Origin: Priestia megaterium NBRC 15308 = ATCC 14581
Lineage (GTDB): Bacteria > Bacillota > Bacilli > Bacillales > Bacillaceae_H
Direction of reading: 5' to 3'
Assembly: GCF_000832985.1 (NCBI RefSeq)
Contig: NZ_CP009920.1
Span: 1,798,001-1,862,000 of the forward strand
DNA: 64,000 nt
The stretch's first letter is position 1, and each line of letters opens with the position of its first letter. The notes beneath the pieces are model-generated. The model worked only from the letters and a program-made list of their open reading frames with translations. It was not told where the DNA came from and searched no databases. Shown piece after piece: positions 1 through 64,000 of the stretch. Position numbers and translations under genes: made by a program.

Positions 1-249
1 GTAATCAATTTTTACATCTTTTAAAATTGGAGCACTTTCGCTATCTACAAGAATCTTAATGCCATGTTGTTCAAACAGCGTATCGTTTTCATTTACTTCG
101 TGAGCAAACCCCATGCCGTAAGAAAGACCTGAACAGCCTCCTCCATTTACATTAACACGTAAATAAGCATTTTCCTCTTCATGTTCTTTCATCATATCTT
201 TTATTTGAAAGCTTGCAGCTTCTGTAATTGTTAGGATATCCTGACTCAT
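1..249 (-). CDS. yutM: HesB/IscA-family Fe-S protein YutM (3' end outside window)
   Basis: Reading leftward from the ATG at 249, the protein starts MSQDILTITEAASFQI and contains NVNGGGCSGLSYGMGF, the first conserved cysteine region of A-type iron-sulfur carriers of the HesB/IscA/SufA family. About 83 residues are present. The C-terminal CGCG-type cysteines, which would complete the cluster-binding site, lie beyond the window edge. A good AGGAGGT ribosome site precedes the start. It lies downstream of dapF on the same strand, 75 bases apart. In B. subtilis yutM sits in this same neighbourhood. Family members bind or carry Fe-S clusters to target proteins, which fits the sufCDSUB operon 20 kb away and the NifU-like yutI nearby. 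The family is secure; the precise paralogue rests on gene order. Confidence 0.85.
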   Translation of the reverse strand, partial: MSQDILTITEAASFQIKDMMKEHEEENAYLRVNVNGGGCSGLSYGMGFAHEVNENDTLFEQHGIKILVDSESAPILKDVKIDY

Positions 250-324
250 TTTTAAACAGACCTCCTTTTTTGTTTAGTATACGACGAAATGTCTGCGACG
301 ACAAATCGTCTGCTTCTTCATTTT

Positions 325-1179
325 TTAATAATAATACGCGCCGTCACAAATCACATTGGCTGGACCTGTCATTAATACATTGCCTTTATTTTGCCAAACA
401 ATCGTTAAATCTCCTCCAGCGAGGTGTACGACAGTAGGAACATCTTTTTTCGTCTTCTCATTTAATACAGACGAAACAACAGCAGCACATGCTCCGGTTC
501 CACATGCTTGAGTGATACCCGAACCTCTTTCCCATACACGAAAATTCAGCTCTCTTTCGTTCACTACCTCGACAAATTCAACGTTCACTCCTTCTGGAAA
601 ACGCGAATCTTTTTCAACCACAGGCCCTAATGTAGTAAGAGGCGCTTGTTCAATATTATTTACGTAAAAGACAACGTGAGGATTTCCCATTGATACAGCC
701 GTCCCTTTTAACCGTTCTTTTCCAAATTCCATCTCTTCATTAACGACTTGGTCTTGGCTTGCTCCCGTCATTGGAATTTGTTCTCTAGCTAAAATAGGTG
801 CTCCCATATCGATTGTCACTTCTGGAACTTCATTTCCCTGCGGATGCACCGTTGCTTCTACAACTCCAGAAAGCGTTTCGATAAAAAATCTTTCGCTTGT
901 TACTAAATTATGTTCATATGCATATTTAGCTACACATCTTAAACCGTTTCCGCAGTTTTTTGCTTCCGAGCCGTCATTATTAAATACGCGCATTTTCACA
1001 TCTGCACGTTCAGATGGACAAATAAGAATCATTCCATCCGATCCAATTCCCGTATGAACATTTGAGACTTTTACAGCAAGCGGTGCTAACTCTTGCTCTT
1101 CTATATGTTCTTCAAACATATTTACGTAGATATAGTTGTTGCCAAGTGCATGCATTTTTGTAAACTGAAATTTTTTCAT
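325..1179 (-). CDS. dapF: diaminopimelate epimerase DapF
   Basis: Cytoplasmic, cofactor-independent racemase that converts LL- to meso-diaminopimelate, the precursor of lysine and of the peptidoglycan cross-link. The chosen ATG at 1179 gives 284 residues beginning [18 protein letters not shown], the usual family start and length. A frame-open extension to 1275 is rejected because the GGGTGAT ribosome site lies directly before 1179. The two catalytic cysteines are visible: C76 in NCGNGLRC and C226 in ACGTGACA. These are the thiol pair that acts as base and acid on the substrate. The fold is two pseudo-symmetric halves, one cysteine each. The gene is followed by yutM on the same strand. A strong hairpin with a T-run facing the other way lies at 1264-1296, just upstream. 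Confidence 0.96.
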
Positions 1180-1263
1180 ATTATCACCCATTATTTTTTT
1201 ATGTAGCTCTAGTATAAAGTGATTCTCTTTTGTACACAATAATATCATCCCCCGTTTTTTTAG

Positions 1264-1297
1264 CTCCTTAATCATAAAGATTAAGGGGTTTTTTATT
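1264..1297 (+). terminator. intrinsic-terminator-like hairpin upstream of dapF
   Basis: A 10-bp stem (CTCCTTAATC with GATTAAGGGG, one G-T pair) with a 5-base loop is followed by eight T on the plus strand. It points away from dapF, and no plus-strand gene precedes it. It may stop antisense transcription or form part of the dapF leader. Confidence 0.5.
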
Positions 1298-1386
1298 TTG
1301 TCCTCCTTTGGAGTATTAAAAAACTAAAGAAGCATTATGATTGCAAAGAGGATGGTTAAAACGCAGATATTTGCGCAAAATCGCAT

Positions 1387-1416
1387 AAAAAAGCACGGCA
1401 AGACTAGCCGTGCTTA
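1387..1416 (-). terminator. terminator of yuzB
   Basis: Perfect 9-bp stem AAGCACGGC/GCCGTGCTT with a 7-base loop, followed on the minus strand by a T-run. It lies 66 bases after the yuzB stop codon. Confidence 0.8.
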
Positions 1417-1481
1417 CATCATCTATTCTATTAGCCTCATGTCCCTCTCCTGATAAAAAGAGATACGACAGCGGGGATAGT

Positions 1482-1730
1482 TTAAAACATTGGATTTTCT
1501 TCTAAATGAATGTAAATATTATCCACTAACTGTTCAGGTGTTTCCGCTGTAACAATCTCTCCGTTTACCAAGGCAAATAAAGATTGTGAACATTTCCCGC
1601 AATAACCTAAACATCCGTATTCAATGATATCTAGATTTGGATCTTTTTCAAGCTTTGCTAAAGCTCCTTGAGAACCACTGGCTAAATTACTAACGCAAAA
1701 TTCAATAATTGGCTGTATCACGTTTTTCAC
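1482..1730 (-). CDS. yuzB: DUF1450 protein YuzB
   Basis: An 82-residue soluble protein of the YuzB (DUF1450) family, close to the usual length of about 80. The visible feature is a cysteine cluster, [18 protein letters not shown] in the middle of the chain, plus a single cysteine near residue 12. This arrangement recalls thioredoxin-like ferredoxins, which could bind a metal or an Fe-S cluster, but no function is established that I can cite. A GAGGTGAAAAACG ribosome site precedes the ATG. The gene is transcribed alone, divergently from yutJ, and ends at its own terminator. Its setting among Fe-S and oxidoreductase genes (yutM, yutJ, yuzD, yutI) is conserved in Bacillus. The family call is firm; the role is unknown. 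Confidence 0.85.
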
Positions 1731-2103
1731 CTCTCTACTATTAGTTTATCCTATCTCCTTTCATTTTCAACGTCAACTTTGGAAATTCACGTTCATGTTG
1801 CGTACGCTTTTTAGTTTCACAGACTTTTTCAAAAAAACGTATAAATAAAGCTTTATTACAGGGATAGCTTTAAATTATGTTGAAACATATTGTGGTTTTT
1901 TATTAATTTAGTTATACTTTTATGTATAGAAAACCAAACGAGGTTATATTAAATTATTATTTAAGTAAAATATGTTATCTTATATGGCCTTTCATATCTT
2001 TTTGGCAACCATCCTTATTAACGGTAATTTGTACTCTCCTATTCTCAAAAGCAAGAATAATAGAGAGAAAACAAAAATGCATGAAGCTAAAGGGGAAATT
2101 CAC
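1731..2103. other. yuzB-yutJ divergent intergenic region
   Basis: No gene is supported here. A sigma-A-like promoter for yutJ is possible, with -35 TTGTGG at 1890-1895, a 17-base spacer and -10 TATACT at 1913-1918. It would give an AT-rich leader of about 180 bases. The frame is open upstream of yutJ, but that peptide has no ribosome site and no family resemblance. Confidence 0.4.
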
Positions 2104-3168
2104 ATGAAGAACCTTGTCATACTGGGCGGCGGATACGGTGGTATGCGCGTTTTGCAGCGCCTTTTTCCGAATCAATTGCCTAACGATGTAGAAGTAACGC
2201 TTATTGACAAAGCACCTTATCACTCACTAAAAACTGAATTCTATGCACTTGCAGCTGGAACAATTTCTGATCAGCATGTTCGTGTTGCTTTTCCTGAACA
2301 CCCTCGCTTAAAGATTCGCTACGGCTGTGTAAAACGCATAGACCTAAAAGAGAAATGTGTCTATGTGGATGATCAAATGATCGCTTATGATGACCTGATT
2401 GTAGGACTTGGATGCGAAGATAAATATCATGGAGTTCCCGGAGCTCTTGAGCATACATACAGCATTCAATCCATTGATGCTTCACGAGCAACTTATCAGA
2501 CATTAAACAACTTGCCAGCCCACGCTACTGTTTCAATTGTAGGAGCTGGGTTAAGCGGAGTAGAACTAGCAAGCGAGCTAAGAGAAAGCCGCCCCGATTT
2601 AAAAATCATCTTATTTGACCGCGGTAAATTAATTTTGTCTGCTTTCCCAGAACGTTTAAGTAACTACGTTCAAACTTGGTTTACTTCAAACGGTGTTGAA
2701 ATCGTAAATAGTGCTAATATTACAAAAGTAGAACCGAACATTCTTTATAATCATGATGAGCCCATTCAAAGCGATGCAATCGTGTGGACAGCAGGTATCC
2801 AGCCAAATAAAGTGGTACGCGATTTAGACGTAGAAAAAGACCCTCAAGGACGCGTCGTCTTAACGAAATACCATAACTTGCCTGACGACGAAAATGTCTA
2901 CATTTTAGGTGATTGTGCAAGCCTACCGCATGCACCAAGCGCTCAGCTGGCAGAAGGTCAGGCTGAACAAATCGTGCAAGTACTTCTTCACCGCTGGAAA
3001 GGCGAAGCGCTTCCGGATGAATTGCCAACTATTAAATTAAAAGGCATACTTGGTTCATTAGGCAAAAAGCATGGATTTGGCTTAGTTGCCGAACGTCCAA
3101 TTACAGGACGCGTAGCTCGATTATTAAAATCAGGTATTCTTTGGATGTATAAACACCATAGTGGATAA
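2104..3168 (+). CDS. yutJ: NADH dehydrogenase-like flavoprotein YutJ
   Basis: A 354-residue pyridine nucleotide-disulphide oxidoreductase of the type II NADH dehydrogenase (Ndh) group. It starts MKNLVILGGGYGGMR, a GxGxxG FAD-binding loop. A second Rossmann motif, SIVGAGLSGVELASEL, near residue 165 binds NAD(P)H. A C-terminal flavin motif, YILGDCAS, lies near residue 280. Enzymes of this class pass electrons from NADH to quinone without pumping protons and sit on the inner face of the membrane. The ATG at 2104 is chosen because AAAGGGGAAA precedes it and because the FAD motif must be N-terminal, so the longer open frame from 1972 is ignored. It ends at a strong terminator. Whether YutJ itself uses NADH and menaquinone is inferred from the family. 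Confidence 0.88.
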   Translation: MKNLVILGGGYGGMRVLQRLFPNQLPNDVEVTLIDKAPYHSLKTEFYALAAGTISDQHVRVAFPEHPRLKIRYGCVKRIDLKEKCVYVDDQMIAYDDLIVGLGCEDKYHGVPGALEHTYSIQSIDASRATYQTLNNLPAHATVSIVGAGLSGVELASELRESRPDLKIILFDRGKLILSAFPERLSNYVQTWFTSNGVEIVNSANITKVEPNILYNHDEPIQSDAIVWTAGIQPNKVVRDLDVEKDPQGRVVLTKYHNLPDDENVYILGDCASLPHAPSAQLAEGQAEQIVQVLLHRWKGEALPDELPTIKLKGILGSLGKKHGFGLVAERPITGRVARLLKSGILWMYKHHSG

Positions 3169-3172
3169 AATA

Positions 3173-3208
3173 AAAGCCGTTAGATGACTGACAATCTAAC
3201 GGCTTTTT
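3173..3208 (+). terminator. terminator between yutJ and yuzD
   Basis: The inverted repeat AAAGCCGTTAGAT / ATCTAACGGCTTT, followed by T6, lies four bases after yutJ. It can act in both directions for the convergent pair yutJ and yuzD. Confidence 0.9.
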
Positions 3209-3211
3209 TCA

Positions 3212-3538
3212 TTATAATGCGCAGAAACCATACTTCTCCATTTCCTCAAATACGCGCTTTAATTTCGGGTTGCCTTCCCCAACAATTTCTCCGTTAATGA
3301 CCACTACAGGATAGAATAAATCTTCTTCAATCACACGCTTGGCAAAAGCTGCTTTTTCCGGATCCGTATGCGGCTCGTTTATATCTACATACGTGATAGC
3401 AAACGGCTGATTCGGATATTTACGAGAAATAGCTGCCTCTAGCCAATCATAGGTGTCTTTTGAAGACGGCAGGTTAACGCAGCTTGCACAAACAATTTCA
3501 GCTCCATAAATACACACTTCTACCTCAGTTGATTGCAT
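3212..3538 (-). CDS. yuzD: thioredoxin-fold protein YuzD (DUF1462)
   Basis: A 108-residue protein of the YuzD (DUF1462) family, which has a thioredoxin-like fold. The start at 3538 is set by AAGGGGGAT just upstream; the open frame extends ten codons further without a ribosome site. Visible features are a CASC motif near residue 20 (YGAEIVCASCVNLPSS), a pattern typical of a redox-active disulphide, and a PVVVINGEIVGEGNP stretch typical of the cis-proline edge of thioredoxin folds. A terminal GFCAL adds one more cysteine. It is convergent with yutJ and divergent from yutI, as in B. subtilis. A thiol-redox role is plausible from the CxxC but is not proven. Confidence 0.85.
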   Translation of the reverse strand: MQSTEVEVCIYGAEIVCASCVNLPSSKDTYDWLEAAISRKYPNQPFAITYVDINEPHTDPEKAAFAKRVIEEDLFYPVVVINGEIVGEGNPKLKRVFEEMEKYGFCAL

Positions 3539-3731
3539 AGCACATCCCCCTTGAATCTTTACATTCAAACTGTACGATTATTCAGACTTTTACTTCATTA
3601 TGAATACTATTTTACACAAAACTGATTCATTGCACATCTTTTTCTTTTAAGGTAACATTACGATGTATACTCCGATAGATTTTTCATGAAAGACCGTTTA
3701 TAATAAGAGTAGAAGAAAGGAGTCGATAGTT

Positions 3732-3962
3732 ATGTCAGAAATGCACGAGCAAGTTCAAGAAGTATTGGAAAAACTTCGTCCGTTTTTACTTCGCGACGGT
3801 GGAGACTGTGAGCTAGTAGACGTAGAGGATGGTATTGTAAAGTTACGTCTTTTAGGCGCTTGCGGAAGCTGCCCAAGTTCAACAATAACGCTAAAAGCTG
3901 GTATCGAACGTGCCCTTTTAGAAGAAGTACCTGGTGTAGTCGAAGTAGAACAAGTATTCTAA
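3732..3962 (+). CDS. yutI: NifU-like Fe-S scaffold/carrier YutI
   Basis: A 76-residue protein consisting only of a NifU C-terminal domain (Nfu type). The cluster-binding motif is [20 protein letters not shown], with the CxxC pair near residues 42 and 45. Two such monomers usually bridge one 4Fe-4S cluster and hand it to apo-proteins. GAAAGGAG lies before the ATG at 3732. It is monocistronic and convergent with thrB. Together with yutM and the suf operon it makes up the Fe-S assembly equipment in this window. The likely clients within the window, LipA and MoaA, both need 4Fe-4S clusters; this is inference. Confidence 0.92.
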
Positions 3963-4012
3963 TCTCTTTGATTTTATTATAAAAGCAACCTCCCATTTTA
4001 TTGGGGCTTGCG

Positions 4013-4052
4013 AATGAAAAATCCTCATTCAAATGAATGAGGATTTTTTTAT
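4013..4052. terminator. bidirectional terminator between yutI and thrB
   Basis: AAAAATCCTCATTCA and its complement TGAATGAGGATTTTT form a long stem with a short loop and T-runs on both sides. It serves the convergent genes yutI and thrB. Confidence 0.85.
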
Positions 4053-4966
4053 TAACTCGTTGTGACTTCAGCTTCTACAAATACACCTTTGCGATCAATT
4101 TGTAAAACATCTATTTCGCAGTTCGGCAGTAAAGCATACATATGTTCAGCAATCGCTTTTCCTTTTCCTTTTGGTGCTAAACATAATACACTCGGACCGG
4201 CTCCGCTTAATGACACACCGTATGCGCCGAGAGCTTTTGCTTCTTTTCGCACAAGAGAAAGCTCTGGCACGAGTCTCATACGATAAGGTTCGTGATATAA
4301 ATCTTTCTCCATAAATTCGCCTACCAGAGGTAAATCTTTATTTAAAAGGGCTGCTACTAGCATGTTCCCGATTGCCCCAGCTTCTACTGCGTGGCGATAA
4401 TTAATATCGGAAGGCAGCACATCACGAGCATCGGTTGTTTTTAATTCATATTCTGGAATAGCCATCACGATATCGACATCAAATTCAGGTATTTGAGCAA
4501 TATATGTTTCATTTTCATGATGGTAACCAACAACGATGCCGCCGTAAATAGAGGGGCTGACGTTATCAGGATGCCCTTCCATTAAGCTGCTGATGCGAAG
4601 CTTTTCTCTTTTTGATAAACGCAAGTCACACAGTACATTGGCCAGCTCGATTCCAGCTACGATAGCCGATGCGCTGCTTCCAAGTCCCCTTGCTAATGGA
4701 ATGTTGCTCCAAACAGAGACCTTCGCACTTGGAAGATCAATGTTAAATTGACGAGCCACGTCTTGTGCCACTTCATACATTAAGTTATCTGTACCTGTAG
4801 GAATACTTTGCACTTCTTTCGTTTCAGGGATAAAAATCCATTCCTCATGACACTCTACTGTTAATCTTAAGTAGCGAGATAAAGCCACTCCAATGGAATC
4901 AAATCCTGGCCCTAAATTAGCAGAGCTAGCTGGGACCGTAATGACAAAACGCTCATTTTCTAGCAT
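4052..4966 (-). CDS. thrB: homoserine kinase ThrB
   Basis: Phosphorylates L-homoserine with ATP to O-phosphohomoserine, the substrate of threonine synthase. It has 304 residues and is a GHMP kinase: the N-terminal [14 protein letters not shown] motif (residues 11-24) and the ATP-binding glycine/serine loop [12 protein letters not shown] (residues 90-101) are intact, and a C-terminal [13 protein letters not shown] motif is present. It is the last gene of hom-thrC-thrB; its start overlaps the end of thrC by seven bases, so translation is probably coupled. The operon ends at the hairpin at 4013-4052. Family length and motifs are all as expected. Confidence 0.97.
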
Positions 4967-6024
4967 GAAGCAACGACACCTTGGATATACTCAAATACCT
5001 TTTCTTCATCATTTGGTAAAACCACTGGCTTTACATTATGAGCATCGATTGCTACGTTTGGATCTTTTAATCCGTTACCTGTTAGTACAGCTACAACCGT
5101 TGAACCTTTTGCAATTTTACCAGAAGCTACATCTTTAAACACACCAGCTATTGAAGCGCAAGAACCTGGCTCTGCAAATACACCTTCTTTGCGTGCAATT
5201 GTACGATATGCTTCTAAGATTTGTTCATCTGTTACTTCATCAATTTTTCCGTTTGATTCTTTTGCTGCGTTTACAGCATAATCCCAGCTTGCTGGATTTC
5301 CGATTCGAATAGCCGTTGCAATTGTTTCTGGATTTTCGATAACTTGATTACGCACGATCGCCGCCGCACCTTCTGCTTCAAACCCGTGCATGTGAGGAAG
5401 AGACGTTTGGTGACGCTCACTGTATTCTTTGAAGCCTTTCCAGTAAGCTGTAATATTCCCTGCATTCCCCACTGGGATAGCTAAAACGTCAGGCGCTTTT
5501 CCAAGCTGTTCACAAATCTCGAAAGAAGCTGTTTTTTGCCCTTCAATACGGTATGGGTTTACAGAGTTTACAAGTGCAACCGGTGATGTTTCACTCAGCT
5601 TACGAACCATAGAAAGTGCTTGGTCAAAGTTTCCTTCAATTGCTACAATTTCTGCACCATACATAACAGCTTGAGCTAATTTCCCCATCGCAATTTTTCC
5701 ATTTGGAATAACAACGATACAGCGCATGCCAGCGCGTGATGCATAAGCTGCTGCAGCTGCGGATGTGTTACCTGTAGATGCACAAATAACCGTATTGCTT
5801 CCTTCTTCTTTTGCTTTTGCTACAGCCATTACCATTCCGCGGTCTTTAAATGACCCCGTTGGATTTAACCCTTCTACTTTCACATGTAGATCAATGCCTA
5901 GCTCTTTTGATAACTGAGCAAGATGAATTAAAGGCGTATTTCCTTCATGTAATGTAAGCATAGGTGTTTTCTCTGTTACAGGTAAAAATTCTTTATATTC
6001 AGCTAATAGACCTTTCCACATCAT
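4960..6024 (-). CDS. thrC: threonine synthase ThrC
   Basis: PLP enzyme that converts O-phosphohomoserine and water to threonine and phosphate. It has 354 residues. The PLP lysine lies in [11 protein letters not shown] (K60), and the phosphate-cradling loop is PVGNAGNIT in the middle of the chain. The start ATG overlaps the hom stop codon (ATGA), which indicates coupled translation. The next codon is also ATG, so the exact first residue (MMW or MW) is open. It belongs to the fold-type II family (threonine synthase/cysteate synthase). It shares an operon with hom and thrB; the three genes give the complete route from aspartate semialdehyde to threonine. Confidence 0.97.
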
Positions 6025-7322
6025 ACTGTGCCAACTCCCTCTACGCGGTAACTGCTTTTTACATTTTCTACAATTGGTAAATCCCGAAGCTGCTGAAGGA
6101 TTTCCTCATAATCTTTTTGAGATGTTTTGTGTGTAACTACAACAATCTCAGCTAATTCGCTTCCTTTCACAGGAAGTTGGATAATTTTTTCGAAGCTCAC
6201 GCCACGCTCTGAAAATAGCGTTGTTAATTTTGCAAATGCTCCAACCTGATCTTTAACATGAATACGTAAGAAATGCTTCGAGAACATTTCATCTTCTGCT
6301 TTTAACTGTTTCGGATACTGAGGTGTTACCGCACTTTTACCATTCACACCTAAACGCATGTTTTTCATAACACCTACTAAATCGGATACGACAGCAGTGG
6401 CCGTTGGCAGGCTTCCCGCCCCCGGTCCATAGAACATAGTTTCTCCAACAGCTTCTCCGTATACATATACAGCGTTATACTCATCGCTTACTGAAGCAAG
6501 AGGATGTGTATCTGCTAAAAGAGTTGGTTGAACACTAACTTCTACATTGTCACCGTCACGATGTGCATATCCAATCAGTTTCATCGTATAGCCTAGTTGT
6601 TTACTATATTGCAAGTCTTCTTCCGTTACTTCTGTAATACCTTGAACACGAACATCATCCAAGTCAATTTTCATTGAAAATCCTAATGTAGCCAAGATTG
6701 CCATTTTACGAGCAGCATCTAAACCACCTACGTCAGAAGTTGGATCCGCTTCAGCATATCCTAAATCCTGAGCTTCTTTTAACACTTCATCATAGGCGCT
6801 TCCTTCTTTTGTCATTTTCGTTAAAATGAAGTTTGTTGTCCCATTTACAATTCCCATCATCTTCGTAATACGATCAGATGCTAACCCATCTGCTAATCCA
6901 CGAAGGATTGGAATACCGCCAGCTACACTTGCTTCATAAAATAAATCACAATTATTTTCAGAAGCTACTGTTAACAATTCTGAGCCGTAAACCGCCATTA
7001 AATCTTTGTTTGCCGTTACAACATGCTTTTTATTACGAAGAGCTGTTAAGATATAATCTCTTGTTTCTTCAACGCCACCCATTACTTCAATGACAACGTC
7101 AATCTCCGCGTTATGTAAAACGTCTTCAACATTCGTTGTTAATTTATCTTCACTGATCTCCACGTCACGTTTCTTATCAATATCTTTAACTACTACTTTT
7201 TTAACTTCTACAGGACACCCGACTTGATGACTTAATTTATCCTGATGATTTTCAATAATTTTGACTACTCCGCTTCCTACCGTTCCTAATCCTAATAATC
7301 CTACTGAAATACTTTTTGTCAT
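6021..7322 (-). CDS. hom: homoserine dehydrogenase Hom
   Basis: NAD(P)H-dependent reduction of aspartate semialdehyde to homoserine, the branch point to threonine and methionine. It has 433 residues from the ATG at 7322, the same length as I recall for B. subtilis Hom. A GTG three codons earlier lies inside the AGAGGTGAGG ribosome site and is rejected. Domains run in order: a Rossmann domain with [13 protein letters not shown] (residues 7-19), a catalytic domain with [12 protein letters not shown] and EADPTSDV, and a C-terminal ACT domain ([15 protein letters not shown] and on) that usually binds threonine or valine as a feedback signal. It is the first gene of the operon, preceded by a clear sigma-A promoter with an inverted repeat over its -35 box. 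Confidence 0.97.
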
Positions 7323-7375
7323 ATTCCTCACCTCTGTGTTCTTTCTACGTATACATTTGTTCTCTTATAGAGGAC

Positions 7376-7436
7376 ATTATAGACCTTATTTTTCTTTTTT
7401 ACAAGGTTTACTTGCCATCTTTTCTCGTAAACTTGT
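7376..7436 (-). promoter_or_regulatory. hom-thrC-thrB promoter with inverted repeat at -35
   Basis: Minus-strand promoter with -10 TATAAT (7376-7381), a 17-base spacer and -35 TTGTAA (7399-7404). An inverted repeat, ACAAGGTTTAC at 7401-7411 and GTAAACTTGT at 7427-7436, covers the -35 box and the region just upstream. This is a reasonable position for a repressor or activator site. Threonine operons in Bacillus are known to have a dedicated regulator, but I cannot match this repeat to its published site. Confidence 0.6.
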
Positions 7437-7525
7437 TAAAAAAATTGGTATATAAAGATAAATGTAAATTTTTAAAATATTTCATTTTATTATCATAACA
7501 TGGCTACTCCTGTTTTTTAATAAAA

Positions 7526-7562
7526 AAAGGACAATTTCACCGAAATGAAATTGCCTTTTTTA
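7526..7562 (-). terminator. terminator of the 2-hydroxyacid dehydrogenase gene
   Basis: An imperfect stem, AAAAGGACAATTTCA paired with TGAAATTGCCTTTT, lies at the end of the upstream minus-strand gene, with T-runs on both sides. Confidence 0.8.
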
Positions 7563-8552
7563 TTATGATTTTTTCGCAAACGCTTCTTTATTTACAATTG
7601 TAATAGGAGACTCGTTTGTGAGCACTGCTTTAATGTTTTTTACGCATAAAGAAATCATTTCCGTGCGCGTTTCGATACTCGCACTGCCGATATGAGGAAG
7701 AGCTACAACATTAGGCAATTGAAGAAGAGGGTGAGAAGCAGAAACAGGCTCTTGATCGAATACATCCAAGCCAGCTCCAGCAATTTCACCGGATTGAACC
7801 GCATGTAACAATGCTTGTTCATCAACCACTGCTCCTCTTGAAGCATTAATAAAAATTGCAGTTGTTTTCATCTGTTCAAATGCTTCAGCATTAAATAAAT
7901 GTTTGGTTTCGTCCGTTAATGGTGTCAAACAAACAATAAAATCAGATCGTTCAAGCAGCTCATTTAACTCACAGTAAACTGCATCGAGCTTTTGTTCTGC
8001 TTGAAGGTTGCGGCTTCGGTTGTGGTACAGAATTTCCATATCAAAACCTGTAGCACGTTTCGCAAGCGTCTCTCCAATTTTCCCCATTCCAACAATACCT
8101 AATGTTTTATGATGAATATCTCTACCCGCTAACAAAAATGGACTCCAGCTTTTCCACTGATTTTCTTTCACATATCCAGCAGCTTCTACTAAACGTCTAG
8201 CTACACTCATTAATAAACCAAACGTTAAATCCGCTGTTGTATCAGATAAAACATCGGGGGTATTAGAAACGATAATTCCTCGTTCAGTTGCCGCTTCTAC
8301 ATCAATATTATCGAATCCGACCGCCAAGTTAGCTACAAGCTTTAAATGAGGAGCTTGCGTAAGCAATTCACCGTCAATAAGATCTGAAAGCATTGTTAAT
8401 AGAGCATGTGCGTGCTTAGCTTTTTCACAAAGCAGCTCATGAGGGACTGCCTCATCTTCTTTATCCCACATTTCTACATTCGCTACTGCCTTTAAAGGTT
8501 CGATTAATTCATTCGGTATTTTTCTCGTAATAAATACAAACGGCTTGTCCAT
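7563..8552 (-). CDS. D-isomer-specific 2-hydroxyacid dehydrogenase (glyoxylate/2-ketogluconate reductase type)
   Basis: A 329-residue NAD(P)-dependent oxidoreductase of the D-2-hydroxyacid dehydrogenase family. The nucleotide-binding loop is GIVGMGKIGETLAKRA near residue 155. The catalytic segment has INASRGAVVDEQAL with the arginine, DVFDQEPV with the glutamate neighbourhood, and LPHIGSAS with the catalytic histidine. Closest in character are glyoxylate/hydroxypyruvate and 2-ketogluconate reductases; B. subtilis YvcT is of this type. Start ATG at 8552 has GAGGTGGCG upstream. It is monocistronic with its own terminator, between hom and yutH. B. subtilis does not, to my memory, have such a gene at this place, so it may be a local insertion. 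The substrate cannot be told from sequence. Confidence 0.85.
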   Translation of the reverse strand: MDKPFVFITRKIPNELIEPLKAVANVEMWDKEDEAVPHELLCEKAKHAHALLTMLSDLIDGELLTQAPHLKLVANLAVGFDNIDVEAATERGIIVSNTPDVLSDTTADLTFGLLMSVARRLVEAAGYVKENQWKSWSPFLLAGRDIHHKTLGIVGMGKIGETLAKRATGFDMEILYHNRSRNLQAEQKLDAVYCELNELLERSDFIVCLTPLTDETKHLFNAEAFEQMKTTAIFINASRGAVVDEQALLHAVQSGEIAGAGLDVFDQEPVSASHPLLQLPNVVALPHIGSASIETRTEMISLCVKNIKAVLTNESPITIVNKEAFAKKS

Positions 8553-8669
8553 ATGTACGCCACCTCTTTATCCTTTTTAAACTGCATGCATAAAAACAAA
8601 ATAGAAAAACAGGTTTGGATTATCCAACACCTATTTTTCTATTTTATCATATTCTATAGTAATCGCTTT

Positions 8670-9671
8670 TTAATGAATCCATGTTAATTCAGGAATGTGA
8701 TAACGAGACGTTGAAATACCCACCGACTGGTAAAAGCGCTTCAGAAAAGCTTCGTAGTGAGAAGAATGAGCTAATACTCCTTCCAGCTTCTCATAATACT
8801 TTTGTTTTTGCCTCTCATCTTGTACACTGTAATACCCTTCAATGACCTCAAAATAATGAACGGGAAAAAGAAGTCTAGCATATAACAGTCTCCATGAAAA
8901 AGAAGAAAGCGGATTTACCTTTTCGTATTCACTTAAAAACTGATGCATGTGCCTTTCATCGACAGCGTATGTTAATAAATATTGTTCCCTTATATATTCA
9001 GCAATATCTCTGCTAGGGTGATCGAAAACCCAGTCTGCCGGGAGCTTGTAAACGTGGTCTTCCCCCCATGTTTTTTGCCCGAACCGATGATGACAAATCG
9101 TCGCAGCGTCAACTGAACGAGGCAAATCGTCAATTTCCGTGTCTACTAGGTATTGAATAGCATTTTCCGTTAATCCTAGGTAATAAGGAAAAGTTTCTAA
9201 AAAACGTTTTTCCATCTCTTGATTAGGCAAAGCACGTAATCTTCCATACCAAAATTGCTCCATCTGGTCGAGACGCTTCTCCCACATGGACTTCCATTGC
9301 CCTAGCCGGTTTGCTTTTTCCACTTCATAAGGAAACAGTCTCCCTTTTTGATGAAAAACAGCTAGCTCGTGCCCAGGTGAAAAGTTGGGGTTTTTCTCTT
9401 CCGCAAGACAGCGGCAAATGATAAATTTTTCAGTTTCAGTTTCTGTAATCATTTCACCATTCAAATTAGGCATAAATGTTGCCACATGGCGATCACCTTG
9501 GCCCATCAAAAATTGACTCATTTGATATAGTTCATTTAACTCGTCTTGTTCCATTTGTTTTACATTAATGATTGTATATAAAATATCTCGATACTGAAAA
9601 CCTTCAAATTTACCTACGGGCATAAATTCATTTGGACGTAATCCGTAATGCTCATAAATGGTTTGTATCAT
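8670..9671 (-). CDS. yutH: spore coat-associated protein YutH
   Basis: A 333-residue protein related to the CotS/YutH group of spore coat proteins, which resemble aminoglycoside/choline kinases in fold. The start at 9671 has GAGAGGGAT upstream; the open frame begins six codons earlier without support. The sequence is rich in aromatic and acidic residues, with FPYYLGLTENAIQYLVDTEIDDL, ICHHRFG and WVFDHPSRDIAEYIREQYLL in the second half, where kinase relatives carry their catalytic loop. The HRFG and DHPSRD segments recall the HGD and D-metal motifs, but the classical residues are altered, so catalytic activity is doubtful. In Bacillus it is made in the mother cell and found on the spore. Its position beside hom is conserved. 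Confidence 0.85.
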   Translation of the reverse strand: MIQTIYEHYGLRPNEFMPVGKFEGFQYRDILYTIINVKQMEQDELNELYQMSQFLMGQGDRHVATFMPNLNGEMITETETEKFIICRCLAEEKNPNFSPGHELAVFHQKGRLFPYEVEKANRLGQWKSMWEKRLDQMEQFWYGRLRALPNQEMEKRFLETFPYYLGLTENAIQYLVDTEIDDLPRSVDAATICHHRFGQKTWGEDHVYKLPADWVFDHPSRDIAEYIREQYLLTYAVDERHMHQFLSEYEKVNPLSSFSWRLLYARLLFPVHYFEVIEGYYSVQDERQKQKYYEKLEGVLAHSSHYEAFLKRFYQSVGISTSRYHIPELTWIH

Positions 9672-9847
9672 TTTAATCCCTCTCTTCATTCATTCAAGAA
9701 ATTATATGATGGAAAACAACATTACTTGTCATAATATTTACGGAGGAATGAATAGATTAGAAATACACCATTTATAGTTATTTACTCCGGGTTAGTAGTA
9801 TGAAACAACTTTAGACTTAAAAATATATAGAAAACAGGTGATGATAC

Positions 9848-10348
9848 TTGGAGAAAAAACATACACAAAGTGAGTTAGAAAAAAAAGCAAGAGAATGGTT
9901 AATAGAACGCGGCGTGGCTCTTACAGACATTGCTGAACTGGTCTATTACTTGCAAAAAAAGTATCACCCAAACTTAACAATCGAAGACTGTTTATATAAT
10001 GTTGAGCGCGTCATTTCTAAACGAGAAGTTCAAAATGCTATTTTAACCGGTATTCAACTAGATGTCCTCACGGAAAAAAAAGTGATTGAGCCGCCTCTGT
10101 TGGATATTCTTGAGAAAGACGAAGGTTTATACGGTATCGACGAGATTTTAGCATTATCGATTGTAAATGTGTACGGATCAATCGGCTTTACCAATTACGG
10201 GTATATTGATAAACAAAAGCCGGGTATTTTAGAAAGATTAAACGATAAATCTACTGGAGAGTGCCATACTTTCTTAGATGATTTAGTAGGCGCAATTGCT
10301 GCCGCTGCTTCTAGCCGGTTAGCGCATCGGGCTGCCAGTCAAGAATAG
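9848..10348 (+). CDS. yutG: phosphatidylglycerophosphatase A-like protein YutG
   Basis: A 166-residue protein of the YutG/PgpA-like family. The start is TTG at 9848, set by AGGTGATGATAC; the ATG at 9841 is out of frame. The C-terminal half matches the PgpA-like domain, with GIDEILALSIVNVYGSIGF, GYIDKQKPGIL and LDDLVGAIAAAAS. In relatives the acidic D-x-x-x-A residues bind the metal used to remove the phosphate from phosphatidylglycerol phosphate. Unlike the E. coli enzyme, this protein has no clear transmembrane segments and adds an N-terminal helical region (residues 1-80), so a soluble or peripheral role is likely. It is divergent from yutH and ends at a terminator shared with yutF. Confidence 0.85.
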   Translation: MEKKHTQSELEKKAREWLIERGVALTDIAELVYYLQKKYHPNLTIEDCLYNVERVISKREVQNAILTGIQLDVLTEKKVIEPPLLDILEKDEGLYGIDEILALSIVNVYGSIGFTNYGYIDKQKPGILERLNDKSTGECHTFLDDLVGAIAAAASSRLAHRAASQE

Positions 10349-10359
10349 GTTTTAAAAAC

Positions 10360-10387
10360 AAAAAAAGCTGTCAATTGACAGCTTTTT
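10360..10387. terminator. bidirectional terminator between yutG and yutF
   Basis: The near-perfect palindrome AAAAAGCTGTCAATTGACAGCTTTTT, with T-runs on both strands, lies between convergent genes. It is longest as a continuous stem with a minimal loop. Confidence 0.85.
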
Positions 10388-11156
10388 AAATTCGCTCCAT
10401 CCACTCTTTTAGTGAATCTACTGTATAAGTTGGCTTTTTCTCATATCCTTCTAGTAACTCTCTTGTTGTTACCCCTGTATGGACTAATAATGTATCTAAG
10501 CCTGCATTCATCCCTGCTAAAATATCTGTATCATAGTAATCACCAATCATGATTGTTTCTTCTTTTGGCGTACCGATGACTTCAAGGGCTTGCTCCATAA
10601 TAATACTTTCTGGTTTACCAATAAATACTGGATTTGTTTGAGTAGAAACCGTAATAACGGACGTAATAGATCCATTACCAGGCAGTAAGCCTCTTTCAGT
10701 AGGAATCGCAATATCTCCGTTCGTTGAAACAAAAAAGGCGCCGTTTCGAACGTTTAAACATGCTTTTGCCAATTTTTCATATGTAATTTCCTGATCCAAA
10801 CCAACAACTACAAAATCCGTATCTTCCTCTTCAATGGTAAATCCTTTTTCAAGCAATGCATGTCGGATTCCTTCTCCACCAATTACATAAGCTGAAGCGT
10901 TTGCTTTGCGTTCATGCAAATAATTAGCTGTTGCCTGACTCGTTGTAAAAACTTGCTCTTCTGTTGCAGGAATGCCAAATGCCTCTAGCTTTTCAGCTAC
11001 TTTATCGGGCGTTTTTGTTGAGTTGTTTGTTACAAATAAATAAGGAATTCCTTTTTCCTTTAATTTAATAACAAAATCACGTGCCTCGGCAATTAGCTCT
11101 GTTCCTTTGTACATTGTTCCATCTAAATCAATCAAATATCCTTTATATTCCTTCAT
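10386..11156 (-). CDS. yutF: HAD-family sugar phosphatase YutF (NagD-like)
   Basis: A 256-residue phosphatase of the HAD superfamily, NagD/p-nitrophenylphosphatase group. The catalytic motifs are in order: DLDGTMYKG (nucleophile D10, acid D12), FVTNNSTKTP (motif II), GKPESIIMEQA (motif III lysine) and MIGDYYDTDILAG (motif IV metal aspartates). A C2-type cap lies between motifs II and III. Natural substrates of this group are small phosphates such as nucleotides or sugar phosphates; the specific one is unknown. A TCTCCT complement gives the ribosome site before the ATG. It is convergent with yutG and shares the terminator at 10360-10387. yutE lies upstream on the same strand. Confidence 0.92.
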   Translation of the reverse strand: MKEYKGYLIDLDGTMYKGTELIAEARDFVIKLKEKGIPYLFVTNNSTKTPDKVAEKLEAFGIPATEEQVFTTSQATANYLHERKANASAYVIGGEGIRHALLEKGFTIEEEDTDFVVVGLDQEITYEKLAKACLNVRNGAFFVSTNGDIAIPTERGLLPGNGSITSVITVSTQTNPVFIGKPESIIMEQALEVIGTPKEETIMIGDYYDTDILAGMNAGLDTLLVHTGVTTRELLEGYEKKPTYTVDSLKEWMERI

Positions 11157-11232
11157 GTTATGTGTGATCTCCTTTCAAGTCTCATACTTGAAATCATAGC
11201 TTATTTTTTATACAACTACAACTTGCTTGCCT

Positions 11233-11670
11233 TTAGTTACGAAAAGCAGACACAGGCCCTAACTCTGTCTCTAGATATGTCCTTACGCGCTCTGAAAATG
11301 CTGCCAGTACGTCTTTATGCTGCATCACTTTTTGATAAATATCCTGATGATTAACATCCACATATTCTTGAACAAGGCTTTTACGCAATTGAACGATCTC
11401 TTTTAATGGCGTTTCTTCCTCTTTTTTAACCACTTTCTCATCAACTAAAATGTCAATAATATCGTCGTAACTGCCGGGATCTCTCATAATAAATCCATCA
11501 ATCATTGCATTTCCTACATCTAAAACGTTTTCAATTAAAAGATGTACAATTCTCTCTAATGCCTTTTTCTCTATTTCTGTGTTCCAGCTCGAATGCTCAG
11601 CAAACAAACGAACGTGCTCATCAAAAAAAACAAGCGTGGCTTCTATTTTTTCACGATCTACAAAGTACAT
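11233..11670 (-). CDS. yutE: HepT-like DUF86 protein YutE
   Basis: A 145-residue, all-helical protein of the DUF86 (HepT-like) family. HepT toxins are RNases with an R-x4-H-x-Y catalytic motif. Here the matching segment reads LRKSLVQEYVDV, so the histidine is replaced by glutamine. No MNT nucleotidyltransferase antitoxin gene lies beside it. The N-terminal half contains RDPGSYDDIIDIL, which is characteristic of the YutE subgroup. Loss of the histidine and of the antitoxin partner, with conservation of the gene at this locus in Bacillus, suggests a housekeeping or inactive-toxin derivative. It lies just upstream of yutF with a 76-base gap. The ATG at 11670 has GGGAGGAAA upstream. Confidence 0.85.
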   Translation of the reverse strand: MYFVDREKIEATLVFFDEHVRLFAEHSSWNTEIEKKALERIVHLLIENVLDVGNAMIDGFIMRDPGSYDDIIDILVDEKVVKKEEETPLKEIVQLRKSLVQEYVDVNHQDIYQKVMQHKDVLAAFSERVRTYLETELGPVSAFRN

Positions 11671-11832
11671 ATTATTTCCTCCCTAGTTGTCAGCTCTCTA
11701 TAAATCTTTTTTCATAAACAAACGGGGTTCCTGTTCTATTTTATCATGACCCATTATCCATTTGATAAATTCATTTTTGTTTTTGACCTTATTTGATATG
11801 ATACAAATACAACCTATGAAAGGAGTATACCT

Positions 11833-12099
11833 ATGAGCGAACGCTTTTATCTATATGACGATGTCGTATCTACAAAGACCCGTTTTGTCAGCTTTATGGG
11901 CGAAAATCAACGATTTGATTTAGCTATTATCCAAACCGACCGTTATTATGGCAAACAAGTTGTTCTTGATATTCAAGGAGGACGCTTTGCCATCATTGGA
12001 CAAGATGACCTTGAAGAACCAAACTATCTTGAAGAAGTATTTAAATTAAACAGTGAAGACGGTCAGGAACTTCGCGAATTTTTATATGAAATCATCTAA
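11833..12099 (+). CDS. small DUF3055-like protein
   Basis: An 88-residue acidic protein, translated from the ATG at 11833 behind GAAAGGAGTATACCT. The sequence (ERFYLYDDVVSTKTRFVSF, QTDRYYGKQVVLDIQGGRFAIIGQDDL and a C-terminal GQELREFLYEII) looks like the conserved Bacillales family DUF3055, recalled from pattern rather than searched. No catalytic motif, cysteine or membrane segment is visible. It is monocistronic, convergent with yutD, and ends at a long stem-loop. Function unknown. Confidence 0.7.
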   Translation: MSERFYLYDDVVSTKTRFVSFMGENQRFDLAIIQTDRYYGKQVVLDIQGGRFAIIGQDDLEEPNYLEEVFKLNSEDGQELREFLYEII

Positions 12100-12148
12100 A
12101 AAAAAAGGCAGCGTGAAGGACAATTAGTGTCTTCGGCTTGCCTTTTTT
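12098..12148. terminator. bidirectional terminator between the DUF3055-like gene and yutD
   Basis: A long imperfect inverted repeat, AAAAAAAGGCA-GC ... GC-TTGCCTTTTTTT, with an inner stem GAAGGAC/GTGTCTTC, lies between two convergent genes. Confidence 0.8.
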
Positions 12149-12423
12149 TACTTATGGACTTTTTTTAAGACAAAATACGCACAGCCAAAATTACAATATT
12201 CATGTAAATAGTCTTGAAGCGTACTAATCTTCGTATCATACGTTGCCTTTTGATTCCGGTCATCAAAAAAGCCTTGCAGTCGAAGCTGATTGTATCCCCA
12301 ATCTCCCACAATATAGTCATAGCGGCTCAACACGTCAATAAAGCGACCTCTAAACGCCTCTTCATTAAATGCTTCGCGCTCATCTTTTAATACTTCATAA
12401 CAAATATTATTGATACAGACCAT
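12148..12423 (-). CDS. yutD: conserved protein YutD (DUF1027)
   Basis: A 91-residue soluble protein of the YutD family. Conserved blocks are YDYIVGDWGYNQLRLQGFFDD in the middle and YLHEYCNFGCAYFVLKK at the C-terminus, the latter with two closely spaced cysteines (CNFGC). The family is widespread in Firmicutes and often lies near the lipA-yutC region, as here. No biochemical role is known to me. The ATG at 12423 has AGAGGTGTGAGCA upstream. It is convergent with the DUF3055-like gene. Confidence 0.88.
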   Translation of the reverse strand: MVCINNICYEVLKDEREAFNEEAFRGRFIDVLSRYDYIVGDWGYNQLRLQGFFDDRNQKATYDTKISTLQDYLHEYCNFGCAYFVLKKVHK

Positions 12424-12619
12424 TGCTCACACCTCTTCTCTTAAAATTTACCATACCATAATTATGATGATGAAACCATCAATTAACATGAAATTTTTCA
12501 CGTATAAGCAGCACTCTAATCCTGTAGGAGTTTTATCGGTATACCTACTGATCTTTTATGCTCCCCATGAGGGTTCGCCGGTTTACCTGGCGTACGATAT
12601 TTAACTACAGGAGGTGGAA

Positions 12620-13261
12620 ATGGTGAAGAAATCTATTCTTGGAATCGCTTTGATAACAAGTATTTTAACCATTGGCTGTCAAAATAAAAATACAGCTGAA
12701 AATGAAAATTTATCACCAAACAACCCAGATGCCATTAATGTAAACGAGCCTAATCATTATTATAATCCAAATAATAATAGCGGCACAAATTATGGATATG
12801 TCCGATACACTAAAAACACAAATGAACAAAATTCCAATATGAACCAAGTAGGAACATTTAATCGAGAAGAAGCAGCCGACAATATTAGTAAACTGAGCAC
12901 CGCTATCCCAAATATTAAACAAGCCGCTACGCTAGTAACGGATAAAGATGTGCTTGTTGCTTATAAAACAGATGCTAAAAATAGGAATAACGCAGCCGAT
13001 CAGGTAAAACGTACAGCTATGTCTGTAGTCCCTCGTTATTATCATGTATACGTCTCAGATAATCCGAAACATATGGACCAAATCGAAAATATCAGTGAAT
13101 TGAATACACAAACAAATGATGCTAGAAAACGAATCGATGCCGTTATTCAACAAATGCTAAAATCTCCCCAAGGGCGTAAAATGAACGGCGGAGAAGATGC
13201 AAATGGAAGAGAGAAAAACGAATTGAATGAACCGATGACGGACAAAGATATGGTAGAATAA
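12620..13261 (+). CDS. yutC: YhcN/YlaJ-family sporulation lipoprotein YutC
   Basis: A 213-residue putative lipoprotein. The N-terminus MVKKSILGIALITSILTIGCQ is a short signal peptide with a lipobox-like LTIGC, so the protein is expected to be lipidated at C22 or a nearby residue. Residues 25-75 are asparagine-rich low-complexity sequence. The rest is a YhcN/YlaJ-like domain (REEAADNISKLSTAIPNIKQAATLVTDKDVLVAY, then YYHVYVSDNPKHM). Family members are often spore-membrane or germination-associated lipoproteins. ACAGGAGGTGG precedes three possible starts (GTG 12614, ATG 12620, GTG 12623); ATG 12620 is chosen. The stop codon is followed two bases later by a dispersed non-coding element that fills the gap to lipA. 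Confidence 0.8.
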   Translation: MVKKSILGIALITSILTIGCQNKNTAENENLSPNNPDAINVNEPNHYYNPNNNSGTNYGYVRYTKNTNEQNSNMNQVGTFNREEAADNISKLSTAIPNIKQAATLVTDKDVLVAYKTDAKNRNNAADQVKRTAMSVVPRYYHVYVSDNPKHMDQIENISELNTQTNDARKRIDAVIQQMLKSPQGRKMNGGEDANGREKNELNEPMTDKDMVE

Positions 13262-13263
13262 AC

Positions 13264-13550
13264 AAAAAAGTTGAGACGTAACTAAAAGAATGTAATCGAA
13301 AGACGAAGAAATGAGACACATGAGCTGAACCGCTTGTGACACCGCAGTTGATTTCCGTGCAAGGCTTCTTTCCGCGGGCGGCCGCTGTTCCCGCAGGAGT
13401 CTTCGCCTTGCCCTCCAATCAACTGCTAGAAGGAACAAAACAGATAAATTTTACGTTAACCGTAACAAAAAAAAACGAACCACTAATCAAACAGTTTGAT
13501 TAGTGGTTCGTTTTTCACTTCGGCTAAACTACTTTTGTTCCAGCCTCTTT
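13264..13550 (-). repeat. dispersed hairpin element, copy 1 (287 bp)
   Basis: Non-coding element that fills the gap between the convergent genes yutC and lipA. It matches copy 3 (56823-57114) along its whole length in inverse orientation. It has outer ends AAAAAAGTTGAGAC and CAGCCTCTTT, a 34-base conserved core at 13390-13423 and a perfect 21-bp hairpin with a CAG loop at 13471-13515. Compared with copy 3 it lacks about 45 bases of the core between two CAG triplets. The hairpin end lies six bases from the lipA stop codon and the other end two bases from the yutC stop codon. The strand given is that of the lipA transcript, which would meet the hairpin first. Confidence 0.85.
13471..13515. terminator. 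21-bp perfect hairpin, terminator of lipA (and yutC)
   Basis: AAAAACGAACCACTAATCAAA pairs perfectly with its complement across a 3-base loop; T-runs end both strands. It lies within element copy 1 and is the only terminator-like structure between the convergent genes. Confidence 0.85.
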
Positions 13551-13555
13551 TTACC

Positions 13556-14455
13556 TTATTTGCTTTCTTGTGCTTTGTTTTTTGCAGCAGCGTTAACTTG
13601 CTCATCTGCATGGTAAGAAGAACGTACAAGAGGACCTGCTTCGACATGGCTGAATCCTTTTGATAATGCAATTTCTTTTAGCTCTTCAAACTCATTTGGA
13701 TGGTAATATTTTTGAACTTTTATGTGCTTTTTAGTTGGCTGTAGATATTGGCCTAGCGTCATAATATCTACATTGTTCGCACGCAAATCATCCATCGTTT
13801 CAATAATTTCTTCTTTTGTTTCTCCTAGACCAAGCATGATACTTGATTTTGTAGGGATATCCGGCTGCATTTCTTTTGCACGGCGAAGGAACTCAAGAGA
13901 ACGCTCATATTTAGCACGAGCACGAACACGAGGCGTAAGGCTGCGTACTGTTTCAATATTATGGTTTAAAATATCAGGACGTGCGTCCATTACAATACGT
14001 AAGTTCTCTTCCACACCGCCCATATCAGAAGGCAATACTTCAATTGTTGTGAATGGATTTTTACGACGAATCGCACGAATTGTTTCAGCTAATACGCTTG
14101 CTCCTCCGTCTTTTAAATCATCGCGAGCTACTACTGTAATAACCGCATGTTTTAAGTTCATTAGCTGAACAGAATCCGCTACGCGTTCTGGCTCTTCTAA
14201 ATCTAATTCTGTTGGTAAACCTGTCTTAACCGCGCAAAAACGACAGGCACGTGTACATACTTCTCCCAAAATCATAAAAGTTGCCGTACGACGAACAGCC
14301 CAACACTCATGAATATTCGGACATCTTGCTTCTTCACAAACTGTATGAAGGTTTTTTTCACGCATCATTTTCTTTAAGCCTGTGTAATTTTCGTTTGTGT
14401 TTAGCTTAATCTTCAGCCACTCGGGTTTGCGGACATGCTCTTCTTTTGTTGCCAT
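13556..14455 (-). CDS. lipA: lipoyl synthase LipA
   Basis: Radical-SAM enzyme that inserts two sulphur atoms into the octanoyl chain on lipoyl domains, including GcvH encoded at 29971. It has 299 residues. The auxiliary 4Fe-4S cluster ligands are C40, C45 and C51 ([12 protein letters not shown]); the radical-SAM cluster ligands are C67, C71 and C74 (CTRACRFC). The C-terminal RSSYHADE carries the conserved arginine-serine ligand region. The start ATG at 14455 has GGTGGAGTTGATAAT upstream. Its stop codon is six bases from element copy 1, whose hairpin is the likely terminator. It needs Fe-S clusters, for which suf, yutI and yutM are available. Confidence 0.97.
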
Positions 14456-14771
14456 ATTATCAACTCCACCAATCTAGAAAATGTCTATAACCTATATGCT
14501 TAATTTTAACTACATATTAAAAACATAACTATATGTCACTTTATCATAAAAAAGTGAGATTCGACAAGTTGTCTGCTCTTTATTTTCCTGAGTTTTCTTC
14601 TATTTTCCATCCGAATGTGTGCGTTTTCATCCTCCGTATAATTTCCATTTATCTTCTGAATAAACTTCTTTAAAAAAGTTTTGGAGCGATTTCCATTAAT
14701 TAATATTTATGAAATCTTTTTTCTCGCTGCAAACTAGTGTTACACACTATTTTTAGAAAGGGGGAAACACG
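14456..14771. other. lipA-yunA divergent intergenic region
   Basis: 316 bases with no gene I can support. It must hold the lipA promoter (minus) and the yunA promoter (plus). I see AT-rich sequence but no pair of boxes convincing enough to call. Confidence 0.5.
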
Positions 14772-15773
14772 ATGCGCAAAACGATTATCTTACTTTTTAT
14801 GTTCATGTCTATATTCACAGGATGGCACCACGTAACAGCTGAATCTTCAGCAGATCAAGAAAAAATACTTATTCAAAAGAGATTAGAGCTGTATAAACAA
14901 ATGGAAGCCGCTACTACGATTCCTTGGTATTATTTTGCTGGGATTGACCAGTATGAACGAAATATTCGACGCTCTCATAAAGATATTCCAAGAGAAAAAG
15001 GCGCGATCGCCATTTATTATCCTCCAGAAAAATGGTCAGGTTCTCTAAATCCAAATTTGGAAGATACAAACCCACTTACTATTTCTCTGCTCGGGGGAAT
15101 GGGCAAAGATGGGAATGGAGATAAAAAAGCAGACCAATTTAATGATGAAGATATGCTTTTTACAATGGCAGATTATATTCGGACGTTCGGGGTGTCCGAA
15201 GACTATATTAAAATTGCCCTTTGGAACTATTATCACCGGGCTAAAGCAGTTGATATTATTTTAGGGAATGCCAAAATTTTTCGCCATTATGGACGCATTG
15301 ATTTAAAAGGTTCTTCATTTCCGGTGCCTCTGCGTGCGAACTACAGTTATCGCAGTACATGGGGAGATGCGCGCGGCTGGGGTGGCAAACGAATTCATGA
15401 AGGAACAGACATTTTTGCAGATTACGGAGTTCCAGTAAAATCCCCTTGCTATGGCATTATTGAGCTTAAAGGATGGAATAAATATGGAGGCTGGCGAATC
15501 GGTATTCGTGACCTTCATAATAACTATCACTATTTAGCTCATTTAAGCGGATTTGCAAAAAATTTAAAAGTAGGACAAATTGTAGAACCAGGAACACTCA
15601 TTGGCGGAGTAGGAAGTTCCGGTTATGGACCTCCTGGAACTTCTGGGAAATTCCCTCCTCACTTACATTATGGAATGTATAAAGATAATGGTAAAAATGA
15701 GTGGTCGTTTGACCCATATCCTCAGTTAAGAACGTGGGAACGAAATGATCGTTTAGAACTAAAGAAAAAATAA
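14772..15773 (+). CDS. yunA: secreted M23-family peptidase YunA
   Basis: A 333-residue exported zinc peptidase of the M23 (LytM/lysostaphin) family. A signal peptide spans about residues 1-23 (MRKTIILLFMFMSIFTGW, cleavage near VTAES). Residues 30-170 resemble the lytic-transglycosylase-like helical region found in YunA relatives. The M23 domain has the zinc ligands in KRIHEGTDIFADYG (HxxxD) and PPHLHYGMY (HxH). Such enzymes cut peptidoglycan cross-bridges; YunA may act in the cell wall or in the spore. AAAGGGGGAAACACG precedes the ATG. It is divergent from lipA and ends at its own terminator. Confidence 0.9.
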   Translation: MRKTIILLFMFMSIFTGWHHVTAESSADQEKILIQKRLELYKQMEAATTIPWYYFAGIDQYERNIRRSHKDIPREKGAIAIYYPPEKWSGSLNPNLEDTNPLTISLLGGMGKDGNGDKKADQFNDEDMLFTMADYIRTFGVSEDYIKIALWNYYHRAKAVDIILGNAKIFRHYGRIDLKGSSFPVPLRANYSYRSTWGDARGWGGKRIHEGTDIFADYGVPVKSPCYGIIELKGWNKYGGWRIGIRDLHNNYHYLAHLSGFAKNLKVGQIVEPGTLIGGVGSSGYGPPGTSGKFPPHLHYGMYKDNGKNEWSFDPYPQLRTWERNDRLELKKK

Positions 15774-15806
15774 AAAAACAGGAAGCTGATGCTTCCTGTT
15801 TTTTAT
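15769..15806. terminator. bidirectional terminator between yunA and metS
   Basis: AAAACAGGAAGC / GCTTCCTGTTTT stem with a TGAT loop and flanking A and T runs. It serves the convergent yunA and the symporter operon. Confidence 0.85.
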
Positions 15807-15919
15807 CCTGATGTTTTGCTTTCCTTTGCTTTTTTCACAGCATGAGCAATACTCGCGGCCAATCCGCCCCATATGATGACCATCCCTACAACCATCATTG
15901 TTATTGAACTTCCATCCAT
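15803..15919 (-). CDS. MetS-like small subunit of the NSS symporter
   Basis: A 38-residue membrane microprotein. The ATG at 15919-15917 overlaps the last base of the transporter stop codon (TAATG), so translation is coupled. The peptide starts MDGSSITMMVVGMVIIWGG and continues with LAASIAHAVKKAKES, a single hydrophobic segment with a positive tail. This pattern fits the MetS small-subunit family described for the MetPS methionine/alanine transporter of Corynebacterium glutamicum. It would stabilise or activate the large subunit. It ends next to the terminator shared with yunA. The identification rests on arrangement and pattern rather than a database search. Confidence 0.85.
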   Translation of the reverse strand: MDGSSITMMVVGMVIIWGGLAASIAHAVKKAKESKTSG

Positions 15920-17433
15920 TATTTGGAAACCCCCTTCTCTTTAACTGACAAACGAATCGTCCCATCTTTCCATCGTGCAAAAGAAAAAGCAATTCCTAAA
16001 ATAACTGCCAGAGCTGCCACGCCCCAACCAAAAGGACCTACAAAAGTTGTTGCATACTGCTCGTAATTTTCCGAAATATTTTTTCGGAAGTTATCAAACA
16101 TCATATACCCAAGTACAAGTGGTGTAACCACTCCTAAACATATTTTCCACCATGAACCGATTCGGATATCAGAAACTTCGTTTGCATGCTGCTGAAGGCT
16201 GCTCAACTTTTTAAATACCCAAGCAACTAATACAACTTCTACTAAGCCTGCTAAAGCAACTCCAAAGTTATTAATGAAATAGTCGACCACATCTAAGAAA
16301 TAAAGTCCGCCTTGTGTTGCAAATAACAGCGAACAAATTGAAGCGATTCCTCCGCCTATTAATACAGATTTTGTACGTGAGATAGTAAATTTATCTTGAA
16401 TGCCCGCTACAAAGGTTTCAATGATTGAAATAAGTGACGTTAATCCTGCTAATGTTAAGGAAGCAAAGAATAACATTCCAAACAGCTGTTTAAAGGCCGG
16501 AAATTCATTAATAATTTGCGGAAAAACAACAAAGGCTAGTCCTACTCCTCCCTGAACCACCTTATCGATTGGGATACCTTGCTGAGTAGCCATAAAACCT
16601 AGTGCGCTAAACACACCGATTCCCGCTAGTAATTCAAAAGCGGAATTACCGAATCCAGTAATAAACGCATTATTAGTTAAATCAGATTTTTTAGGAAGGT
16701 AACTGGAATAAGTGATCATAATAGCAAAACCAACAGATAAACTAAAGAAAATTTGACCATATGCTGCAATCCAAACCTTTCCATCTCCAATTGCGCTCCA
16801 GTTTGGTTTAAAGAAAGCGTGCAGACCTTCCATTGCTCCGTCCAATGTTACTGCTCGAATGACAATGATTAAAAATAGAACAATTAGTGTTGGTAAAAAG
16901 ATTTTGTTTGCCGCTTCAATTCCTTTTTTGATTCCCTTTAATAACACACCCAACGTGACAATCCATACAAGTACAAGCGGAATTAAAACATGTAATACAA
17001 TGCTTCCTGTTTGTCCTGGTGCTTCAGCTAATTTTAAGTAATCTCCATATAAAAACGCTTCCGTATCCTTTCCCCAGCTTAACTTAAATGAAAAGATAAA
17101 ATACGACATCGCCCACGCGATAATAACGGAATAGTAAATTGAAATAAAAAAGGAAATAGCTACTTGCCACCAGCCTAGCCACTCAGCCTTTGGACTTAGT
17201 CTCGCTAAGGATAAAGGAGAAGAACCTTTATATTTATGACCTATAGCAAACTCCATGATTAAAATAGGAATTCCCGCCGTCAACAAAGCAAATAAATAGG
17301 GAAGAAAAAATGCTCCTCCTCCGTTTTCATACGCAGTAGCTGGAAACCTCCATATATTCCCTAGTCCAATTGCTGAACCTGCTGCTGCTAAAATAAACCC
17401 TGCTCTTGATCCCCACTGCGGCCTATTTTCCAC
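15919..17433 (-). CDS. sodium-dependent amino-acid symporter (NSS/MetP family)
   Basis: A 504-residue transporter of the neurotransmitter:sodium symporter family with about 11-12 membrane segments. The first segment has the sodium and substrate site AAAGSAIGLGNIWRFP (residues 14-29), and the sixth region FFSLSVGFAIMITYSSYLP is also characteristic. It is followed directly by a metS-like gene, as in MetPS of C. glutamicum, so methionine or alanine uptake coupled to sodium is the best guess. B. subtilis has paralogues YocR and YhdH. A GGGGGAATTAC site lies before the ATG. The substrate cannot be determined from sequence. Confidence 0.88.
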   Translation of the reverse strand: MENRPQWGSRAGFILAAAGSAIGLGNIWRFPATAYENGGGAFFLPYLFALLTAGIPILIMEFAIGHKYKGSSPLSLARLSPKAEWLGWWQVAISFFISIYYSVIIAWAMSYFIFSFKLSWGKDTEAFLYGDYLKLAEAPGQTGSIVLHVLIPLVLVWIVTLGVLLKGIKKGIEAANKIFLPTLIVLFLIIVIRAVTLDGAMEGLHAFFKPNWSAIGDGKVWIAAYGQIFFSLSVGFAIMITYSSYLPKKSDLTNNAFITGFGNSAFELLAGIGVFSALGFMATQQGIPIDKVVQGGVGLAFVVFPQIINEFPAFKQLFGMLFFASLTLAGLTSLISIIETFVAGIQDKFTISRTKSVLIGGGIASICSLLFATQGGLYFLDVVDYFINNFGVALAGLVEVVLVAWVFKKLSSLQQHANEVSDIRIGSWWKICLGVVTPLVLGYMMFDNFRKNISENYEQYATTFVGPFGWGVAALAVILGIAFSFARWKDGTIRLSVKEKGVSK

Positions 17434-17605
17434 TGTAATTCCCCCTTCTGTTCTCTCCCTACTCTCTTTTTATCGTAGATCAGCGAGAATTTTTATAATT
17501 TTTAGATTATTCTTTCTATAACTTCCTATCTCAAATTATAGAAGGGAGAAGATAGTATGTCAAAATATTTTTTATAGAAAATTCAGACAAATTATCCAAG
17601 GAATA

Positions 17606-17653
17606 AAAGCAAGTATGAAAGTCTTTTTGAACTTCCGCACCTGCTTTTTTAGT
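17606..17653 (-). terminator. probable terminator of yunB
   Basis: An imperfect stem, AAAAGCAAGTATGAAAGT with ACTTCCGCACCTGCTTTT, is flanked by runs of A and T. It lies about 30 bases past the yunB stop codon. Confidence 0.6.
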
Positions 17654-17681
17654 AATACTTTATCACGTTAATATAATATTG

Positions 17682-18434
17682 TTAATTTTTCTTCGGAAGT
17701 TCAATCGCCGGAGAAGACGAGTTTCCACCGTTAAAATAGTCAGGAACGTTTCCAGGAATAACGGTGCCTCCGACCGGGATTGTAGCCGTAACGGTTGTTT
17801 TTTTAGTTGCAAATGGGATAATAATTTGCATGTTTACTTTTACTTTGATAGATACTTCAAGAAACGCATTATTTATTCCATACTCCTCGATTTTTCGCAC
17901 TACGTCTGTTTGAACGTCACCAATAGCATGAAATTTAACCGGAATCAGCGGACCTAGATTTCCAAGCAGCGCATTATTAGTCGCTTGCCCAAGCGGAACT
18001 TGGTATACAATTCCTTGATTCCGCAACTTTTCACTTTTTTCAATACGAATATCTGTTGGAAGTTCAAGTGCATCTAAATTCCCTTTCTCTGCTTCTTTTA
18101 AGTTAGCCTGGACAAATGACGTAGTTTGAGCTCTAACCCGATTTACAAGCGCTGTGTCAATTTTAGCTACTTGACCGTTAGGTGTAGATTCCACTTTAAT
18201 AACATCTACGTCCAATTGATCAAGTACCTGTTTATTCACCGCTTTATTAATAACTAAAGTTGCAATCTCTTTTGTTTGTGCTTCAGCATATTTCATTAAC
18301 GTCGGTTCAATCCCTCTATTAATTAGCCATAATCCTACCCCTGTAGAAAGCATAAAAAAAAGAAAGGTGAGCAACAGAACGTAACGAAAAGGAAGCGGGC
18401 CTTTTCTTGTTAATTTCCGACGAAGTTTAACCAA
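17682..18434 (-). CDS. yunB: sporulation protein YunB
   Basis: A 250-residue membrane-anchored protein of the YunB family, known in Bacillus as a sporulation gene expressed in the mother cell. A basic N-terminus (MVKLRRKLTRKG) precedes one membrane segment (residues 18-41, RYVLLLTFLFFMLSTGVGLWLI), and the rest is predicted to lie outside the cytoplasm. The C-terminal tail is proline, glycine and asparagine-rich (YFNGGNSSSPAIELPKKN). GGAGGGATTT precedes the start. It forms a pair with yunC on the same strand. No enzymatic motif is visible. Confidence 0.88.
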   Translation of the reverse strand: MVKLRRKLTRKGPLPFRYVLLLTFLFFMLSTGVGLWLINRGIEPTLMKYAEAQTKEIATLVINKAVNKQVLDQLDVDVIKVESTPNGQVAKIDTALVNRVRAQTTSFVQANLKEAEKGNLDALELPTDIRIEKSEKLRNQGIVYQVPLGQATNNALLGNLGPLIPVKFHAIGDVQTDVVRKIEEYGINNAFLEVSIKVKVNMQIIIPFATKKTTVTATIPVGGTVIPGNVPDYFNGGNSSSPAIELPKKN

Positions 18435-18523
18435 AAAAAATCCCTCCTTACAAGCTATATGTATGCATGTATAAGGAGGTTCACGCTTCTTTTAAAAAGT
18501 TTTATCTTAAATTCTCGACTATA

Positions 18524-18826
18524 TTAAAGCATTTTCAATAAAGCATCTTTGCCAATTATTCCTTTAAAAATCCCTCTTTTTTCAGCTTCAAGCGTTACAG
18601 ATTCAAGAGGCGCTTCAAGAAGCTGCTCAATTGTACGTACACCTACAGCTCTTCCAGCTATTATTTGACGATCAGCTAATTTATCATTTAATAGACCTAC
18701 GTCTAGTGCTCCGCACATAATGTAACCTTTATCTGATGAGATTGTTAACAAAGTTGTTTTTGGCAGTAATACGGTAACTGCATTAAACGTATGACCTTCA
18801 ATTACGATAGGCGCTAAGGTAATCAT
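18524..18826 (-). CDS. yunC: DUF1805 protein YunC
   Basis: A 100-residue compact protein of the YunC (DUF1805) family. Visible segments are PKTTLLTISSDKGYIMCGALDVGLLN and DRQIIAGRAVGVRTIEQLLEAPLE, which form a small beta-rich fold. A crystal structure exists for a B. subtilis homologue, but no function is assigned that I know of. AAAGGAGTGAGTTACT precedes the ATG at 18826. It is followed on the same strand by yunB after about 90 bases. Confidence 0.88.
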   Translation of the reverse strand: MITLAPIVIEGHTFNAVTVLLPKTTLLTISSDKGYIMCGALDVGLLNDKLADRQIIAGRAVGVRTIEQLLEAPLESVTLEAEKRGIFKGIIGKDALLKML

Positions 18827-18957
18827 AGTAACTCACTCCTTTCTTAATCAATTTATGATTTTGAAAGAAAAAAGTGAGGTTTTACATATACTTTTCTACC
18901 TATTTGACGTTTATATTCCTTCTTCCTTATTTATATAAACTTTTATAGGACTCAGTG

Positions 18958-19812
18958 CTAAAATTCATTAAAAAAATCTAATTGTTTAGGAGCTAAATTC
19001 TCATATTCAATATTTAATAAACTCATAAGCTGTTTGGCATTATGTACAGCATCTCCGCCCGAGTTATTATTAAATAACAGGTAAATGTCCTTCGTTTGTT
19101 TTTGCAGCTTTTCAAGCCGTTCTTTCCACTCTAGGAGCTCTTTTTCATTGTAACGATACAAAAACCTTACTGCTCGCCAATTGCCTTCTGCGGGCTTATT
19201 CCAACCGTGTACGTTTCGTCCGTGAAAACGGATAAGTGTTTTCTGTTTATCTGTAGCATGAATCACAATAGGAATAGAGCCTTCTCCTGCCTGCGGTTCA
19301 TCACAAATACCGTGAATCCACTTCTCTTGTTCCATAAACGTCAGCGTTTTATCGTAGAAAAATGGCTTAAACCAAGATTGATTTCGAAACTCAAGCGCTA
19401 CTGGCAAATCGCCAAACTTCTCGCGGCTATATCTCAAATAGGCTACATTTTCTTTTGTACAGTCAAACCAGGGCGGCATTTGAAATAAAATCATACCAAG
19501 TTTATTCGATGTTACGTAAGGCTTCACTGATTCTAAAAACGCATGAAACATTTCTTCTTTGCTATCAAACGGATTTCCTTCTCTCATATGCCCTGTCATA
19601 CCTTGATAGGCTTTTACTACAAAACGAAAAGATTCCGGTGTATCGTTCACCCATTTTTCTACATTTGATGTTGGTTGAATTGCATAAAAAGATGAATCGA
19701 CTTCAACAATTGGAAAATGGCCTGCATATACGGCAAGCTTGTCTCTTGATGAAACCCCCGCTTCATATAATGAATCATGATCTCCCCAGCCTGTAACTCC
19801 AATATAAATCAT
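18958..19812 (-). CDS. yunF: DUF72 TIM-barrel protein YunF
   Basis: A 284-residue protein of the DUF72 family, a TIM-barrel group. It starts MIYIGVTGWGDHD, and carries EVDSSFYAIQP, ILFQMPPWFDCT, ALEFRNQSWF and a terminal YLLFNNNSGGDAVHNA, the usual landmarks. The conserved acidic and aromatic residues suggest an enzyme related to xylose-isomerase-like barrels, but no activity is established that I can name. GAGGAGTGGC precedes the ATG at 19812. It is the last gene before the suf operon terminator, on the same strand but separated from it. Confidence 0.88.
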   Translation of the reverse strand: MIYIGVTGWGDHDSLYEAGVSSRDKLAVYAGHFPIVEVDSSFYAIQPTSNVEKWVNDTPESFRFVVKAYQGMTGHMREGNPFDSKEEMFHAFLESVKPYVTSNKLGMILFQMPPWFDCTKENVAYLRYSREKFGDLPVALEFRNQSWFKPFFYDKTLTFMEQEKWIHGICDEPQAGEGSIPIVIHATDKQKTLIRFHGRNVHGWNKPAEGNWRAVRFLYRYNEKELLEWKERLEKLQKQTKDIYLLFNNNSGGDAVHNAKQLMSLLNIEYENLAPKQLDFFNEF

Positions 19813-19873
19813 GCCACTCCTCCTCTATGTTCTTAGCTTCGCTTTTCTTTATTTTAATACAAACGATACAAAA

Positions 19874-19906
19874 AAACTCGTTTGCATAAAGAGCAAACGA
19901 GTTTTG
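19874..19906 (-). terminator. terminator of the suf operon
   Basis: AAAACTCGTTTGC / GCAAACGAGTTTT, a 13-bp perfect stem with a short loop, just after the sufB stop codon on the minus strand. Confidence 0.88.
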
Positions 19907-19914
19907 ATCTATTA

Positions 19915-21312
19915 TTAACCGATTGAACCTTCCATTTCAAATTTGATTAGACGGTTCATTTCTACTGCATATTCCATTGGAAGCTCTTTTGTAAATGGCT
20001 CAATAAAGCCCATTACAATCATTTCTGTTGCTTCTTCTTCAGAAATACCGCGGCTCATTAGATAGAATAATTGTTCTTCAGATACTTTCGATACCTTCGC
20101 TTCATGCTCAAGTGAGATGTTGTCATTTAAAATCTCATTGTACGGAATTGTATCAGAAGTTGATTGATTATCCATAATCAGCGTATCACACTCAATGTTC
20201 GCACGTGCACCTTCTGCTTTACGGCCGAAGTGTACGATACCGCGGTATGTTACTTTACCGCCTTGTTTTGAAATTGATTTTGATACGATCGTTGAAGATG
20301 TGTTCGGTGCTAAGTGAATCATTTTTGCACCAGCATCTTGGTGCTGTCCTTTACCAGCAAGGGCAATAGATAATGTCATACCACGTGCACCTTCACCTTT
20401 TAAGATAACAGCTGGATATTTCATTGTTAACTTAGAACCGATGTTTCCATCAATCCATTCCATTGTTGCGTTTGCTTCACAAACCGCGCGTTTTGTTACA
20501 AGGTTGTATACGTTGTTCGCCCAGTTTTGAATTGTTGTATAGCGGCAATACGCATCTTTTTTGATGATGATCTCTACAACGGCACTGTGAAGAGAGTTTG
20601 TTGTATAAACAGGTGCTGTACAGCCCTCTACATAGTGAACGTGTGAGCCTTCATCAGCAATAATTAACGTACGCTCAAACTGTCCCATATTTTCAGAGTT
20701 AATACGGAAATAAGCTTGTAATGGTGTGTCTACTTTTATGCCTTTCGGTACGTAAATGAATGATCCACCAGACCAAACCGCTGAGTTAAGAGCAGAGAAT
20801 TTGTTATCCGTTGGCGGGATAACTTTTCCAAAATGCTCACGGAAAATATCTTCGTTTTCTTTTAGCGCCGTATCCGTATCTTTAAATACGATACCTTGCG
20901 CTTCAAGATCTTCTTTCATATTGTGATAAACAACTTCAGATTCGTACTGAGCTGATACACCCGCAAGATACTTTTGCTCTGCTTCAGGAATACCAAGTTT
21001 ATCAAACGTTTGTTTAATTTCTTCAGGAACTTCATCCCAAGAGCGTTCAGACTTCTCAGATGGTTTTACGTAGTACGTAATTTCATCAAAGTCTAAGCTT
21101 GCCATGTCTCCGCCCCACTGTGGCATTGGCATGTTGTAGAAGTGCTCTAGAGATTTCAAACGGAAGTCAAGCATCCATTGTGGTTCCTCTTTCATACGAG
21201 AAATTTCTTCTACGATTTCTTTTGTTAAACCGCGTTTAGAGCGGAAAATTGATACGTCTTTATCGGAAAATCCATATTTATAATCGCCGATTTCTGGCAT
21301 TTTTTTAGCCAT
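19915..21312 (-). CDS. sufB: Fe-S cluster assembly protein SufB
   Basis: A 465-residue core scaffold of the SUF system, which works with SufC and SufD as a SufBC2D complex to build Fe-S clusters. Marker segments are the N-terminal [19 protein letters not shown], the beta-helix core with [18 protein letters not shown], and the C-terminal [29 protein letters not shown]. The cysteine in EGCTAP is in the conserved region that takes up sulphide. It is the last gene of sufC-sufD-sufS-sufU-sufB. TAGGGGGTAATAAAAG lies before the ATG at 21312. It is a cytoplasmic protein. Confidence 0.97.
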
Positions 21313-21357
21313 CTTTTATTACCCCCTACTTGATAGGATTGGGAATGAATGAAGGTC

Positions 21358-24309
<2,952 letters not shown>

Positions 24310-24326
24310 AGAGATCCTCCTAACTC

Positions 24327-25112
24327 TTAAGCTTCTTGCTCTACAGTTTCGTCTTCAATACCTAATTCTTGTTTGATCCAGTCATAACCTTCTGCCTCTA
24401 GACGCTGTGCTAATTCTGGTCCGCCTGATTTTACAACGCGACCTTGCATCATAACGTGAACTTTATCTGGTGTAATGTAGTTTAATAAACGTTGGTAGTG
24501 AGTAATCATTAAGCAACCGAACTCGCTGCCGCGCAGTTCATTAATACCTTTTGATACAACTTTTAACGCATCGATATCTAAACCAGAGTCGATTTCATCT
24601 AAAATTGCAATTCCTGGTTGAAGCATCATTAATTGAAGAATTTCGTTACGCTTCTTCTCACCGCCAGAGAAACCTTCATTTAGGTAACGCTGTGCCATGT
24701 CTTGATCCATTTCTAAGAAATCCATGTTTTTATCTAATTGACGGATAAATTTCATTAGTGAAATTTCTTCGCCTTCTTCACGACGAGCATTAATTGCTGA
24801 ACGTAGGAAGTCTGCATTTGTTACACCGCTGATTTCACTTGGATATTGCATCGCTAGGAATAGACCTGCACGAGCGCGCTCATCTACTTCCATCTCAAGT
24901 ACATCTTCGCCGTCTAGCGTGATGCTTCCTTGTGTAACCTCGTATTTAGGATGTCCCATGATTGCTGAAGATAATGTTGATTTACCAGTACCGTTTGGTC
25001 CCATGATTGCATGGATTTCGCCGCCCTTAACTTCTAAATTAACACCTTTTAAAATTTCTTTACCTTCAATTGCAACATGAAGATCTTTAATTGTTAAAGT
25101 TGACCCTGCCAT
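24327..25112 (-). CDS. sufC: SUF ATPase SufC
   Basis: A 261-residue ABC-type ATPase without membrane partner that powers the SufBCD scaffold. The Walker A motif is GPNGTGKST (38-46), the signature FSGGEKKRNEIL, and Walker B IAILDEIDSGLD, followed by the H-loop MITHYQRLL. Walker A and signature are complete. GGAGGTTTTAATATG provides a strong ribosome site. It is the first gene of the sufCDSUB operon, preceded by the promoter and palindrome at 25172-25244. Confidence 0.97.
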   Translation of the reverse strand: MAGSTLTIKDLHVAIEGKEILKGVNLEVKGGEIHAIMGPNGTGKSTLSSAIMGHPKYEVTQGSITLDGEDVLEMEVDERARAGLFLAMQYPSEISGVTNADFLRSAINARREEGEEISLMKFIRQLDKNMDFLEMDQDMAQRYLNEGFSGGEKKRNEILQLMMLQPGIAILDEIDSGLDIDALKVVSKGINELRGSEFGCLMITHYQRLLNYITPDKVHVMMQGRVVKSGGPELAQRLEAEGYDWIKQELGIEDETVEQEA

Positions 25113-25171
25113 ATTAAAACCTCCAGTTATAGACGTATATAGTAAAAAACGATATACCTATATCTTTTTAA

Positions 25172-25244
25172 TTATTCTCATTTTATTCTCATTACAATCT
25201 TATAACAAATGAAAACTTATAGCAACCTTTTGACCCAAAAGGTT
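25172..25244 (-). promoter_or_regulatory. suf promoter with palindrome and tandem 11-mer
   Basis: Minus strand, in the order of transcription: a perfect 9-3-9 palindrome AACCTTTTG ... CAAAAGGTT (25224-25244), a -35 box TTGCTA (25220-25225) overlapping its end, a 17-base spacer, a -10 box TAAGAT (25197-25202), then two exact tandem copies of AATGAGAATAA (25172-25193) over the expected transcription start. The repeats are plain to see; the promoter boxes are only fair matches (4/6 each). Confidence 0.5.
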
Positions 25245-25281
25245 TTAAACCATTATGTACATTTTTCAAGACTAAATCCAC

Positions 25282-25337
25282 TCATAAAAAAGTTGCCTTA
25301 AAAGACTCCATAGAGCCTTCTAAGACAAGCTTTTTTA
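25282..25337 (-). terminator. terminator of yurZ
   Basis: A long imperfect stem, AAAAAAGTTGCCTTAAAAGACTC against GAGCCTTCTAAGACAAGCTTTTTT, lies just after the yurZ stop codon. Confidence 0.75.
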
Positions 25338-25351
25338 CCCTCTTTATTTAC

Positions 25352-25717
25352 TTAGTGCGTGTGGCTAGTCAGTTCTGAAATACACTCTTGGACAAGCGTA
25401 ACGGACTGACTCATCGCTGCGCCTCCGCCAAATGCTGCTGACACTCCGCATGCCTCTAGAATTTCTTGTTCAGTTGCACCTTGATCAATGCAGCCTTTTG
25501 TATGATAAATCATACAGTACTCGTCTTGAGCTACTACGCTGATTCCTAACGCGATTAACTGCTTTTCTTTTTTAGAAAGAGAACCTTCTCCAAAACATGC
25601 TTCAGTAAACGCATTAAACGTTTTTGTTACTTCCGGCAATTTTTCGCTAAATTTCCCAACACCCATTTTATAATCATGAAGTGCTTGCTCAGTTGAATGA
25701 CGTGCTTCTTGCTGCAT
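25352..25717 (-). CDS. yurZ: AhpD/carboxymuconolactone decarboxylase-like protein YurZ
   Basis: A 121-residue protein of the AhpD-like/CMD family. The redox motif is visible as [15 protein letters not shown], where Cys-x3-His sits where AhpD relatives carry CxxC-x2-H; the first cysteine of a classical CxxC is absent. The helical remainder [12 protein letters not shown] and [14 protein letters not shown] fits the family. In B. subtilis yurZ precedes sufC. The start at 25717 is chosen for GGGAG eight bases upstream; GTG at 25750 would add 11 residues. It may act as a small oxidant-handling protein, though direct evidence is lacking. The gene is not in the suf transcript because a terminator lies between them. 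Confidence 0.82.
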
Positions 25718-25796
25718 AACGTCAGCTCCCATCATCAGTAAAGTTTTCACGGTTAGTATGCGTGAGAAAAATAAGAGTTATTCGTTTTCCCGCCTA

Positions 25797-25837
25797 CAAA
25801 AAAAGCACTTGCCCAGAGTGGGCAAGCGCTTTTCTTC
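25797..25837 (-). terminator. terminator of metNPQ
   Basis: AAAAAGCACTTGCCC / GGGCAAGCGCTTTT stem with an AGAGT loop, immediately after metQ on the minus strand. Confidence 0.88.
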
Positions 25838-25839
25838 TA

Positions 25840-26676
25840 TTATTTATTTACCGGCAGTACTCCGCCTTTGTATTTTTCTTTAATGTAGTCTTGAATTTCT
25901 TTAGAGTGAAGAACTTTTACTAAAGCTTTCACCGTATCTTTATTTTCGTCGCCTTTGTGAACCGTAATAATGTTTGCATAAGGGTTATTTTCCTTGCTTT
26001 CAACTGCGATTGGATCTTTTACTGGATCTAAACCAGCATCGATAGCATAGTTAGCATTGATAACAACAGCGTCACCTTCATTGTTTTTGTACATTTGAGG
26101 TAACAATCCGCCTTCAACATCGGCTTTAAATTTTAAATTTTTAGGGTTTTCTACAATATCTTTAATTTGTGCATCTATTTTCTTTACGCCTGGCTTTAAT
26201 TTGATCACGCCAGCTTTTTCAAAAATCGATAATATACGTCCTTGCTCTGCTACCGCATCACGCATAATAACTGTACCGTTTTTCGGAAGATCTTTTAAGC
26301 TTTTGTATTTTTTAGAGTAGATACCAATTGGCTCAATATGAATGGCACCGGCACTTACGAAATCATACCCTTTTTCACCCTTGTGATCTTTTAATACTGA
26401 ATTCATATAAGGAACATGCTGGAAGTAGTTTGCATCAATTTCATTGTTTGCAAGAGCTGTGTTCGGTAAGATGTAATCTTGGAATTTTTTAATTTCTAAG
26501 TCAATTCCTTGTTTTTCTAAAATCGGTTTTGCTTGTTCTAAAATTTCAGCATGAGGCGTATTAGATGCACCCACGACAATTTTCTTTTCATCTTTTGATC
26601 CATTGTTAGATCCACACGCAGCTAATCCTACTACTAGTGCAGATGTTAATGCTAAAGCCGAAAGCCATTTTTTCAT
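25840..26676 (-). CDS. metQ: methionine ABC transporter binding lipoprotein MetQ
   Basis: A 278-residue substrate-binding lipoprotein of the NlpA family that captures methionine outside the membrane. The signal peptide ends in the lipobox LVVGLAACG, so lipidation is expected at C21. Family landmarks are VVGASNTPHAEIL, ANYFQHVPYMNSVL and VVINANYAIDAGLDP. It is the last gene of metN-metP-metQ and terminates at the stem-loop at 25797-25837. The operon lies behind a SAM riboswitch, so it is made when methionine and SAM are short. Confidence 0.96.
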   Translation of the reverse strand: MKKWLSALALTSALVVGLAACGSNNGSKDEKKIVVGASNTPHAEILEQAKPILEKQGIDLEIKKFQDYILPNTALANNEIDANYFQHVPYMNSVLKDHKGEKGYDFVSAGAIHIEPIGIYSKKYKSLKDLPKNGTVIMRDAVAEQGRILSIFEKAGVIKLKPGVKKIDAQIKDIVENPKNLKFKADVEGGLLPQMYKNNEGDAVVINANYAIDAGLDPVKDPIAVESKENNPYANIITVHKGDENKDTVKALVKVLHSKEIQDYIKEKYKGGVLPVNK

Positions 26677-26693
26677 AATAAATAATCCTCCCT

Positions 26694-27362
26694 TTATCTT
26701 TTATCAATTTTTGCAGTAATCGCATCTCCAATAAGTTGGATAATAAATACAATAATCAAAATTAAGATTGTAGCGGCTAGCGTTACGTCATTATGACTGC
26801 GCTGGAACCCTTCTAAATATGCAAGGTTTCCAAGACCTCCGGCTCCAATCACACCCGCCATTGCCGTATAGCCGACTAATGCAATCGTTGTTACCGTCAA
26901 ACCGGAAATTAAAGCTGGCAGCGATTCAGGTAAAAGCACTTTAAAAATAATGGTGCTTGTTGTTGCTCCCATTGATTTAGCAGCTTCAATCACGCCTTTA
27001 TCAATTTCGCGCAAACCAATTTCTACAAGACGCGCATAAAATGGTGCTGCTCCAACAATTAAAGCAGGTAACGCTGCATTAGCACCTAAAATACTTCCTA
27101 CCAATGCTTTGGTAAATGGAATCAGTAAAACAATTAAAATAATGAATGGAATGGAACGAAAGATATTTACAACCGCTGACACAATGGCATATAAAGGTTT
27201 GTTTTGCCAAAGCTGTCCTTTGGACGTTAAAAATAAAAGCAAGCCCAATAAAATACCTAGAACAAATGTGGCTACAACTGAAATAGCCGTCATATATAGT
27301 GTTTCATTTGTCGCTTGAATAAAATCATCTAAAATAACGTTTGGAAATAGTTTCTCAAGCAT
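26694..27362 (-). CDS. metP: methionine ABC transporter permease MetP
   Basis: A 222-residue inner-membrane permease of the MetI type with about five membrane segments. The coupling EAA-loop region reads EIDKGVIEAAKSMGATTSTIIFKVLLPESLPALISG, which contacts MetN. It overlaps the end of metN by eight bases and precedes metQ. AGGTAATGACAAATG precedes the start. The family is well defined; E. coli MetI is the reference. Confidence 0.95.
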   Translation of the reverse strand: MLEKLFPNVILDDFIQATNETLYMTAISVVATFVLGILLGLLLFLTSKGQLWQNKPLYAIVSAVVNIFRSIPFIILIVLLIPFTKALVGSILGANAALPALIVGAAPFYARLVEIGLREIDKGVIEAAKSMGATTSTIIFKVLLPESLPALISGLTVTTIALVGYTAMAGVIGAGGLGNLAYLEGFQRSHNDVTLAATILILIIVFIIQLIGDAITAKIDKR

Positions 27363-28380
27363 TTGTCATTACCTCCACTTCTACCTGCTGCTCATGAATG
27401 TATGCAATGACTTTTTCAACTTCTGTTAATTCTCCGTCTAAATGAACGAACAACGTTCCGTATGAACCTGTTTGCGTATGAGAAATCTTTCCTTGTAAAA
27501 TATTAATCGTTACATCAAACTGTTTTAAAATCGTTGTAATGAGCGGTTGCTCTGCTTTTCCGCCAACAAACGTCAGCTGAATAATTTGCCCGCTTGGATA
27601 CAGCTCTTTTACTTGTTCAATCGTTTCAAACGTTTCCTCTGGTTCAGAAATCTGTTGAACAAATCGTTTTGTAATCGGCTGCTTAGGTTTTCTGAATACT
27701 TCTAGCACTTGTCCTTCTTCTACTACTGCCCCATTTTCCATAACGGCTACTCGATGACAAATTTTACGAATGACGTGCATTTCATGAGTAATTAATACAA
27801 TGGTTAACCCTAGCTTCTCATTAATATCTACTAACAGATCTAAAATAGAATCTGTCGTTTGAGGATCAAGCGCTGATGTTGCTTCATCACAAAGCAATAC
27901 TTTTGGATTATTCGCTAGCGCTCGAGCAATACCAACACGCTGCTTTTGTCCACCGCTAAGCTGCGATGGATAAGCATTTTCACGACCTTCAAGTCCAACT
28001 AGCTTAATGAGTTCGTCTACTCGTTTCATTCTTTTTTCTTTTGAAATCCCTGCTATTTCTAACGGAAAAGCAATATTTTCTCTCACCGTACGCGACCATA
28101 AGATATTAAAGTGTTGAAATATCATACTAATTTCTTGTCTCGCTTTTCTGAGTTTTCCGCCTTTAATTTTTCCAATATCATTACCTGCTACCTCGACCGT
28201 TCCTGTCGTTGGTGTTTCTAATCCGTTTAGCAAGCGAATCAAAGAACTTTTCCCCGCTCCGCTATAACCAATAATTCCGTAAATTTCACCTTGGTTAACG
28301 GTTAGATTCACATTATCAACAGCTGTTACTTGACCGCTTTTAGCCTGATAAATTTTTGTAACGTCTGTTAATGTAATCAT
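27355..28380 (-). CDS. metN: methionine ABC transporter ATPase MetN
   Basis: A 341-residue ATPase for methionine import. Walker A is GYSGAGKSS (38-46), the signature LSGGQKQRVGIARAL, and Walker B VLLCDEATSALDP. The C-terminal third (after about residue 260, QIIQLTFVGGKAEQPLIT and on) is the NIL/ACT-like domain that in E. coli binds methionine and inhibits the transporter. It is the first gene of the operon, about 130 bases after the SAM riboswitch. GAAGGTGAAGAAAT precedes the ATG. Confidence 0.97.
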   Translation of the reverse strand: MITLTDVTKIYQAKSGQVTAVDNVNLTVNQGEIYGIIGYSGAGKSSLIRLLNGLETPTTGTVEVAGNDIGKIKGGKLRKARQEISMIFQHFNILWSRTVRENIAFPLEIAGISKEKRMKRVDELIKLVGLEGRENAYPSQLSGGQKQRVGIARALANNPKVLLCDEATSALDPQTTDSILDLLVDINEKLGLTIVLITHEMHVIRKICHRVAVMENGAVVEEGQVLEVFRKPKQPITKRFVQQISEPEETFETIEQVKELYPSGQIIQLTFVGGKAEQPLITTILKQFDVTINILQGKISHTQTGSYGTLFVHLDGELTEVEKVIAYIHEQQVEVEVMTNA

Positions 28381-28463
28381 ATTTCTTCACCTTCTTTAAT
28401 AAAAACTTAATTATGTTAGGTTGTCCTATAGGATAAAAAAGCCGTAAAACAATTTTCCCCATT

Positions 28464-28498
28464 AAAAAAGCCTCTCTGCGCATGACAGAAAGGCTCGA
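28464..28498 (-). terminator. expression-platform terminator of the SAM riboswitch
   Basis: GAGCCTTTCTGTC / GCAGAGAGGCTTTTTT stem on the minus strand, just downstream of the aptamer. When SAM is bound this terminator should form and stop transcription before metN. Confidence 0.88.
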
Positions 28499-28511
28499 TA
28501 TTTAATCCTTT

Positions 28512-28620
28512 CTCTCATCTTTCAAAGCGCATAGCTTTGCAGGAATTGGCACCATTTCAGTTAGTCTGACGGTTGCCGGGTTTCACAGGGCTCAGTCCCT
28601 CCACCTCTCTTGATAAGAGT
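28512..28620 (-). ncRNA. SAM-I (S-box) riboswitch aptamer
   Basis: On the minus strand the sequence begins CTCTTATCAAGAGAGGTGGA, then GGGACTGAGCCCTGTGAAACC, CGGCAACC, GGTGCCAATTCCTGC and closes with GATGAGAG. These are the invariant blocks of the S-box aptamer: P1, the kink-turn and the SAM core. P1 pairs CTCTTATC with GATGAGAG. It senses S-adenosylmethionine and, with the terminator at 28464-28498, switches off metNPQ when SAM is plentiful. This is as expected for a methionine importer in Bacillus. Confidence 0.97.
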
Positions 28621-28680
28621 TCGCAACAATTATTTTGTTTTTGGGAAATATTCATTCATTTATGAACATTCATGAGTGTG

Positions 28681-28709
28681 ATTTTAGCATGTGTCAGATA
28701 GGCTGTCAA
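28681..28709 (-). promoter_or_regulatory. metNPQ sigma-A promoter
   Basis: Minus-strand promoter with -35 TTGACA (28704-28709), a 17-base spacer and -10 TAAAAT (28681-28686). It would start the riboswitch leader about 50 bases upstream of the aptamer. Confidence 0.75.
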
Positions 28710-28799
28710 CAGATTTTGTTCTTGGGATAATATCCCAATATTTCAACAATCCCAATGGTTTGCTCTCTTTCAATTTCTTCATTTTAAACAAACGTTTGA

Positions 28800-29099
28800 T
28801 TATCGAAGCTCTTCAAGTACGTGCTCGATGGAATGAAACGCATAGAGTTTTTTTACCATTTCGCCATTTTTCACTTCAATCAAACAAGGTACACTTTCAA
28901 TTGAAAATACTTCTGCTTTTGAGGGCATATAATTTAAATTGCTCATTCCTATGGTCACACCGGGCAGCATCGCTTCTGCTACGGTTAACATTTTTTTTGC
29001 CAGCTGACATGTCCCGCAAAAAGGTGTATGGAAAAAGATAAACGCTCTTTGTCCTTCTTTTAACTGATCGTCAAGCTGTTTTTCGCTCCATTCTTGCAT
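28800..29099 (-). CDS. yusE: thioredoxin-like protein YusE
   Basis: A 99-residue thioredoxin-fold protein with a CGTC active site in FFHTPFCGTCQLAKKML. The cis-proline loop SVPCLIEVKNGE adds a third cysteine next to the proline, which is unusual in thioredoxins and may alter redox behaviour. The start at 29099 is chosen because AAAGGA lies nine bases upstream, while the first ATG abuts that site. It lies 14 bases after yusF on the same strand and is probably co-transcribed with it. Expected role: thiol-disulphide exchange in the cytoplasm; the partner is unknown. Confidence 0.88.
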   Translation of the reverse strand: MQEWSEKQLDDQLKEGQRAFIFFHTPFCGTCQLAKKMLTVAEAMLPGVTIGMSNLNYMPSKAEVFSIESVPCLIEVKNGEMVKKLYAFHSIEHVLEELR

Positions 29100-29113
29100 G
29101 TTGCTCATTCCTT

Positions 29114-29464
29114 TTATGTTAAAAATTCTGCATTAACATCGATATTGGCACTCAGTAATACTGTTGCTATGTGATTTCTAGGGGCGGCAGCAACCTCTCG
29201 GTACATTTTATCAATATATAGATGCTCTGCTTCCGGAAGCTCTCGTTTAAATTGTTTTCTTAGCTTATTCCCTGAATCATCAGAGTCAACGAGTATGTAT
29301 ACCTCTTTGTTAAACGTAAAGTCAATAATTTCATCCAGCTTTGATAAACTAATCGTACCGTTTGTACAAATAATTTCAATTGGTTCTCGAATGATATCTT
29401 GGATACGTTTTTTATCTGATTTTCCTTCAACAATAATTACTTTTTCAATTTCAATTAGCCCCAT
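29114..29464 (-). CDS. yusF: Toprim-domain protein YusF
   Basis: A 116-residue protein made of a single Toprim domain. The catalytic residues are in VIIVEGKSDKKRI (glutamate) and YILVDSDDSGNKLRKQF (DxD). Similar small Toprim proteins (the RNase M5 and OLD-like family) act on nucleic acids; YusF itself has no assigned activity that I can cite. The start at 29464 has GGGTGATG upstream. It is upstream of yusE with a 14-base gap, as in B. subtilis. It is shorter than RNase M5 and lacks its C-terminal domain. Confidence 0.88.
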   Translation of the reverse strand: MGLIEIEKVIIVEGKSDKKRIQDIIREPIEIICTNGTISLSKLDEIIDFTFNKEVYILVDSDDSGNKLRKQFKRELPEAEHLYIDKMYREVAAAPRNHIATVLLSANIDVNAEFLT

Positions 29465-29626
29465 TTTCATCACCCATAATCGTCAGTTGTATAGTAACAT
29501 CATTTCTTTATGCTATACAATATTCGTTAATGTATCACAGTTCACCTGTTTTTTAAAAGAAATTTGCAAGAAAGAACTGTTTTAAAAGGCAGCTTAAGCC
29601 ATATTGTTTCCATAAAACAAGAAAAA

Positions 29627-29652
29627 CAGCGGCAGTTGCCACTGTTTAGCAC
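29627..29652 (-). terminator. terminator of yusG
   Basis: A short, imperfect stem AAACAG-CGGCA / TGCCA-CTGTTT at the yusG stop codon, with an A-rich left side that reads as a T-run on the minus strand. The stem overlaps the end of the gene. Confidence 0.5.
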
Positions 29653-29891
29653 CATCCTGCTTCTTCATCGCAGTCTGTATATTTTTGCGTTTCACCTTGT
29701 TTTTGTACGTCCGTATATTGGTAGAACTTATTATTTTCTTGCGAATATCCTTCTTCAAAGCGGTATTCATTGCCGCTTGTTCCGTAACTAACTTCACCAA
29801 TTGGCTGCTTATCAACATATAATTTCATACCGCCGTCATGAAATTTAGCTGTAACGCGATCTGTAACGTCCATTTTTTGTTTTTCAAACAT
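29646..29891 (-). CDS. yusG: DUF2553 protein YusG
   Basis: An 81-residue small protein of the YusG (DUF2553) family. It starts MFEKQKMDVTDRVTAKFHD, has GGMKLYVDKQPIGEV, and ends DCDEEAGWC, with a C-terminal cysteine pair (DCDEEAGWC) that is conserved in relatives I recall. No function is known. AAAGGAGTGTCTTTTT precedes the ATG at 29891. It lies between yusF and gcvH on the same strand, as in B. subtilis. Confidence 0.85.
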   Translation of the reverse strand: MFEKQKMDVTDRVTAKFHDGGMKLYVDKQPIGEVSYGTSGNEYRFEEGYSQENNKFYQYTDVQKQGETQKYTDCDEEAGWC

Positions 29892-29970
29892 AAAAAGACA
29901 CTCCTTTAGCTTGTTTACTAATAGAGTGTCCAGTCAAAAATTTTTCATAAAGACAATTTATGGAGGAATA

Positions 29971-30354
29971 TTATCCTTCGTTTGTCATTTCTTCGTATTG
30001 CTCTGCTGTCATTAGCTTGTCTACTTGAGAAGAATCAGATGGTTTGATTGTAATCATCCATGCTTCTTCGTATGGAGAATCATTAACAAGTTCAGGGCTA
30101 TCGCTTAAGTTGTCGTTTACTGCTACAACTTCACCGCTAATTGGTGCATAGAGCTCAGAAACTGTTTTTACTGATTCAACGCTGCCAAACGGCTCGTCAG
30201 CTTCTACTGTTGCTCCTACTTCTGGCAGTTCAACGAATACGATGTCTCCAAGCTCAGCTTGAGCGAAATGTGTAATACCTACGCGGACAACGTCTCCTTC
30301 TGTTTTTACCCATTCATGCTCTTCAGAATAACGCAAATCTTTTGGTGTACTCAT
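29971..30354 (-). CDS. gcvH: glycine cleavage system H protein GcvH
   Basis: A 127-residue lipoyl carrier of the glycine cleavage system, which shuttles the aminomethyl group between GcvP, GcvT and the L protein. The lipoylated lysine is K63 in [12 protein letters not shown]. In Bacillus the same protein is a hub for lipoic acid: octanoate is first placed on GcvH, so the lipA gene in this window is a functional partner. GGAGGGATTAAG precedes the ATG at 30354. The gcvT/gcvP genes are not in the window. Confidence 0.97.
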
Positions 30355-30489
30355 CTTAATCCCTCCAAAATATGTATCGTAATTTGTTTATATAAAAAGC
30401 GCCTTCAACGTGGAGAACACTTTCTACAACCTAAAATAACTTCCTATTAACAGTGTAACGTAAAAGGTAAAAATTTTCTATTTGAAAAC

Positions 30490-30846
30490 TCACTTCCACA
30501 CGTCTTCAAACTGCTCTTCTTTGAAACCAAGCGTTACTTTTTGTCCATCTGTTAGCAGCGGACGCTTAATTAACATGCCATCTGACGCAAGAATAGACAG
30601 AAGTTCATCTTCACTCGCACTGCTTACTTTATCTTTAAGCCCTAATTCGCGATATTTTTTACCGCTTGTATTAAAGAATTTTTTTAATTCTAAGCCGCTG
30701 TTCTGATAATAAGACTGGAGCTGCTCTTTTGTTGGCGGGTTTTCTACAATATGAATTTCTTCATACGCTACTCCGTTATCATCCAGCCACTTCTTTGCTT
30801 TTCGGCACGTCCCACACTTTGGATATGAATAAAAAAATAATGACAT
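30490..30846 (-). CDS. yusI: ArsC/Spx-family protein YusI
   Basis: A 118-residue protein of the arsenate-reductase/Spx-like family, with CGTCRKAKKWLDDNGV near residue 10 (CxxC-type start) and KRPLLTDGQKVTLGFKEEQF at the C-terminus, the region corresponding to the RP/RPI loop that contacts substrate. The start at 30846 is chosen because AAAGGGTGG precedes it, while the GTG four codons earlier overlaps that site. YusI is not a proven arsenate reductase; the Spx-like subgroup acts as a thiol-redox or regulatory protein. It stands between fadE and gcvH on the same strand. Confidence 0.88.
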   Translation of the reverse strand: MSLFFYSYPKCGTCRKAKKWLDDNGVAYEEIHIVENPPTKEQLQSYYQNSGLELKKFFNTSGKKYRELGLKDKVSSASEDELLSILASDGMLIKRPLLTDGQKVTLGFKEEQFEDVWK

Positions 30847-30928
30847 TTCGTCAACCACCCTTTATTTTAAGCTTTTTTCGTATTTTAACACATCCTTTAT
30901 CATTTACCTAGATAGAGGCTTCTTAAAC

Positions 30929-30960
30929 AAAAAGGAGCTCGCAAAACGAGCTCCTTTTTC
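30929..30960 (-). terminator. terminator of the fad operon
   Basis: AAAAAGGAGCTCG / CGAGCTCCTTTTT, a 13-bp perfect stem with a 4-base loop, directly after the fadE stop codon. Confidence 0.92.
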
Positions 30961-30961
30961 C

Positions 30962-32746
30962 TTAAACCGTGAACTTCTCTACTTCTAGAAGCGTTTTCGC
31001 AATCTCACGCTTTACGCTAATCACATTGATTGGTGTATAGCGCGTTAACTTGCGAAGAGACGAAAGCATGACTCTAAGCGTATCACCTTGTTCAACGCCA
31101 ATTAACGTTTCTTTTGCATCTGCTTCGATCCGATTAAATGCTTCTTGGCAAAATACTTGGGTATACTTTAATTTTAAGCTATTCTGACCTGCTCCTGTTT
31201 TGGAAATGGCTTTTTCAGTACGCAAAACAGTAGATTCCATTGCATATACGTTACTGATCATATCGGAAATATTAACGAGAATTTCTTGTTCTTTCTCTAA
31301 TTCTTTGCCATACTTTTGTGCAGCTAATCCCAAAAGCAAGAGCGCAATTTTCTTCCCGTTTTGCACAAGCATTTTTTCTTGATCTAACGGCTCATTTCCT
31401 ACTTCCTGCGGCATAAGCATCATCAATTCTTCTTGAAGCGTTTGTGCTTTTTGAAGCAGCGGAAGCTCTCCTTTTAGCGCTTTGCGTAAATATGTGCCTG
31501 GTACTAAAAGACGGTTAATCTCATTTGTTCCTTCAAAAATACGGTTAATGCGGGAATCGCGATACAAGCGCTCGATTTCATACTCACTCATAAAACCATA
31601 GCCTCCGTGAAGCTGCACCCCTTCATCTACGATGTAGTCAAGAGATTCCGTGGCAAACACTTTGTTTAATGAGCATTCAATAGCATATTCAGCAATGGAA
31701 GCGGCAATTTGTTTTCCGTCTTTTTGCTGTTCTTCTGAAAGCTGGCCCATATGGTCTTCGAAAAGTCCTACCGTACGATATACGGAGCTTTCAGTTGCAT
31801 ACAATTTAGAAGCCATTGTGGCTAACTTTTCTTGTGTTAATGAGAATTTAGCAATTGGCGTTTTAAACTGCTGACGCTGGTTAACATATTGAGACGTAAT
31901 TTCTAATGCACGTTTTCCTGCTCCAACTGCTCCAACTCCAAGCTTATAGCGCCCAATATTTAAAATGTTAAACGCAATCACATGCCCTTTTCCAATTTCA
32001 CCCAACACGTTTTCTTTTGGAACAAGCGCATCTTCAAGAATTAATGTTCTTGTTGATGAACTTTTGATTCCCATTTTCTTCTCTTCCGGTCCAACCGAAA
32101 CGCCTGGGAATTCGCGCTCCACGATAAAAGCAGAAAATTTATCGCCGTCGATTTTCGCATACACCACGAACACATCAGCAAATCCGGCATTCGTAATCCA
32201 CTGCTTTTCTCCATTTAACACATAGTGTGTACCTTCTGCGTTAAGGCGAGCTGTTGTTCGAGCACCCAGGGCATCGGAACCAGAACCAGGTTCTGTTAAC
32301 GCATATGCTGCTATTTTTTCCCCAACTGCTAAAGCAGGTAAATATGCTTGCTTTTGCTCTTCTGTTCCAAATAAGACGATTGGCAATGACCCAATTCCTA
32401 CGTGAGCACCATGAGTGATGGAAAATCCGCCTGCTCGAGACATTTTTTCAGCAATTAAAGCCGAGGTAATCTTATCTAAACCGAGGCCACCGTATTCTTC
32501 CGGTACATCTGCACCAAGTAAACCTAATTCACCAGCTTGTTTTAATAACTTTACAGAGCGTTCAAACTCATGCTTTTCTAAATATTCCACTTGTGGAAGG
32601 ACTTCATTTTCTACAAATTCATCTGTCGTCTTGGCAATCATCTTTTGTTCAGATGTATAATCCTCCGGCGTGTAGACGCGGCTTGCATCGCCCTCTTCAA
32701 TTAAAAAGCTTCCACCTTTAATCATTTGTTTTGTTTTATTTGACAT
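30962..32746 (-). CDS. fadE: acyl-CoA dehydrogenase FadE
   Basis: A 594-residue FAD enzyme for the first step of beta-oxidation (acyl-CoA to trans-2-enoyl-CoA). The dehydrogenase core has the family signatures [20 protein letters not shown] and [33 protein letters not shown], the catalytic base region being just before the final motif. A C-terminal extension of about 150 residues follows, as in the longer FadE (YusJ) type. It is the last gene of fadN-fadA-fadE; it ends at the perfect stem-loop at 30929-30960. Electron acceptor is expected to be an ETF; that gene is not in the window. Confidence 0.95.
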
Positions 32747-32769
32747 GTTTATATCCCCCTTTGAAATGA

Positions 32770-33948
32770 TTATGCTAACAACTCAAATACACCAGCAGCT
32801 CCCATTCCTCCGCCAATACACATGGTGACAATTCCAAACTGCTCATTCCGACGCTGCATTTCGTGCATTAAGCTAAGAGTAAGCTTAGCTCCAGTACAGC
32901 CTAATGGATGACCTAAGGCAATAGCGCCTCCGTTTACATTTACTTTATCTTCATTAATATTTAATTCACGAATAACGCCGAGTGCTTGAGAAGCAAATGC
33001 TTCATTCAATTCAAACAACCCGATATCAGAAAGTTCCAGCCCTGCTAGTTTAAGAGCTTTAGGGATGGCAGCTACCGGGCCAATCCCCATTACTTCAGGC
33101 GGAACTCCTCCAACTGCAAATGAGCGAAACTTAAGCAAAGGCTTTAACCCTTCTGCTTCAGCTTGTTCTTTATCCATTAGAAAAACGGATGCAGCTCCGT
33201 CACTTGTCTGCGAAGAGTTTCCAGCTGTTACCGATCCTTTAACCGAAAAAGCTGGACGAAGTTTCCCTAATACATCCGCAGTTGTGCCAGGACGAACTCC
33301 TTCATCTTGAGAGAACATCAGCTTTTGTTCACGGAGCTTATTGTTTTCATCCACTTTTCGAAGCGTCACTTCCACCGGAACAATTTCGTCGTTAAACTTC
33401 CCTTCTTGAAGTGCTTTTGCTGCTTTTTGATGGCTGCGTACAGCAAACGCATCCTGGTCTTCACGTGAAATTCCATATTTCATCGCCACTTGTTCTGCTG
33501 TATGTCCCATGCCCATATAATACTCCGGCGCATTTTCAACCAGCTGAACATTCGGACGCGCTACATTTCCAAACATCGGAACAAAACTCATTGATTCTGC
33601 TCCTCCAGCTAACACTGCTTTGGCTTGCCCTAGCATAATTCGCTCTGCACCGTAGGCAATACTTTGCAAACCTGATGAACAATAACGATTAATCGTTATT
33701 GCTGGCACCGTATAAGGCAAACCTGCAAGAGCGCCAATATTTCGAGCCATATTCAAACCTTGTTCTGCTTCAGGCATCGCACAACCAATAATTAAATCAT
33801 CAATTGGTCCTTCGTATCCGCCTGCTCGGCGAAGAGTTTCTTTAACCGCAATGGCACCCAAATCATCAGGTCTAACACTTGCCAATGAACCTTTTTTTGC
33901 TTTTCCGACCGGTGTCCTAGCACCTGCTACAATAACTGCTTCTCTCAT
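32770..33948 (-). CDS. fadA: acetyl-CoA acyltransferase (thiolase) FadA
   Basis: A 392-residue thiolase for the last step of beta-oxidation. The nucleophilic cysteine C90 lies in NRYCSSGLQS, the second catalytic cysteine in the C-terminal CIGGGMG, and the catalytic histidine in GGAIALGHPLGCTGA. All three thiolase motifs are intact. It lies between fadN and fadE on the same strand, with gaps of 12 and 23 bases, so one transcript. AGGGGGAGAAAA precedes the ATG. Confidence 0.96.
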   Translation of the reverse strand: MREAVIVAGARTPVGKAKKGSLASVRPDDLGAIAVKETLRRAGGYEGPIDDLIIGCAMPEAEQGLNMARNIGALAGLPYTVPAITINRYCSSGLQSIAYGAERIMLGQAKAVLAGGAESMSFVPMFGNVARPNVQLVENAPEYYMGMGHTAEQVAMKYGISREDQDAFAVRSHQKAAKALQEGKFNDEIVPVEVTLRKVDENNKLREQKLMFSQDEGVRPGTTADVLGKLRPAFSVKGSVTAGNSSQTSDGAASVFLMDKEQAEAEGLKPLLKFRSFAVGGVPPEVMGIGPVAAIPKALKLAGLELSDIGLFELNEAFASQALGVIRELNINEDKVNVNGGAIALGHPLGCTGAKLTLSLMHEMQRRNEQFGIVTMCIGGGMGAAGVFELLA

Positions 33949-33960
33949 TTTTTCTCCCCC

Positions 33961-36339
33961 TTAATTGCGCAGTGGTTTTCCTTTAACTAACATGTGCTGC
34001 ATACGTTCTTGAGACTTCGCTTCTCCAACAAGGCTTAAAAATGCTTCTCTCTCTAAGTCCAGCAAATACTCTTCATCAACTTCCGAACCAAACGCTACAC
34101 GTCCTCCGGCTAACACAAATGCTAACTTACTAGCAATTTTATAATCATGTTCTGATATATATCCTGAATACTTCATGGATTGAGCTCCTAGCAGCAACGT
34201 TGCATACCCTGTTTCTCCAACGACAGGGATCTTAGTTCTTACAGGCGGTTTATAGCCCGTGTCATGTAAAGCAAGGACTGAGTTCTTCGCGTCATTCAGC
34301 AGGTGATCTCCGTTTACGCTGATGCCATCATGGCGATTTAAGAAATTTAGCTGTTTAGCTTCTGCAGCAGAAGTGGATACTTTTGCAGTAGCAATTGTTT
34401 CAAATGTTTTATTCGCAATCTGCTGAAGATCGAGCGTTACACCGTTAGGTAAACCACTTAACTGTTTGATATAAAGCTCCTTGTTACCTCCTCCACCAGG
34501 AATGAGTCCGACTCCTACTTCTACAAGGCCCATGTAAGTTTCAGCAGAAGCTTGAATTTTAGCTGACGGCAAGCAAATTTCTGCTCCGCCTCCAAGAGCC
34601 ATTGCAAACGGAGCTGCAACAACCGGCTTCTCATTGTATTTCACCTTCATCATTGCCTGTTGAAATTGTTTAATAACGAATTCAATTTCAAAATAATTGT
34701 CATCTTGTGCTTCCATTAAAATCATAGCTAAGTTAGCGCCAACGCAGAAATTTTTTCCTTGATTTCCTATGACCAGCCCTTTATAGTTCTTATTCACTTC
34801 TTCAAGAGACTGATTTAATAAGCTGATAATATCTAGCCCAATTGCATTGTTAGGAGAAGTGAACTGCAGGCACGCCACATCATCTCCTAAATCAATTAAA
34901 CTCGCTCCGCTGTTTTCTAAAATGACATTATTTTGAGAGCGTAAAGACGACAGGTGAATCACCTTTTTATTTTCTTTTACCGCTTTATACTCCTCATCTT
35001 CGTAATAAAGCGTTTGACCTTCCATTTCTTTATAAAAGCTTGTAAATCCGTTTTCCTGCATTTGTTTTACCCACTGCGGAATTGCTAAGCCCTCCTGCTC
35101 CATCTTCTCCATTGATTTTTCTAAACCAATTGCATCCCACGTCTCAAACGGACCCAGTTTCCAGCCAAACCCCCACTTCATAGCCTGATCAATGGCCACG
35201 ATATCGTCGGCAATTTCATCTTTTAACTGAGCTGCATACACAAGAACGGGACTGATGATGTTCCAAAGAAGCTGGCCGGCACGATCACCGGAGTATATAA
35301 GCGCTTTCATTTTGTTTTGCAGCCCTTTTGCCTGCTTGCTTAATTCCGTAGAAGCTGTTTTTAACTTCTTTCTCTCGACGTATTGAAGTGTACTAGGATC
35401 AAGTTCTAGAATTTCCTTTCCTTTCTTTAAAAAGAAGCCTTGCCCTGACTTGCTTCCTAACCAGCCATTTTCCTGCATTTGTTTCATAAATAAAGGCACA
35501 TCGAATACTTCTTTTTCTTTGCCTTCCACTTTGTCAAACACATTGTTGGCCACATGAATAAATGTGTCTAGTCCCACTACGTCTAACGTTCGAAACGTTG
35601 CACTTTTTGGTCTTCCAATTAAGGGACCCGTCACAGAGTCAACTTCTCCCACGCTGTAATTGCCTTTTAACATTTCTTGAACAGTCACAAGTAAACCGTA
35701 CGTACCGATACGGTTGGCGATAAAGTTAGGCGTATCTTTTGCAATAACTACTCCTTTACCTAATACATCTTCACCAAACGTTTTCATATATTCAACAATT
35801 TCTGATTTTGTGTCATGAGTTGGAATGATTTCTAATAACTTTAAATAACGTGGTGGATTAAAAAAGTGCGTTCCTAAAAAATGCGCTTTAAAATCTTCTG
35901 AGCGTCCTTTAGCCATTTCGTGGATCGATATTCCTGAAGTATTTGAACTTACGATACTGCCTTTTTTTCGTACACTGTCAATTCTTTCAAACAGCTGCTG
36001 TTTAATATCAAGACGTTCCACTACTACTTCAATAATCCAATCACACTCGCTTAACTGCTGTAAATGATCTTCAAGATTTCCTGGCGTAATTAACGATAGT
36101 GATGACTTCGACGTTAAAGGTGCCGGTTTTTGCTTCGTTAATTTAGCTAGAGCAGTTGTACTCAACCGATTTCTCACTTGCCTATCTTCAAGCGTTAGCT
36201 GTTTTTTTTCCTCGTCTGCTGTTAATGAAGTTGGAACCACGTCTAGCAAAAGCGTTGGAATTCCTACATTTGCTAAATGAGCTGCAATTCCAGAGCCCAT
36301 AACTCCTGAACCTAAAACGGCGGCTTTTTTTATGTTCAT
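33961..36339 (-). CDS. fadN: 3-hydroxyacyl-CoA dehydrogenase/enoyl-CoA hydratase FadN
   Basis: A 792-residue bifunctional beta-oxidation enzyme. Its order is reversed from E. coli FadB: the dehydrogenase comes first (MNIKKAAVLGSGVMGSGIAAHLANVG, NAD-binding; HFFNPPRYLKLLEIIPTHDT, catalytic) and the crotonase-like hydratase domain last (about residues 500-650, GLVIGNQGKNFCVGANLAMILMEAQ and ALGGGAEICLPSA). The start is ATG 36339 with GGGGATAATT upstream; four codons earlier is an unsupported ATG. It is first in the operon, with a FadR-type palindrome upstream. The hydratase is expected to hydrate trans-2-enoyl-CoA from FadE, with FadA completing the cycle. Confidence 0.95.
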   Translation of the reverse strand: MNIKKAAVLGSGVMGSGIAAHLANVGIPTLLLDVVPTSLTADEEKKQLTLEDRQVRNRLSTTALAKLTKQKPAPLTSKSSLSLITPGNLEDHLQQLSECDWIIEVVVERLDIKQQLFERIDSVRKKGSIVSSNTSGISIHEMAKGRSEDFKAHFLGTHFFNPPRYLKLLEIIPTHDTKSEIVEYMKTFGEDVLGKGVVIAKDTPNFIANRIGTYGLLVTVQEMLKGNYSVGEVDSVTGPLIGRPKSATFRTLDVVGLDTFIHVANNVFDKVEGKEKEVFDVPLFMKQMQENGWLGSKSGQGFFLKKGKEILELDPSTLQYVERKKLKTASTELSKQAKGLQNKMKALIYSGDRAGQLLWNIISPVLVYAAQLKDEIADDIVAIDQAMKWGFGWKLGPFETWDAIGLEKSMEKMEQEGLAIPQWVKQMQENGFTSFYKEMEGQTLYYEDEEYKAVKENKKVIHLSSLRSQNNVILENSGASLIDLGDDVACLQFTSPNNAIGLDIISLLNQSLEEVNKNYKGLVIGNQGKNFCVGANLAMILMEAQDDNYFEIEFVIKQFQQAMMKVKYNEKPVVAAPFAMALGGGAEICLPSAKIQASAETYMGLVEVGVGLIPGGGGNKELYIKQLSGLPNGVTLDLQQIANKTFETIATAKVSTSAAEAKQLNFLNRHDGISVNGDHLLNDAKNSVLALHDTGYKPPVRTKIPVVGETGYATLLLGAQSMKYSGYISEHDYKIASKLAFVLAGGRVAFGSEVDEEYLLDLEREAFLSLVGEAKSQERMQHMLVKGKPLRN

Positions 36340-36370
36340 AATTATCCCCACATCCCCTTTAATATATTGA

Positions 36371-36386
36371 ATGAATGATCATTCAT
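36371..36386. promoter_or_regulatory. FadR-type operator
   Basis: ATGAATGATCATTCAT, a perfect 16-bp palindrome, matches the ATGAATGA/TCATTCAT pattern of Bacillus FadR (TetR-type) boxes. FadR releases DNA when long-chain acyl-CoA binds, so fadNAE would be induced by fatty acids. It lies 32 bases upstream of fadN. Confidence 0.85.
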
Positions 36387-36428
36387 TTTATGCGTAAAAA
36401 AAGAGAGTCACTGTTAATCTCTGTTTTT

Positions 36429-36457
36429 ACTATAAAACATTTTTTAAATTTTCGCAA
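36429..36457 (-). promoter_or_regulatory. candidate fadN promoter
   Basis: Minus strand: -35 TTGCGA (36452-36457), 17-base spacer, -10 TATAGT (36429-36434). The expected start near 36422 is upstream of the FadR palindrome, which would make the repressor a roadblock. Confidence 0.5.
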
Positions 36458-36526
36458 TATATTCACAATATTATCTCTAACTATTTTTGAGGTGTTTGGT
36501 TATCTTAATACACAGGAGGTGATTTT

Positions 36527-36676
36527 GTGAGCAAATTAAAGAAGGATCCATCGTCAGCAGGCGTAAGCGCAGCAAGCGTTAAAGGAAATGCTGGACCGGT
36601 CAATGAACCGCACGGACGCGGCAAAAAGACATCTCAAAACCAACAGTACACAAAGCATAACACTCAAGGACATTAA
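36527..36676 (+). CDS. yuzL: YuzL-family small protein
   Basis: A 49-residue, lysine-rich small protein, too short for a 60-residue cutoff. GTG start at 36527 with a strong CAGGAGGTGATTTT site. The peptide runs MSKLKKDPSSAGVSAASVKG then NAGPVNEPHGRGKKTSQ and ends TKHNTQGH. The basic, low-complexity sequence matches the YuzL family that sits between fadN and fadM in B. subtilis. Such proteins resemble small spore proteins, but no role is shown. It is transcribed on the plus strand, convergent with fadM, and ends at a terminator. Confidence 0.85.
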   Translation: MSKLKKDPSSAGVSAASVKGNAGPVNEPHGRGKKTSQNQQYTKHNTQGH

Positions 36677-36680
36677 CCTC

Positions 36681-36718
36681 AAAATCGAACATGAGTAATC
36701 GAATCATGTTCGATTTTT
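36681..36718. terminator. bidirectional terminator between yuzL and fadM
   Basis: AAAATCGAACATGA / TCATGTTCGATTTT stem with a 9-base loop, right after yuzL; also usable by fadM from the opposite strand. Confidence 0.88.
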
Positions 36719-36755
36719 GATTATTTCTTACTTTGTCATCACGACCATTTCATTA

Positions 36756-37673
36756 TTATTTTTTTACAATTCCTTTTAAGACAAATGCGACATTTGCAGG
36801 TCTTTCTGCAAGGCGCCTCATAAAGTACCCATACCAGTCCGTTCCATAAGGAACGTACACTCTCATTTTATATTGTTCTGCTACGAGCTGAACTTGCCTT
36901 TCTGACCGAATGCCGTATAGCATCTGAAATTCAAACTGATTCATTGAAATTCCATGCTTTTTAACAAACTCTTTTGCATACTGAATGATTCGTTCATCGT
37001 GAGTAGCAACTGCTGTGTAGTGACCGTTTAATAAGTGGAGCCCAATTATGTTTTTGAAGTTTTCGTCTACGTCTTCTTTATCAGGAAACGCCACGTCTGC
37101 TGCTTCTTTGTACGCCCCTTTCACTAACCTTAATTTAGGAGCATAAGCATCTAATTCACGGATGTCACTTTCTGTTCGATATAAGTATGCTTGAAGCACC
37201 GTCCCTACGTGTTCATACTCATTTTTTAATTGTTTAAATAGCTTAATCGTCTTGCTGCATCGCTTATAATCCTCCATATCAATCGTCACAAATACGCTAT
37301 ATTTTTCCGCTTCTTCAAGAATACGCCGCATATGATGAAGTGCCAAATCCTCTGAAATATCCAGTCCCATAGACGTTAATTTCAAAGAAATTTCTGAATC
37401 TAACCTTTCTTTGTGTATAAGGTGAATGGCCTTTATGCATTGAGCTGCGGCATGATCAACTTCAGCTTCACTTTCCACAAACTCGCCAAGATAATCAATC
37501 GTTACTTTTAATCCCTGTTCATTTAGCTTTTTTATCACACTAACAGCTTCATCGATGGTTTCCCCTGCAACAAAACGTGCTGCTCCAAAACGTAAGCCAT
37601 AGCGTTTAGCCAGCTTTGTTAACTTTTTGCTTTTTGATAACAATAAAAAAAAGTTTCTTATCGTTTGTTCCAA
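36756..37673 (-). CDS. fadM: proline dehydrogenase FadM (YusM)
   Basis: A 305-residue FAD-dependent proline dehydrogenase that oxidises proline to pyrroline-5-carboxylate. The TIM-barrel motifs are VTIDYLGEFV, FVTIDMEDYKR, LRLVKGAYKEAADVAFPDKEDVDENF (with the conserved lysine-glycine-alanine) and FEFQMLYGIRSERQ. The C-terminal VPYGTDWYGYFMRRLAERPANV is also typical (Y-x2-RR). Length is normal for the monofunctional enzyme. It is next to yuzL and the fad operon in B. subtilis too (as YusM). The pyrroline-5-carboxylate dehydrogenase is not in this window. TTGGAACAAAC at the start may also read as an in-frame TTG; the ATG/TTG at 37673 is used here. Confidence 0.9.
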   Translation of the reverse strand: MEQTIRNFFLLLSKSKKLTKLAKRYGLRFGAARFVAGETIDEAVSVIKKLNEQGLKVTIDYLGEFVESEAEVDHAAAQCIKAIHLIHKERLDSEISLKLTSMGLDISEDLALHHMRRILEEAEKYSVFVTIDMEDYKRCSKTIKLFKQLKNEYEHVGTVLQAYLYRTESDIRELDAYAPKLRLVKGAYKEAADVAFPDKEDVDENFKNIIGLHLLNGHYTAVATHDERIIQYAKEFVKKHGISMNQFEFQMLYGIRSERQVQLVAEQYKMRVYVPYGTDWYGYFMRRLAERPANVAFVLKGIVKK

Positions 37674-37816
37674 AGCAACCCCCCGCCTTCACTTGTCATA
37701 CGCCTCACAAAATTTATTTAATTATCATTAATTTTACCATTTTCCAAACTAGATAGATAGGCACCCTTTATTAACCTATGCATACAAAATCAAAAAGCGA
37801 CCGAGAGCTTTTGGAT

Positions 37817-37853
37817 AAAAAAACATCCATCAGCTTCGTGATGAATGTTTTTA
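37817..37853 (-). terminator. terminator of yusU
   Basis: AAAAACATCCATCA / TGATGAATGTTTTT stem with a GCTTCG loop, ending at the yusU stop codon on the minus strand. Confidence 0.85.
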
Positions 37854-38108
37854 TTCTGGTTTTCGCTGTGACGCTCGATGCGCTTCATTCAGCTCTTTGA
37901 TTTCCTTTACAATCTCCACCATTTCCGCTTTTGCTTCCGGATATAATTGATTCCAATGCTTTGTTAAAGGAGGCATGGATTTTGAGATATGGTTGTAAAG
38001 TGCCCACATTTTTACTTTTTCCTGCAGCTGTTCGTCACTTTGACCAACCATTAGTTCCGTATACTTTTCAATTAAACCGTCAAATTGCTCTTGAAAGGTT
38101 TTACTCAT
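37851..38108 (-). CDS. yusU: DUF2573 protein YusU
   Basis: An 85-residue helical protein of the YusU (DUF2573) family. It starts [20 protein letters not shown] and contains KVKMWALYNHISKSMPPL, then charged helices to the end. The start at 38108 (ATGAGT) has AAAGGAGTGATTG upstream and overlaps the stop codon of the FhuF-like gene by 8 bases, so it is translationally coupled to it. In B. subtilis yusU lies next to yusV. No function is known; co-location with siderophore uptake in both places suggests a link, but no more than that. Confidence 0.85.
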   Translation of the reverse strand: MSKTFQEQFDGLIEKYTELMVGQSDEQLQEKVKMWALYNHISKSMPPLTKHWNQLYPEAKAEMVEIVKEIKELNEAHRASQRKPE

Positions 38109-38880
38109 GCACAATCACTCCTTTCTTTGGTTTACAAATAACCGGACAAGTTTGACAATAAGTCTTTTTAGCTCCTGTTTGGTAAGATAAACAGCACGTT
38201 TGCCGAACCCTTATCTCCTGCATTTGCTTCTCTACTTGAAGAGGTGAACTGTACCTAGCAAACGGATTATGATGGTATGAACCAAAGTGATGACCCTCAG
38301 CTTCTTCCAACAAATATCGTAAATTCTTTTGTACTTGTACATTTTCTATTTCTTCATTTGCTAAAAGCAAATCATAAAGCCAGTGGATATAAACAGCTAC
38401 GTTTTCCCACAGCGTCAGCTTTGAAATTTTTGTCACTTTACGCAGTGATGACCATATCCGCTCAATGTGATGAGCAAACAATTCATCAAGAAGTTCATCA
38501 AGAAGAATTTTCCGATTGTCCTCTGTTACTTCTTTGGTCTCAATTTCTGAGATGGACACTTTTGGGAGCCAGATCGTTTCAGCGTCTTCTGTATGCAACG
38601 AAACATTTTTAGTCGATGCGTTTATCTTTTTTTGAAACACAATAAATGAATACAAAGCCGCCACCACAACAAAGCTATACCGCTTCGCTAACATAGAGGC
38701 AGCTGCTCTCAAGTTATCAGCCTCCATCGTCTGTTGAATCCATAGCAGCTGAATCCTCAGCGTGCTTTCGTCCATGCAGCTGGAGGGAGACAACCTATAC
38801 AGCGAATTATCTTTAAACGTACAGCGGAATTTTTCTGCTAACTCGCTTTGCTCTTTCTTATTGAGCATGCTGCGTTTCAA
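38101..38880 (-). CDS. FhuF-like ferric-siderophore reductase
   Basis: A 259-residue protein with a C-terminal 2Fe-2S signature: [22 protein letters not shown], that is CC-x11-C-x2-C, close to the CC-x10-C-x2-C pattern of FhuF. FhuF relatives reduce ferric iron in imported siderophores to release it. The rest (helical, with [17 protein letters not shown] and [18 protein letters not shown]) matches the ferric iron reductase/IucC C-terminal-like family. The frame opens at TTG 38880, overlapping the yusV end by 23 bases; ATG 38868 is another possible start. It sits between yusV and yusU, a position I do not recall from B. subtilis. Confidence 0.82.
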
Positions 38881-39685
38881 CGCGCAGCTTATTCACAATA
38901 CATCGTCCGCGCCCATGAGGAATACAAAGAGGCGTTCCAAATAACGGATCCACCGTCACTTCACAGTTCATATTAAAGACTCGCTGTACTAAATCGCAGT
39001 TAATGACTTCTTCTGGTCTTCCCTGTGCATAGATTTTTTTATCTTGAAGCGCCACAATATGATGAGCATAGCGGCAGGCTAAGTTTAAATCATGCAGCAC
39101 CATTACGATGGTACGATTTTCTTTTTCATTCAGTTCAAACAACAAGTCCAAGATCTCAATTTGATGCGTCATATCTAAATACGTTGTCGGTTCATCAAGT
39201 AAAATAATATCCGTATCTTGTGCTAATGTCATAGCAATCCATGCGCGCTGACGCTGTCCTCCAGAAAGCGAATCAACTTGACGATCAGCCAAGTCTGCTA
39301 ACCCTGTTGCTTCGAGTGCATTTTGTACTTTTTCTTCATCTTCTTGAGACCACTGACGAAACCAATTTTGATACGGATAGCGCCCTTGTTTAACAAGCTG
39401 AAGCACTGTCAGCCCTTCAGGTGCAACAGGACCTTGCGGAAGAATTGCTAGCTGCTTTGCAATTTCCTTGGTAGGAAGAGAGGAAATTTTAGAGCCTTCT
39501 AGCAAAATAGAGCCGGCATGTGGCTTTAATAATCTTGCTAGTGAACGCAGCAGCGTAGATTTTCCGCATCCATTACTGCCGATAAAAACCGTAATCTCAC
39601 CCTTTGGGATGGTAACGTCAAGCTCATCTATAATCATCGCTTCTCCATATGATAATGTTAGCGATTTTGTTTCTAACGAATGCAT
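38858..39685 (-). CDS. yusV: siderophore ABC transporter ATPase (YusV type)
   Basis: A 275-residue ATPase of the FecE/FhuC family. Walker A is [16 protein letters not shown] (37-45), the signature [17 protein letters not shown], and Walker [22 protein letters not shown]. In B. subtilis YusV energises uptake of hydroxamate siderophores, working with YfiZ-YfhA and binding protein YfiY for schizokinen and arthrobactin. It has the usual length. It is encoded after the two permeases on the same strand, and its end overlaps the FhuF-like gene. The siderophore identity is inferred from the family. Confidence 0.9.
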
Positions 39686-39711
39686 GCGAATCGCTCCTTC
39701 TACAAAGAATG

Positions 39712-40761
39712 CTATACGTTTCTTTGTTTGTATAGTAAATAAATGAAGTACGGTGCGCCAATTGCAGCTGTAAATACACCTGCTGGCACTTCGATTGGCA
39801 AGAAAAATGTTCGGCCAATTAAATCTGCTGCTGTGATTAAAATCGCTCCGATTAGTGCCGATAGCGGTATTAAAGCTCCGAATGAAGAACCTACCAGCTT
39901 TCGGGCAATATGTGGAGCAAGCAATCCTACAAAGCTAATTCCGCCGGCAAATGCAACGGCGCTTCCTGTTAAAGCTGTACTCATCAGTAATAGTGCCAAT
40001 CGATTTTTTTGAACGCGACTTCCAACGTTAGTCGCAATTTCTTCACCTAATTCTTGAACATTTAAATTTCGAATCATTAAAATCGTGATTATAACCAGCC
40101 CTATTGTAACAGGAACTAGTACGGAAACACTGGCCCAGTTTGAGCCATACACCGTTCCTGTAATCCAAATATTTGCCTGGCTGGCGCGATAGATAGGACC
40201 CATAATCATAAACAGCGTGGTCATAGCTTTCGTTAACGCTGTTAATCCAATTCCTATTAATACTAGTGTAATAGGAGAGACGCCATTTTTCCAGGCAAAC
40301 ACATAAAGTAAAAGCGCCACTGCCAATGCACCTAAAAATGCGCTAACAGGCATCCAATTAATACTTACGGTTAACGAGTTGCTTTTATCACTAAATAGTG
40401 TCAAAAATAACACTACACCGACTGACGCTCCCCCTGTTAATCCAATCAAGTCTGGTGAAGCAAGCGGATTTCGCACAAGCCCCTGCAAGATAGCACCTGC
40501 AATGGCTAAACAAATACCGGCACAAATGGCAACGATAATGCGCGGAAGTCTAAAGGAGGTAACAACTAACCGTTCAAACTCCAGTCCATGACCCGCTAAA
40601 ATGTTAATCACACGAAAGGGATTGATAAATAAGTCACCCGTACCTGCACTTAATAAAAAAAGAGCAATAAGTGCAGCTGAAAAACCAGTGATAATCAAAG
40701 CTGCTTTTATGTTAACTAAAAATGAAATCCGCTTTAAGCGAAGAGATAAGTATGTTTTCAT
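39712..40761 (-). CDS. siderophore permease, FecCD family (YfhA-like)
   Basis: A 349-residue permease with about 9-10 membrane segments of the FecCD/BtuCD family. Markers are [43 protein letters not shown] (N-terminal half, shortened here), and [30 protein letters not shown]. Its start overlaps the end of the other permease by four bases (ATGA). Likely the YfhA homologue. It forms a heterodimeric channel with the 40758-41768 product and the YusV ATPase. GAAGGGGCCAAGG precedes the start. Confidence 0.88.
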
Positions 40762-41768
40762 GACGCCTTGGCCCCTTTCCTTGCCATATAGATAAAGAAA
40801 GGTGTACCAATAACAGCAGTCATGACTCCAACAGGGATTTCTTGAGGCATAATGACATACCTGGCCGCAACATCAGCTAATAAAATTAAAATCCCGCCGG
40901 CAACCGCACTATAGGGAAATACCCAGCGATAATCTTGTCCTACAATTGCTCTTACAACATGAGGAACAATGATTCCAACAAAGCTAATCGGACCGGCTAC
41001 TGCAACGGCTCCACCAGCTAAAATGGCAATAATGATCCCGCTTATAATTTTCACAAGAGCCGTTCTTTGACCTAATCCTTTAGCTACATCTTCACCAATC
41101 GTTAAAATATTAATTTTTGAAGCAATAAAAAACGTGACAATAATTGCTAGCACTACATAAGGCAGTATGCCATACAGCATTTCCACCTTGCGCCCTTGAA
41201 CAGACCCAGCCAGCCAAAAGAGAACTTGATCAAGTGAAGATTCATCGACAGCCAGCAGCCCTTGTGTTAAAGAAGAGAAAAAGGCTGCAATAGCCGCTCC
41301 TGCGAGCGTCAATTTAATAGGCGTTAATCCTTCTTTTCCGATGGACCCAAGAAAATAGACAACCACTACGGTTAATGCCGCTCCTACAAATGCAATCCAT
41401 GTAAAAGCTTGAAGTGAATTGACCGAAAAAATCATCACTGCAACAACAATAAAAAAGCTGGCCCCAGCGTTCACACCAATAATATCTGGTGAAGCAAGTG
41501 GGTTTTTCGTTAACGCCTGCATCATTGCTCCTGCAATTCCTAAACAAATACCTACCACAGCACCAATTATAGCGCGCGGCAATCGAATATTTTGAATAAC
41601 TATGTGCTCATTCGAACCGTTAAACGCTTGAAAAGCTTCAAATGCTGTCTTGATACTTGTATCTGTGTATCCGAGTACGATACTTAATCCAATACAGATT
41701 AAAAGCAGCATGATTCCAATGATGAGCCCCATTACTTTCATTTGAACACTGCGTAGCATCATTTTCAT
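40758..41768 (-). CDS. siderophore permease, FecCD family (YfiZ-like)
   Basis: A 336-residue permease of the FecCD family, first gene of the minus-strand uptake operon. Markers are RLPRAIIGAVVGICLGIAGAMMQALTKNPLASPDIIGVNAG and FVGIIVPHVVRAIVGQDYRWVFPYSA. Likely the YfiZ homologue, pairing with the downstream YfhA-like permease. AGAGGAGAGCAATG precedes the start. It faces the binding-protein gene across a 173-base gap with two Fur boxes. Confidence 0.88.
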   Translation of the reverse strand: MKMMLRSVQMKVMGLIIGIMLLLICIGLSIVLGYTDTSIKTAFEAFQAFNGSNEHIVIQNIRLPRAIIGAVVGICLGIAGAMMQALTKNPLASPDIIGVNAGASFFIVVAVMIFSVNSLQAFTWIAFVGAALTVVVVYFLGSIGKEGLTPIKLTLAGAAIAAFFSSLTQGLLAVDESSLDQVLFWLAGSVQGRKVEMLYGILPYVVLAIIVTFFIASKINILTIGEDVAKGLGQRTALVKIISGIIIAILAGGAVAVAGPISFVGIIVPHVVRAIVGQDYRWVFPYSAVAGGILILLADVAARYVIMPQEIPVGVMTAVIGTPFFIYMARKGAKAS

Positions 41769-41843
41769 TGCTCTCCTCTAAGATGATTCCTATATATATC
41801 TAACCTTTAGTTTAGGAAACATTGAAAAAAGTGTCAATGATTT

Positions 41844-41858
41844 TGAGAATCATTTTCA
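41844..41858. promoter_or_regulatory. Fur box 1
   Basis: TGAGAATCATTTTCA matches the 7-1-7 Fur motif TGATAATNATTATCA with two differences. It lies upstream of the permease operon, so iron-starvation control is expected. Confidence 0.8.
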
Positions 41859-41907
41859 ATTTTTAATTGACACCGCTTAAAAGTTAGAATATTATCTTAA
41901 TTGTTAA

Positions 41908-41922
41908 TGAAAATCATTATCA
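41908..41922. promoter_or_regulatory. Fur box 2
   Basis: TGAAAATCATTATCA matches the 7-1-7 Fur motif with one difference. It lies just upstream of the binding-protein gene. Confidence 0.85.
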
Positions 41923-41941
41923 CTTAAGAGGAGGAAGAGAT

Positions 41942-42928
41942 GTGAATACATATTCTAAAGGCAAGTTGTCATATTTGTTATCCATTCTTACCATTATGAC
42001 ACTGCTTGTGCTGGCAGCCTGCGGTAATTCAAACAGCGCTGACGATAATAAAAAAGAAAAAACTGAGGGTTCTGGCGAAACTTATACAGTAAAACACGCA
42101 ATGGATAAAACAGAGATTAAAGGAACACCTAAACGAGTAGTCGTTTTAACAAACGAAGGTACTGAAGCTCTTCTTGCAATGGGTGTAAAGCCTGTGGGTG
42201 CTGTTCAATCATGGTTAGGAAATCCGTGGTATGACCATATTAAAGGTCAGATGAAAGGCGTTAAAAGTGTAGGTACAGAAAGCGAGCCAAGCTTAGAAGC
42301 AATCGCAGCTTTAAAACCTGACTTGATTATCGGAAATAAGATGCGCCAAGAAAAAGTATACGATCAGCTGAGTCAAATTGCTCCGACTGTATTTTCTGAA
42401 GAGCTGCGCGGAGACTGGAAATCAAACTTTAAGCTATATGCAAAAGCTGTGAATAAAGAGGAAAAAGGTAAAGAAGTATTAGCTGACTATGACAATCGCG
42501 TAGCAGATTTAAAGAAACGTCTTGGTGATCAGTTAAAACAAAAAATCTCAGTTGTACGCTTTACAGCTGGAGACGTTCGTATCTATCATAAAGATTCGTT
42601 CTCAGGCGTTATTTTAGATCAGCTTGGCTTTGCTCGCCCTGAATCTCAAGACAAAAATGATTTTGCTGAAATGAATGCAACAAAAGAACGCATTCCGGCA
42701 ATGGACGGCGATCAGCTATTCTACTTCTCTTATGAAACGGGAGACGGCGAAGCAACAAAGCTTGAAAAAGAATGGATAAACGATCCGCTTTTCAAAAAGT
42801 TAAAAGTAGCTCAAGAAGACCATGTTCATAAAGTAGATGATGCTACTTGGAATACAGCAGGCGGTGTGTTAGCAGCTAATATCGTACTTGATGATATTGA
42901 AAAAATCTTCTTAGATAAAAAACAATAA
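41942..42928 (+). CDS. siderophore-binding lipoprotein (YfiY-like)
   Basis: A 328-residue iron-siderophore binding lipoprotein of the FecB/YfiY family. It starts at GTG 41942 after GAGGAGGAAGAGAT; the ATG two bases earlier reads into TGA. A signal peptide with lipobox TLLVLAACG suggests lipidation at the cysteine near residue 27. Landmarks are TPKRVVVLTNEGTEALLAMGVKPVGA and LIIGNKMRQEKVYDQLSQIAPTVF. In B. subtilis YfiY binds schizokinen and arthrobactin. B. megaterium is known to make schizokinen, which fits. It is divergent from the permease-ATPase operon with a Fur box close to the start. Confidence 0.9.
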   Translation: MNTYSKGKLSYLLSILTIMTLLVLAACGNSNSADDNKKEKTEGSGETYTVKHAMDKTEIKGTPKRVVVLTNEGTEALLAMGVKPVGAVQSWLGNPWYDHIKGQMKGVKSVGTESEPSLEAIAALKPDLIIGNKMRQEKVYDQLSQIAPTVFSEELRGDWKSNFKLYAKAVNKEEKGKEVLADYDNRVADLKKRLGDQLKQKISVVRFTAGDVRIYHKDSFSGVILDQLGFARPESQDKNDFAEMNATKERIPAMDGDQLFYFSYETGDGEATKLEKEWINDPLFKKLKVAQEDHVHKVDDATWNTAGGVLAANIVLDDIEKIFLDKKQ

Positions 42929-42937
42929 TACTATGAA

Positions 42938-42972
42938 AGAAAGAGCTTCGACGAATCGAAGCTCTTTTTGCA
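42938..42972 (+). terminator. terminator of the siderophore-binding protein gene
   Basis: AAAGAGCTTCGA / TCGAAGCTCTTT stem with a CGAA loop, followed by T5, just after the lipoprotein gene. Confidence 0.9.
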
Positions 42973-43039
42973 TGTATAATGTATTTCCTTTCATCGCACA
43001 CTAACCGTGGTCTCACTTTATTAAATAGGAGTGGTGAAA

Positions 43040-43213
43040 ATGAATTCAAAAAAACAGCCTAAAAAGCAGCCTGATACAAATGAAATGGCTGACCGTCAGT
43101 TCGAAACAGAAGATTATAACCGACAAGATGCACTCTCACAAGGCCTAGCAGAAACACATGAGCAAGTAAGCGACGCCTATCAAGAAGGATCATTTGAAGA
43201 TACAGATCGTTAA
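43040..43213 (+). CDS. small DUF4025/YozQ-like protein
   Basis: A 57-residue acidic, glutamine-rich protein. The start is ATG 43040 behind TAGGAGTGGTG; an in-frame GTG three codons earlier would place the site inside the frame. The segment SQGLAETHEQVSDAYQEGSFE resembles the conserved block of the YozQ (DUF4025) family, from memory only. The rest is charged and probably disordered. It ends at its own terminator, convergent with the 45-residue gene. No function known. Confidence 0.7.
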   Translation: MNSKKQPKKQPDTNEMADRQFETEDYNRQDALSQGLAETHEQVSDAYQEGSFEDTDR

Positions 43214-43214
43214 T

Positions 43215-43251
43215 AAAAAAAGAGCTGACTCTAAGTCAGCTCTTTTTTATT
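43215..43251. terminator. bidirectional terminator between two small genes
   Basis: AAAAAGAGCTGACT / AGTCAGCTCTTTTT stem, between the DUF4025-like gene and the 45-residue minus-strand gene. Confidence 0.85.
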
Positions 43252-43384
43252 TTGAATGCTGCCATGCCGTTTTAGGCAATGACATGGACATCCACTGCTG
43301 GCGCTTTGATTTATCAATCGTTACTTTCTTTGCTTTAATTCCTTGTTGAATCAGCTGTTTCATTAGTTTATCAATTGACTTCAT
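43247..43384 (-). CDS. 45-residue basic hypothetical protein
   Basis: An ATG at 43384 behind GAGGTGAATAGCG opens a 45-codon frame ending TAA at 43247-43249. The peptide starts MKSIDKLMKQLIQQGIKAKK and continues with VTIDKSKRQQWMSMSLPKTAWQHSK. It is lysine-rich with an N-terminal amphipathic helix. The ribosome site, the closing terminator and the codon pattern support a real gene, but I do not recognise the family. It lies downstream of the RND pump gene on the same strand. Confidence 0.6.
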   Translation of the reverse strand: MKSIDKLMKQLIQQGIKAKKVTIDKSKRQQWMSMSLPKTAWQHSK

Positions 43385-43420
43385 CGCTATTCACCTCAAA
43401 AGCGGAAATTTGTTTTGCTT

Positions 43421-46400
43421 CTACTTTTTTACTTTTTTGCGCTTAAACTTCATAAAAAACTCATAGACAATTGGAACGATAATGAGCGTAAGCAGCGTAG
43501 AACTTGTTAGTCCTCCGATTACCGTAACCCCTAGCCCTTTTGAAATAAGGCCTCCACCTTCAAATCCAAACGCTAATGGAAGCAGTGCACCAATCGTTGC
43601 AATAGCTGTCATTAAGATCGGGCGAAGACGTGTCATTCCAGCCTCTAGTAACGCTTCACGCGTCGACAGACCCTCTTGCTCTTTATGAATCACGCGGTCA
43701 ATCAGCACAATTGCATTTGTTACCACAATTCCAATCAGCATAAGAGCTCCAATCATCGAAGAAATGCTGATTGTTTCTCCAGAGATTAACAGCGCCACTA
43801 GTGCACCAATAAGTGTAAATGGAAGTGAGAATAAGATAGCAAACGGTGCTAGCCCTCCCCCAAATGTCAGTACTAGTACGAAGTACACGATACCGATGGC
43901 TGCGAGCATAGCAATTCCTAATTGACTAAATGAGTCATTAATTTGCTCTGATGCTCCGCCAAAGTTAATATCCATATCACTTGGCAAATCAATTTTCTTC
44001 ACTTCTTTTTGGACGTTAGAAGAAACGCCGCCTACATCGTCACTCTTAATATCGGCACTTACCTCTGCATAAATTTTATTATCACGGCGAGTTACCGTAT
44101 TCGATGTTTTACCTTTTTTAATATCGACAACTTCATTTAATGTAACTTCCTGTCCAGTTTGAGAGGTCACTTTTGTGCTTGAAAGTTCGGCAAAAGTAGA
44201 GAAATCCTCTTTTTCTTTTGGAAGGTATACGTTAATTTCGTTTCCATCTTTTTGGATAGTCGTTAATACTTCACGCTGTCCAAGGTTCGAAATTTGCATG
44301 CCGATTTGACTAGCAGACAAGCCGAGTTCAGCGGCTTTCTTTTGGTTCGGTACTAGCGTATATTCATCAAACGTATCTGAAAGCGTAGAATCGACATTTT
44401 TCAGTTCTTTATGCTTTTCTAGAACATGCTGAACTTTATCAGCATAAGGTTTGATTTCATCTAAGCTATCTCCGTAAATAAGGACGTTTAATGAATTATT
44501 GCTGCCGCTAGACGCTGTATTCATTGAGCCCCATTCACCTTGATTCGCTTGTTTATTAAGAGCTTTTAATACTTTATCCTGCTCTTTATCAAAGTTTTGT
44601 GTATCCTCGTCATATTGCACAAATGTTAAAACGTTATTTTTGCTTCCCGGATTAAACGAGTTGCCTTCACCGAACGAATACTGAACCGTTTTGACACCAT
44701 CTCGCTTCATCAAGTACGCTTCTGCACGATTTGCTGCTTTTTCTACGTCGCTTTGAGACTGTCCTGCTTTCGGTGTATACGTAAGCGTCAGCGTTTTTTC
44801 TTGATCGGATGACAAGAAGCTCACGCCAATAGAAGGAACTAAGAATAAACTTCCTACTAACAGTAGGACGGCTAATCCAAAGGAAATAAGCTTATGGTTT
44901 AGCGTCCAGTTCAAAATTCGCTTATATCCATGCGCTAGTTTGCTTGGCTTTTCTTCTTTTACTTTTACATTTGTTTTAAATAACGAATGAGCAAGCATTG
45001 GCACGAGTGTTACCGCTACTAGCAGTGATGCTAACAGTGCAAAAACAACCGTTAACGCAAACGGTAAGAATAGCTCTCCTACCGGTCCTTCTACGAGACC
45101 TAACGGTAAGAATACGGCCACGGTTACGACTGTAGAAGAGAAAATTGGAACAAACATTTCTTTCGTCGCCGCAACAATTAAATCTTTTCCTTTAAGCTTT
45201 TCTTCCTGATAAGCCATGCGGCGGTAAATATTTTCAATAACGACAATGGAATCATCTACAACCCTTCCGATGGCTACAGTCATCGCTCCAAGCGTCATAA
45301 TATTTAAAGAGATATCCATTGATTTGAGCGCCAAAATGGCGATTAATAGCGAAAGCGGAATTGAAATAACGGCAATAATCGTTGAACGAATATCACGTAA
45401 AAATAAAAGAATAATAATAACCGCAAAGACCGCACCGATAATAGCTTTATTTAGCATCGTATGAACAGAATCTTCAATCGGTTTACCTTGATCAAAAATA
45501 TTGTCAACGTGAAGGTCTTTATTTTTCTTTTCTAGGCTATTCATTTTTTCTTTAATATCATTTACAACATTTACTGTGTTCGCATCCTTCGCTTTGACAA
45601 CTTGTACAGCAATTGAAGGTTTTCCGTTCGTGCGAGAAATGGATTCTGCTTTCCCCATCACTTTAACATCCGCAATTTCTTTTAATTTCACAGTTGGAAT
45701 CGAAGCTGCGGACGGCACCTGCTGTACGGCTCCTTGTGTCTGCTGCTGGCTCATTTCTTGTTGCTGACCTTGAGCAGCTCCTTGACTAGGCACAGCTGGG
45801 ATCTCTAAGTTTTCCAAATCTTTTTCTGTTGTCATCTTTCCGTCTACCACAACAGATTTTTGAGATCCATCCATCGTATACGTACCAGCCGGCACTTTTG
45901 CATCGGATGCTTGGATCAGCTTTTTCACCGTATCTTCATCGAGTCCCAGCTGCTTGAGCTTGTCTTGTTTGAATACAAGTTCTGCTTCTTCAACTTGTTC
46001 TCCTGACACGCTGACCGAAGAAATTCCCTGCACTTTTTCAACTTGGGGAACAACGGTATTTTTTACATACTTCGTTAAGCCTTCTAATGATTTTTTATCA
46101 TCTGAAACACTTAATGAAATAATCGGAAAATCACTGATGCTTTGCCTTGAAACATTTGGTTCCTCTACATCATCTGGCAGATCTACGTTTGAAAGAGCTC
46201 GCCTAACTTCGTCTTCTGCCTTCTCCATATTTTTACTAAAGCTATATTCAACTTGAATAGTAGCCATATTTTCATAAGAAGACGAGCTAACTGTGTCAAC
46301 ACCGCTCAGTCCCTGAAGCTTTTGTTCAATCGGCTTACTCACCTTATCTGCCACTTGTTCCGGAGTGGCTCCCGGATAAGTTGCACTGACTGTTACAACA

Positions 46401-46531
46401 GGCGTTGAAATATCAGGAATGGTCTCTAGTTTCATATTAAACCCTGAATACAGCCCTGCAATAATGACAAAGAGCGTTAACAGCCATACTGCAAATTTAT
46501 TTTTCAATGAAAATTTAATAAACTTCCCCAA
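43421..46531 (-). CDS. swrC: RND multidrug/surfactin efflux pump (SwrC/YerP type)
   Basis: A 1036-residue proton-driven RND permease of the AcrB/SwrC family with 12 expected membrane segments and two large extracytoplasmic loops. The start is TTG 46531 behind GGAGGATATGCA, giving MGKFIKFSLKNKFAVWLLTL; the frame upstream is not supported. The N-terminal loop contains a glutamine-rich stretch (GAAQGQQQEMSQQQTQGAVQQ, shortened). The proton-relay segment in TM4 (GRVVDDSIVVIENIYRRM, with DD) and FGGGLAPFAILFSLPF are present. In B. subtilis SwrC exports surfactin and confers resistance. It is divergent from its TetR regulator, as yerO is there. Confidence 0.9.
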   Translation of the reverse strand: MGKFIKFSLKNKFAVWLLTLFVIIAGLYSGFNMKLETIPDISTPVVTVSATYPGATPEQVADKVSKPIEQKLQGLSGVDTVSSSSYENMATIQVEYSFSKNMEKAEDEVRRALSNVDLPDDVEEPNVSRQSISDFPIISLSVSDDKKSLEGLTKYVKNTVVPQVEKVQGISSVSVSGEQVEEAELVFKQDKLKQLGLDEDTVKKLIQASDAKVPAGTYTMDGSQKSVVVDGKMTTEKDLENLEIPAVPSQGAAQGQQQEMSQQQTQGAVQQVPSAASIPTVKLKEIADVKVMGKAESISRTNGKPSIAVQVVKAKDANTVNVVNDIKEKMNSLEKKNKDLHVDNIFDQGKPIEDSVHTMLNKAIIGAVFAVIIILLFLRDIRSTIIAVISIPLSLLIAILALKSMDISLNIMTLGAMTVAIGRVVDDSIVVIENIYRRMAYQEEKLKGKDLIVAATKEMFVPIFSSTVVTVAVFLPLGLVEGPVGELFLPFALTVVFALLASLLVAVTLVPMLAHSLFKTNVKVKEEKPSKLAHGYKRILNWTLNHKLISFGLAVLLLVGSLFLVPSIGVSFLSSDQEKTLTLTYTPKAGQSQSDVEKAANRAEAYLMKRDGVKTVQYSFGEGNSFNPGSKNNVLTFVQYDEDTQNFDKEQDKVLKALNKQANQGEWGSMNTASSGSNNSLNVLIYGDSLDEIKPYADKVQHVLEKHKELKNVDSTLSDTFDEYTLVPNQKKAAELGLSASQIGMQISNLGQREVLTTIQKDGNEINVYLPKEKEDFSTFAELSSTKVTSQTGQEVTLNEVVDIKKGKTSNTVTRRDNKIYAEVSADIKSDDVGGVSSNVQKEVKKIDLPSDMDINFGGASEQINDSFSQLGIAMLAAIGIVYFVLVLTFGGGLAPFAILFSLPFTLIGALVALLISGETISISSMIGALMLIGIVVTNAIVLIDRVIHKEQEGLSTREALLEAGMTRLRPILMTAIATIGALLPLAFGFEGGGLISKGLGVTVIGGLTSSTLLTLIIVPIVYEFFMKFKRKKVKK

Positions 46532-46569
46532 TGCATATCCTCCTTCAAATATATGTATACTAATAAAAT

Positions 46570-46623
46570 TGACTGATCGGTCACAACAACTTAAAATATA
46601 AATGACTAACTGGTCAGTGTCAA
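46570..46623 (-). promoter_or_regulatory. swrC promoter with two TetR-type operators
   Basis: Minus strand: -35 TTGACA (46618-46623), a 17-base spacer, -10 TATATT (46595-46600). Site 2, TGACTAACTGGTCA (46603-46616), fills the spacer; site 1, TGACTGATCGGTCA (46570-46583), lies just downstream of the -10. They share TGACT and GGTCA ends and are 33 bp apart, three helical turns. Repression by the TetR product of the divergent gene is expected. Confidence 0.75.
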
Positions 46624-46800
46624 CCCTAAGCAGGCTCTCTCCTAACATGTTCATAATAAAGACATATTTACGATAAATCGTTTTTTAAAGGAACTGACTC
46701 CCGGTTTTAACTTTGATATATACCTTTATCTTTTTTAGTGTATGATACTATTATCTAACGAAATGAATGGCTAAATTGTTCAATAAAGGAGGTAGAATAC

Positions 46801-47673
46801 ATGAAAGAAAAAGAAAAGAGAATAATTGAAGCTTCGATTAAGCTTTTTGCCAAAAAAGGATTTAATGCTACCTCTGTGCAAGAAATTGTAGATGAATGCA
46901 ACATTTCAAAAGGTGCATTTTACCTGCACTTCAAATCTAAGGATGCACTTTTATTATCAATTCTAAACTTTTACTATGAAAAGCTCTTTAGCTCTGTTTA
47001 TGCTCTCGACGAGGAAGTAAACGATGCCCGCAGCCGCTATATGAATCAGCTTATCTATTTCTATGAATTTATTACGGAGCATAGAGATTTTATTATCATG
47101 CAAATTCGTGAAAAATCTATTCCATTTAACAAAGAAGTGGAGACCTTTGTTCATAAAATGCAGCGAGAAACGTTTTACTTTCATCGCAAAAGCCTCGTTA
47201 GCGTATACGGAGAAGACGTAACTCCTTATATCTCGGATTTAACGAAAATGATTGAAGGTATTCATCATTCCTTTTTAGAAATTATTATCTTCAATCAATA
47301 CGAGCTTACCTTTAAAGAAGTAGCACAGTACATAATGGACCGAGTTGATGTATTAGTAGAAGATTTATTGGCTAGAAAACCTCGTCCCCTTATTCCCGCT
47401 TCTTTTGGTGAAGATATATACGGAAAGGAACGAACGACTTTTCTAAGTAAAAATGAGCAGGTAAAACAAGTTCTTGAGGAAATTAAACATCTGCTAGACA
47501 CCAGCGATCATATTTCTGATGAGCACGCAGACAGCTTTCACATTTTACAAACGGAGCTAAAAAAAGATAAGCCTACCGCTGCTATTGTAAAAGGCATGGT
47601 TGGAAATTTAACGGAACTTAAACCGTTGGAAGAACCGCTTAATCTTTTAACAGCCTTACTCCAACAAAAATAA
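46801..47673 (+). CDS. TetR-family regulator (YerO-like)
   Basis: A 290-residue TetR-family repressor. The N-terminal helix-turn-helix is FAKKGFNATSVQEIVDECNISKGAFYLHFKSKDALL, canonical for TetR. The long C-terminal part is the ligand-binding domain and is larger than in typical TetR proteins, as in YerO. AAGGAGGTAGAATAC precedes the ATG at 46801. It is divergent from the swrC gene, and the two palindromes at 46570-46616 are its likely targets. Its own promoter region may also be covered. Confidence 0.88.
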   Translation: MKEKEKRIIEASIKLFAKKGFNATSVQEIVDECNISKGAFYLHFKSKDALLLSILNFYYEKLFSSVYALDEEVNDARSRYMNQLIYFYEFITEHRDFIIMQIREKSIPFNKEVETFVHKMQRETFYFHRKSLVSVYGEDVTPYISDLTKMIEGIHHSFLEIIIFNQYELTFKEVAQYIMDRVDVLVEDLLARKPRPLIPASFGEDIYGKERTTFLSKNEQVKQVLEEIKHLLDTSDHISDEHADSFHILQTELKKDKPTAAIVKGMVGNLTELKPLEEPLNLLTALLQQK

Positions 47674-47706
47674 CAGAAGGCTTCAACAAGCCTTCTGTTA
47701 TTTTTC
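47669..47706. terminator. bidirectional terminator between the TetR gene and the DUF502 gene
   Basis: AAAATAACAGAAGGCTT / AAGCCTTCTGTTATTTTT stem with a CAAC loop, between convergent genes. Confidence 0.92.
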
Positions 47707-48282
47707 TGTTTTTGAACTAGATACTCCCCCAGATAACACGAACTTCATGGCTTCTTCCGGCTTAATATCTAACCATTCAATTTCTTCTTTTGGAATCAAA
47801 AAAGTAAAACCAGCTACTTGAAAAGTTTGTGGAACATAGACGGCTACGTGGTCTTTTAACGAGTGAATCACCTCTTCTACTTCTTCAGAGGTCACAAACC
47901 CTATAACTTTCATTGACGTGCCGGGCATCGTCACTAAAGCGACTTTTGAAAAGGACTTTTTCTCTCCAAGAAAAGATTGAAACGTATCTTTAATAACGGT
48001 ATATAGCGTTTTAACAAGCGGTATTCTTTCTAACAACCGGTCAATTAAGTTAATGATTTTCCCTGCAAAAAAACGAGTGGATAACCATCCTAAGAACGTA
48101 ATTAAAAGAAGAGTCGCTAAGATCCCAACCCCCGGTATATAATCCTGCTTCATATAGGGCTTCAATACGTTTCCTAAAATGCTGTCTAAAAAATTAAACA
48201 CTCTTACCAAAATATAAATAACAAGGATAATAGGGACAATCGTTAAGAGTCCATTAATAAAGCTTTTTATGATTGCTTTCAT
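47698..48282 (-). CDS. DUF502 membrane protein
   Basis: A 194-residue membrane protein of the DUF502 family. Two membrane segments are visible near residues 8-28 (INGLLTIVPIILVIYILVRV) and 50-72 (GVGILATLLLITFLGWLSTRF). After them lies ERIPLVKTLYTVIKDTFQSFLGEK, then a beta-rich soluble domain with MKVIGFVTSEE and the C-terminal VAVYVPQTFQVAGFTFLIPKEEIEWLDI. These are the family landmarks. Function is unknown. It is convergent with the TetR gene. Confidence 0.85.
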   Translation of the reverse strand: MKAIIKSFINGLLTIVPIILVIYILVRVFNFLDSILGNVLKPYMKQDYIPGVGILATLLLITFLGWLSTRFFAGKIINLIDRLLERIPLVKTLYTVIKDTFQSFLGEKKSFSKVALVTMPGTSMKVIGFVTSEEVEEVIHSLKDHVAVYVPQTFQVAGFTFLIPKEEIEWLDIKPEEAMKFVLSGGVSSSKTEK

Positions 48283-48454
48283 GTAAACACCTCATTTTTT
48301 CTGACATACTGCTGTTCATTATACAATGGATTTGCCTTATCTGCGTCTCTTTATTTTTATTCACATATGTATAACCTGGCAACGTTTTATCAAAATAATA
48401 GAGGAGGACATGAACATACATACCTATTACACTTATTTTTGCGGAGGGATACAA

Positions 48455-48664
48455 TTGGAACGTCTAAAATCAAAAGTTTCTGTTATTACAGGGTCAAGCT
48501 CTGGCATAGGAAAAGCAACCGCTGAACGCTCCGCGAAAGAAGGTGCGGTATTATTTTTAGCATCCGATGACAGCTCATATGTAGCAGGTCATTGCATTGC
48601 GATAGACGGCGGTCATAGGACTTATACATGGTCTAAAAAAATGCTTTACAGTAAAATGTGGTAA
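48455..48664 (+). pseudogene. internally deleted short-chain dehydrogenase
   Basis: A 69-codon frame from TTG 48455 (GGAGGGATACAA site). The N-terminus SKVSVITGSSSGIGKATAERSA is an intact NAD(P)-binding start of an SDR, and the C-terminal VLFLASDDSSYVAGHCIAIDGG is the SDR end block. The segments between them, including the catalytic S-Y-x3-K, are missing: EGA is joined in frame to VLFLASDD. About 180-190 residues are gone, as judged by typical SDR length. So the product cannot be a working dehydrogenase. The longer open frame from 48326 is not supported. A terminator follows. Confidence 0.85.
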
Positions 48665-48668
48665 TAAA

Positions 48669-48702
48669 ACCAGCTCTATACCACTAGGTATAGAGCTTTT
48701 CT
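48669..48702 (+). terminator. terminator after the SDR remnant
   Basis: AGCTCTATACC / GGTATAGAGCT stem with an ACTA loop, followed by TTTTC. Confidence 0.8.
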
Positions 48703-48729
48703 GTTTGAATTTTTTCTTTAAAATAGACG

Positions 48730-48752
48730 TGACATTATGTCAAGACAGGTGT
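48730..48752. promoter_or_regulatory. candidate operator upstream of niaP
   Basis: A perfect palindrome TGACATTATGTCA (48730-48742) overlaps TGTCAAGACA (48738-48747), followed by GGTGT. In Bacillus, niaP genes are repressed by NiaR when niacin is present. This block is a plausible NiaR site, but I cannot check it against the published motif. Confidence 0.4.
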
Positions 48753-48790
48753 AAACTTAAAGCAAAATTCTTTGCTTCTAGGAGGAAGAC

Positions 48791-49993
48791 ATGAAAACAA
48801 AACAATTATCAGAACGTCAGCTGCTTGGCATCGCAGGGCTCGGTTGGCTCTTCGATGCAATGGATGTTGGCATTTTGTCTTTTATCATTGCAGCTCTTCA
48901 CGCTGAATGGGGACTTTCCCCTACTGAAATGAGTTGGATAGGCAGCGTTAACTCGATCGGAATGGCGGTTGGAGCTTTGGTGTTTGGGTTACTGGCTGAT
49001 CGAATTGGGCGAAAAACCGTTTTTATTGTAACTCTTGTTCTTTTTTCAGTGGCAAGCGGCCTTTCAGCTCTTACTACTACCCTTGCTGCTTTTTTAGTAT
49101 TTCGATTTTTAATTGGAATGGGTTTAGGAGGAGAGCTTCCGGTTGCTTCTACACTTGTTTCTGAGACGGTGGCGCCGGAAAAACGCGGTAAAGTGGTCGT
49201 ATTATTAGAAAGTTTTTGGGCCTTCGGCTGGCTGCTGGCAGCGCTTATTTCTTATTTTGTAATCCCAGCTTACGGGTGGCAGCTAGCGCTTATCCTAACG
49301 GCTATTCCAGCGTTTTATGCCATTTATTTGCGCATTAAACTGCCCGATTCTCCTCAGTTTGTAGAGGCGACAAAGGAAAAGAAACCGTCGATTGCGGACA
49401 ATGTAAGAAGCGTGTGGTCTAAGCCTTATCGTCAATCTACCATTATGCTCTGGGTTCTGTGGTTTTGCGTTGTATTTTCATATTACGGCATGTTTTTATG
49501 GCTACCTAGCGTCATGGTCATTAAAGGATTTAGCTTGATCAAAAGCTTTGAATACGTATTGATTATGACATTAGCTCAACTGCCTGGCTATTATACGGCT
49601 GCTTGGTTTATTGAACGCATGGGCCGAAAATTCGTATTGGTCACATATTTGTTAGGTACGGCTGCTAGCGCATATATCTTTGGAAATGCCGAGTCACTTT
49701 GGCTGCTGCTAACAGCAGGTATGCTGTTGTCTTTCTTCAACTTAGGTGCTTGGGGTGCTTTATACGCGTATACACCTGAGCAATATCCGACATCTATCCG
49801 AGGCACAGGAGCTGGAATGGCTGCTTCTTTTGGACGAATTGGAGGAATTTTAGGGCCTCTGTTAGTTGGATATATGTCAACGCAAGGTACGTCTTTAACC
49901 GTTACGTTCTCAATCTTTTGTGGAGCTATTTTAATCGGTGTTGGTTCGGTTGTTTTTCTAGGAAAAGAAACCAAACAAAAGCAGCTCGCATAA
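48791..49993 (+). CDS. niaP: niacin transporter NiaP (MFS)
   Basis: A 400-residue major-facilitator transporter, almost the same length and sequence as I recall for B. subtilis NiaP (YceI), which imports nicotinate. About 12 membrane segments. The MFS loop motif is GLLADRIGRKTVFIV; other matches are GWLFDAMDVGILSFIIAALHAEW at the N-terminus and ELPVASTLVSETVAPEKRG. TAGGAGGAAGAC precedes the ATG. It probably feeds the NAD salvage pathway, but salvage genes are not in this window. The upstream palindrome is a possible NiaR site. Confidence 0.93.
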   Translation: MKTKQLSERQLLGIAGLGWLFDAMDVGILSFIIAALHAEWGLSPTEMSWIGSVNSIGMAVGALVFGLLADRIGRKTVFIVTLVLFSVASGLSALTTTLAAFLVFRFLIGMGLGGELPVASTLVSETVAPEKRGKVVVLLESFWAFGWLLAALISYFVIPAYGWQLALILTAIPAFYAIYLRIKLPDSPQFVEATKEKKPSIADNVRSVWSKPYRQSTIMLWVLWFCVVFSYYGMFLWLPSVMVIKGFSLIKSFEYVLIMTLAQLPGYYTAAWFIERMGRKFVLVTYLLGTAASAYIFGNAESLWLLLTAGMLLSFFNLGAWGALYAYTPEQYPTSIRGTGAGMAASFGRIGGILGPLLVGYMSTQGTSLTVTFSIFCGAILIGVGSVVFLGKETKQKQLA

Positions 49994-49995
49994 AC

Positions 49996-50023
49996 AAAGA
50001 CGCTCTTTTAGAGCGTCTTTGTT
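49996..50023 (+). terminator. terminator of niaP
   Basis: AAAGACGCTC / GAGCGTCTTT stem with a TTTTA loop, followed by GTTGTG; also usable by the convergent CMD gene. Confidence 0.75.
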
Positions 50024-50030
50024 GTGCTTA

Positions 50031-50462
50031 TTATTTATTTTCTACCAGCTCTTTTTCATCTGCCTCTACTTCCACGTCACGCTGAGCGAATACTTTCTTG
50101 GCTACGCTTAAAGCATTTAACACGCGAGGGAAGCCTGTGTATGGGATTAACTGAATAATGCTCTCCACAATCTCCTTCGGCTCTAGTCCAGCTGTTAAAC
50201 CTGTATTTAAATGCAGCTCAAGCTGAGGCTCTGTACCCTGAGTGACCAATGATGAAATGGTAACTAATGCTCGTTGCTTATTGGTTAGACCCGGTCGTGA
50301 ATAAATGTCTCCATAGGCAAATTCAATAATATATTTCCCAACGTCAGGAGCTAGGTCTTTTAAGTCTTCTGTAATTTTTAAATGAGTTGAAATATCATCG
50401 TTACTCGTTAATGTATATTCCATTAATTTATCTAAACCTTTTTGATAACTATCTTGTGCCAT
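50031..50462 (-). CDS. carboxymuconolactone decarboxylase-family protein
   Basis: A 143-residue member of the CMD family, helical, with SRPGLTNKQRALVTISSLVTQGTEPQLELHLNTGLTAGLEPKEIVESIIQL, the family core. There is no cysteine in the core, so unlike YurZ and AhpD it cannot be a peroxidase of the CxxC type. This fits gamma-carboxymuconolactone decarboxylase-like proteins, whose substrates are varied. It lies downstream of a LysR gene on the same strand after 137 bases. GAGGTTGATTTTAC precedes the ATG. The substrate is unknown. Confidence 0.82.
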   Translation of the reverse strand: MAQDSYQKGLDKLMEYTLTSNDDISTHLKITEDLKDLAPDVGKYIIEFAYGDIYSRPGLTNKQRALVTISSLVTQGTEPQLELHLNTGLTAGLEPKEIVESIIQLIPYTGFPRVLNALSVAKKVFAQRDVEVEADEKELVENK

Positions 50463-50598
50463 GTAAAATCAACCTCCGTATTTTTTACTGACACCGCGCG
50501 GAATCAATGTTTGTTTTCTTGTATGTTTTCTACACTATCTACTTTAACGCACATTCTCTCTTTCGTAAAATACATATCTTCAATACAACATATGCATT

Positions 50599-51492
50599 TT
50601 ATCTATATAAAGCAGAATGCTGTTCATTCATATAGTGAAGAAATTGCTTAGAGGCATATGAAATATATTTATCTTTTTTTAAAATCAATCCTAAATCCCA
50701 TGAAATTGAAGGGTTAGTAATAGGAACTGCTTTTACAATAGAGGAATCTACTTTTGCCGCAATGGACTGTGGAAAGATAGATACTCCTAAGTTTTCGGCA
50801 ATCATTTCACCAATAAAATCCCATTGAGAGCTCTCGTAAGCTACGTTAGGTTCAAATCCTGCTTGTTGACATGCATGAATAAGCCGGTCGTGAAGCGTAA
50901 AATCTTCATTAAATAAAATAAATTTCTCTTGGGCCAATTCATTAATTTCCACATGAGTTTTAGAGGCTAAAGGATGGGAATTGTGAACATATAAAAGCAT
51001 TTTTTCAGAGATAAAAGGATTACTATCAAAAAGATGTTCATTTACCGGAAGCACCGCTACACCTAAGTCTAACTCTCCTTTTTCTACTGCTTTTTGAACA
51101 CGGTTGGCTCCGTATTCAATAAGTTTAATCGTAATATCTGGATAGAGCTGCTGAAACCCTTTGATAATCTTTGGAAAGAACAGAACTCCAATCAATGGAG
51201 GAATTCCAATTTTAATCATCCCTTTCTTCAGATTCATCACATCATATAAATAAGTCGATAGCTCATCAATGGATGCCATGACTTTTTGTCCTTGCGTATA
51301 CACCACTTCCCCGGCGTCCGTTAAATCAATCTGTCTTGCGGACCGATCAATTAATTCTACTTCCAATTCTTCTTCTAAGTTTTTCACCATTTTGCTCAAG
51401 GTCGGCTGTGAAATATGGAGACTTTGAGATGCTTTAGTAAAGCTCCTTAATTTAGCAACTTCTAAAAAATAATTAAGCTGACGAATATCCAT
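50599..51492 (-). CDS. LysR-family transcriptional regulator
   Basis: A 297-residue LysR regulator. The N-terminal helix-turn-helix is RSFTKASQSLHISQPTLSKMVKNLEEEL, followed by a linker helix and a periplasmic-binding-like effector domain (KIGIPPLIGVLFFPKIIKGF, then LYVHNSHPLAS). AGGAGGAGCAGAG lies before the ATG. Sequence style recalls YwbI/CidR, but I cannot assign an orthologue. It is followed by the CMD gene on the same strand; LysR regulators usually act on divergent genes, and the gene divergent to it (plus strand, 51493 onward) is only a dispersed element, so its target is unclear. Confidence 0.88.
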   Translation of the reverse strand: MDIRQLNYFLEVAKLRSFTKASQSLHISQPTLSKMVKNLEEELEVELIDRSARQIDLTDAGEVVYTQGQKVMASIDELSTYLYDVMNLKKGMIKIGIPPLIGVLFFPKIIKGFQQLYPDITIKLIEYGANRVQKAVEKGELDLGVAVLPVNEHLFDSNPFISEKMLLYVHNSHPLASKTHVEINELAQEKFILFNEDFTLHDRLIHACQQAGFEPNVAYESSQWDFIGEMIAENLGVSIFPQSIAAKVDSSIVKAVPITNPSISWDLGLILKKDKYISYASKQFLHYMNEQHSALYR

Positions 51493-51582
51493 CTCTGCTC
51501 CTCCTATAGATAAAGCGAATATCTTTTATATTATTTATTCATTTTACCTATTAAGTTTTAAGATATACAGCAAAAATATAAA

Positions 51583-51887
51583 GAAGAGATGGAGACATAA
51601 TAAATCAATTCAATCTAAAGAAGGACAAATGGGATAAAGGCGCTAGTATGACCGCTTGTGACACCACTGTTGCTTTCCGTGGGCGGTCGCCGAGCCTCCT
51701 CTTCACTTGCGCTCCTACGGGGTCTCACCTGTTCCGATTTTCCCGCAGGAGTCTACGCCTTGCCCTCCAATCAACACCTAGAAGCTACTACATGCATGAA
51801 ACCTACGCTTACTATAACAACAAAAAATCCGAACGATTCATCGTTCGGATATACCTTCACCTAAAATACTGTTGTCCCGTCCTCTTT
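51583..51887 (-). repeat. dispersed hairpin element, copy 2 (305 bp)
   Basis: The full-length member of the family, in the gap between the LysR gene and azoR. It shares the 34-base core (51742-51775) with one difference from copies 1 and 3, the block CCGCTTGTGACACC with copy 1, and the outer end CCTCTTTT. The core stem CTCCTACGGG (51712-51721) pairs with CCCGCAGGAG (51742-51751), with a G-T pair on the minus strand. The hairpin at 51827-51850 has a different sequence from copies 1 and 3. The hairpin end lies 13 bases from the azoR stop codon, so the azoR transcript meets the hairpin first. Confidence 0.8.
51827..51850 (-). terminator. terminator of azoR, within element copy 2
   Basis: ATCCGAACGAT / ATCGTTCGGAT, a perfect 11-bp stem, followed on the minus strand by T6. 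Confidence 0.8.
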
Positions 51888-51899
51888 TACGAATATGAT

Positions 51900-52526
51900 T
51901 TAAAATGTTTTGGCTGATTGTGCTGCTTGTTCTAGGCCACTTTCAATAATTTCTTGCCCACGATCTGGAAACTGATTATGTCCCTCAATAATAACAGAGT
52001 TCACATCTGTGATTCCAAAGAATTGAAGTACGCTGCCTACATATTTAACGGCCATTTCGACCTCAGCTGCTGGACCTTCTGAATACACTCCGCCTCGTGC
52101 ATTTAATAACATCACTTTTTTATCGCCTAGTAATCCCACCGGACCTTCTGGCGTATACTTAAACGTTTTGCCTGCTTGATTTAAATAATCAAAGTACGTA
52201 TGAAGCACGGCCGGCACAGTAAAATTCCAAAGCGGAAAGGCAATAACAATTTTATCTGCTCTCACAAATTGTTCTAAGTAATAATTAGCAGTTTCTGCTG
52301 CTTTGTTTTCCGCTGCCGTCACTTCTAGCCCTCTTGCTAATTTAAACCGACCGTTTATCATGTCGGCACCTAAATAAGGAAGTTCTTCTTGAAACAAATT
52401 TAGCTCTATTATTTCTTCATCTTGATGCGATTGTTGATAGCTTTCTAAAAATGCATCATATAATTTCACGCTAACCGCTTCACTTGCCGATCTGTCATTT
52501 GCTTTTATAAAAAGAGTATAACTCAT
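51900..52526 (-). CDS. azoR: FMN-dependent NADH-azoreductase AzoR
   Basis: A 208-residue flavodoxin-fold enzyme that reduces azo dyes and quinones with NADH and FMN. The start at 52526 has GGAGGTTTTAGT upstream; the open frame to 52577 is unsupported. Markers are FPLWNFTVPAVLHTYFDYLNQAGKTFKYTPEGPVGLL (family core, FMN contacts) and LLNARGGVYSEGP. In Bacillus such enzymes (AzoR1/2) are induced by thiol-reactive quinones. It is followed by element copy 2. Confidence 0.93.
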   Translation of the reverse strand: MSYTLFIKANDRSASEAVSVKLYDAFLESYQQSHQDEEIIELNLFQEELPYLGADMINGRFKLARGLEVTAAENKAAETANYYLEQFVRADKIVIAFPLWNFTVPAVLHTYFDYLNQAGKTFKYTPEGPVGLLGDKKVMLLNARGGVYSEGPAAEVEMAVKYVGSVLQFFGITDVNSVIIEGHNQFPDRGQEIIESGLEQAAQSAKTF

Positions 52527-52615
52527 ACTAAAACCTCCACTGATTGTTGATAATCTTATTTTATTCGCTTTTTTCATGCGTTTCGAACGACTTTATAATG
52601 AAATACCTTCATACT

Positions 52616-52696
52616 TTAGTCTGAGAAAAATAAAAAGATCCGAACGATTTATCGTTCAGATCTTCCTTCCACTAAACCACTTTTCCCCCAATCTCC
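52616..52696 (-). repeat. shrunken derivative of the hairpin element (copy 4)
   Basis: About 80 bases that keep the hairpin GATCCGAACGAT / ATCGTTCAGATC (52637-52662), sharing CCGAACGAT with copy 2, and an outer end TCTCCTCATTTTT resembling the copy 2 end. A short CTGAGA remnant lies on the left. The GC-rich core is absent. It ends at the stop codon of the sensor kinase gene (TGA, 52697-52699) and separates it from azoR. Confidence 0.55.
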
Positions 52697-54046
52697 TCAT
52701 TTTTCAACGGGAAGGTGAATCACAACTTCAGTTCCTTTTTCTTCTTCACTTTTAATAAAAATCTCGCCTTTATGCTGACGGACAATAGTTTGTGCAATCG
52801 ACAGTCCAAGCCCCGTTCCTCCCGTAGCTCTGCTTCTGGCTTTATCGACTCGATAGAAACGTTCAAAAATATGTGCAAGATCTTCTTTTGGAATGCCAAT
52901 TCCATAGTCTTTTACTTTGATAATGACATCTTCCTGCTTTTTTTCAACGGTCACTTCAATTTTATCCGTACTGTATTTAATTGCATTATCAAGCAAAATA
53001 ATCAATACTTGCTTCATTTTTAGTTCATCCACTTCAATCATAATGGGCGTTTGATCATAATGAAGAACTAATTCTCTTTTATATACCTGCTGCAGCTGCT
53101 TAACGATTTGTTCAAAAATAAGAACAAGATCTGTTTGCTTCAGATCAAGCGTTTGTTCTTTTTCCACACTTGCCAGATCAAGCAGCGTTTCAATCATTTT
53201 TTGCATTTTGGTTGCTTCGGCATAGATAGTGTCGATCGCATCGAGCGTAATTTCTTCATTTTTAATCCCTCTTCTTCTTAATAAATTAGAATAACTGCGA
53301 ATAACGGTTAGAGGGGTTTTTAATTCATGAGAAGCATCGGAAACAAACTGATTTTGCTTTTCAATATTTTCTCGCAAGCGGTCAATCATATGATTAAAGG
53401 TAACGGTCATCCCCTGCAGTTCATCTCTCGTTTCGGTTTGAATAAGGACTTTTTTAGGAACACCGCTCTCTTCGATCTCTTTCATCGTTGTGACCATATT
53501 TTTAATAGGATGCATAATGACGCGTGATAACCATCTTCCTCCTAAAAGAGACAGTAAAATGGACACAAGCGAACAAAAAATCAAAATTGATAGCAAAATA
53601 TCTTTACGGGTTTCAAAACCAGTCAGGAGCTCACCAATCTCAAGCGTTTCAACGACTTGATTATTGACTTTGACAGGCATGCGAATAACCAATACTTGCT
53701 TTTCTCTGATTTTGCGAAGTTTCACCTTTTTTTTCTTTGAAAATTCGGGCTTAATTTTCACCAGATGAGGGTCATTTGATACCTGGTTAATGACCGTAGA
53801 ATTTTCTGAGACTGTTCGGATAAATGAATGGTTGGTCAAATAAAATTTTAGTAACTCGGGCGAGAGCTCCACGGAATGATCTTGCTGACCTTTTTGAATA
53901 ATCTCGCGTGCTTTTTCGAATAAAATGTCCTGTTCCATATTCACGGTAGATTTAGTAAAGGAGAAAAAAACAACGATGTTCATGATTAATAAAATAACCA
54001 CTAGCCATGCTGTTGTCAGTAAATTAATCTTCGTCGTGATCTTCAT
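52697..54046 (-). CDS. sensor histidine kinase
   Basis: A 449-residue membrane sensor kinase. Two membrane segments (residues 9-29, LLTTAWLVVILLIMNIVVFF, and 150-172, ILLSILIFCSLVSILLSLLGG) enclose an extracytoplasmic sensor of about 120 residues. A HAMP linker follows. The phospho-acceptor histidine is in FVSDASHELKTPLTVI, and the ATPase motifs are LIILLDNAIKYST (N), VKDYGIGIPKEDL (G1), FERFYRVDKA (F) and GGTGLGLSIAQ (G2). Closest in style to YkoH-type kinases. It is co-transcribed with the response regulator upstream (overlap of 23 bases). Signal unknown. Confidence 0.9.
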   Translation of the reverse strand: MKITTKINLLTTAWLVVILLIMNIVVFFSFTKSTVNMEQDILFEKAREIIQKGQQDHSVELSPELLKFYLTNHSFIRTVSENSTVINQVSNDPHLVKIKPEFSKKKKVKLRKIREKQVLVIRMPVKVNNQVVETLEIGELLTGFETRKDILLSILIFCSLVSILLSLLGGRWLSRVIMHPIKNMVTTMKEIEESGVPKKVLIQTETRDELQGMTVTFNHMIDRLRENIEKQNQFVSDASHELKTPLTVIRSYSNLLRRRGIKNEEITLDAIDTIYAEATKMQKMIETLLDLASVEKEQTLDLKQTDLVLIFEQIVKQLQQVYKRELVLHYDQTPIMIEVDELKMKQVLIILLDNAIKYSTDKIEVTVEKKQEDVIIKVKDYGIGIPKEDLAHIFERFYRVDKARSRATGGTGLGLSIAQTIVRQHKGEIFIKSEEEKGTEVVIHLPVEK

Positions 54047-54749
54047 GTTTCTCCTCTTTCATCATATATCCTACGCCCCGCACCGTATGAATGAGAGAAG
54101 TAGAAAAACCTTCATCTACTTTTTTTCTTAAGTGGCGAATATACACATCAATTACGTTCGTTTCTCCTTCATATTCATAGCCCCAAACGTTTGTGAGAAT
54201 TCCTTCTCTCGTGACAATTTTATTTTTATTCGTAAGCAAATACACGACTAAATCATACTCTTTCGGTGTCAACGTAATGGATTCATTGTTTCTTAGGACT
54301 TCCCTTGTTTCAAGATTAATGGTCAAATCACTGATCGTTAAGAGCTCCGCTTCAGCTTCTTTCGTTCCTGATGCTTCTACGAGCGAACGATAGCGAATAC
54401 AAGAGCGAACCCGTGCTAACAGTTCTTCAATTTCAAACGGTTTTGTAACATAATCATTAGCCCCTTGGTCTAAGCCCATTACCTTATCCAGCGTCGTATT
54501 TCTGGCAGTTAATAAAATAACTGGCGTAAATACTTCCGCTTTCCGAAGTCTTCTTAACACCTCAATACCACTCAGACTTGGAAGCATCACGTCTAGCAAA
54601 ATGAGGTCATATTGAGCGGATGTTGCCGTCTCTAACCCCGCTTTCCCGTCGTACTCAACATCTACTTCATAATCTTCAAATTCCAATTCAATCTTTAACA
54701 CTTTCGCAATTTGCGCTTCATCTTCCACAATTAAAATTTTCTCTTTCAT
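54024..54749 (-). CDS. OmpR-family response regulator
   Basis: A 241-residue response regulator. The receiver domain has ILIVEDEAQIA (acidic pair), LILLDVMLPSLSG (phospho-aspartate) and VILLTARN, with the conserved lysine in DYVTKPFEIEEL. The C-terminal winged helix is the OmpR type (ITLTPKEYDLVVYLLTNKNKIVTREGIL, then DVYIRHLRKKVDEGF). The start at 54749 has GAGAGGTGTATAA upstream. It is the first gene of the two-gene operon with the sensor kinase. The orthologue in B. subtilis may be YkoG. Its regulon cannot be told from this window. Confidence 0.93.
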   Translation of the reverse strand: MKEKILIVEDEAQIAKVLKIELEFEDYEVDVEYDGKAGLETATSAQYDLILLDVMLPSLSGIEVLRRLRKAEVFTPVILLTARNTTLDKVMGLDQGANDYVTKPFEIEELLARVRSCIRYRSLVEASGTKEAEAELLTISDLTINLETREVLRNNESITLTPKEYDLVVYLLTNKNKIVTREGILTNVWGYEYEGETNVIDVYIRHLRKKVDEGFSTSLIHTVRGVGYMMKEEKHEDHDED

Positions 54750-54797
54750 GTTATACACCTCTCACCACATGTCTTAAGTGAAAGAATAGCTTCTTTA

Positions 54798-54841
54798 GAT
54801 AAAAAAACAACATCTTTTTCAAAAGATGTTTGTTTTTTTAT
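54798..54841 (-). terminator. terminator of the glycosyltransferase gene
   Basis: AAAAAACAACATCTTTT / AAAGATGTTTGTTTTTTT stem with a short loop, in the gap before the response-regulator gene on the minus strand. Confidence 0.8.
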
Positions 54842-54907
54842 CTAAACCCTACTTTTTCAACATACTTGTCTTTTAGCTTATCCTTATTGTTTGTAAACAT
54901 GAATGTT

Positions 54908-56044
54908 TTACGCATGAAGACCAATCGTTTGCTTTTCGCCTAAAATCCAATTGACTACTGCTAAAAGTTCTTCAGGCGTTTGTGCTTCGATTTCTTTATG
55001 GTAAGCAGCAATCGCGTTATATAATGTGCTCATTTTATCAGCATCCTGCAGCACTGCCTGCAGCTGACTTTCTAACGATTGATCCGCCTTTAGTTCTTGA
55101 ACTAAGTTTCGTTCTGTTAAATAGCGTAAATTCACTTCTTCTTGACCTGGTAAAGCAGAATGAACAAAAATCGGTAAATTCTTGCGAAGAGCTTCACTGA
55201 CCGTGATACCACCTGGCTTTGTTACAATAGCATCCACTTGTTCATACAGTTCATTCATTTCTGTGCGTGATGAAATGTACGGAATCGGTGTAACGTGCTG
55301 TAATTCCCATCCCTTGATTTCTTCATATAGCTTTTGATTTTTGCCGCATAAGACAAAGTAATGAAAATGGCTCGCATCTTTTAAATCATTGTAGAAATCC
55401 ATAATATTGCCTAAACCGCTGCTGCCTCCAGCAATTAAAATATTTCGGTTACCAGGATGCTTAAATGTTCTTGTTTTTGTTATTTCTTCATGTACCGGTA
55501 TTCCTGTGACCATCATATTTTGAAGTGGAATTTCACTTTGAGCACGAAGTCCTTTTTTTACTTCTTCACTAGGGAGAAAGTGAAAATCAATCTCTTCTTT
55601 TCCCCATAAATTATTAATAAAGAAATCTGTGTAGACATTTATAATAGGTACATCGCACTTGCCTTTTGCTTTTAATTGACTGAGCAAATAAGAAGGAAAC
55701 CCATGTGTGCATATAATTAAATCCGGATTTTCTTCTTTAACTAAGTGCTCCATTTTTTTTGCGAATACGTGATGATACCATTTGAATGAATGAACAGGCG
55801 GTTCATAAAAGAGATGTTTGTATGCCATATTGTACGTTTCTGGAGCATAACGAATCCATTTCAAATATGTGCCTGTGACCACTTTTTCTAATAGTTCGTT
55901 TGTATAGCTTAATAAATCTATTTTTTTATAACAAATATTTGTTGTTCTTCTTTCCAATATATCCATTAACGCCTCTGCCACTTGATGATGGCCAGAAGGC
56001 ATTTTTAGAAGAGGTAAAAATAAAACCTTTTTCAACTGTTTCAT
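54908..56044 (-). CDS. glycosyltransferase, MGDG synthase/UgtP-like (YkoN type)
   Basis: A 378-residue glycosyltransferase of the GT28/MurG-like group with the N-terminal MGDG-synthase domain (KMPSGHHQVAEALMDIL; the glycine-histidine start is typical) and a C-terminal donor-binding domain (ILIAGGSSGLGNI, TKPGGITVSEALRKNLPIFVHSALPGQEEVN). Relatives add sugar to diacylglycerol or other lipids at the membrane. In B. subtilis ykoN lies near ykoG-ykoH, the same neighbourhood as here. GGAGATGAAACAGT precedes the ATG. Acceptor and sugar are unknown. Confidence 0.85.
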   Translation of the reverse strand: MKQLKKVLFLPLLKMPSGHHQVAEALMDILERRTTNICYKKIDLLSYTNELLEKVVTGTYLKWIRYAPETYNMAYKHLFYEPPVHSFKWYHHVFAKKMEHLVKEENPDLIICTHGFPSYLLSQLKAKGKCDVPIINVYTDFFINNLWGKEEIDFHFLPSEEVKKGLRAQSEIPLQNMMVTGIPVHEEITKTRTFKHPGNRNILIAGGSSGLGNIMDFYNDLKDASHFHYFVLCGKNQKLYEEIKGWELQHVTPIPYISSRTEMNELYEQVDAIVTKPGGITVSEALRKNLPIFVHSALPGQEEVNLRYLTERNLVQELKADQSLESQLQAVLQDADKMSTLYNAIAAYHKEIEAQTPEELLAVVNWILGEKQTIGLHA

Positions 56045-56197
56045 CTCCTATTCTAAAAGCAGTTTCTTCCTCTCCTTTTTATATCATTAAATGCCCTTAA
56101 ATTTCAGATTTTAATTGATTTTTAATGTGAAATTCATCGTTTTTTTAGAGTGTCAATCTAAACTAAGAGTGAAAAGTACTGCATAAGGAGAAAACAA

Positions 56198-56824
56198 ATG
56201 AACCTCAATTACGAAGTATTTCAATGGATTAACTCGTTTGCTGGTAAATCCAGCGCAATGGATTCTGTAATGATTATCATCACGAATAGCGTTCCTTATT
56301 TTATAATGGCTTGTTTGCTTTTGCTGTGGTTTAGCGGAAAAACAGAAAGAACAATTTATCACCGTTATACAGCTTTATACATGTTGTTTACAATTGTACT
56401 TTCTCTATGTATCAACGAAGTCATTCACCTGGTGTATTACCACCCGCGTCCGTTTGTGACTCATCACGTTCATAAGCTGATTCCGCACCCGGCTAATTCA
56501 TCTTTTGTGAGTGATCATTCGATTTTAGTCTTTTCTGCTGCTTGGATTATGTGGTTACGAAAAAACAAATGGAGAAGCATCATTTTTATATGGGCTGTCA
56601 TTTCGGGCCTTTCACGTATTTACGTAGGCGTTCACTATCCAGCAGATGTACTTGGAGGGATGGTGATTGCGGGAGCTATCGGATGCTTTATTATATACGT
56701 TTCAGCTAAAACAACTCCTCTTATTCAGCGATTATTCTGGATTCACGATTTGATTATCAAGCGTATTCCGTTTCTATCTCCCTATACGCATGAACAAATT
56801 AGCAAAAAAAATCATTCAGCTTAA
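56198..56824 (+). CDS. PAP2-family phosphatase, BcrC-like undecaprenyl-diphosphatase
   Basis: A 208-residue membrane phosphatase of the PAP2 family, with five or so membrane segments. The catalytic motifs are YYHPRPF (C1, with histidine in place of the usual lysine at the K-x6-RP position), NSSFVSDHSILVF (C2, SxxSDH) and SGLSRIYVGVHYPADVLGGMV (C3, SRxxxxxH-x3-D). It resembles BcrC, which dephosphorylates undecaprenyl pyrophosphate for cell-wall synthesis and bacitracin resistance. AAGGAGAAAACAA precedes the ATG at 56198. The stop codon TAA overlaps the first two bases of element copy 3. Confidence 0.85.
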   Translation: MNLNYEVFQWINSFAGKSSAMDSVMIIITNSVPYFIMACLLLLWFSGKTERTIYHRYTALYMLFTIVLSLCINEVIHLVYYHPRPFVTHHVHKLIPHPANSSFVSDHSILVFSAAWIMWLRKNKWRSIIFIWAVISGLSRIYVGVHYPADVLGGMVIAGAIGCFIIYVSAKTTPLIQRLFWIHDLIIKRIPFLSPYTHEQISKKNHSA

Positions 56825-57114
56825 AGAGGCTGAAGCAAAAATAGTTTAGCTGAAATGAAAAACGAACCACTAATCAAACAGTTTGATTAGCGGTTCGTTT
56901 TTTTTGTTATGGTGAACGTAGATTTTATCCGTTTCGTTCCTTCCAGCAGTTGATTGGAGGGCAAGGCGAAGACTCCTGCGGGAACAGTGGAACAGATGAA
57001 ACCCGCAGGAGCGCAAGCGACGAGGAGGCTCAGCGGCCGAGCAAGCAGTCCAGATTATATATCCAGATTGTTCGCCTTTGGATGAGATTCATTTCGTTAC
57101 GTCTCAGCCTCTTT
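56823..57114 (+). repeat. dispersed hairpin element, copy 3 (292 bp)
   Basis: An element bounded by a perfect 11-bp terminal inverted repeat: AAAGAGGCTGA at 56823-56833 and TCAGCCTCTTT at 57104-57114. It contains the hairpin at 56858-56902 and the 34-base core at 56949-56982. A further core stem CTCCTGCGGG (56973-56982) pairs with CCCGCAGGAG (57002-57011). It overlaps the stop codon of the PAP2 gene. Copy 1 is its close relative in reverse orientation. No open frame inside has a ribosome site. Confidence 0.88.
56858..56902. terminator. hairpin of element copy 3, terminator of the PAP2 gene
   Basis: AAAAACGAACCACTAATCAAA / TTTGATTAGCGGTTCGTTTTT, 20 of 21 pairs with a CAG loop and a T-run; nearly identical to the hairpin of copy 1. 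Confidence 0.88.
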
Positions 57115-57147
57115 CTTTATTATTTTTAAAAAACAACGTTCACTTTC

Positions 57148-57220
57148 TTGACTTTCACTTTTATTTATTTTATATTATTTGATGTATCAAACATTGATGT
57201 ATCAAATATTAATTCATCAA
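57148..57220 (+). promoter_or_regulatory. marR promoter with three phased operators
   Basis: Promoter -35 TTGACT (57148-57153), 17-base spacer, -10 TATATT (57171-57176). Directly downstream lie three 12-base sites at exact 15-bp steps: TTGATGTATCAA at 57179 and 57194 (identical, perfect palindromes) and TTAATTCATCAA at 57209 (9 of 12). They are the likely binding sites of the MarR product encoded next, giving autorepression. Confidence 0.75.
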
Positions 57221-57249
57221 TAAATATCATAGAAAAAGGAGCGACTTTC

Positions 57250-57687
57250 TTGTCACATTCATGTTCTGAAAAAGCAAATGTTCTGTATGCTCTGCAAGAA
57301 GTTAATAAACAAATTAATCAAAAGTTTGAGCATTGTACCGGTGTTAGCCAATCACGTCTTGATATTTTACATCAGCTTTATGAAACAGGTGAAATGAGTC
57401 AAAAGGCGCTTCAACAGCAAGTAAACATTGACAATGCTGCAATTACAAGGCATTTAAAGCAACTCGAAGAAAGAGATGTTGTATCACGCCGTAAAAACCC
57501 TGATGACAACCGCGTAACATTTGTAAAGCTTACGAAAAGCGGACATGAAAAAATCGGTGCATTTCGAAACGAAAAAGCTCGCTTTATTGATGAAGCATTT
57601 AAAGATTTCAGCGAAGAAGAACAGCTGCTGCTTTCCAAAATGCTTGAGCGTTTAAAAGTAAACATTTCGGCCATTGAACGGTCATAA
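57250..57687 (+). CDS. MarR-family regulator (YdgJ-like)
   Basis: A 145-residue MarR repressor. The start is TTG 57250 behind AAAAGGAGCGACTTTC; the open frame to 57148 reads through the promoter and operators, so it is rejected. The winged helix is MSQKALQQQVNIDNAAITRHLKQLEERDVVSRRKNPDDNRVTFVKLT. It starts MSHSCSEKANVLYALQEV, with one cysteine near residue 5, which in some MarR proteins senses oxidants. It precedes the nitroreductase gene by 27 bases, so a co-transcribed pair, as ydgJ-ydgI in B. subtilis. Confidence 0.88.
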   Translation: MSHSCSEKANVLYALQEVNKQINQKFEHCTGVSQSRLDILHQLYETGEMSQKALQQQVNIDNAAITRHLKQLEERDVVSRRKNPDDNRVTFVKLTKSGHEKIGAFRNEKARFIDEAFKDFSEEEQLLLSKMLERLKVNISAIERS

Positions 57688-57714
57688 CATTTTTAACATA
57701 AAGGAGAGTTCATC

Positions 57715-58356
57715 ATGACGCAAACAAAAACACTAAACAATGATTTCCAAGATATTATTACAGGGCGCAGATCTATTCGTTATTACGACCCATCTGTCAA
57801 AATCAGCCGTGAAGAAATGAAAGAAATTTTAACCGAAGCGACGCTAGCTCCATCTTCTGTTAATGCACAGCCTTGGCGCTTTCTAGTAATTGATAGCCCT
57901 GAAGGAAAGGCAACATTAGCTCCGCTTGCTAAATTTAATCAATCACAAGTAGAAACATCAGCAGCTGTTATTGCGATTTTCGGCGATTTAAAAAGTGAAG
58001 AAAATTTAGATGAAATTTACGATAAAGCTGTTGAACTAGGCTATATGCCACAAGAAATTAGAGATATGCAAATTCCTAAAATCAAAGCGCACTACGCAGC
58101 TGCTTCTGAAGAATTAAATAAAGAAACAGTATTAATTGACAGCGGTTTAGTATCTATGCAGTTAATGCTTGCTGCACGTGCTCACGGTTATGATACAAAC
58201 GCTATTGGCGGTTATGAAAAAGATCAAATTGCCGAAGCATTCGGTTTAGACAAAGAGCGCTATGCGCCGGTTATGTTACTTTCAATCGGCAAAGCAGCAA
58301 ATAGCGGTTACCCGTCTGTACGTTTACCAATCGAAAAAGTAGCTCAATTTAGATAA
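57715..58356 (+). CDS. nitroreductase-family protein (YdgI-like)
   Basis: A 213-residue FMN-dependent nitroreductase. Landmarks are TGRRSIRYYDPSVKISREEM (FMN site), APSSVNAQPWRFLVIDSP (FMN site), and DSGLVSMQLMLAARAHGYDTNAIGGYEKDQIAEAFGL at the C-terminal half. Such enzymes reduce nitro compounds and quinones with NAD(P)H. AAAGGAGAGTTCATC precedes the ATG. It follows the MarR gene, which very likely controls it through the three operators. Substrate unknown. Confidence 0.9.
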   Translation: MTQTKTLNNDFQDIITGRRSIRYYDPSVKISREEMKEILTEATLAPSSVNAQPWRFLVIDSPEGKATLAPLAKFNQSQVETSAAVIAIFGDLKSEENLDEIYDKAVELGYMPQEIRDMQIPKIKAHYAAASEELNKETVLIDSGLVSMQLMLAARAHGYDTNAIGGYEKDQIAEAFGLDKERYAPVMLLSIGKAANSGYPSVRLPIEKVAQFR

Positions 58357-58394
58357 TAAAAAAAGGTGCTGTATATTCAGCACCTTTTTTTATC
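58356..58394. terminator. bidirectional terminator between the nitroreductase gene and moaD
   Basis: AAAAAAAGGTGCTG / CAGCACCTTTTTTT stem with a short loop. Confidence 0.9.
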
Positions 58395-58623
58395 CTCCAC
58401 TAACGGGCGGAATAAATGCGACGGTATCTCCCGTTCCAATGGTTTCTTCATCTGTTACAAACTCTTCGTTGACTGCGGTCATCGTTTGCTTCAGAGAGGA
58501 CAGCTTATACGTTTTTTGCACATATTCCTTTAATTCCTTCACTGTTATATCTTGCTTATCAACTGTTACTTGTTCCACTCCAGCCTCTTCACGTATAGCA
58601 GCGAAAAATAAGACGTTAATCAT
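58390..58623 (-). CDS. moaD: molybdopterin synthase small subunit MoaD
   Basis: A 77-residue ubiquitin-like sulphur carrier. It ends PPVSGG; the C-terminal diglycine is converted to a thiocarboxylate by MoeB and MoaD then donates sulphur with MoaE to precursor Z. The FFAAIREEAGVEQVTVDKQD segment is the usual MoaD start. It lies two bases after moaE on the same strand; the cluster ends here at a terminator. Confidence 0.94.
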   Translation of the reverse strand: MINVLFFAAIREEAGVEQVTVDKQDITVKELKEYVQKTYKLSSLKQTMTAVNEEFVTDEETIGTGDTVAFIPPVSGG

Positions 58624-58625
58624 TT

Positions 58626-59090
58626 TTACATCTCCTTCATTGGCTTTCCTTCAGGATATTCTTTTGTTTCTAACTGATCTCCAATCCATTTTGTTCCGTC
58701 TTCCCAAAATTCCTTTTTCCAAATTGGCACAATTTGCTTAATACGTTCAATAGCATACTCGTTTGCTTCATAAGCTGTTTTGCGATGCGGAGAAGAAACG
58801 GCAATAACTACTGCGACTTCTGTTATATCAAGCTTCCCGATTCGATGAGTAATAGCTGTCAAAGCATCGGGCCACTTTTCCTGAATTTCGTCACCAATTT
58901 GGCTAAGCATTTTCACGGCCATTGGCACATAGGCTTGATATTCAAGAGAGAGCGTCTTCTTGCCTTTTGTAAATTCTCTTACCGTTCCAATAAATGTCGT
59001 AATAGCTCCCGCGTCTCTTCTAGAAACTTTTTTAATTATTTCATCTACGGCAATTGGCTGATTTACTACTTCAAATAAGTGCTGGTTCAT
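58626..59090 (-). CDS. moaE: molybdopterin synthase large subunit MoaE
   Basis: A 154-residue catalytic subunit of molybdopterin synthase, working with MoaD. The segments GAITTFIGTVREFTKGKKT and PIWKKEFWEDGTKWIGDQ (the conserved lysines for substrate binding) are intact. Its ATG overlaps the mobB end by four bases, and moaD follows after two bases, so the genes are translationally linked. Confidence 0.95.
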   Translation of the reverse strand: MNQHLFEVVNQPIAVDEIIKKVSRRDAGAITTFIGTVREFTKGKKTLSLEYQAYVPMAVKMLSQIGDEIQEKWPDALTAITHRIGKLDITEVAVVIAVSSPHRKTAYEANEYAIERIKQIVPIWKKEFWEDGTKWIGDQLETKEYPEGKPMKEM

Positions 59091-59614
59091 CTTCTTTCCC
59101 CCACTTCTTTCAATAAAAAATTAAGATAAAGCTCGTCTTCTTGTAAGTGAAATATTGGATATGCTCGCTGCAATTCTTTTTTAAGCGGAACGTGACTGAT
59201 CACGCATATAATATTAGTTAGAGAGGAAAGCAGAACAAGATCTTCTTCACTTCGAATCAAGACTGCTTTTGGATAGGATTCTTTTTTATATCCTTCAACA
59301 AAAATGACATCTGGCGAGAAAAATTGATAAAAATCAATCAGCTTTTTTAGGGTCCAGTCTTTACTATCTGCCGTAAGCTGAAGGATTCCACCTCCCTCTA
59401 TACCTGCCACATCGGCACCTGCTTGCTGGTGGCGATGACTGTCTTTTAGCTCACTGCTGCTATCTGGAGGTCCGCCGTGTCCATGGTGCTTAATAGAACC
59501 TACACATAGATTGAATTGTTTCGCTCTTTTAATGAGCTTTTCCACTAAAGTAGTTTTTCCGCTGTTTTGAAATCCAACTACTTGTAAAACGGTACAACAA
59601 GCTACCAAGGCCAT
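59087..59614 (-). CDS. mobB: molybdopterin-guanine dinucleotide biosynthesis protein MobB
   Basis: A 175-residue GTP-binding protein. The P-loop is VVGFQNSGKTTLVEKLI near residue 12. MobB helps MobA attach GMP to molybdopterin to make the MGD form. KHHGHGGPPDSSSELKDSHRHQQAGAD is the family signature. The start lies 13 bases within the moeA end (overlap), so it is translationally coupled. Not always essential for cofactor synthesis. Confidence 0.93.
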   Translation of the reverse strand: MALVACCTVLQVVGFQNSGKTTLVEKLIKRAKQFNLCVGSIKHHGHGGPPDSSSELKDSHRHQQAGADVAGIEGGGILQLTADSKDWTLKKLIDFYQFFSPDVIFVEGYKKESYPKAVLIRSEEDLVLLSSLTNIICVISHVPLKKELQRAYPIFHLQEDELYLNFLLKEVGERR

Positions 59615-60867
59615 TCACTTCCCCGCATATCATCTAGCAATAAGACGTCAACCAGCATTCCTTCTTTGTATCCTCTCGTCCCTCCAGGAAATATAATTAA
59701 TGTATCCGCATGAGCTAAAGAAGAAACAGCACTAGATTTTGTAAAGCTTAATGGAGAAGCAATCAGCTGTCCTTCCCTGTATGAAAGCCTGCCAGATACA
59801 AATCGCATAAAAGGATTTGGCTTTAAGAAGTCCTTTCCTAACAAAGCTTTTTCTTTCCGAAGATGAGGGGTTCTTTTACCCGCATATGTACTGATTACCG
59901 GACGAGCCAGAAGTTCAAAACCGACATAGCACGCTGTAGGATTTCCCGAGAGGCCAAATAAAAGCTTTTCTTCCATACGAGCAACCGTTGTTACACTGCC
60001 TGGTCTCATTGCTATTTTATTAAAAAGAACTTCGGCTTGTAATTGTTTATACACATCTGGTAGATAATCATAGTCTCCTACTGAAACGCCGCCCGTTGTA
60101 ATCAGCATGTCCACTTCTGATAGTGCAGCTTTTACCGCATTGTAGCACTGACTTAAATCATCAGGCATAATACCAAAATAGTTCACTTCGCCTCCAGCTT
60201 TTTCAATTTGCGCACGCAGCATATGAGCATTGCTATTACGAATTTTGCCCCGTTCAACAGGATCATTCACTTCTACTAGTTCACTTCCAGTTGCAAGTAA
60301 TCCAACTACAGGTTTTTTGAAGACAGCTACATTACTATAGCCAAATGTGGCTAAAAGAGCTGCTACTCCGGGAGTAATATACGTTCCTTTTGAAGCTAAC
60401 ACAGTGTCTTTTGTTGTTTCTTCTCCTTGAAAAGAAATGTTATCTCCGCTGTTAAACGAACGCTTGATTTGAACGATCGGCTGATTGTCTTTCGTATATT
60501 CTTTTGTTACTTCAAGCATCGCAACCGCATCGCAGCCTTTAGGAATAGGAGCTCCTGTCATAATACGCACAGCCTGCATCGCGCTGACTGTATGTTCAAA
60601 AACAGAACCCGCTCCTATTTCTCCTCGAACAGCCAGTTCTACTGGATGAAGTGATGATGCTTCTTTCGTATCTTGCGACCGAACGGCAAAACCATCATAT
60701 GGAGAACGATCAAAAGCAGGAATATCATGATCTGCTATTAAATCTTCAGCTAAAAATCTGCCGTGAGCTTCTTCAAGCGCAATGATTTCTTGCTTTCTGT
60801 TTTTTGCATACTGCATCACTCGTCCAACGCATTCTCCGACAGGGATAGGAGTTCGCTTTTCTCTCAT
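59602..60867 (-). CDS. moeA: molybdopterin molybdenumtransferase MoeA
   Basis: A 421-residue enzyme that inserts molybdate into molybdopterin-AMP. The start is ATG 60867 with AAAGGAGTG upstream, giving MREKRTPIPV, the typical MoeA beginning. Motifs include FDRSPYDGFAVRS, MTGAPIPKGCDAV, TGSELVEVNDPVERGKIRNSNA and LITTGGVSVGDYDYL (catalytic aspartate region) and a C-terminal FGLSGNPTACYVGFELL. It lies 17 bases after the moeB stop codon and overlaps mobB. Confidence 0.96.
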   Translation of the reverse strand: MREKRTPIPVGECVGRVMQYAKNRKQEIIALEEAHGRFLAEDLIADHDIPAFDRSPYDGFAVRSQDTKEASSLHPVELAVRGEIGAGSVFEHTVSAMQAVRIMTGAPIPKGCDAVAMLEVTKEYTKDNQPIVQIKRSFNSGDNISFQGEETTKDTVLASKGTYITPGVAALLATFGYSNVAVFKKPVVGLLATGSELVEVNDPVERGKIRNSNAHMLRAQIEKAGGEVNYFGIMPDDLSQCYNAVKAALSEVDMLITTGGVSVGDYDYLPDVYKQLQAEVLFNKIAMRPGSVTTVARMEEKLLFGLSGNPTACYVGFELLARPVISTYAGKRTPHLRKEKALLGKDFLKPNPFMRFVSGRLSYREGQLIASPLSFTKSSAVSSLAHADTLIIFPGGTRGYKEGMLVDVLLLDDMRGSEWPW

Positions 60868-60884
60868 TCTTTTCACTCCTTTAC

Positions 60885-61901
60885 TCATCCTAGTAAACGA
60901 TAATATAAGCTTCTCGCAAATTGAATATCATTCGTTCCATGAATAAATACACGGCCATCTTGAAAAATTACAAAGCGCTGCTCTGGAAGCTGACATGACA
61001 GAAGATATGGATTGCGGTCTACTTTCCCCTGTTTTTTTAACCGTTTTTCCAATTCATCGAAGTTGTACAAATGGCGCTGCGAGGGTCTGATTTGAACCGT
61101 CTCTCTGCCGCACAGAACTTCTGTTTTAAGCTGATTTTCATACGCTAAGTACGGATATGTTTGGGTTGATCCGCAAGAAGAACATTTATCACTTTTCATT
61201 TTGCCCGTCTTAAATTCAGCATGCTGATTATTCCAGACGTCAAAGGTTAGAAATGTGTGGCGCAAAGCTTCAACATCTTCGACTAAAATTTTTAATGCTT
61301 CGGTTATTTGATAGGCTGCCACAATTTGAACAGCGGGACTAATAATTCCTGCTGTCTCACAGGTTGCTCCTCCGACAGGCACTTTTTTCAATATGCAGTG
61401 CAGACAAGGGGTTACATTTGGGATAACGGTATAAGTGGCGCCATAACTCCCTACACATGAGCCGTATATCCAAGGAACTTCATACTTATGTGACAAATCA
61501 TTTAAAATAAAACGGATGTCGAAGTTGTCTGTCGCATCGATGATCACATCGGCTGTTTGGACGATACTTTCTAAATTAGCAGGCTGAGCATCCATCACCA
61601 GCGCTTCAATCTTCACTTCCGTGTTTATTTGACGCAAACGATTTTTTGCTGCTACAGCTTTAGGTAGTTTGTTTTGCGCATCTTGTTCTGTATAAAGCTG
61701 CTGACGCTGTAGATTACTCCATTCTACATAATCACGATCTACAAGAGTCAATTTTCCAATTCCAGCACGCACAAGGGCTTCTGCGCTAGCGCTGCCTAGA
61801 GCCCCTGCACCTACAACTAAAACATGCTTACTTCTAATTTGCTGCTGCCCTTTGTTTCCAACAGGCTGGAAAAGCTGCTGACGTGAATAACGTTCTGTCA
61901 C
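60885..61901 (-). CDS. moeB: molybdopterin-synthase adenylyltransferase MoeB
   Basis: A 338-residue ThiF/MoeB-type enzyme that adenylates the MoaD C-terminus. GTG 61901 behind AAGGGAGAGAAAA is chosen over the open frame to 61922, and gives MTERYSRQQLFQPVGN. The ATP site is VVGAGALGSASAEALVRAGIGKLTLVDRDYVEWSNLQRQQLY, and the zinc ligands are CLHC and CSSC. A C-terminal region of about 80 residues ends the chain, with no complete rhodanese active-site loop. First gene of the moeB-moeA-mobB-moaE-moaD operon. Confidence 0.94.
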   Translation of the reverse strand: MTERYSRQQLFQPVGNKGQQQIRSKHVLVVGAGALGSASAEALVRAGIGKLTLVDRDYVEWSNLQRQQLYTEQDAQNKLPKAVAAKNRLRQINTEVKIEALVMDAQPANLESIVQTADVIIDATDNFDIRFILNDLSHKYEVPWIYGSCVGSYGATYTVIPNVTPCLHCILKKVPVGGATCETAGIISPAVQIVAAYQITEALKILVEDVEALRHTFLTFDVWNNQHAEFKTGKMKSDKCSSCGSTQTYPYLAYENQLKTEVLCGRETVQIRPSQRHLYNFDELEKRLKKQGKVDRNPYLLSCQLPEQRFVIFQDGRVFIHGTNDIQFARSLYYRLLG

Positions 61902-62062
61902 TCTTTTCTCTCCCTTTCTCATTCAATCTCTGACTTCACTGTCTATTCCTTTGTCAAAGATATTTCTTTAAAAACATGCTATTATACACATAAAGCTACG
62001 CTGCTTTACGGAGGCTTTTTTGCATAAATATACAAATATATTTTGATGGAGGTATTTAATAA
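61902..62062. other. moeB-mobA divergent intergenic region
   Basis: 161 bases with no open frame. A short plus-strand hairpin-like stretch (AAGCTACGCTGCTTTACGGAGGCTTTTTT, about 61992-62021) could be a leader element or attenuator for mobA, but the stem is weak. Promoters for both directions must lie here. Confidence 0.35.
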
Positions 62063-62632
62063 ATGTCCATTGCAGGCATTGTATTAGCAGGAGGAAAATC
62101 TTCTCGCTACGGTCAACCCAAAATGTTTGAAACCTATAAGAAGAAATCATTTTACGAATATAGTATAGATGCATTAAAAGAAAATCACGTCACACCTATA
62201 CTTGTGTCTACCAACCAAGATTTACTCCCTTATTTTCAAAGAAAGGATGTTGCATTTGCAGTTGAAAAATGCCCGTATCAAGGTCCTTTGTATGCAATTC
62301 ATCACGCTTTAACTGCGATCGATTGCTGCGCTGAATGGTTCTTTATTCTTTCTTGCGATATTCCTTTTATTAATGCTGAGTTTGTTCATCACATGATCAC
62401 ACTGACCCAAACGGACTCACCTGACATTGTTCTTCCTGTTCAGCCTGATCACATTCACCCGCTTCTAGCACTCTATCACCGTAGAATGCTTCCTCTTATT
62501 GAACAACTCGTTACACAGGGTGAAAGAAGGCTTACGCAATTGTTGAATCAGACAAACGTCCTTCGCGTGCCTTTTTCAGCAGAAGATCCCACTTTTATAA
62601 ATGTGAATCACCGCAGTGATTGGCATTTATAA
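62063..62632 (+). CDS. mobA: molybdenum cofactor guanylyltransferase MobA
   Basis: A 189-residue nucleotidyltransferase that joins GMP to molybdopterin. The GTP-binding motif is VLAGGKSSRYGQPKMFETYKKKSF, the family start, and DIPFINAEF the metal-binding aspartate region. GGAGGTATTTAATAA precedes the ATG. It is transcribed divergently from moeB, unlike in B. subtilis where mobA leads the moeB-moaD operon. It is convergent with moaA. Confidence 0.94.
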   Translation: MSIAGIVLAGGKSSRYGQPKMFETYKKKSFYEYSIDALKENHVTPILVSTNQDLLPYFQRKDVAFAVEKCPYQGPLYAIHHALTAIDCCAEWFFILSCDIPFINAEFVHHMITLTQTDSPDIVLPVQPDHIHPLLALYHRRMLPLIEQLVTQGERRLTQLLNQTNVLRVPFSAEDPTFINVNHRSDWHL

Positions 62633-62644
62633 AGCTTCTTTGAA

Positions 62645-63661
62645 TTATCCACCAATATGAGACATTTCCACTTTTTCAGCGCCTTGGACCTGTCTTCCAT
62701 TAGCTCGTTCGTCTGAGTAACGATCTTTCCGATGACTCCAGATATCAGAAATGGTGTCACAAACAGTATGATCAGAGGCTTCTGACCGTATCAGTGTGCG
62801 GAGGTCATATCCTTTTGACGCGAACAAACAGGTATAGAGCTTTCCTTCAGCCGATACTCTTGCGCGTGAACAAGTGGAACAGAATGAATCTGTGACAGAT
62901 GAAATGATACCAATTTCCTCTTCTGTCCCGACGTATCGATACCTGGTGGCTACTTCTCCCGTATAATGAGGTGTAATTTCTTCAAGAGGCATTTCTTGTC
63001 CAACTATATCAAGAATTTGTTTCTTTGTTATAACCTCATCCATTTTCCAGCCGTTTGAATTTCCAACATCCATATATTCAATAAAACGCAGCGTATGTTT
63101 TTTGTCTTTAAAATAGTGGGCCATCGGAAGAATATCCTGCTCATTCTTGCCTTTTTGGACAACCATGTTTATTTTGACTGAAATCCCCGCAAGAGCTGCT
63201 GCTTCTATTCCTTCTAATACTCGTTTTACGCTTCCTCGGTTTCCATTCAACTCTTGAAATCTCACTTCATCAAGCGAGTCTAAGCTAACGGTTACTCTTG
63301 ATAATCCCGCTTTTGATAAGGCTTCTGCATGCTTCTTTAACAGTGAGCCGTTTGTTGTTATGGCAATATCATCTATACCCTCAATTTGCTTCAGACGATT
63401 GATTAGATCTGGCAAACCTTTTCTTAGCAGCGGCTCTCCTCCCGTTATACGCACTTTTTTTACTCCTAGCGATGCGAATAATCTAGTGAGTCTCTCTAAT
63501 TCATCAAACGAAAGAATGTTTTCGGCAGGTAAAAATGGATAGTCTGCCCCAAAAATTTCTTCAGGCATACAATATCGACAGCGAAAGTTACAGCGATCTG
63601 TTACTGACAAACGCAAGTCTCGTAAAGGACGCTTTAAAGTATCAACTATAGCGTATGACAT
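62645..63661 (-). CDS. moaA: GTP 3',8-cyclase MoaA
   Basis: A 338-residue radical-SAM enzyme, first step of molybdenum cofactor synthesis. N-terminal cluster cysteines are [12 protein letters not shown] (CxxxCxxC), C-terminal cluster cysteines [21 protein letters not shown], and the terminal GG sits in [23 protein letters not shown] is the expected beginning (ATG 63661); the ATG three codons earlier is too close to its ribosome site. It is convergent with mobA. moaB and moaC are not in the window. Confidence 0.96.
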
Positions 63662-63707
63662 CTGCCTCATCTCTCCTCTCTCTAGCTGTCAGCTTCTCCA
63701 CAGCAGA

Positions 63708-64000
63708 TTAACTCTCTCTTAAAATTCTTTCCGGGCATGTATAAATATTCAACGAATCATTTCGAATAAACCCTACCGTTGTAATTCCCAATTCTTCTGC
63801 TAGATTTAAAGCAAGTTCAGTCGGGGCGGATTTTGAAAGAACCACTTCACACCCGATCTTCGCTACTTTCAACAAAATTTCTGAAGAAATACGGCCGCTG
63901 AAAACGACTACTTTATCTCTAATTGAAATATGGTGTTTTAAGCAATACCCGTATAGTTTATCTAGAGCATTATGCCTACCAATGTCCATTCTGCTAAGCA
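63708..64000 (-). CDS. fdhD: sulphurtransferase FdhD (N-terminus outside window)
   Basis: The right edge holds the C-terminal 97 or so residues of FdhD, the sulphurtransferase that activates formate dehydrogenase by modifying its bis-MGD cofactor. The segment RMDIGRHNALDKLYGYCL matches the family D-GRHNAVDK block, then VVVFSGRISSEILLKVAKIG, and SKSAPTELALNLAEELG. The frame continues upstream beyond base 64000. Its place after moaA suggests that a formate dehydrogenase lies to the right. Confidence 0.93.
   Translation of the reverse strand, partial: LSRMDIGRHNALDKLYGYCLKHHISIRDKVVVFSGRISSEILLKVAKIGCEVVLSKSAPTELALNLAEELGITTVGFIRNDSLNIYTCPERILRES

Follow-up and report, generated by a model that had tools for sequence, protein, structure and literature searches.

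A gene-free repeat of Priestia megaterium, most likely a non-autonomous IS1182-type element that replaces host terminators and brings its own

The gene-free repeat that is scattered through the genome of Priestia megaterium NBRC 15308 is most likely, with a probability of roughly 0.87, a non-autonomous miniature element (MITE) of IS1182 type that replaces the terminator stem-loop of a host gene and brings its own terminator with it. At the sampled sites the element exactly replaces native hairpins, its ends are shared with IS1182-type insertion sequences (IS), its hairpin is conserved and its placement relative to genes is polar.

The window, a stretch of 64,000 nucleotides of this genome, contains three copies of the element and one decayed derivative. 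The copy at 56823..57114 (+ strand) lies downstream of a PAP2 gene (56198-56824) and matches the nhmmer profile over its whole length, with about 42 bp of the inner core missing. Alignment and the ends of IS1182-family IS define its left terminal inverted repeat AAAGAGGCTGAAGCAA (56823..56838, +), the outer A bases of which merge with the A-tract of the target and with the stop codon. This is followed by a terminator-like hairpin and T-tract recognised in the sequence (56858..56902, +), by the GC-rich inverted core CTCCTGCGGG..CCCGCAGGAG (56973..57011, +), which is common to many Bacillales genera, and by the right terminal inverted repeat GTTACGTCTCAGCCTCTTT (57096..57114, +), defined by sequence, alignment and IS ends. 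The copy at 51583..51887 (-) is found at the stop of an azoR-like gene (51900-52577, -) and its sequence includes a hairpin of the CCGAACGA type (51827..51850, -). The third copy (13264..13550, -) lies between two convergent genes, lipA (13556-14455, -) and the YhcN/YlaJ gene at 12614-13261 (+), and fills the gap; its hairpin (13471..13515, -) has an A-tract on one side and a T-tract on the other in the sequence and, given these flanks, could act in both directions. The left-half derivative at 52616..52696 (-), with a left end and a hairpin at 52636-52663, adjoins the stop of a histidine kinase gene (52697-54046, -) and is a weak left-end match to the profile (E 2e-4) that stands outside the census described below.

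An earlier, sequence-only reading of the window had described three full elements with outer inverted ends, a GC-rich core and a strong hairpin near one end, and had placed these and the derivative beside lipA, azoR, PAP2 and sensor kinase genes. The profile recovers all three (13264-13550, -; 51583-51887, -; 56823-57114, +) almost to the base with each of these parts present, and Pfam identifies the genes as lipoyl synthase, a flavodoxin-fold (azoR-like) protein, PAP2 and a histidine kinase. The size then given was about 290 bp; the window copies are shortened, and a complete copy measures about 334 bp. Rfam gave no match to the element at gathering score in the whole window, with below-threshold matches only within 51300-57400; the single gathering-score match in the window is a SAM riboswitch (RF00162) at 28512-28619. 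One full copy used as a query found no match among phage records.

The genome, 5.75 Mb in size, belongs to the Priestia megaterium group, and its lipA matches that of a P. megaterium CACC119 record at 889/900 positions. In it a profile of 31 copies (nhmmer) reveals at least 121 members of the family: 56 full copies, 27 internally deleted copies, 5 others, and partial copies that comprise 29 left halves and 4 right parts; this is a lower bound, as 100 of the 103 merged stretches made from 124 candidate places were scanned and 3 candidate places were left out. Searching the genome by BLAST with the 56823-57114 copy, as had been proposed, likewise yields at least 77 pieces, with 40 of the 132 candidates scored. 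Identity to the query is 72-91% at the 40 main places apart from its own, and many of the copies are therefore old. The left-end pattern occurs at 114 genomic sites (about 100 of them listed) versus 1 in the control, and the core pattern at 63 sites versus 0 for the reversed control. In the alignment of copies, a complete element consists in order of the left end AAAGAGGCTGGGACAAAA, the hairpin and T-tract, the GC-rich inverted core and the right end TTATGTCTCAACCTCTTT. The element is thus short, present in many copies and bounded by terminal inverted repeats, as MITEs are, and is too short to encode a transposase, which bears out the earlier suggestion of a MITE-like family without a transposase gene.

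The hairpin sits about 35 bp inside the left end. Of the 117 copies in which that end is present, 114 have a T-tract and a hairpin whose stability is -8 kcal/mol or better (median dG -21). Two sequence types at least are represented, CGAACCA.. and CCGAACGA.., with pairing possible in both. Stable, placed downstream of a gene and followed by a T-tract, the hairpin is by its sequence a predicted intrinsic terminator, and it would probably terminate transcription in vivo.

The position of the element relative to genes is equally regular. The polarity noticed at four of four window sites extends to the genome, where 111 of the 120 copies (of 121) with a called gene on both sides have their hairpin-side gene pointing into them, the four copies without a hairpin end being counted by side and the genes being called by a custom codon-usage script rather than taken from annotation (for IS loci, with models made from few sequences or from this genome). 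Distance and orientation relative to the stop codon are also consistent: the stop lies a median of 5 bp from the left end (n=108) and no more than 15 bp from it in 84 of 108 cases, while in tandem gaps the hairpin faces the stop 76 times and is reversed 6 times (p = 1.6e-16). The other gaps that hold an element comprise 35 convergent and 3 divergent ones. Among convergent copies that reach both ends of the profile, both stops lie within 30 bp in 20 of 27, so that the element fills the whole gap. With the majority strand defined for each 400-kb bin, the hairpin in tandem gaps faces the stop of 66 of 71 majority-strand genes and of 10 of 11 minority-strand genes; because the bias is present in both (66:5 and 10:1), it follows the gene and not replication, and replication direction is unsupported as its cause.

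A comparison with empty sites, run in congeners, is revealing of what the element displaces. For this comparison 36 loci were drawn at random, with a seed, from the 56 eligible copies, defined as full or internally deleted copies outside the window with a gene reading in at a distance of -5 to 16 bp. The 36 loci gave 80 orthologous stretches (35 in genome G003, 35 in G007, 10 hand-picked in G009 and none in G001). The element occupies 33 of these and is apparently flipped in 1 more, and the other 46 are empty. In the empty alleles, which cover 30 of the 36 loci, the flanks align and a single ordinary native hairpin is found exactly at the position of the element; the remaining 6 loci of the sample showed no empty allele. 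More specifically, 19-43 nt (median 27) stand in place of the element, and every one of the 46 empty alleles, a non-independent set from 30 loci, has a better fold than its mononucleotide shuffles (p<0.01), in contrast to neighbouring control segments in the same test (0 of 46 at p<0.01, 3 of 46 at p<0.05). The median MFE of the native hairpins is -18.8 and a longest T-run of at least four is present in 43 of the 46, as counted directly; a separate T-tract test was passed by 24 of 46, the fold having drawn the T-tract into the stem, and the direct count was used instead. The same native hairpin is often common to several congeners, and at such loci the element is thus the derived state.

The window sites were compared with congeners as well. 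The PAP2 site of G003 is a gap of 25 nt with one native hairpin, GCGCC..GGCGC with T6, and at the kinase site (52616-52696) a native GCCGCC..GGCGGC hairpin is found in G001, G003, G007 and G009. At the lipA site an ordinary two-way terminator, AAAAAAGGTGATGAGCGTATCATCACCTTTTTT, replaces the element in G003, G007 holds the left-half form, and the element is also absent from five more distant congeners. The azoR site offered no empty allele: G001 and G009 have a left-half copy, G003 has a full copy and G007 was unalignable. Three further observations concern these sites and their relatives. Between the azoR-like and kinase genes, G009 has an extra 0.8 kb or so with an apparent gene start, beside the native terminator (L438, L441). 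At the PAP2 site (L447, L449, L450), the element of G007 is of the CCGAACGA type and those of this genome, G001 and G009 are of the CGAACCA type, which indicates either independent insertions at one terminator or an exchange of hairpins. A convergent site in G007 (L200, G007:C1:1480186-1481730) begins with the right end of the element and by eye has the orientation opposite to that in this genome.

The boundaries of the element carry further traces. A target site duplication of at least 4 bp was found in 0 of 73 copies, which is expected for the proposed parent family, since IS1272 likewise has none. The bases just outside the two ends show inverted complementarity with a mean run of 3.19, compared with 2.53 in shuffled flanks (0 of 2000 shuffles), an excess that is singly significant only at the first base (p = 0.003) and marginal at the seventh. 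Such complementarity above the shuffled level is what would be expected if the lost hairpin had left its outer stem pairs behind.

The sequence-only reading did not recognise the family, and its ends now tie it to IS1182-family IS: ends of the form GAG(G/A)CTGGGACA, like those of the element, were found, in other genomes of the order, at 7 of the 34 IS1182-family loci whose termini were inspected (L395, L396, L399, L404-L407; plasmid copy L413), by a looser inverted-repeat scan where two other such scans had missed them. These IS are 1.82-1.97 kb long, encode a transposase of more than 500 aa and resemble the element only over about 17 bp at each end. Four of the 7 also share the left/right asymmetry of the element, with ACAAAA at the end where the transposase starts and ACATAA at the other, and the remaining 3 have like ends on both sides and no asymmetry. 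The size of the element, its inverted ends and the replacement signature likewise point to IS1182 rather than to REP/RAYT (TnpA_REP) elements, which are short palindromes with a GTAG/CGTC tag that go with an HUH transposase. An IS1182-family search (NF033551) gave matches in 101 of 150 genomes of the order, but no such transposase in this genome, G001, G003 or G009 (E<=0.001), so that mobilisation in trans is a step that we infer.

The same IS, which often lie at stop codons, also carry terminator-like hairpins. A strong hairpin and T-tract just inside both ends, with dG of -19 to -38, was found in 9 of 9 IS with GAGxxxGGGACA ends, a set that includes two plasmid copies (from Terribacillus and Cytobacillus) and is not independent, as L406/L412 and L405/L413 share hairpins; of 108 control segments from within the transposase genes of these nine, only 2 are as stable as -19. 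Each end hairpin reads in the direction of transcription entering from its side. The survey tried 18 IS and found ends in 15, the other 6 of which have a weaker left hairpin. In contrast to these IS, the element has the left hairpin only, and no gene.

Two IS1182-related loci stand apart. Genome G008 has a broken IS1182-family transposase gene flanked by two opposed copies of the core, the whole bounded by the outer ends of the element (L224:1095-2722); this is a composite of nested insertions, and the remnant was rejected as an autonomous partner. In genome G013 (L255, L259, L261), IS1182-family IS with ends GAGGGCACTGAAAAA are inserted inside terminator-like hairpins with the arms kept on both sides, and thus not all IS1182 members replace the stem.

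Precedent for such replacement comes from staphylococci, where IS1272/TnSha1 of the IS1182 family is described as replacing or partly deleting a target stem-loop without target duplication and without preference for target sequence (PMC5678879, PMC4923244). Among seven TnSha1 targets, hairpins A to E were confirmed as terminators by RNA-seq mapping (PMC4923244). The element resembles IS1272/TnSha1 in replacing the target stem-loop without duplication and differs from these transposase-bearing elements in being about 334 bp long, gene-free, present in at least 121 copies, strongly oriented and equipped with its own terminator-like hairpin.

The mechanism that we propose would begin with an IS1182-family transposase, presumably of the GAGGCTGGGACA subgroup, that recognises the ends of the element and moves it in trans; the candidate mobiliser gene would be that of an IS1182-family IS with AGAGGCTGGGACA ends. 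The target would be chosen by structure, as a stem-loop, here the intrinsic terminator that closely follows a stop codon. This hairpin would be lost and the element would come to sit between the host A-tract and T-tract without target duplication, and in the favoured orientation the upstream gene would regain a terminator from the carried hairpin.

What sets the orientation can be considered separately. If the element destroys a terminator, the copies best tolerated should be those whose own hairpin adjoins the stop, whereas orientation should not matter to IS that have hairpins at both ends. IS with two end hairpins are in fact oriented 7:5 in tandem gaps, against 76:6 for the element (Fisher p = 0.0044), or 5:5 without two IS of another end type (Fisher p = 0.0018), in a sample of 12 of 35 IS copies from few other genomes, 8 copies being without a called neighbour on one side. 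This small sample fits compensation, and it is probably selection rather than the enzyme that sets the orientation. It is possible, if distinctly less probable, that the same element owes its bias to the chemistry of transposition, such as transcription-coupled opening of the target, and not to selection for termination; the great strength of the bias and its allegiance to the gene even on the minority strand would suit such chemistry, but the near-even orientation of the IS with hairpins inside both ends (n = 12) speaks against it, as do the TnSha1 insertions reported in both orientations at one target (PMC4923244). Terminator use under selection and insertion at gene ends had both been offered earlier as causes; both may apply, but the replacement of a native terminator stem-loop, seen at 30 of the 36 loci, had been missed. 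Target choice would put the element at gene ends, and the carried hairpin together with selection is the likely reason for its orientation.

An improbable alternative is that no transposase is involved and that ectopic gene conversion or template switching at a terminator hairpin, guided by microhomology of the A-tract and T-tract, copies the element in from another locus during replication or break repair. In its favour, the junctions lie within A- and T-tracts, the search of this genome found no IS1182 transposase and one site can hold different forms of the element in different species. Against it, the ends of the element match those of transposase-coding IS, a gene reads in within 40 bp of an end in 24 of 35 copies of such IS, and IS1272 is described as replacing stem-loops (PMC5678879, PMC4923244). 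Less probable still is a host-useful, non-selfish terminator cassette kept and spread by selection on termination, which the strong polarity and the retention of the hairpin would favour, but the replaced native hairpins were already stable, the inverted ends and GC core are unneeded for termination and presence differs between close species. A non-autonomous IS1182-type element remains the preferred reading.

The distribution of the parts of the element extends well beyond Priestia. The end motif, with at most one mismatch, occurs in 98 of 150 genomes of the order and at up to 133 sites in one of them, where controls gave 0 or 1 per strand. Among the matches listed, the GC core is found in many named Bacillales genera, sometimes within other inverted ends, and may be a conserved module of its own. 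By eye, loci of Sporosarcina sp. P2 and Rossellomorea aquimaris have the same whole architecture, every third of at least 76 core matches having been inspected. A core of the form GACTCCTGCGGG..CCCCGCAGGAGC (L262-L341, e.g. L280, L338) recurs inside different outer ends, such as AGGCTGTTTTCTAAAAGATTGTTG..AGTTTACGAAAACAGCCT.

Other high-copy intergenic repeats invite comparison, here by description only. The bcr1 repeat of the Bacillus cereus group, about 155 bp long, is like the element a high-copy intergenic repeat in a Bacillus relative, but has a target site duplication. The pneumococcal SPRITE, BOX and RUP repeats are, like the element, short, gene-free and intergenic, and SPRITE is terminator-like; in the accessible part of their description no replacement of native terminators was found (PMC10969869).

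Stem-loop-replacing chemistry is already known from IS1272. A MITE that both carries and replaces terminators, and the scale on which it does so, were not found in the open-access literature searched. We lean towards a broader view, in which a class of Bacillales elements, IS and MITEs together, would live by destroying host terminators and repaying each with a terminator inside its own end. Autonomous members would carry terminators at both ends and insert either way, the MITE would carry one and survive almost only with that end at the stop, and the class would be a principal driver of 3'-end turnover in the genes of the order.

The terminator swap of the element suggests a way in which a genomic parasite could live at the ends of genes and do little damage. 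It links three subjects that are mostly studied separately: structure-targeted transposition, the intergenic repeats of obscure origin in Bacillaceae and the differences in terminators among closely related species. The matched series of alleles, with native hairpin, full, half and flipped element, provides a natural test of termination and of selection on orientation, and the element offers a ready source of some bacterial 3' UTRs. Provided that the hairpins it carries are functional, more than 100 genes in one genome would end their transcripts in mobile DNA.
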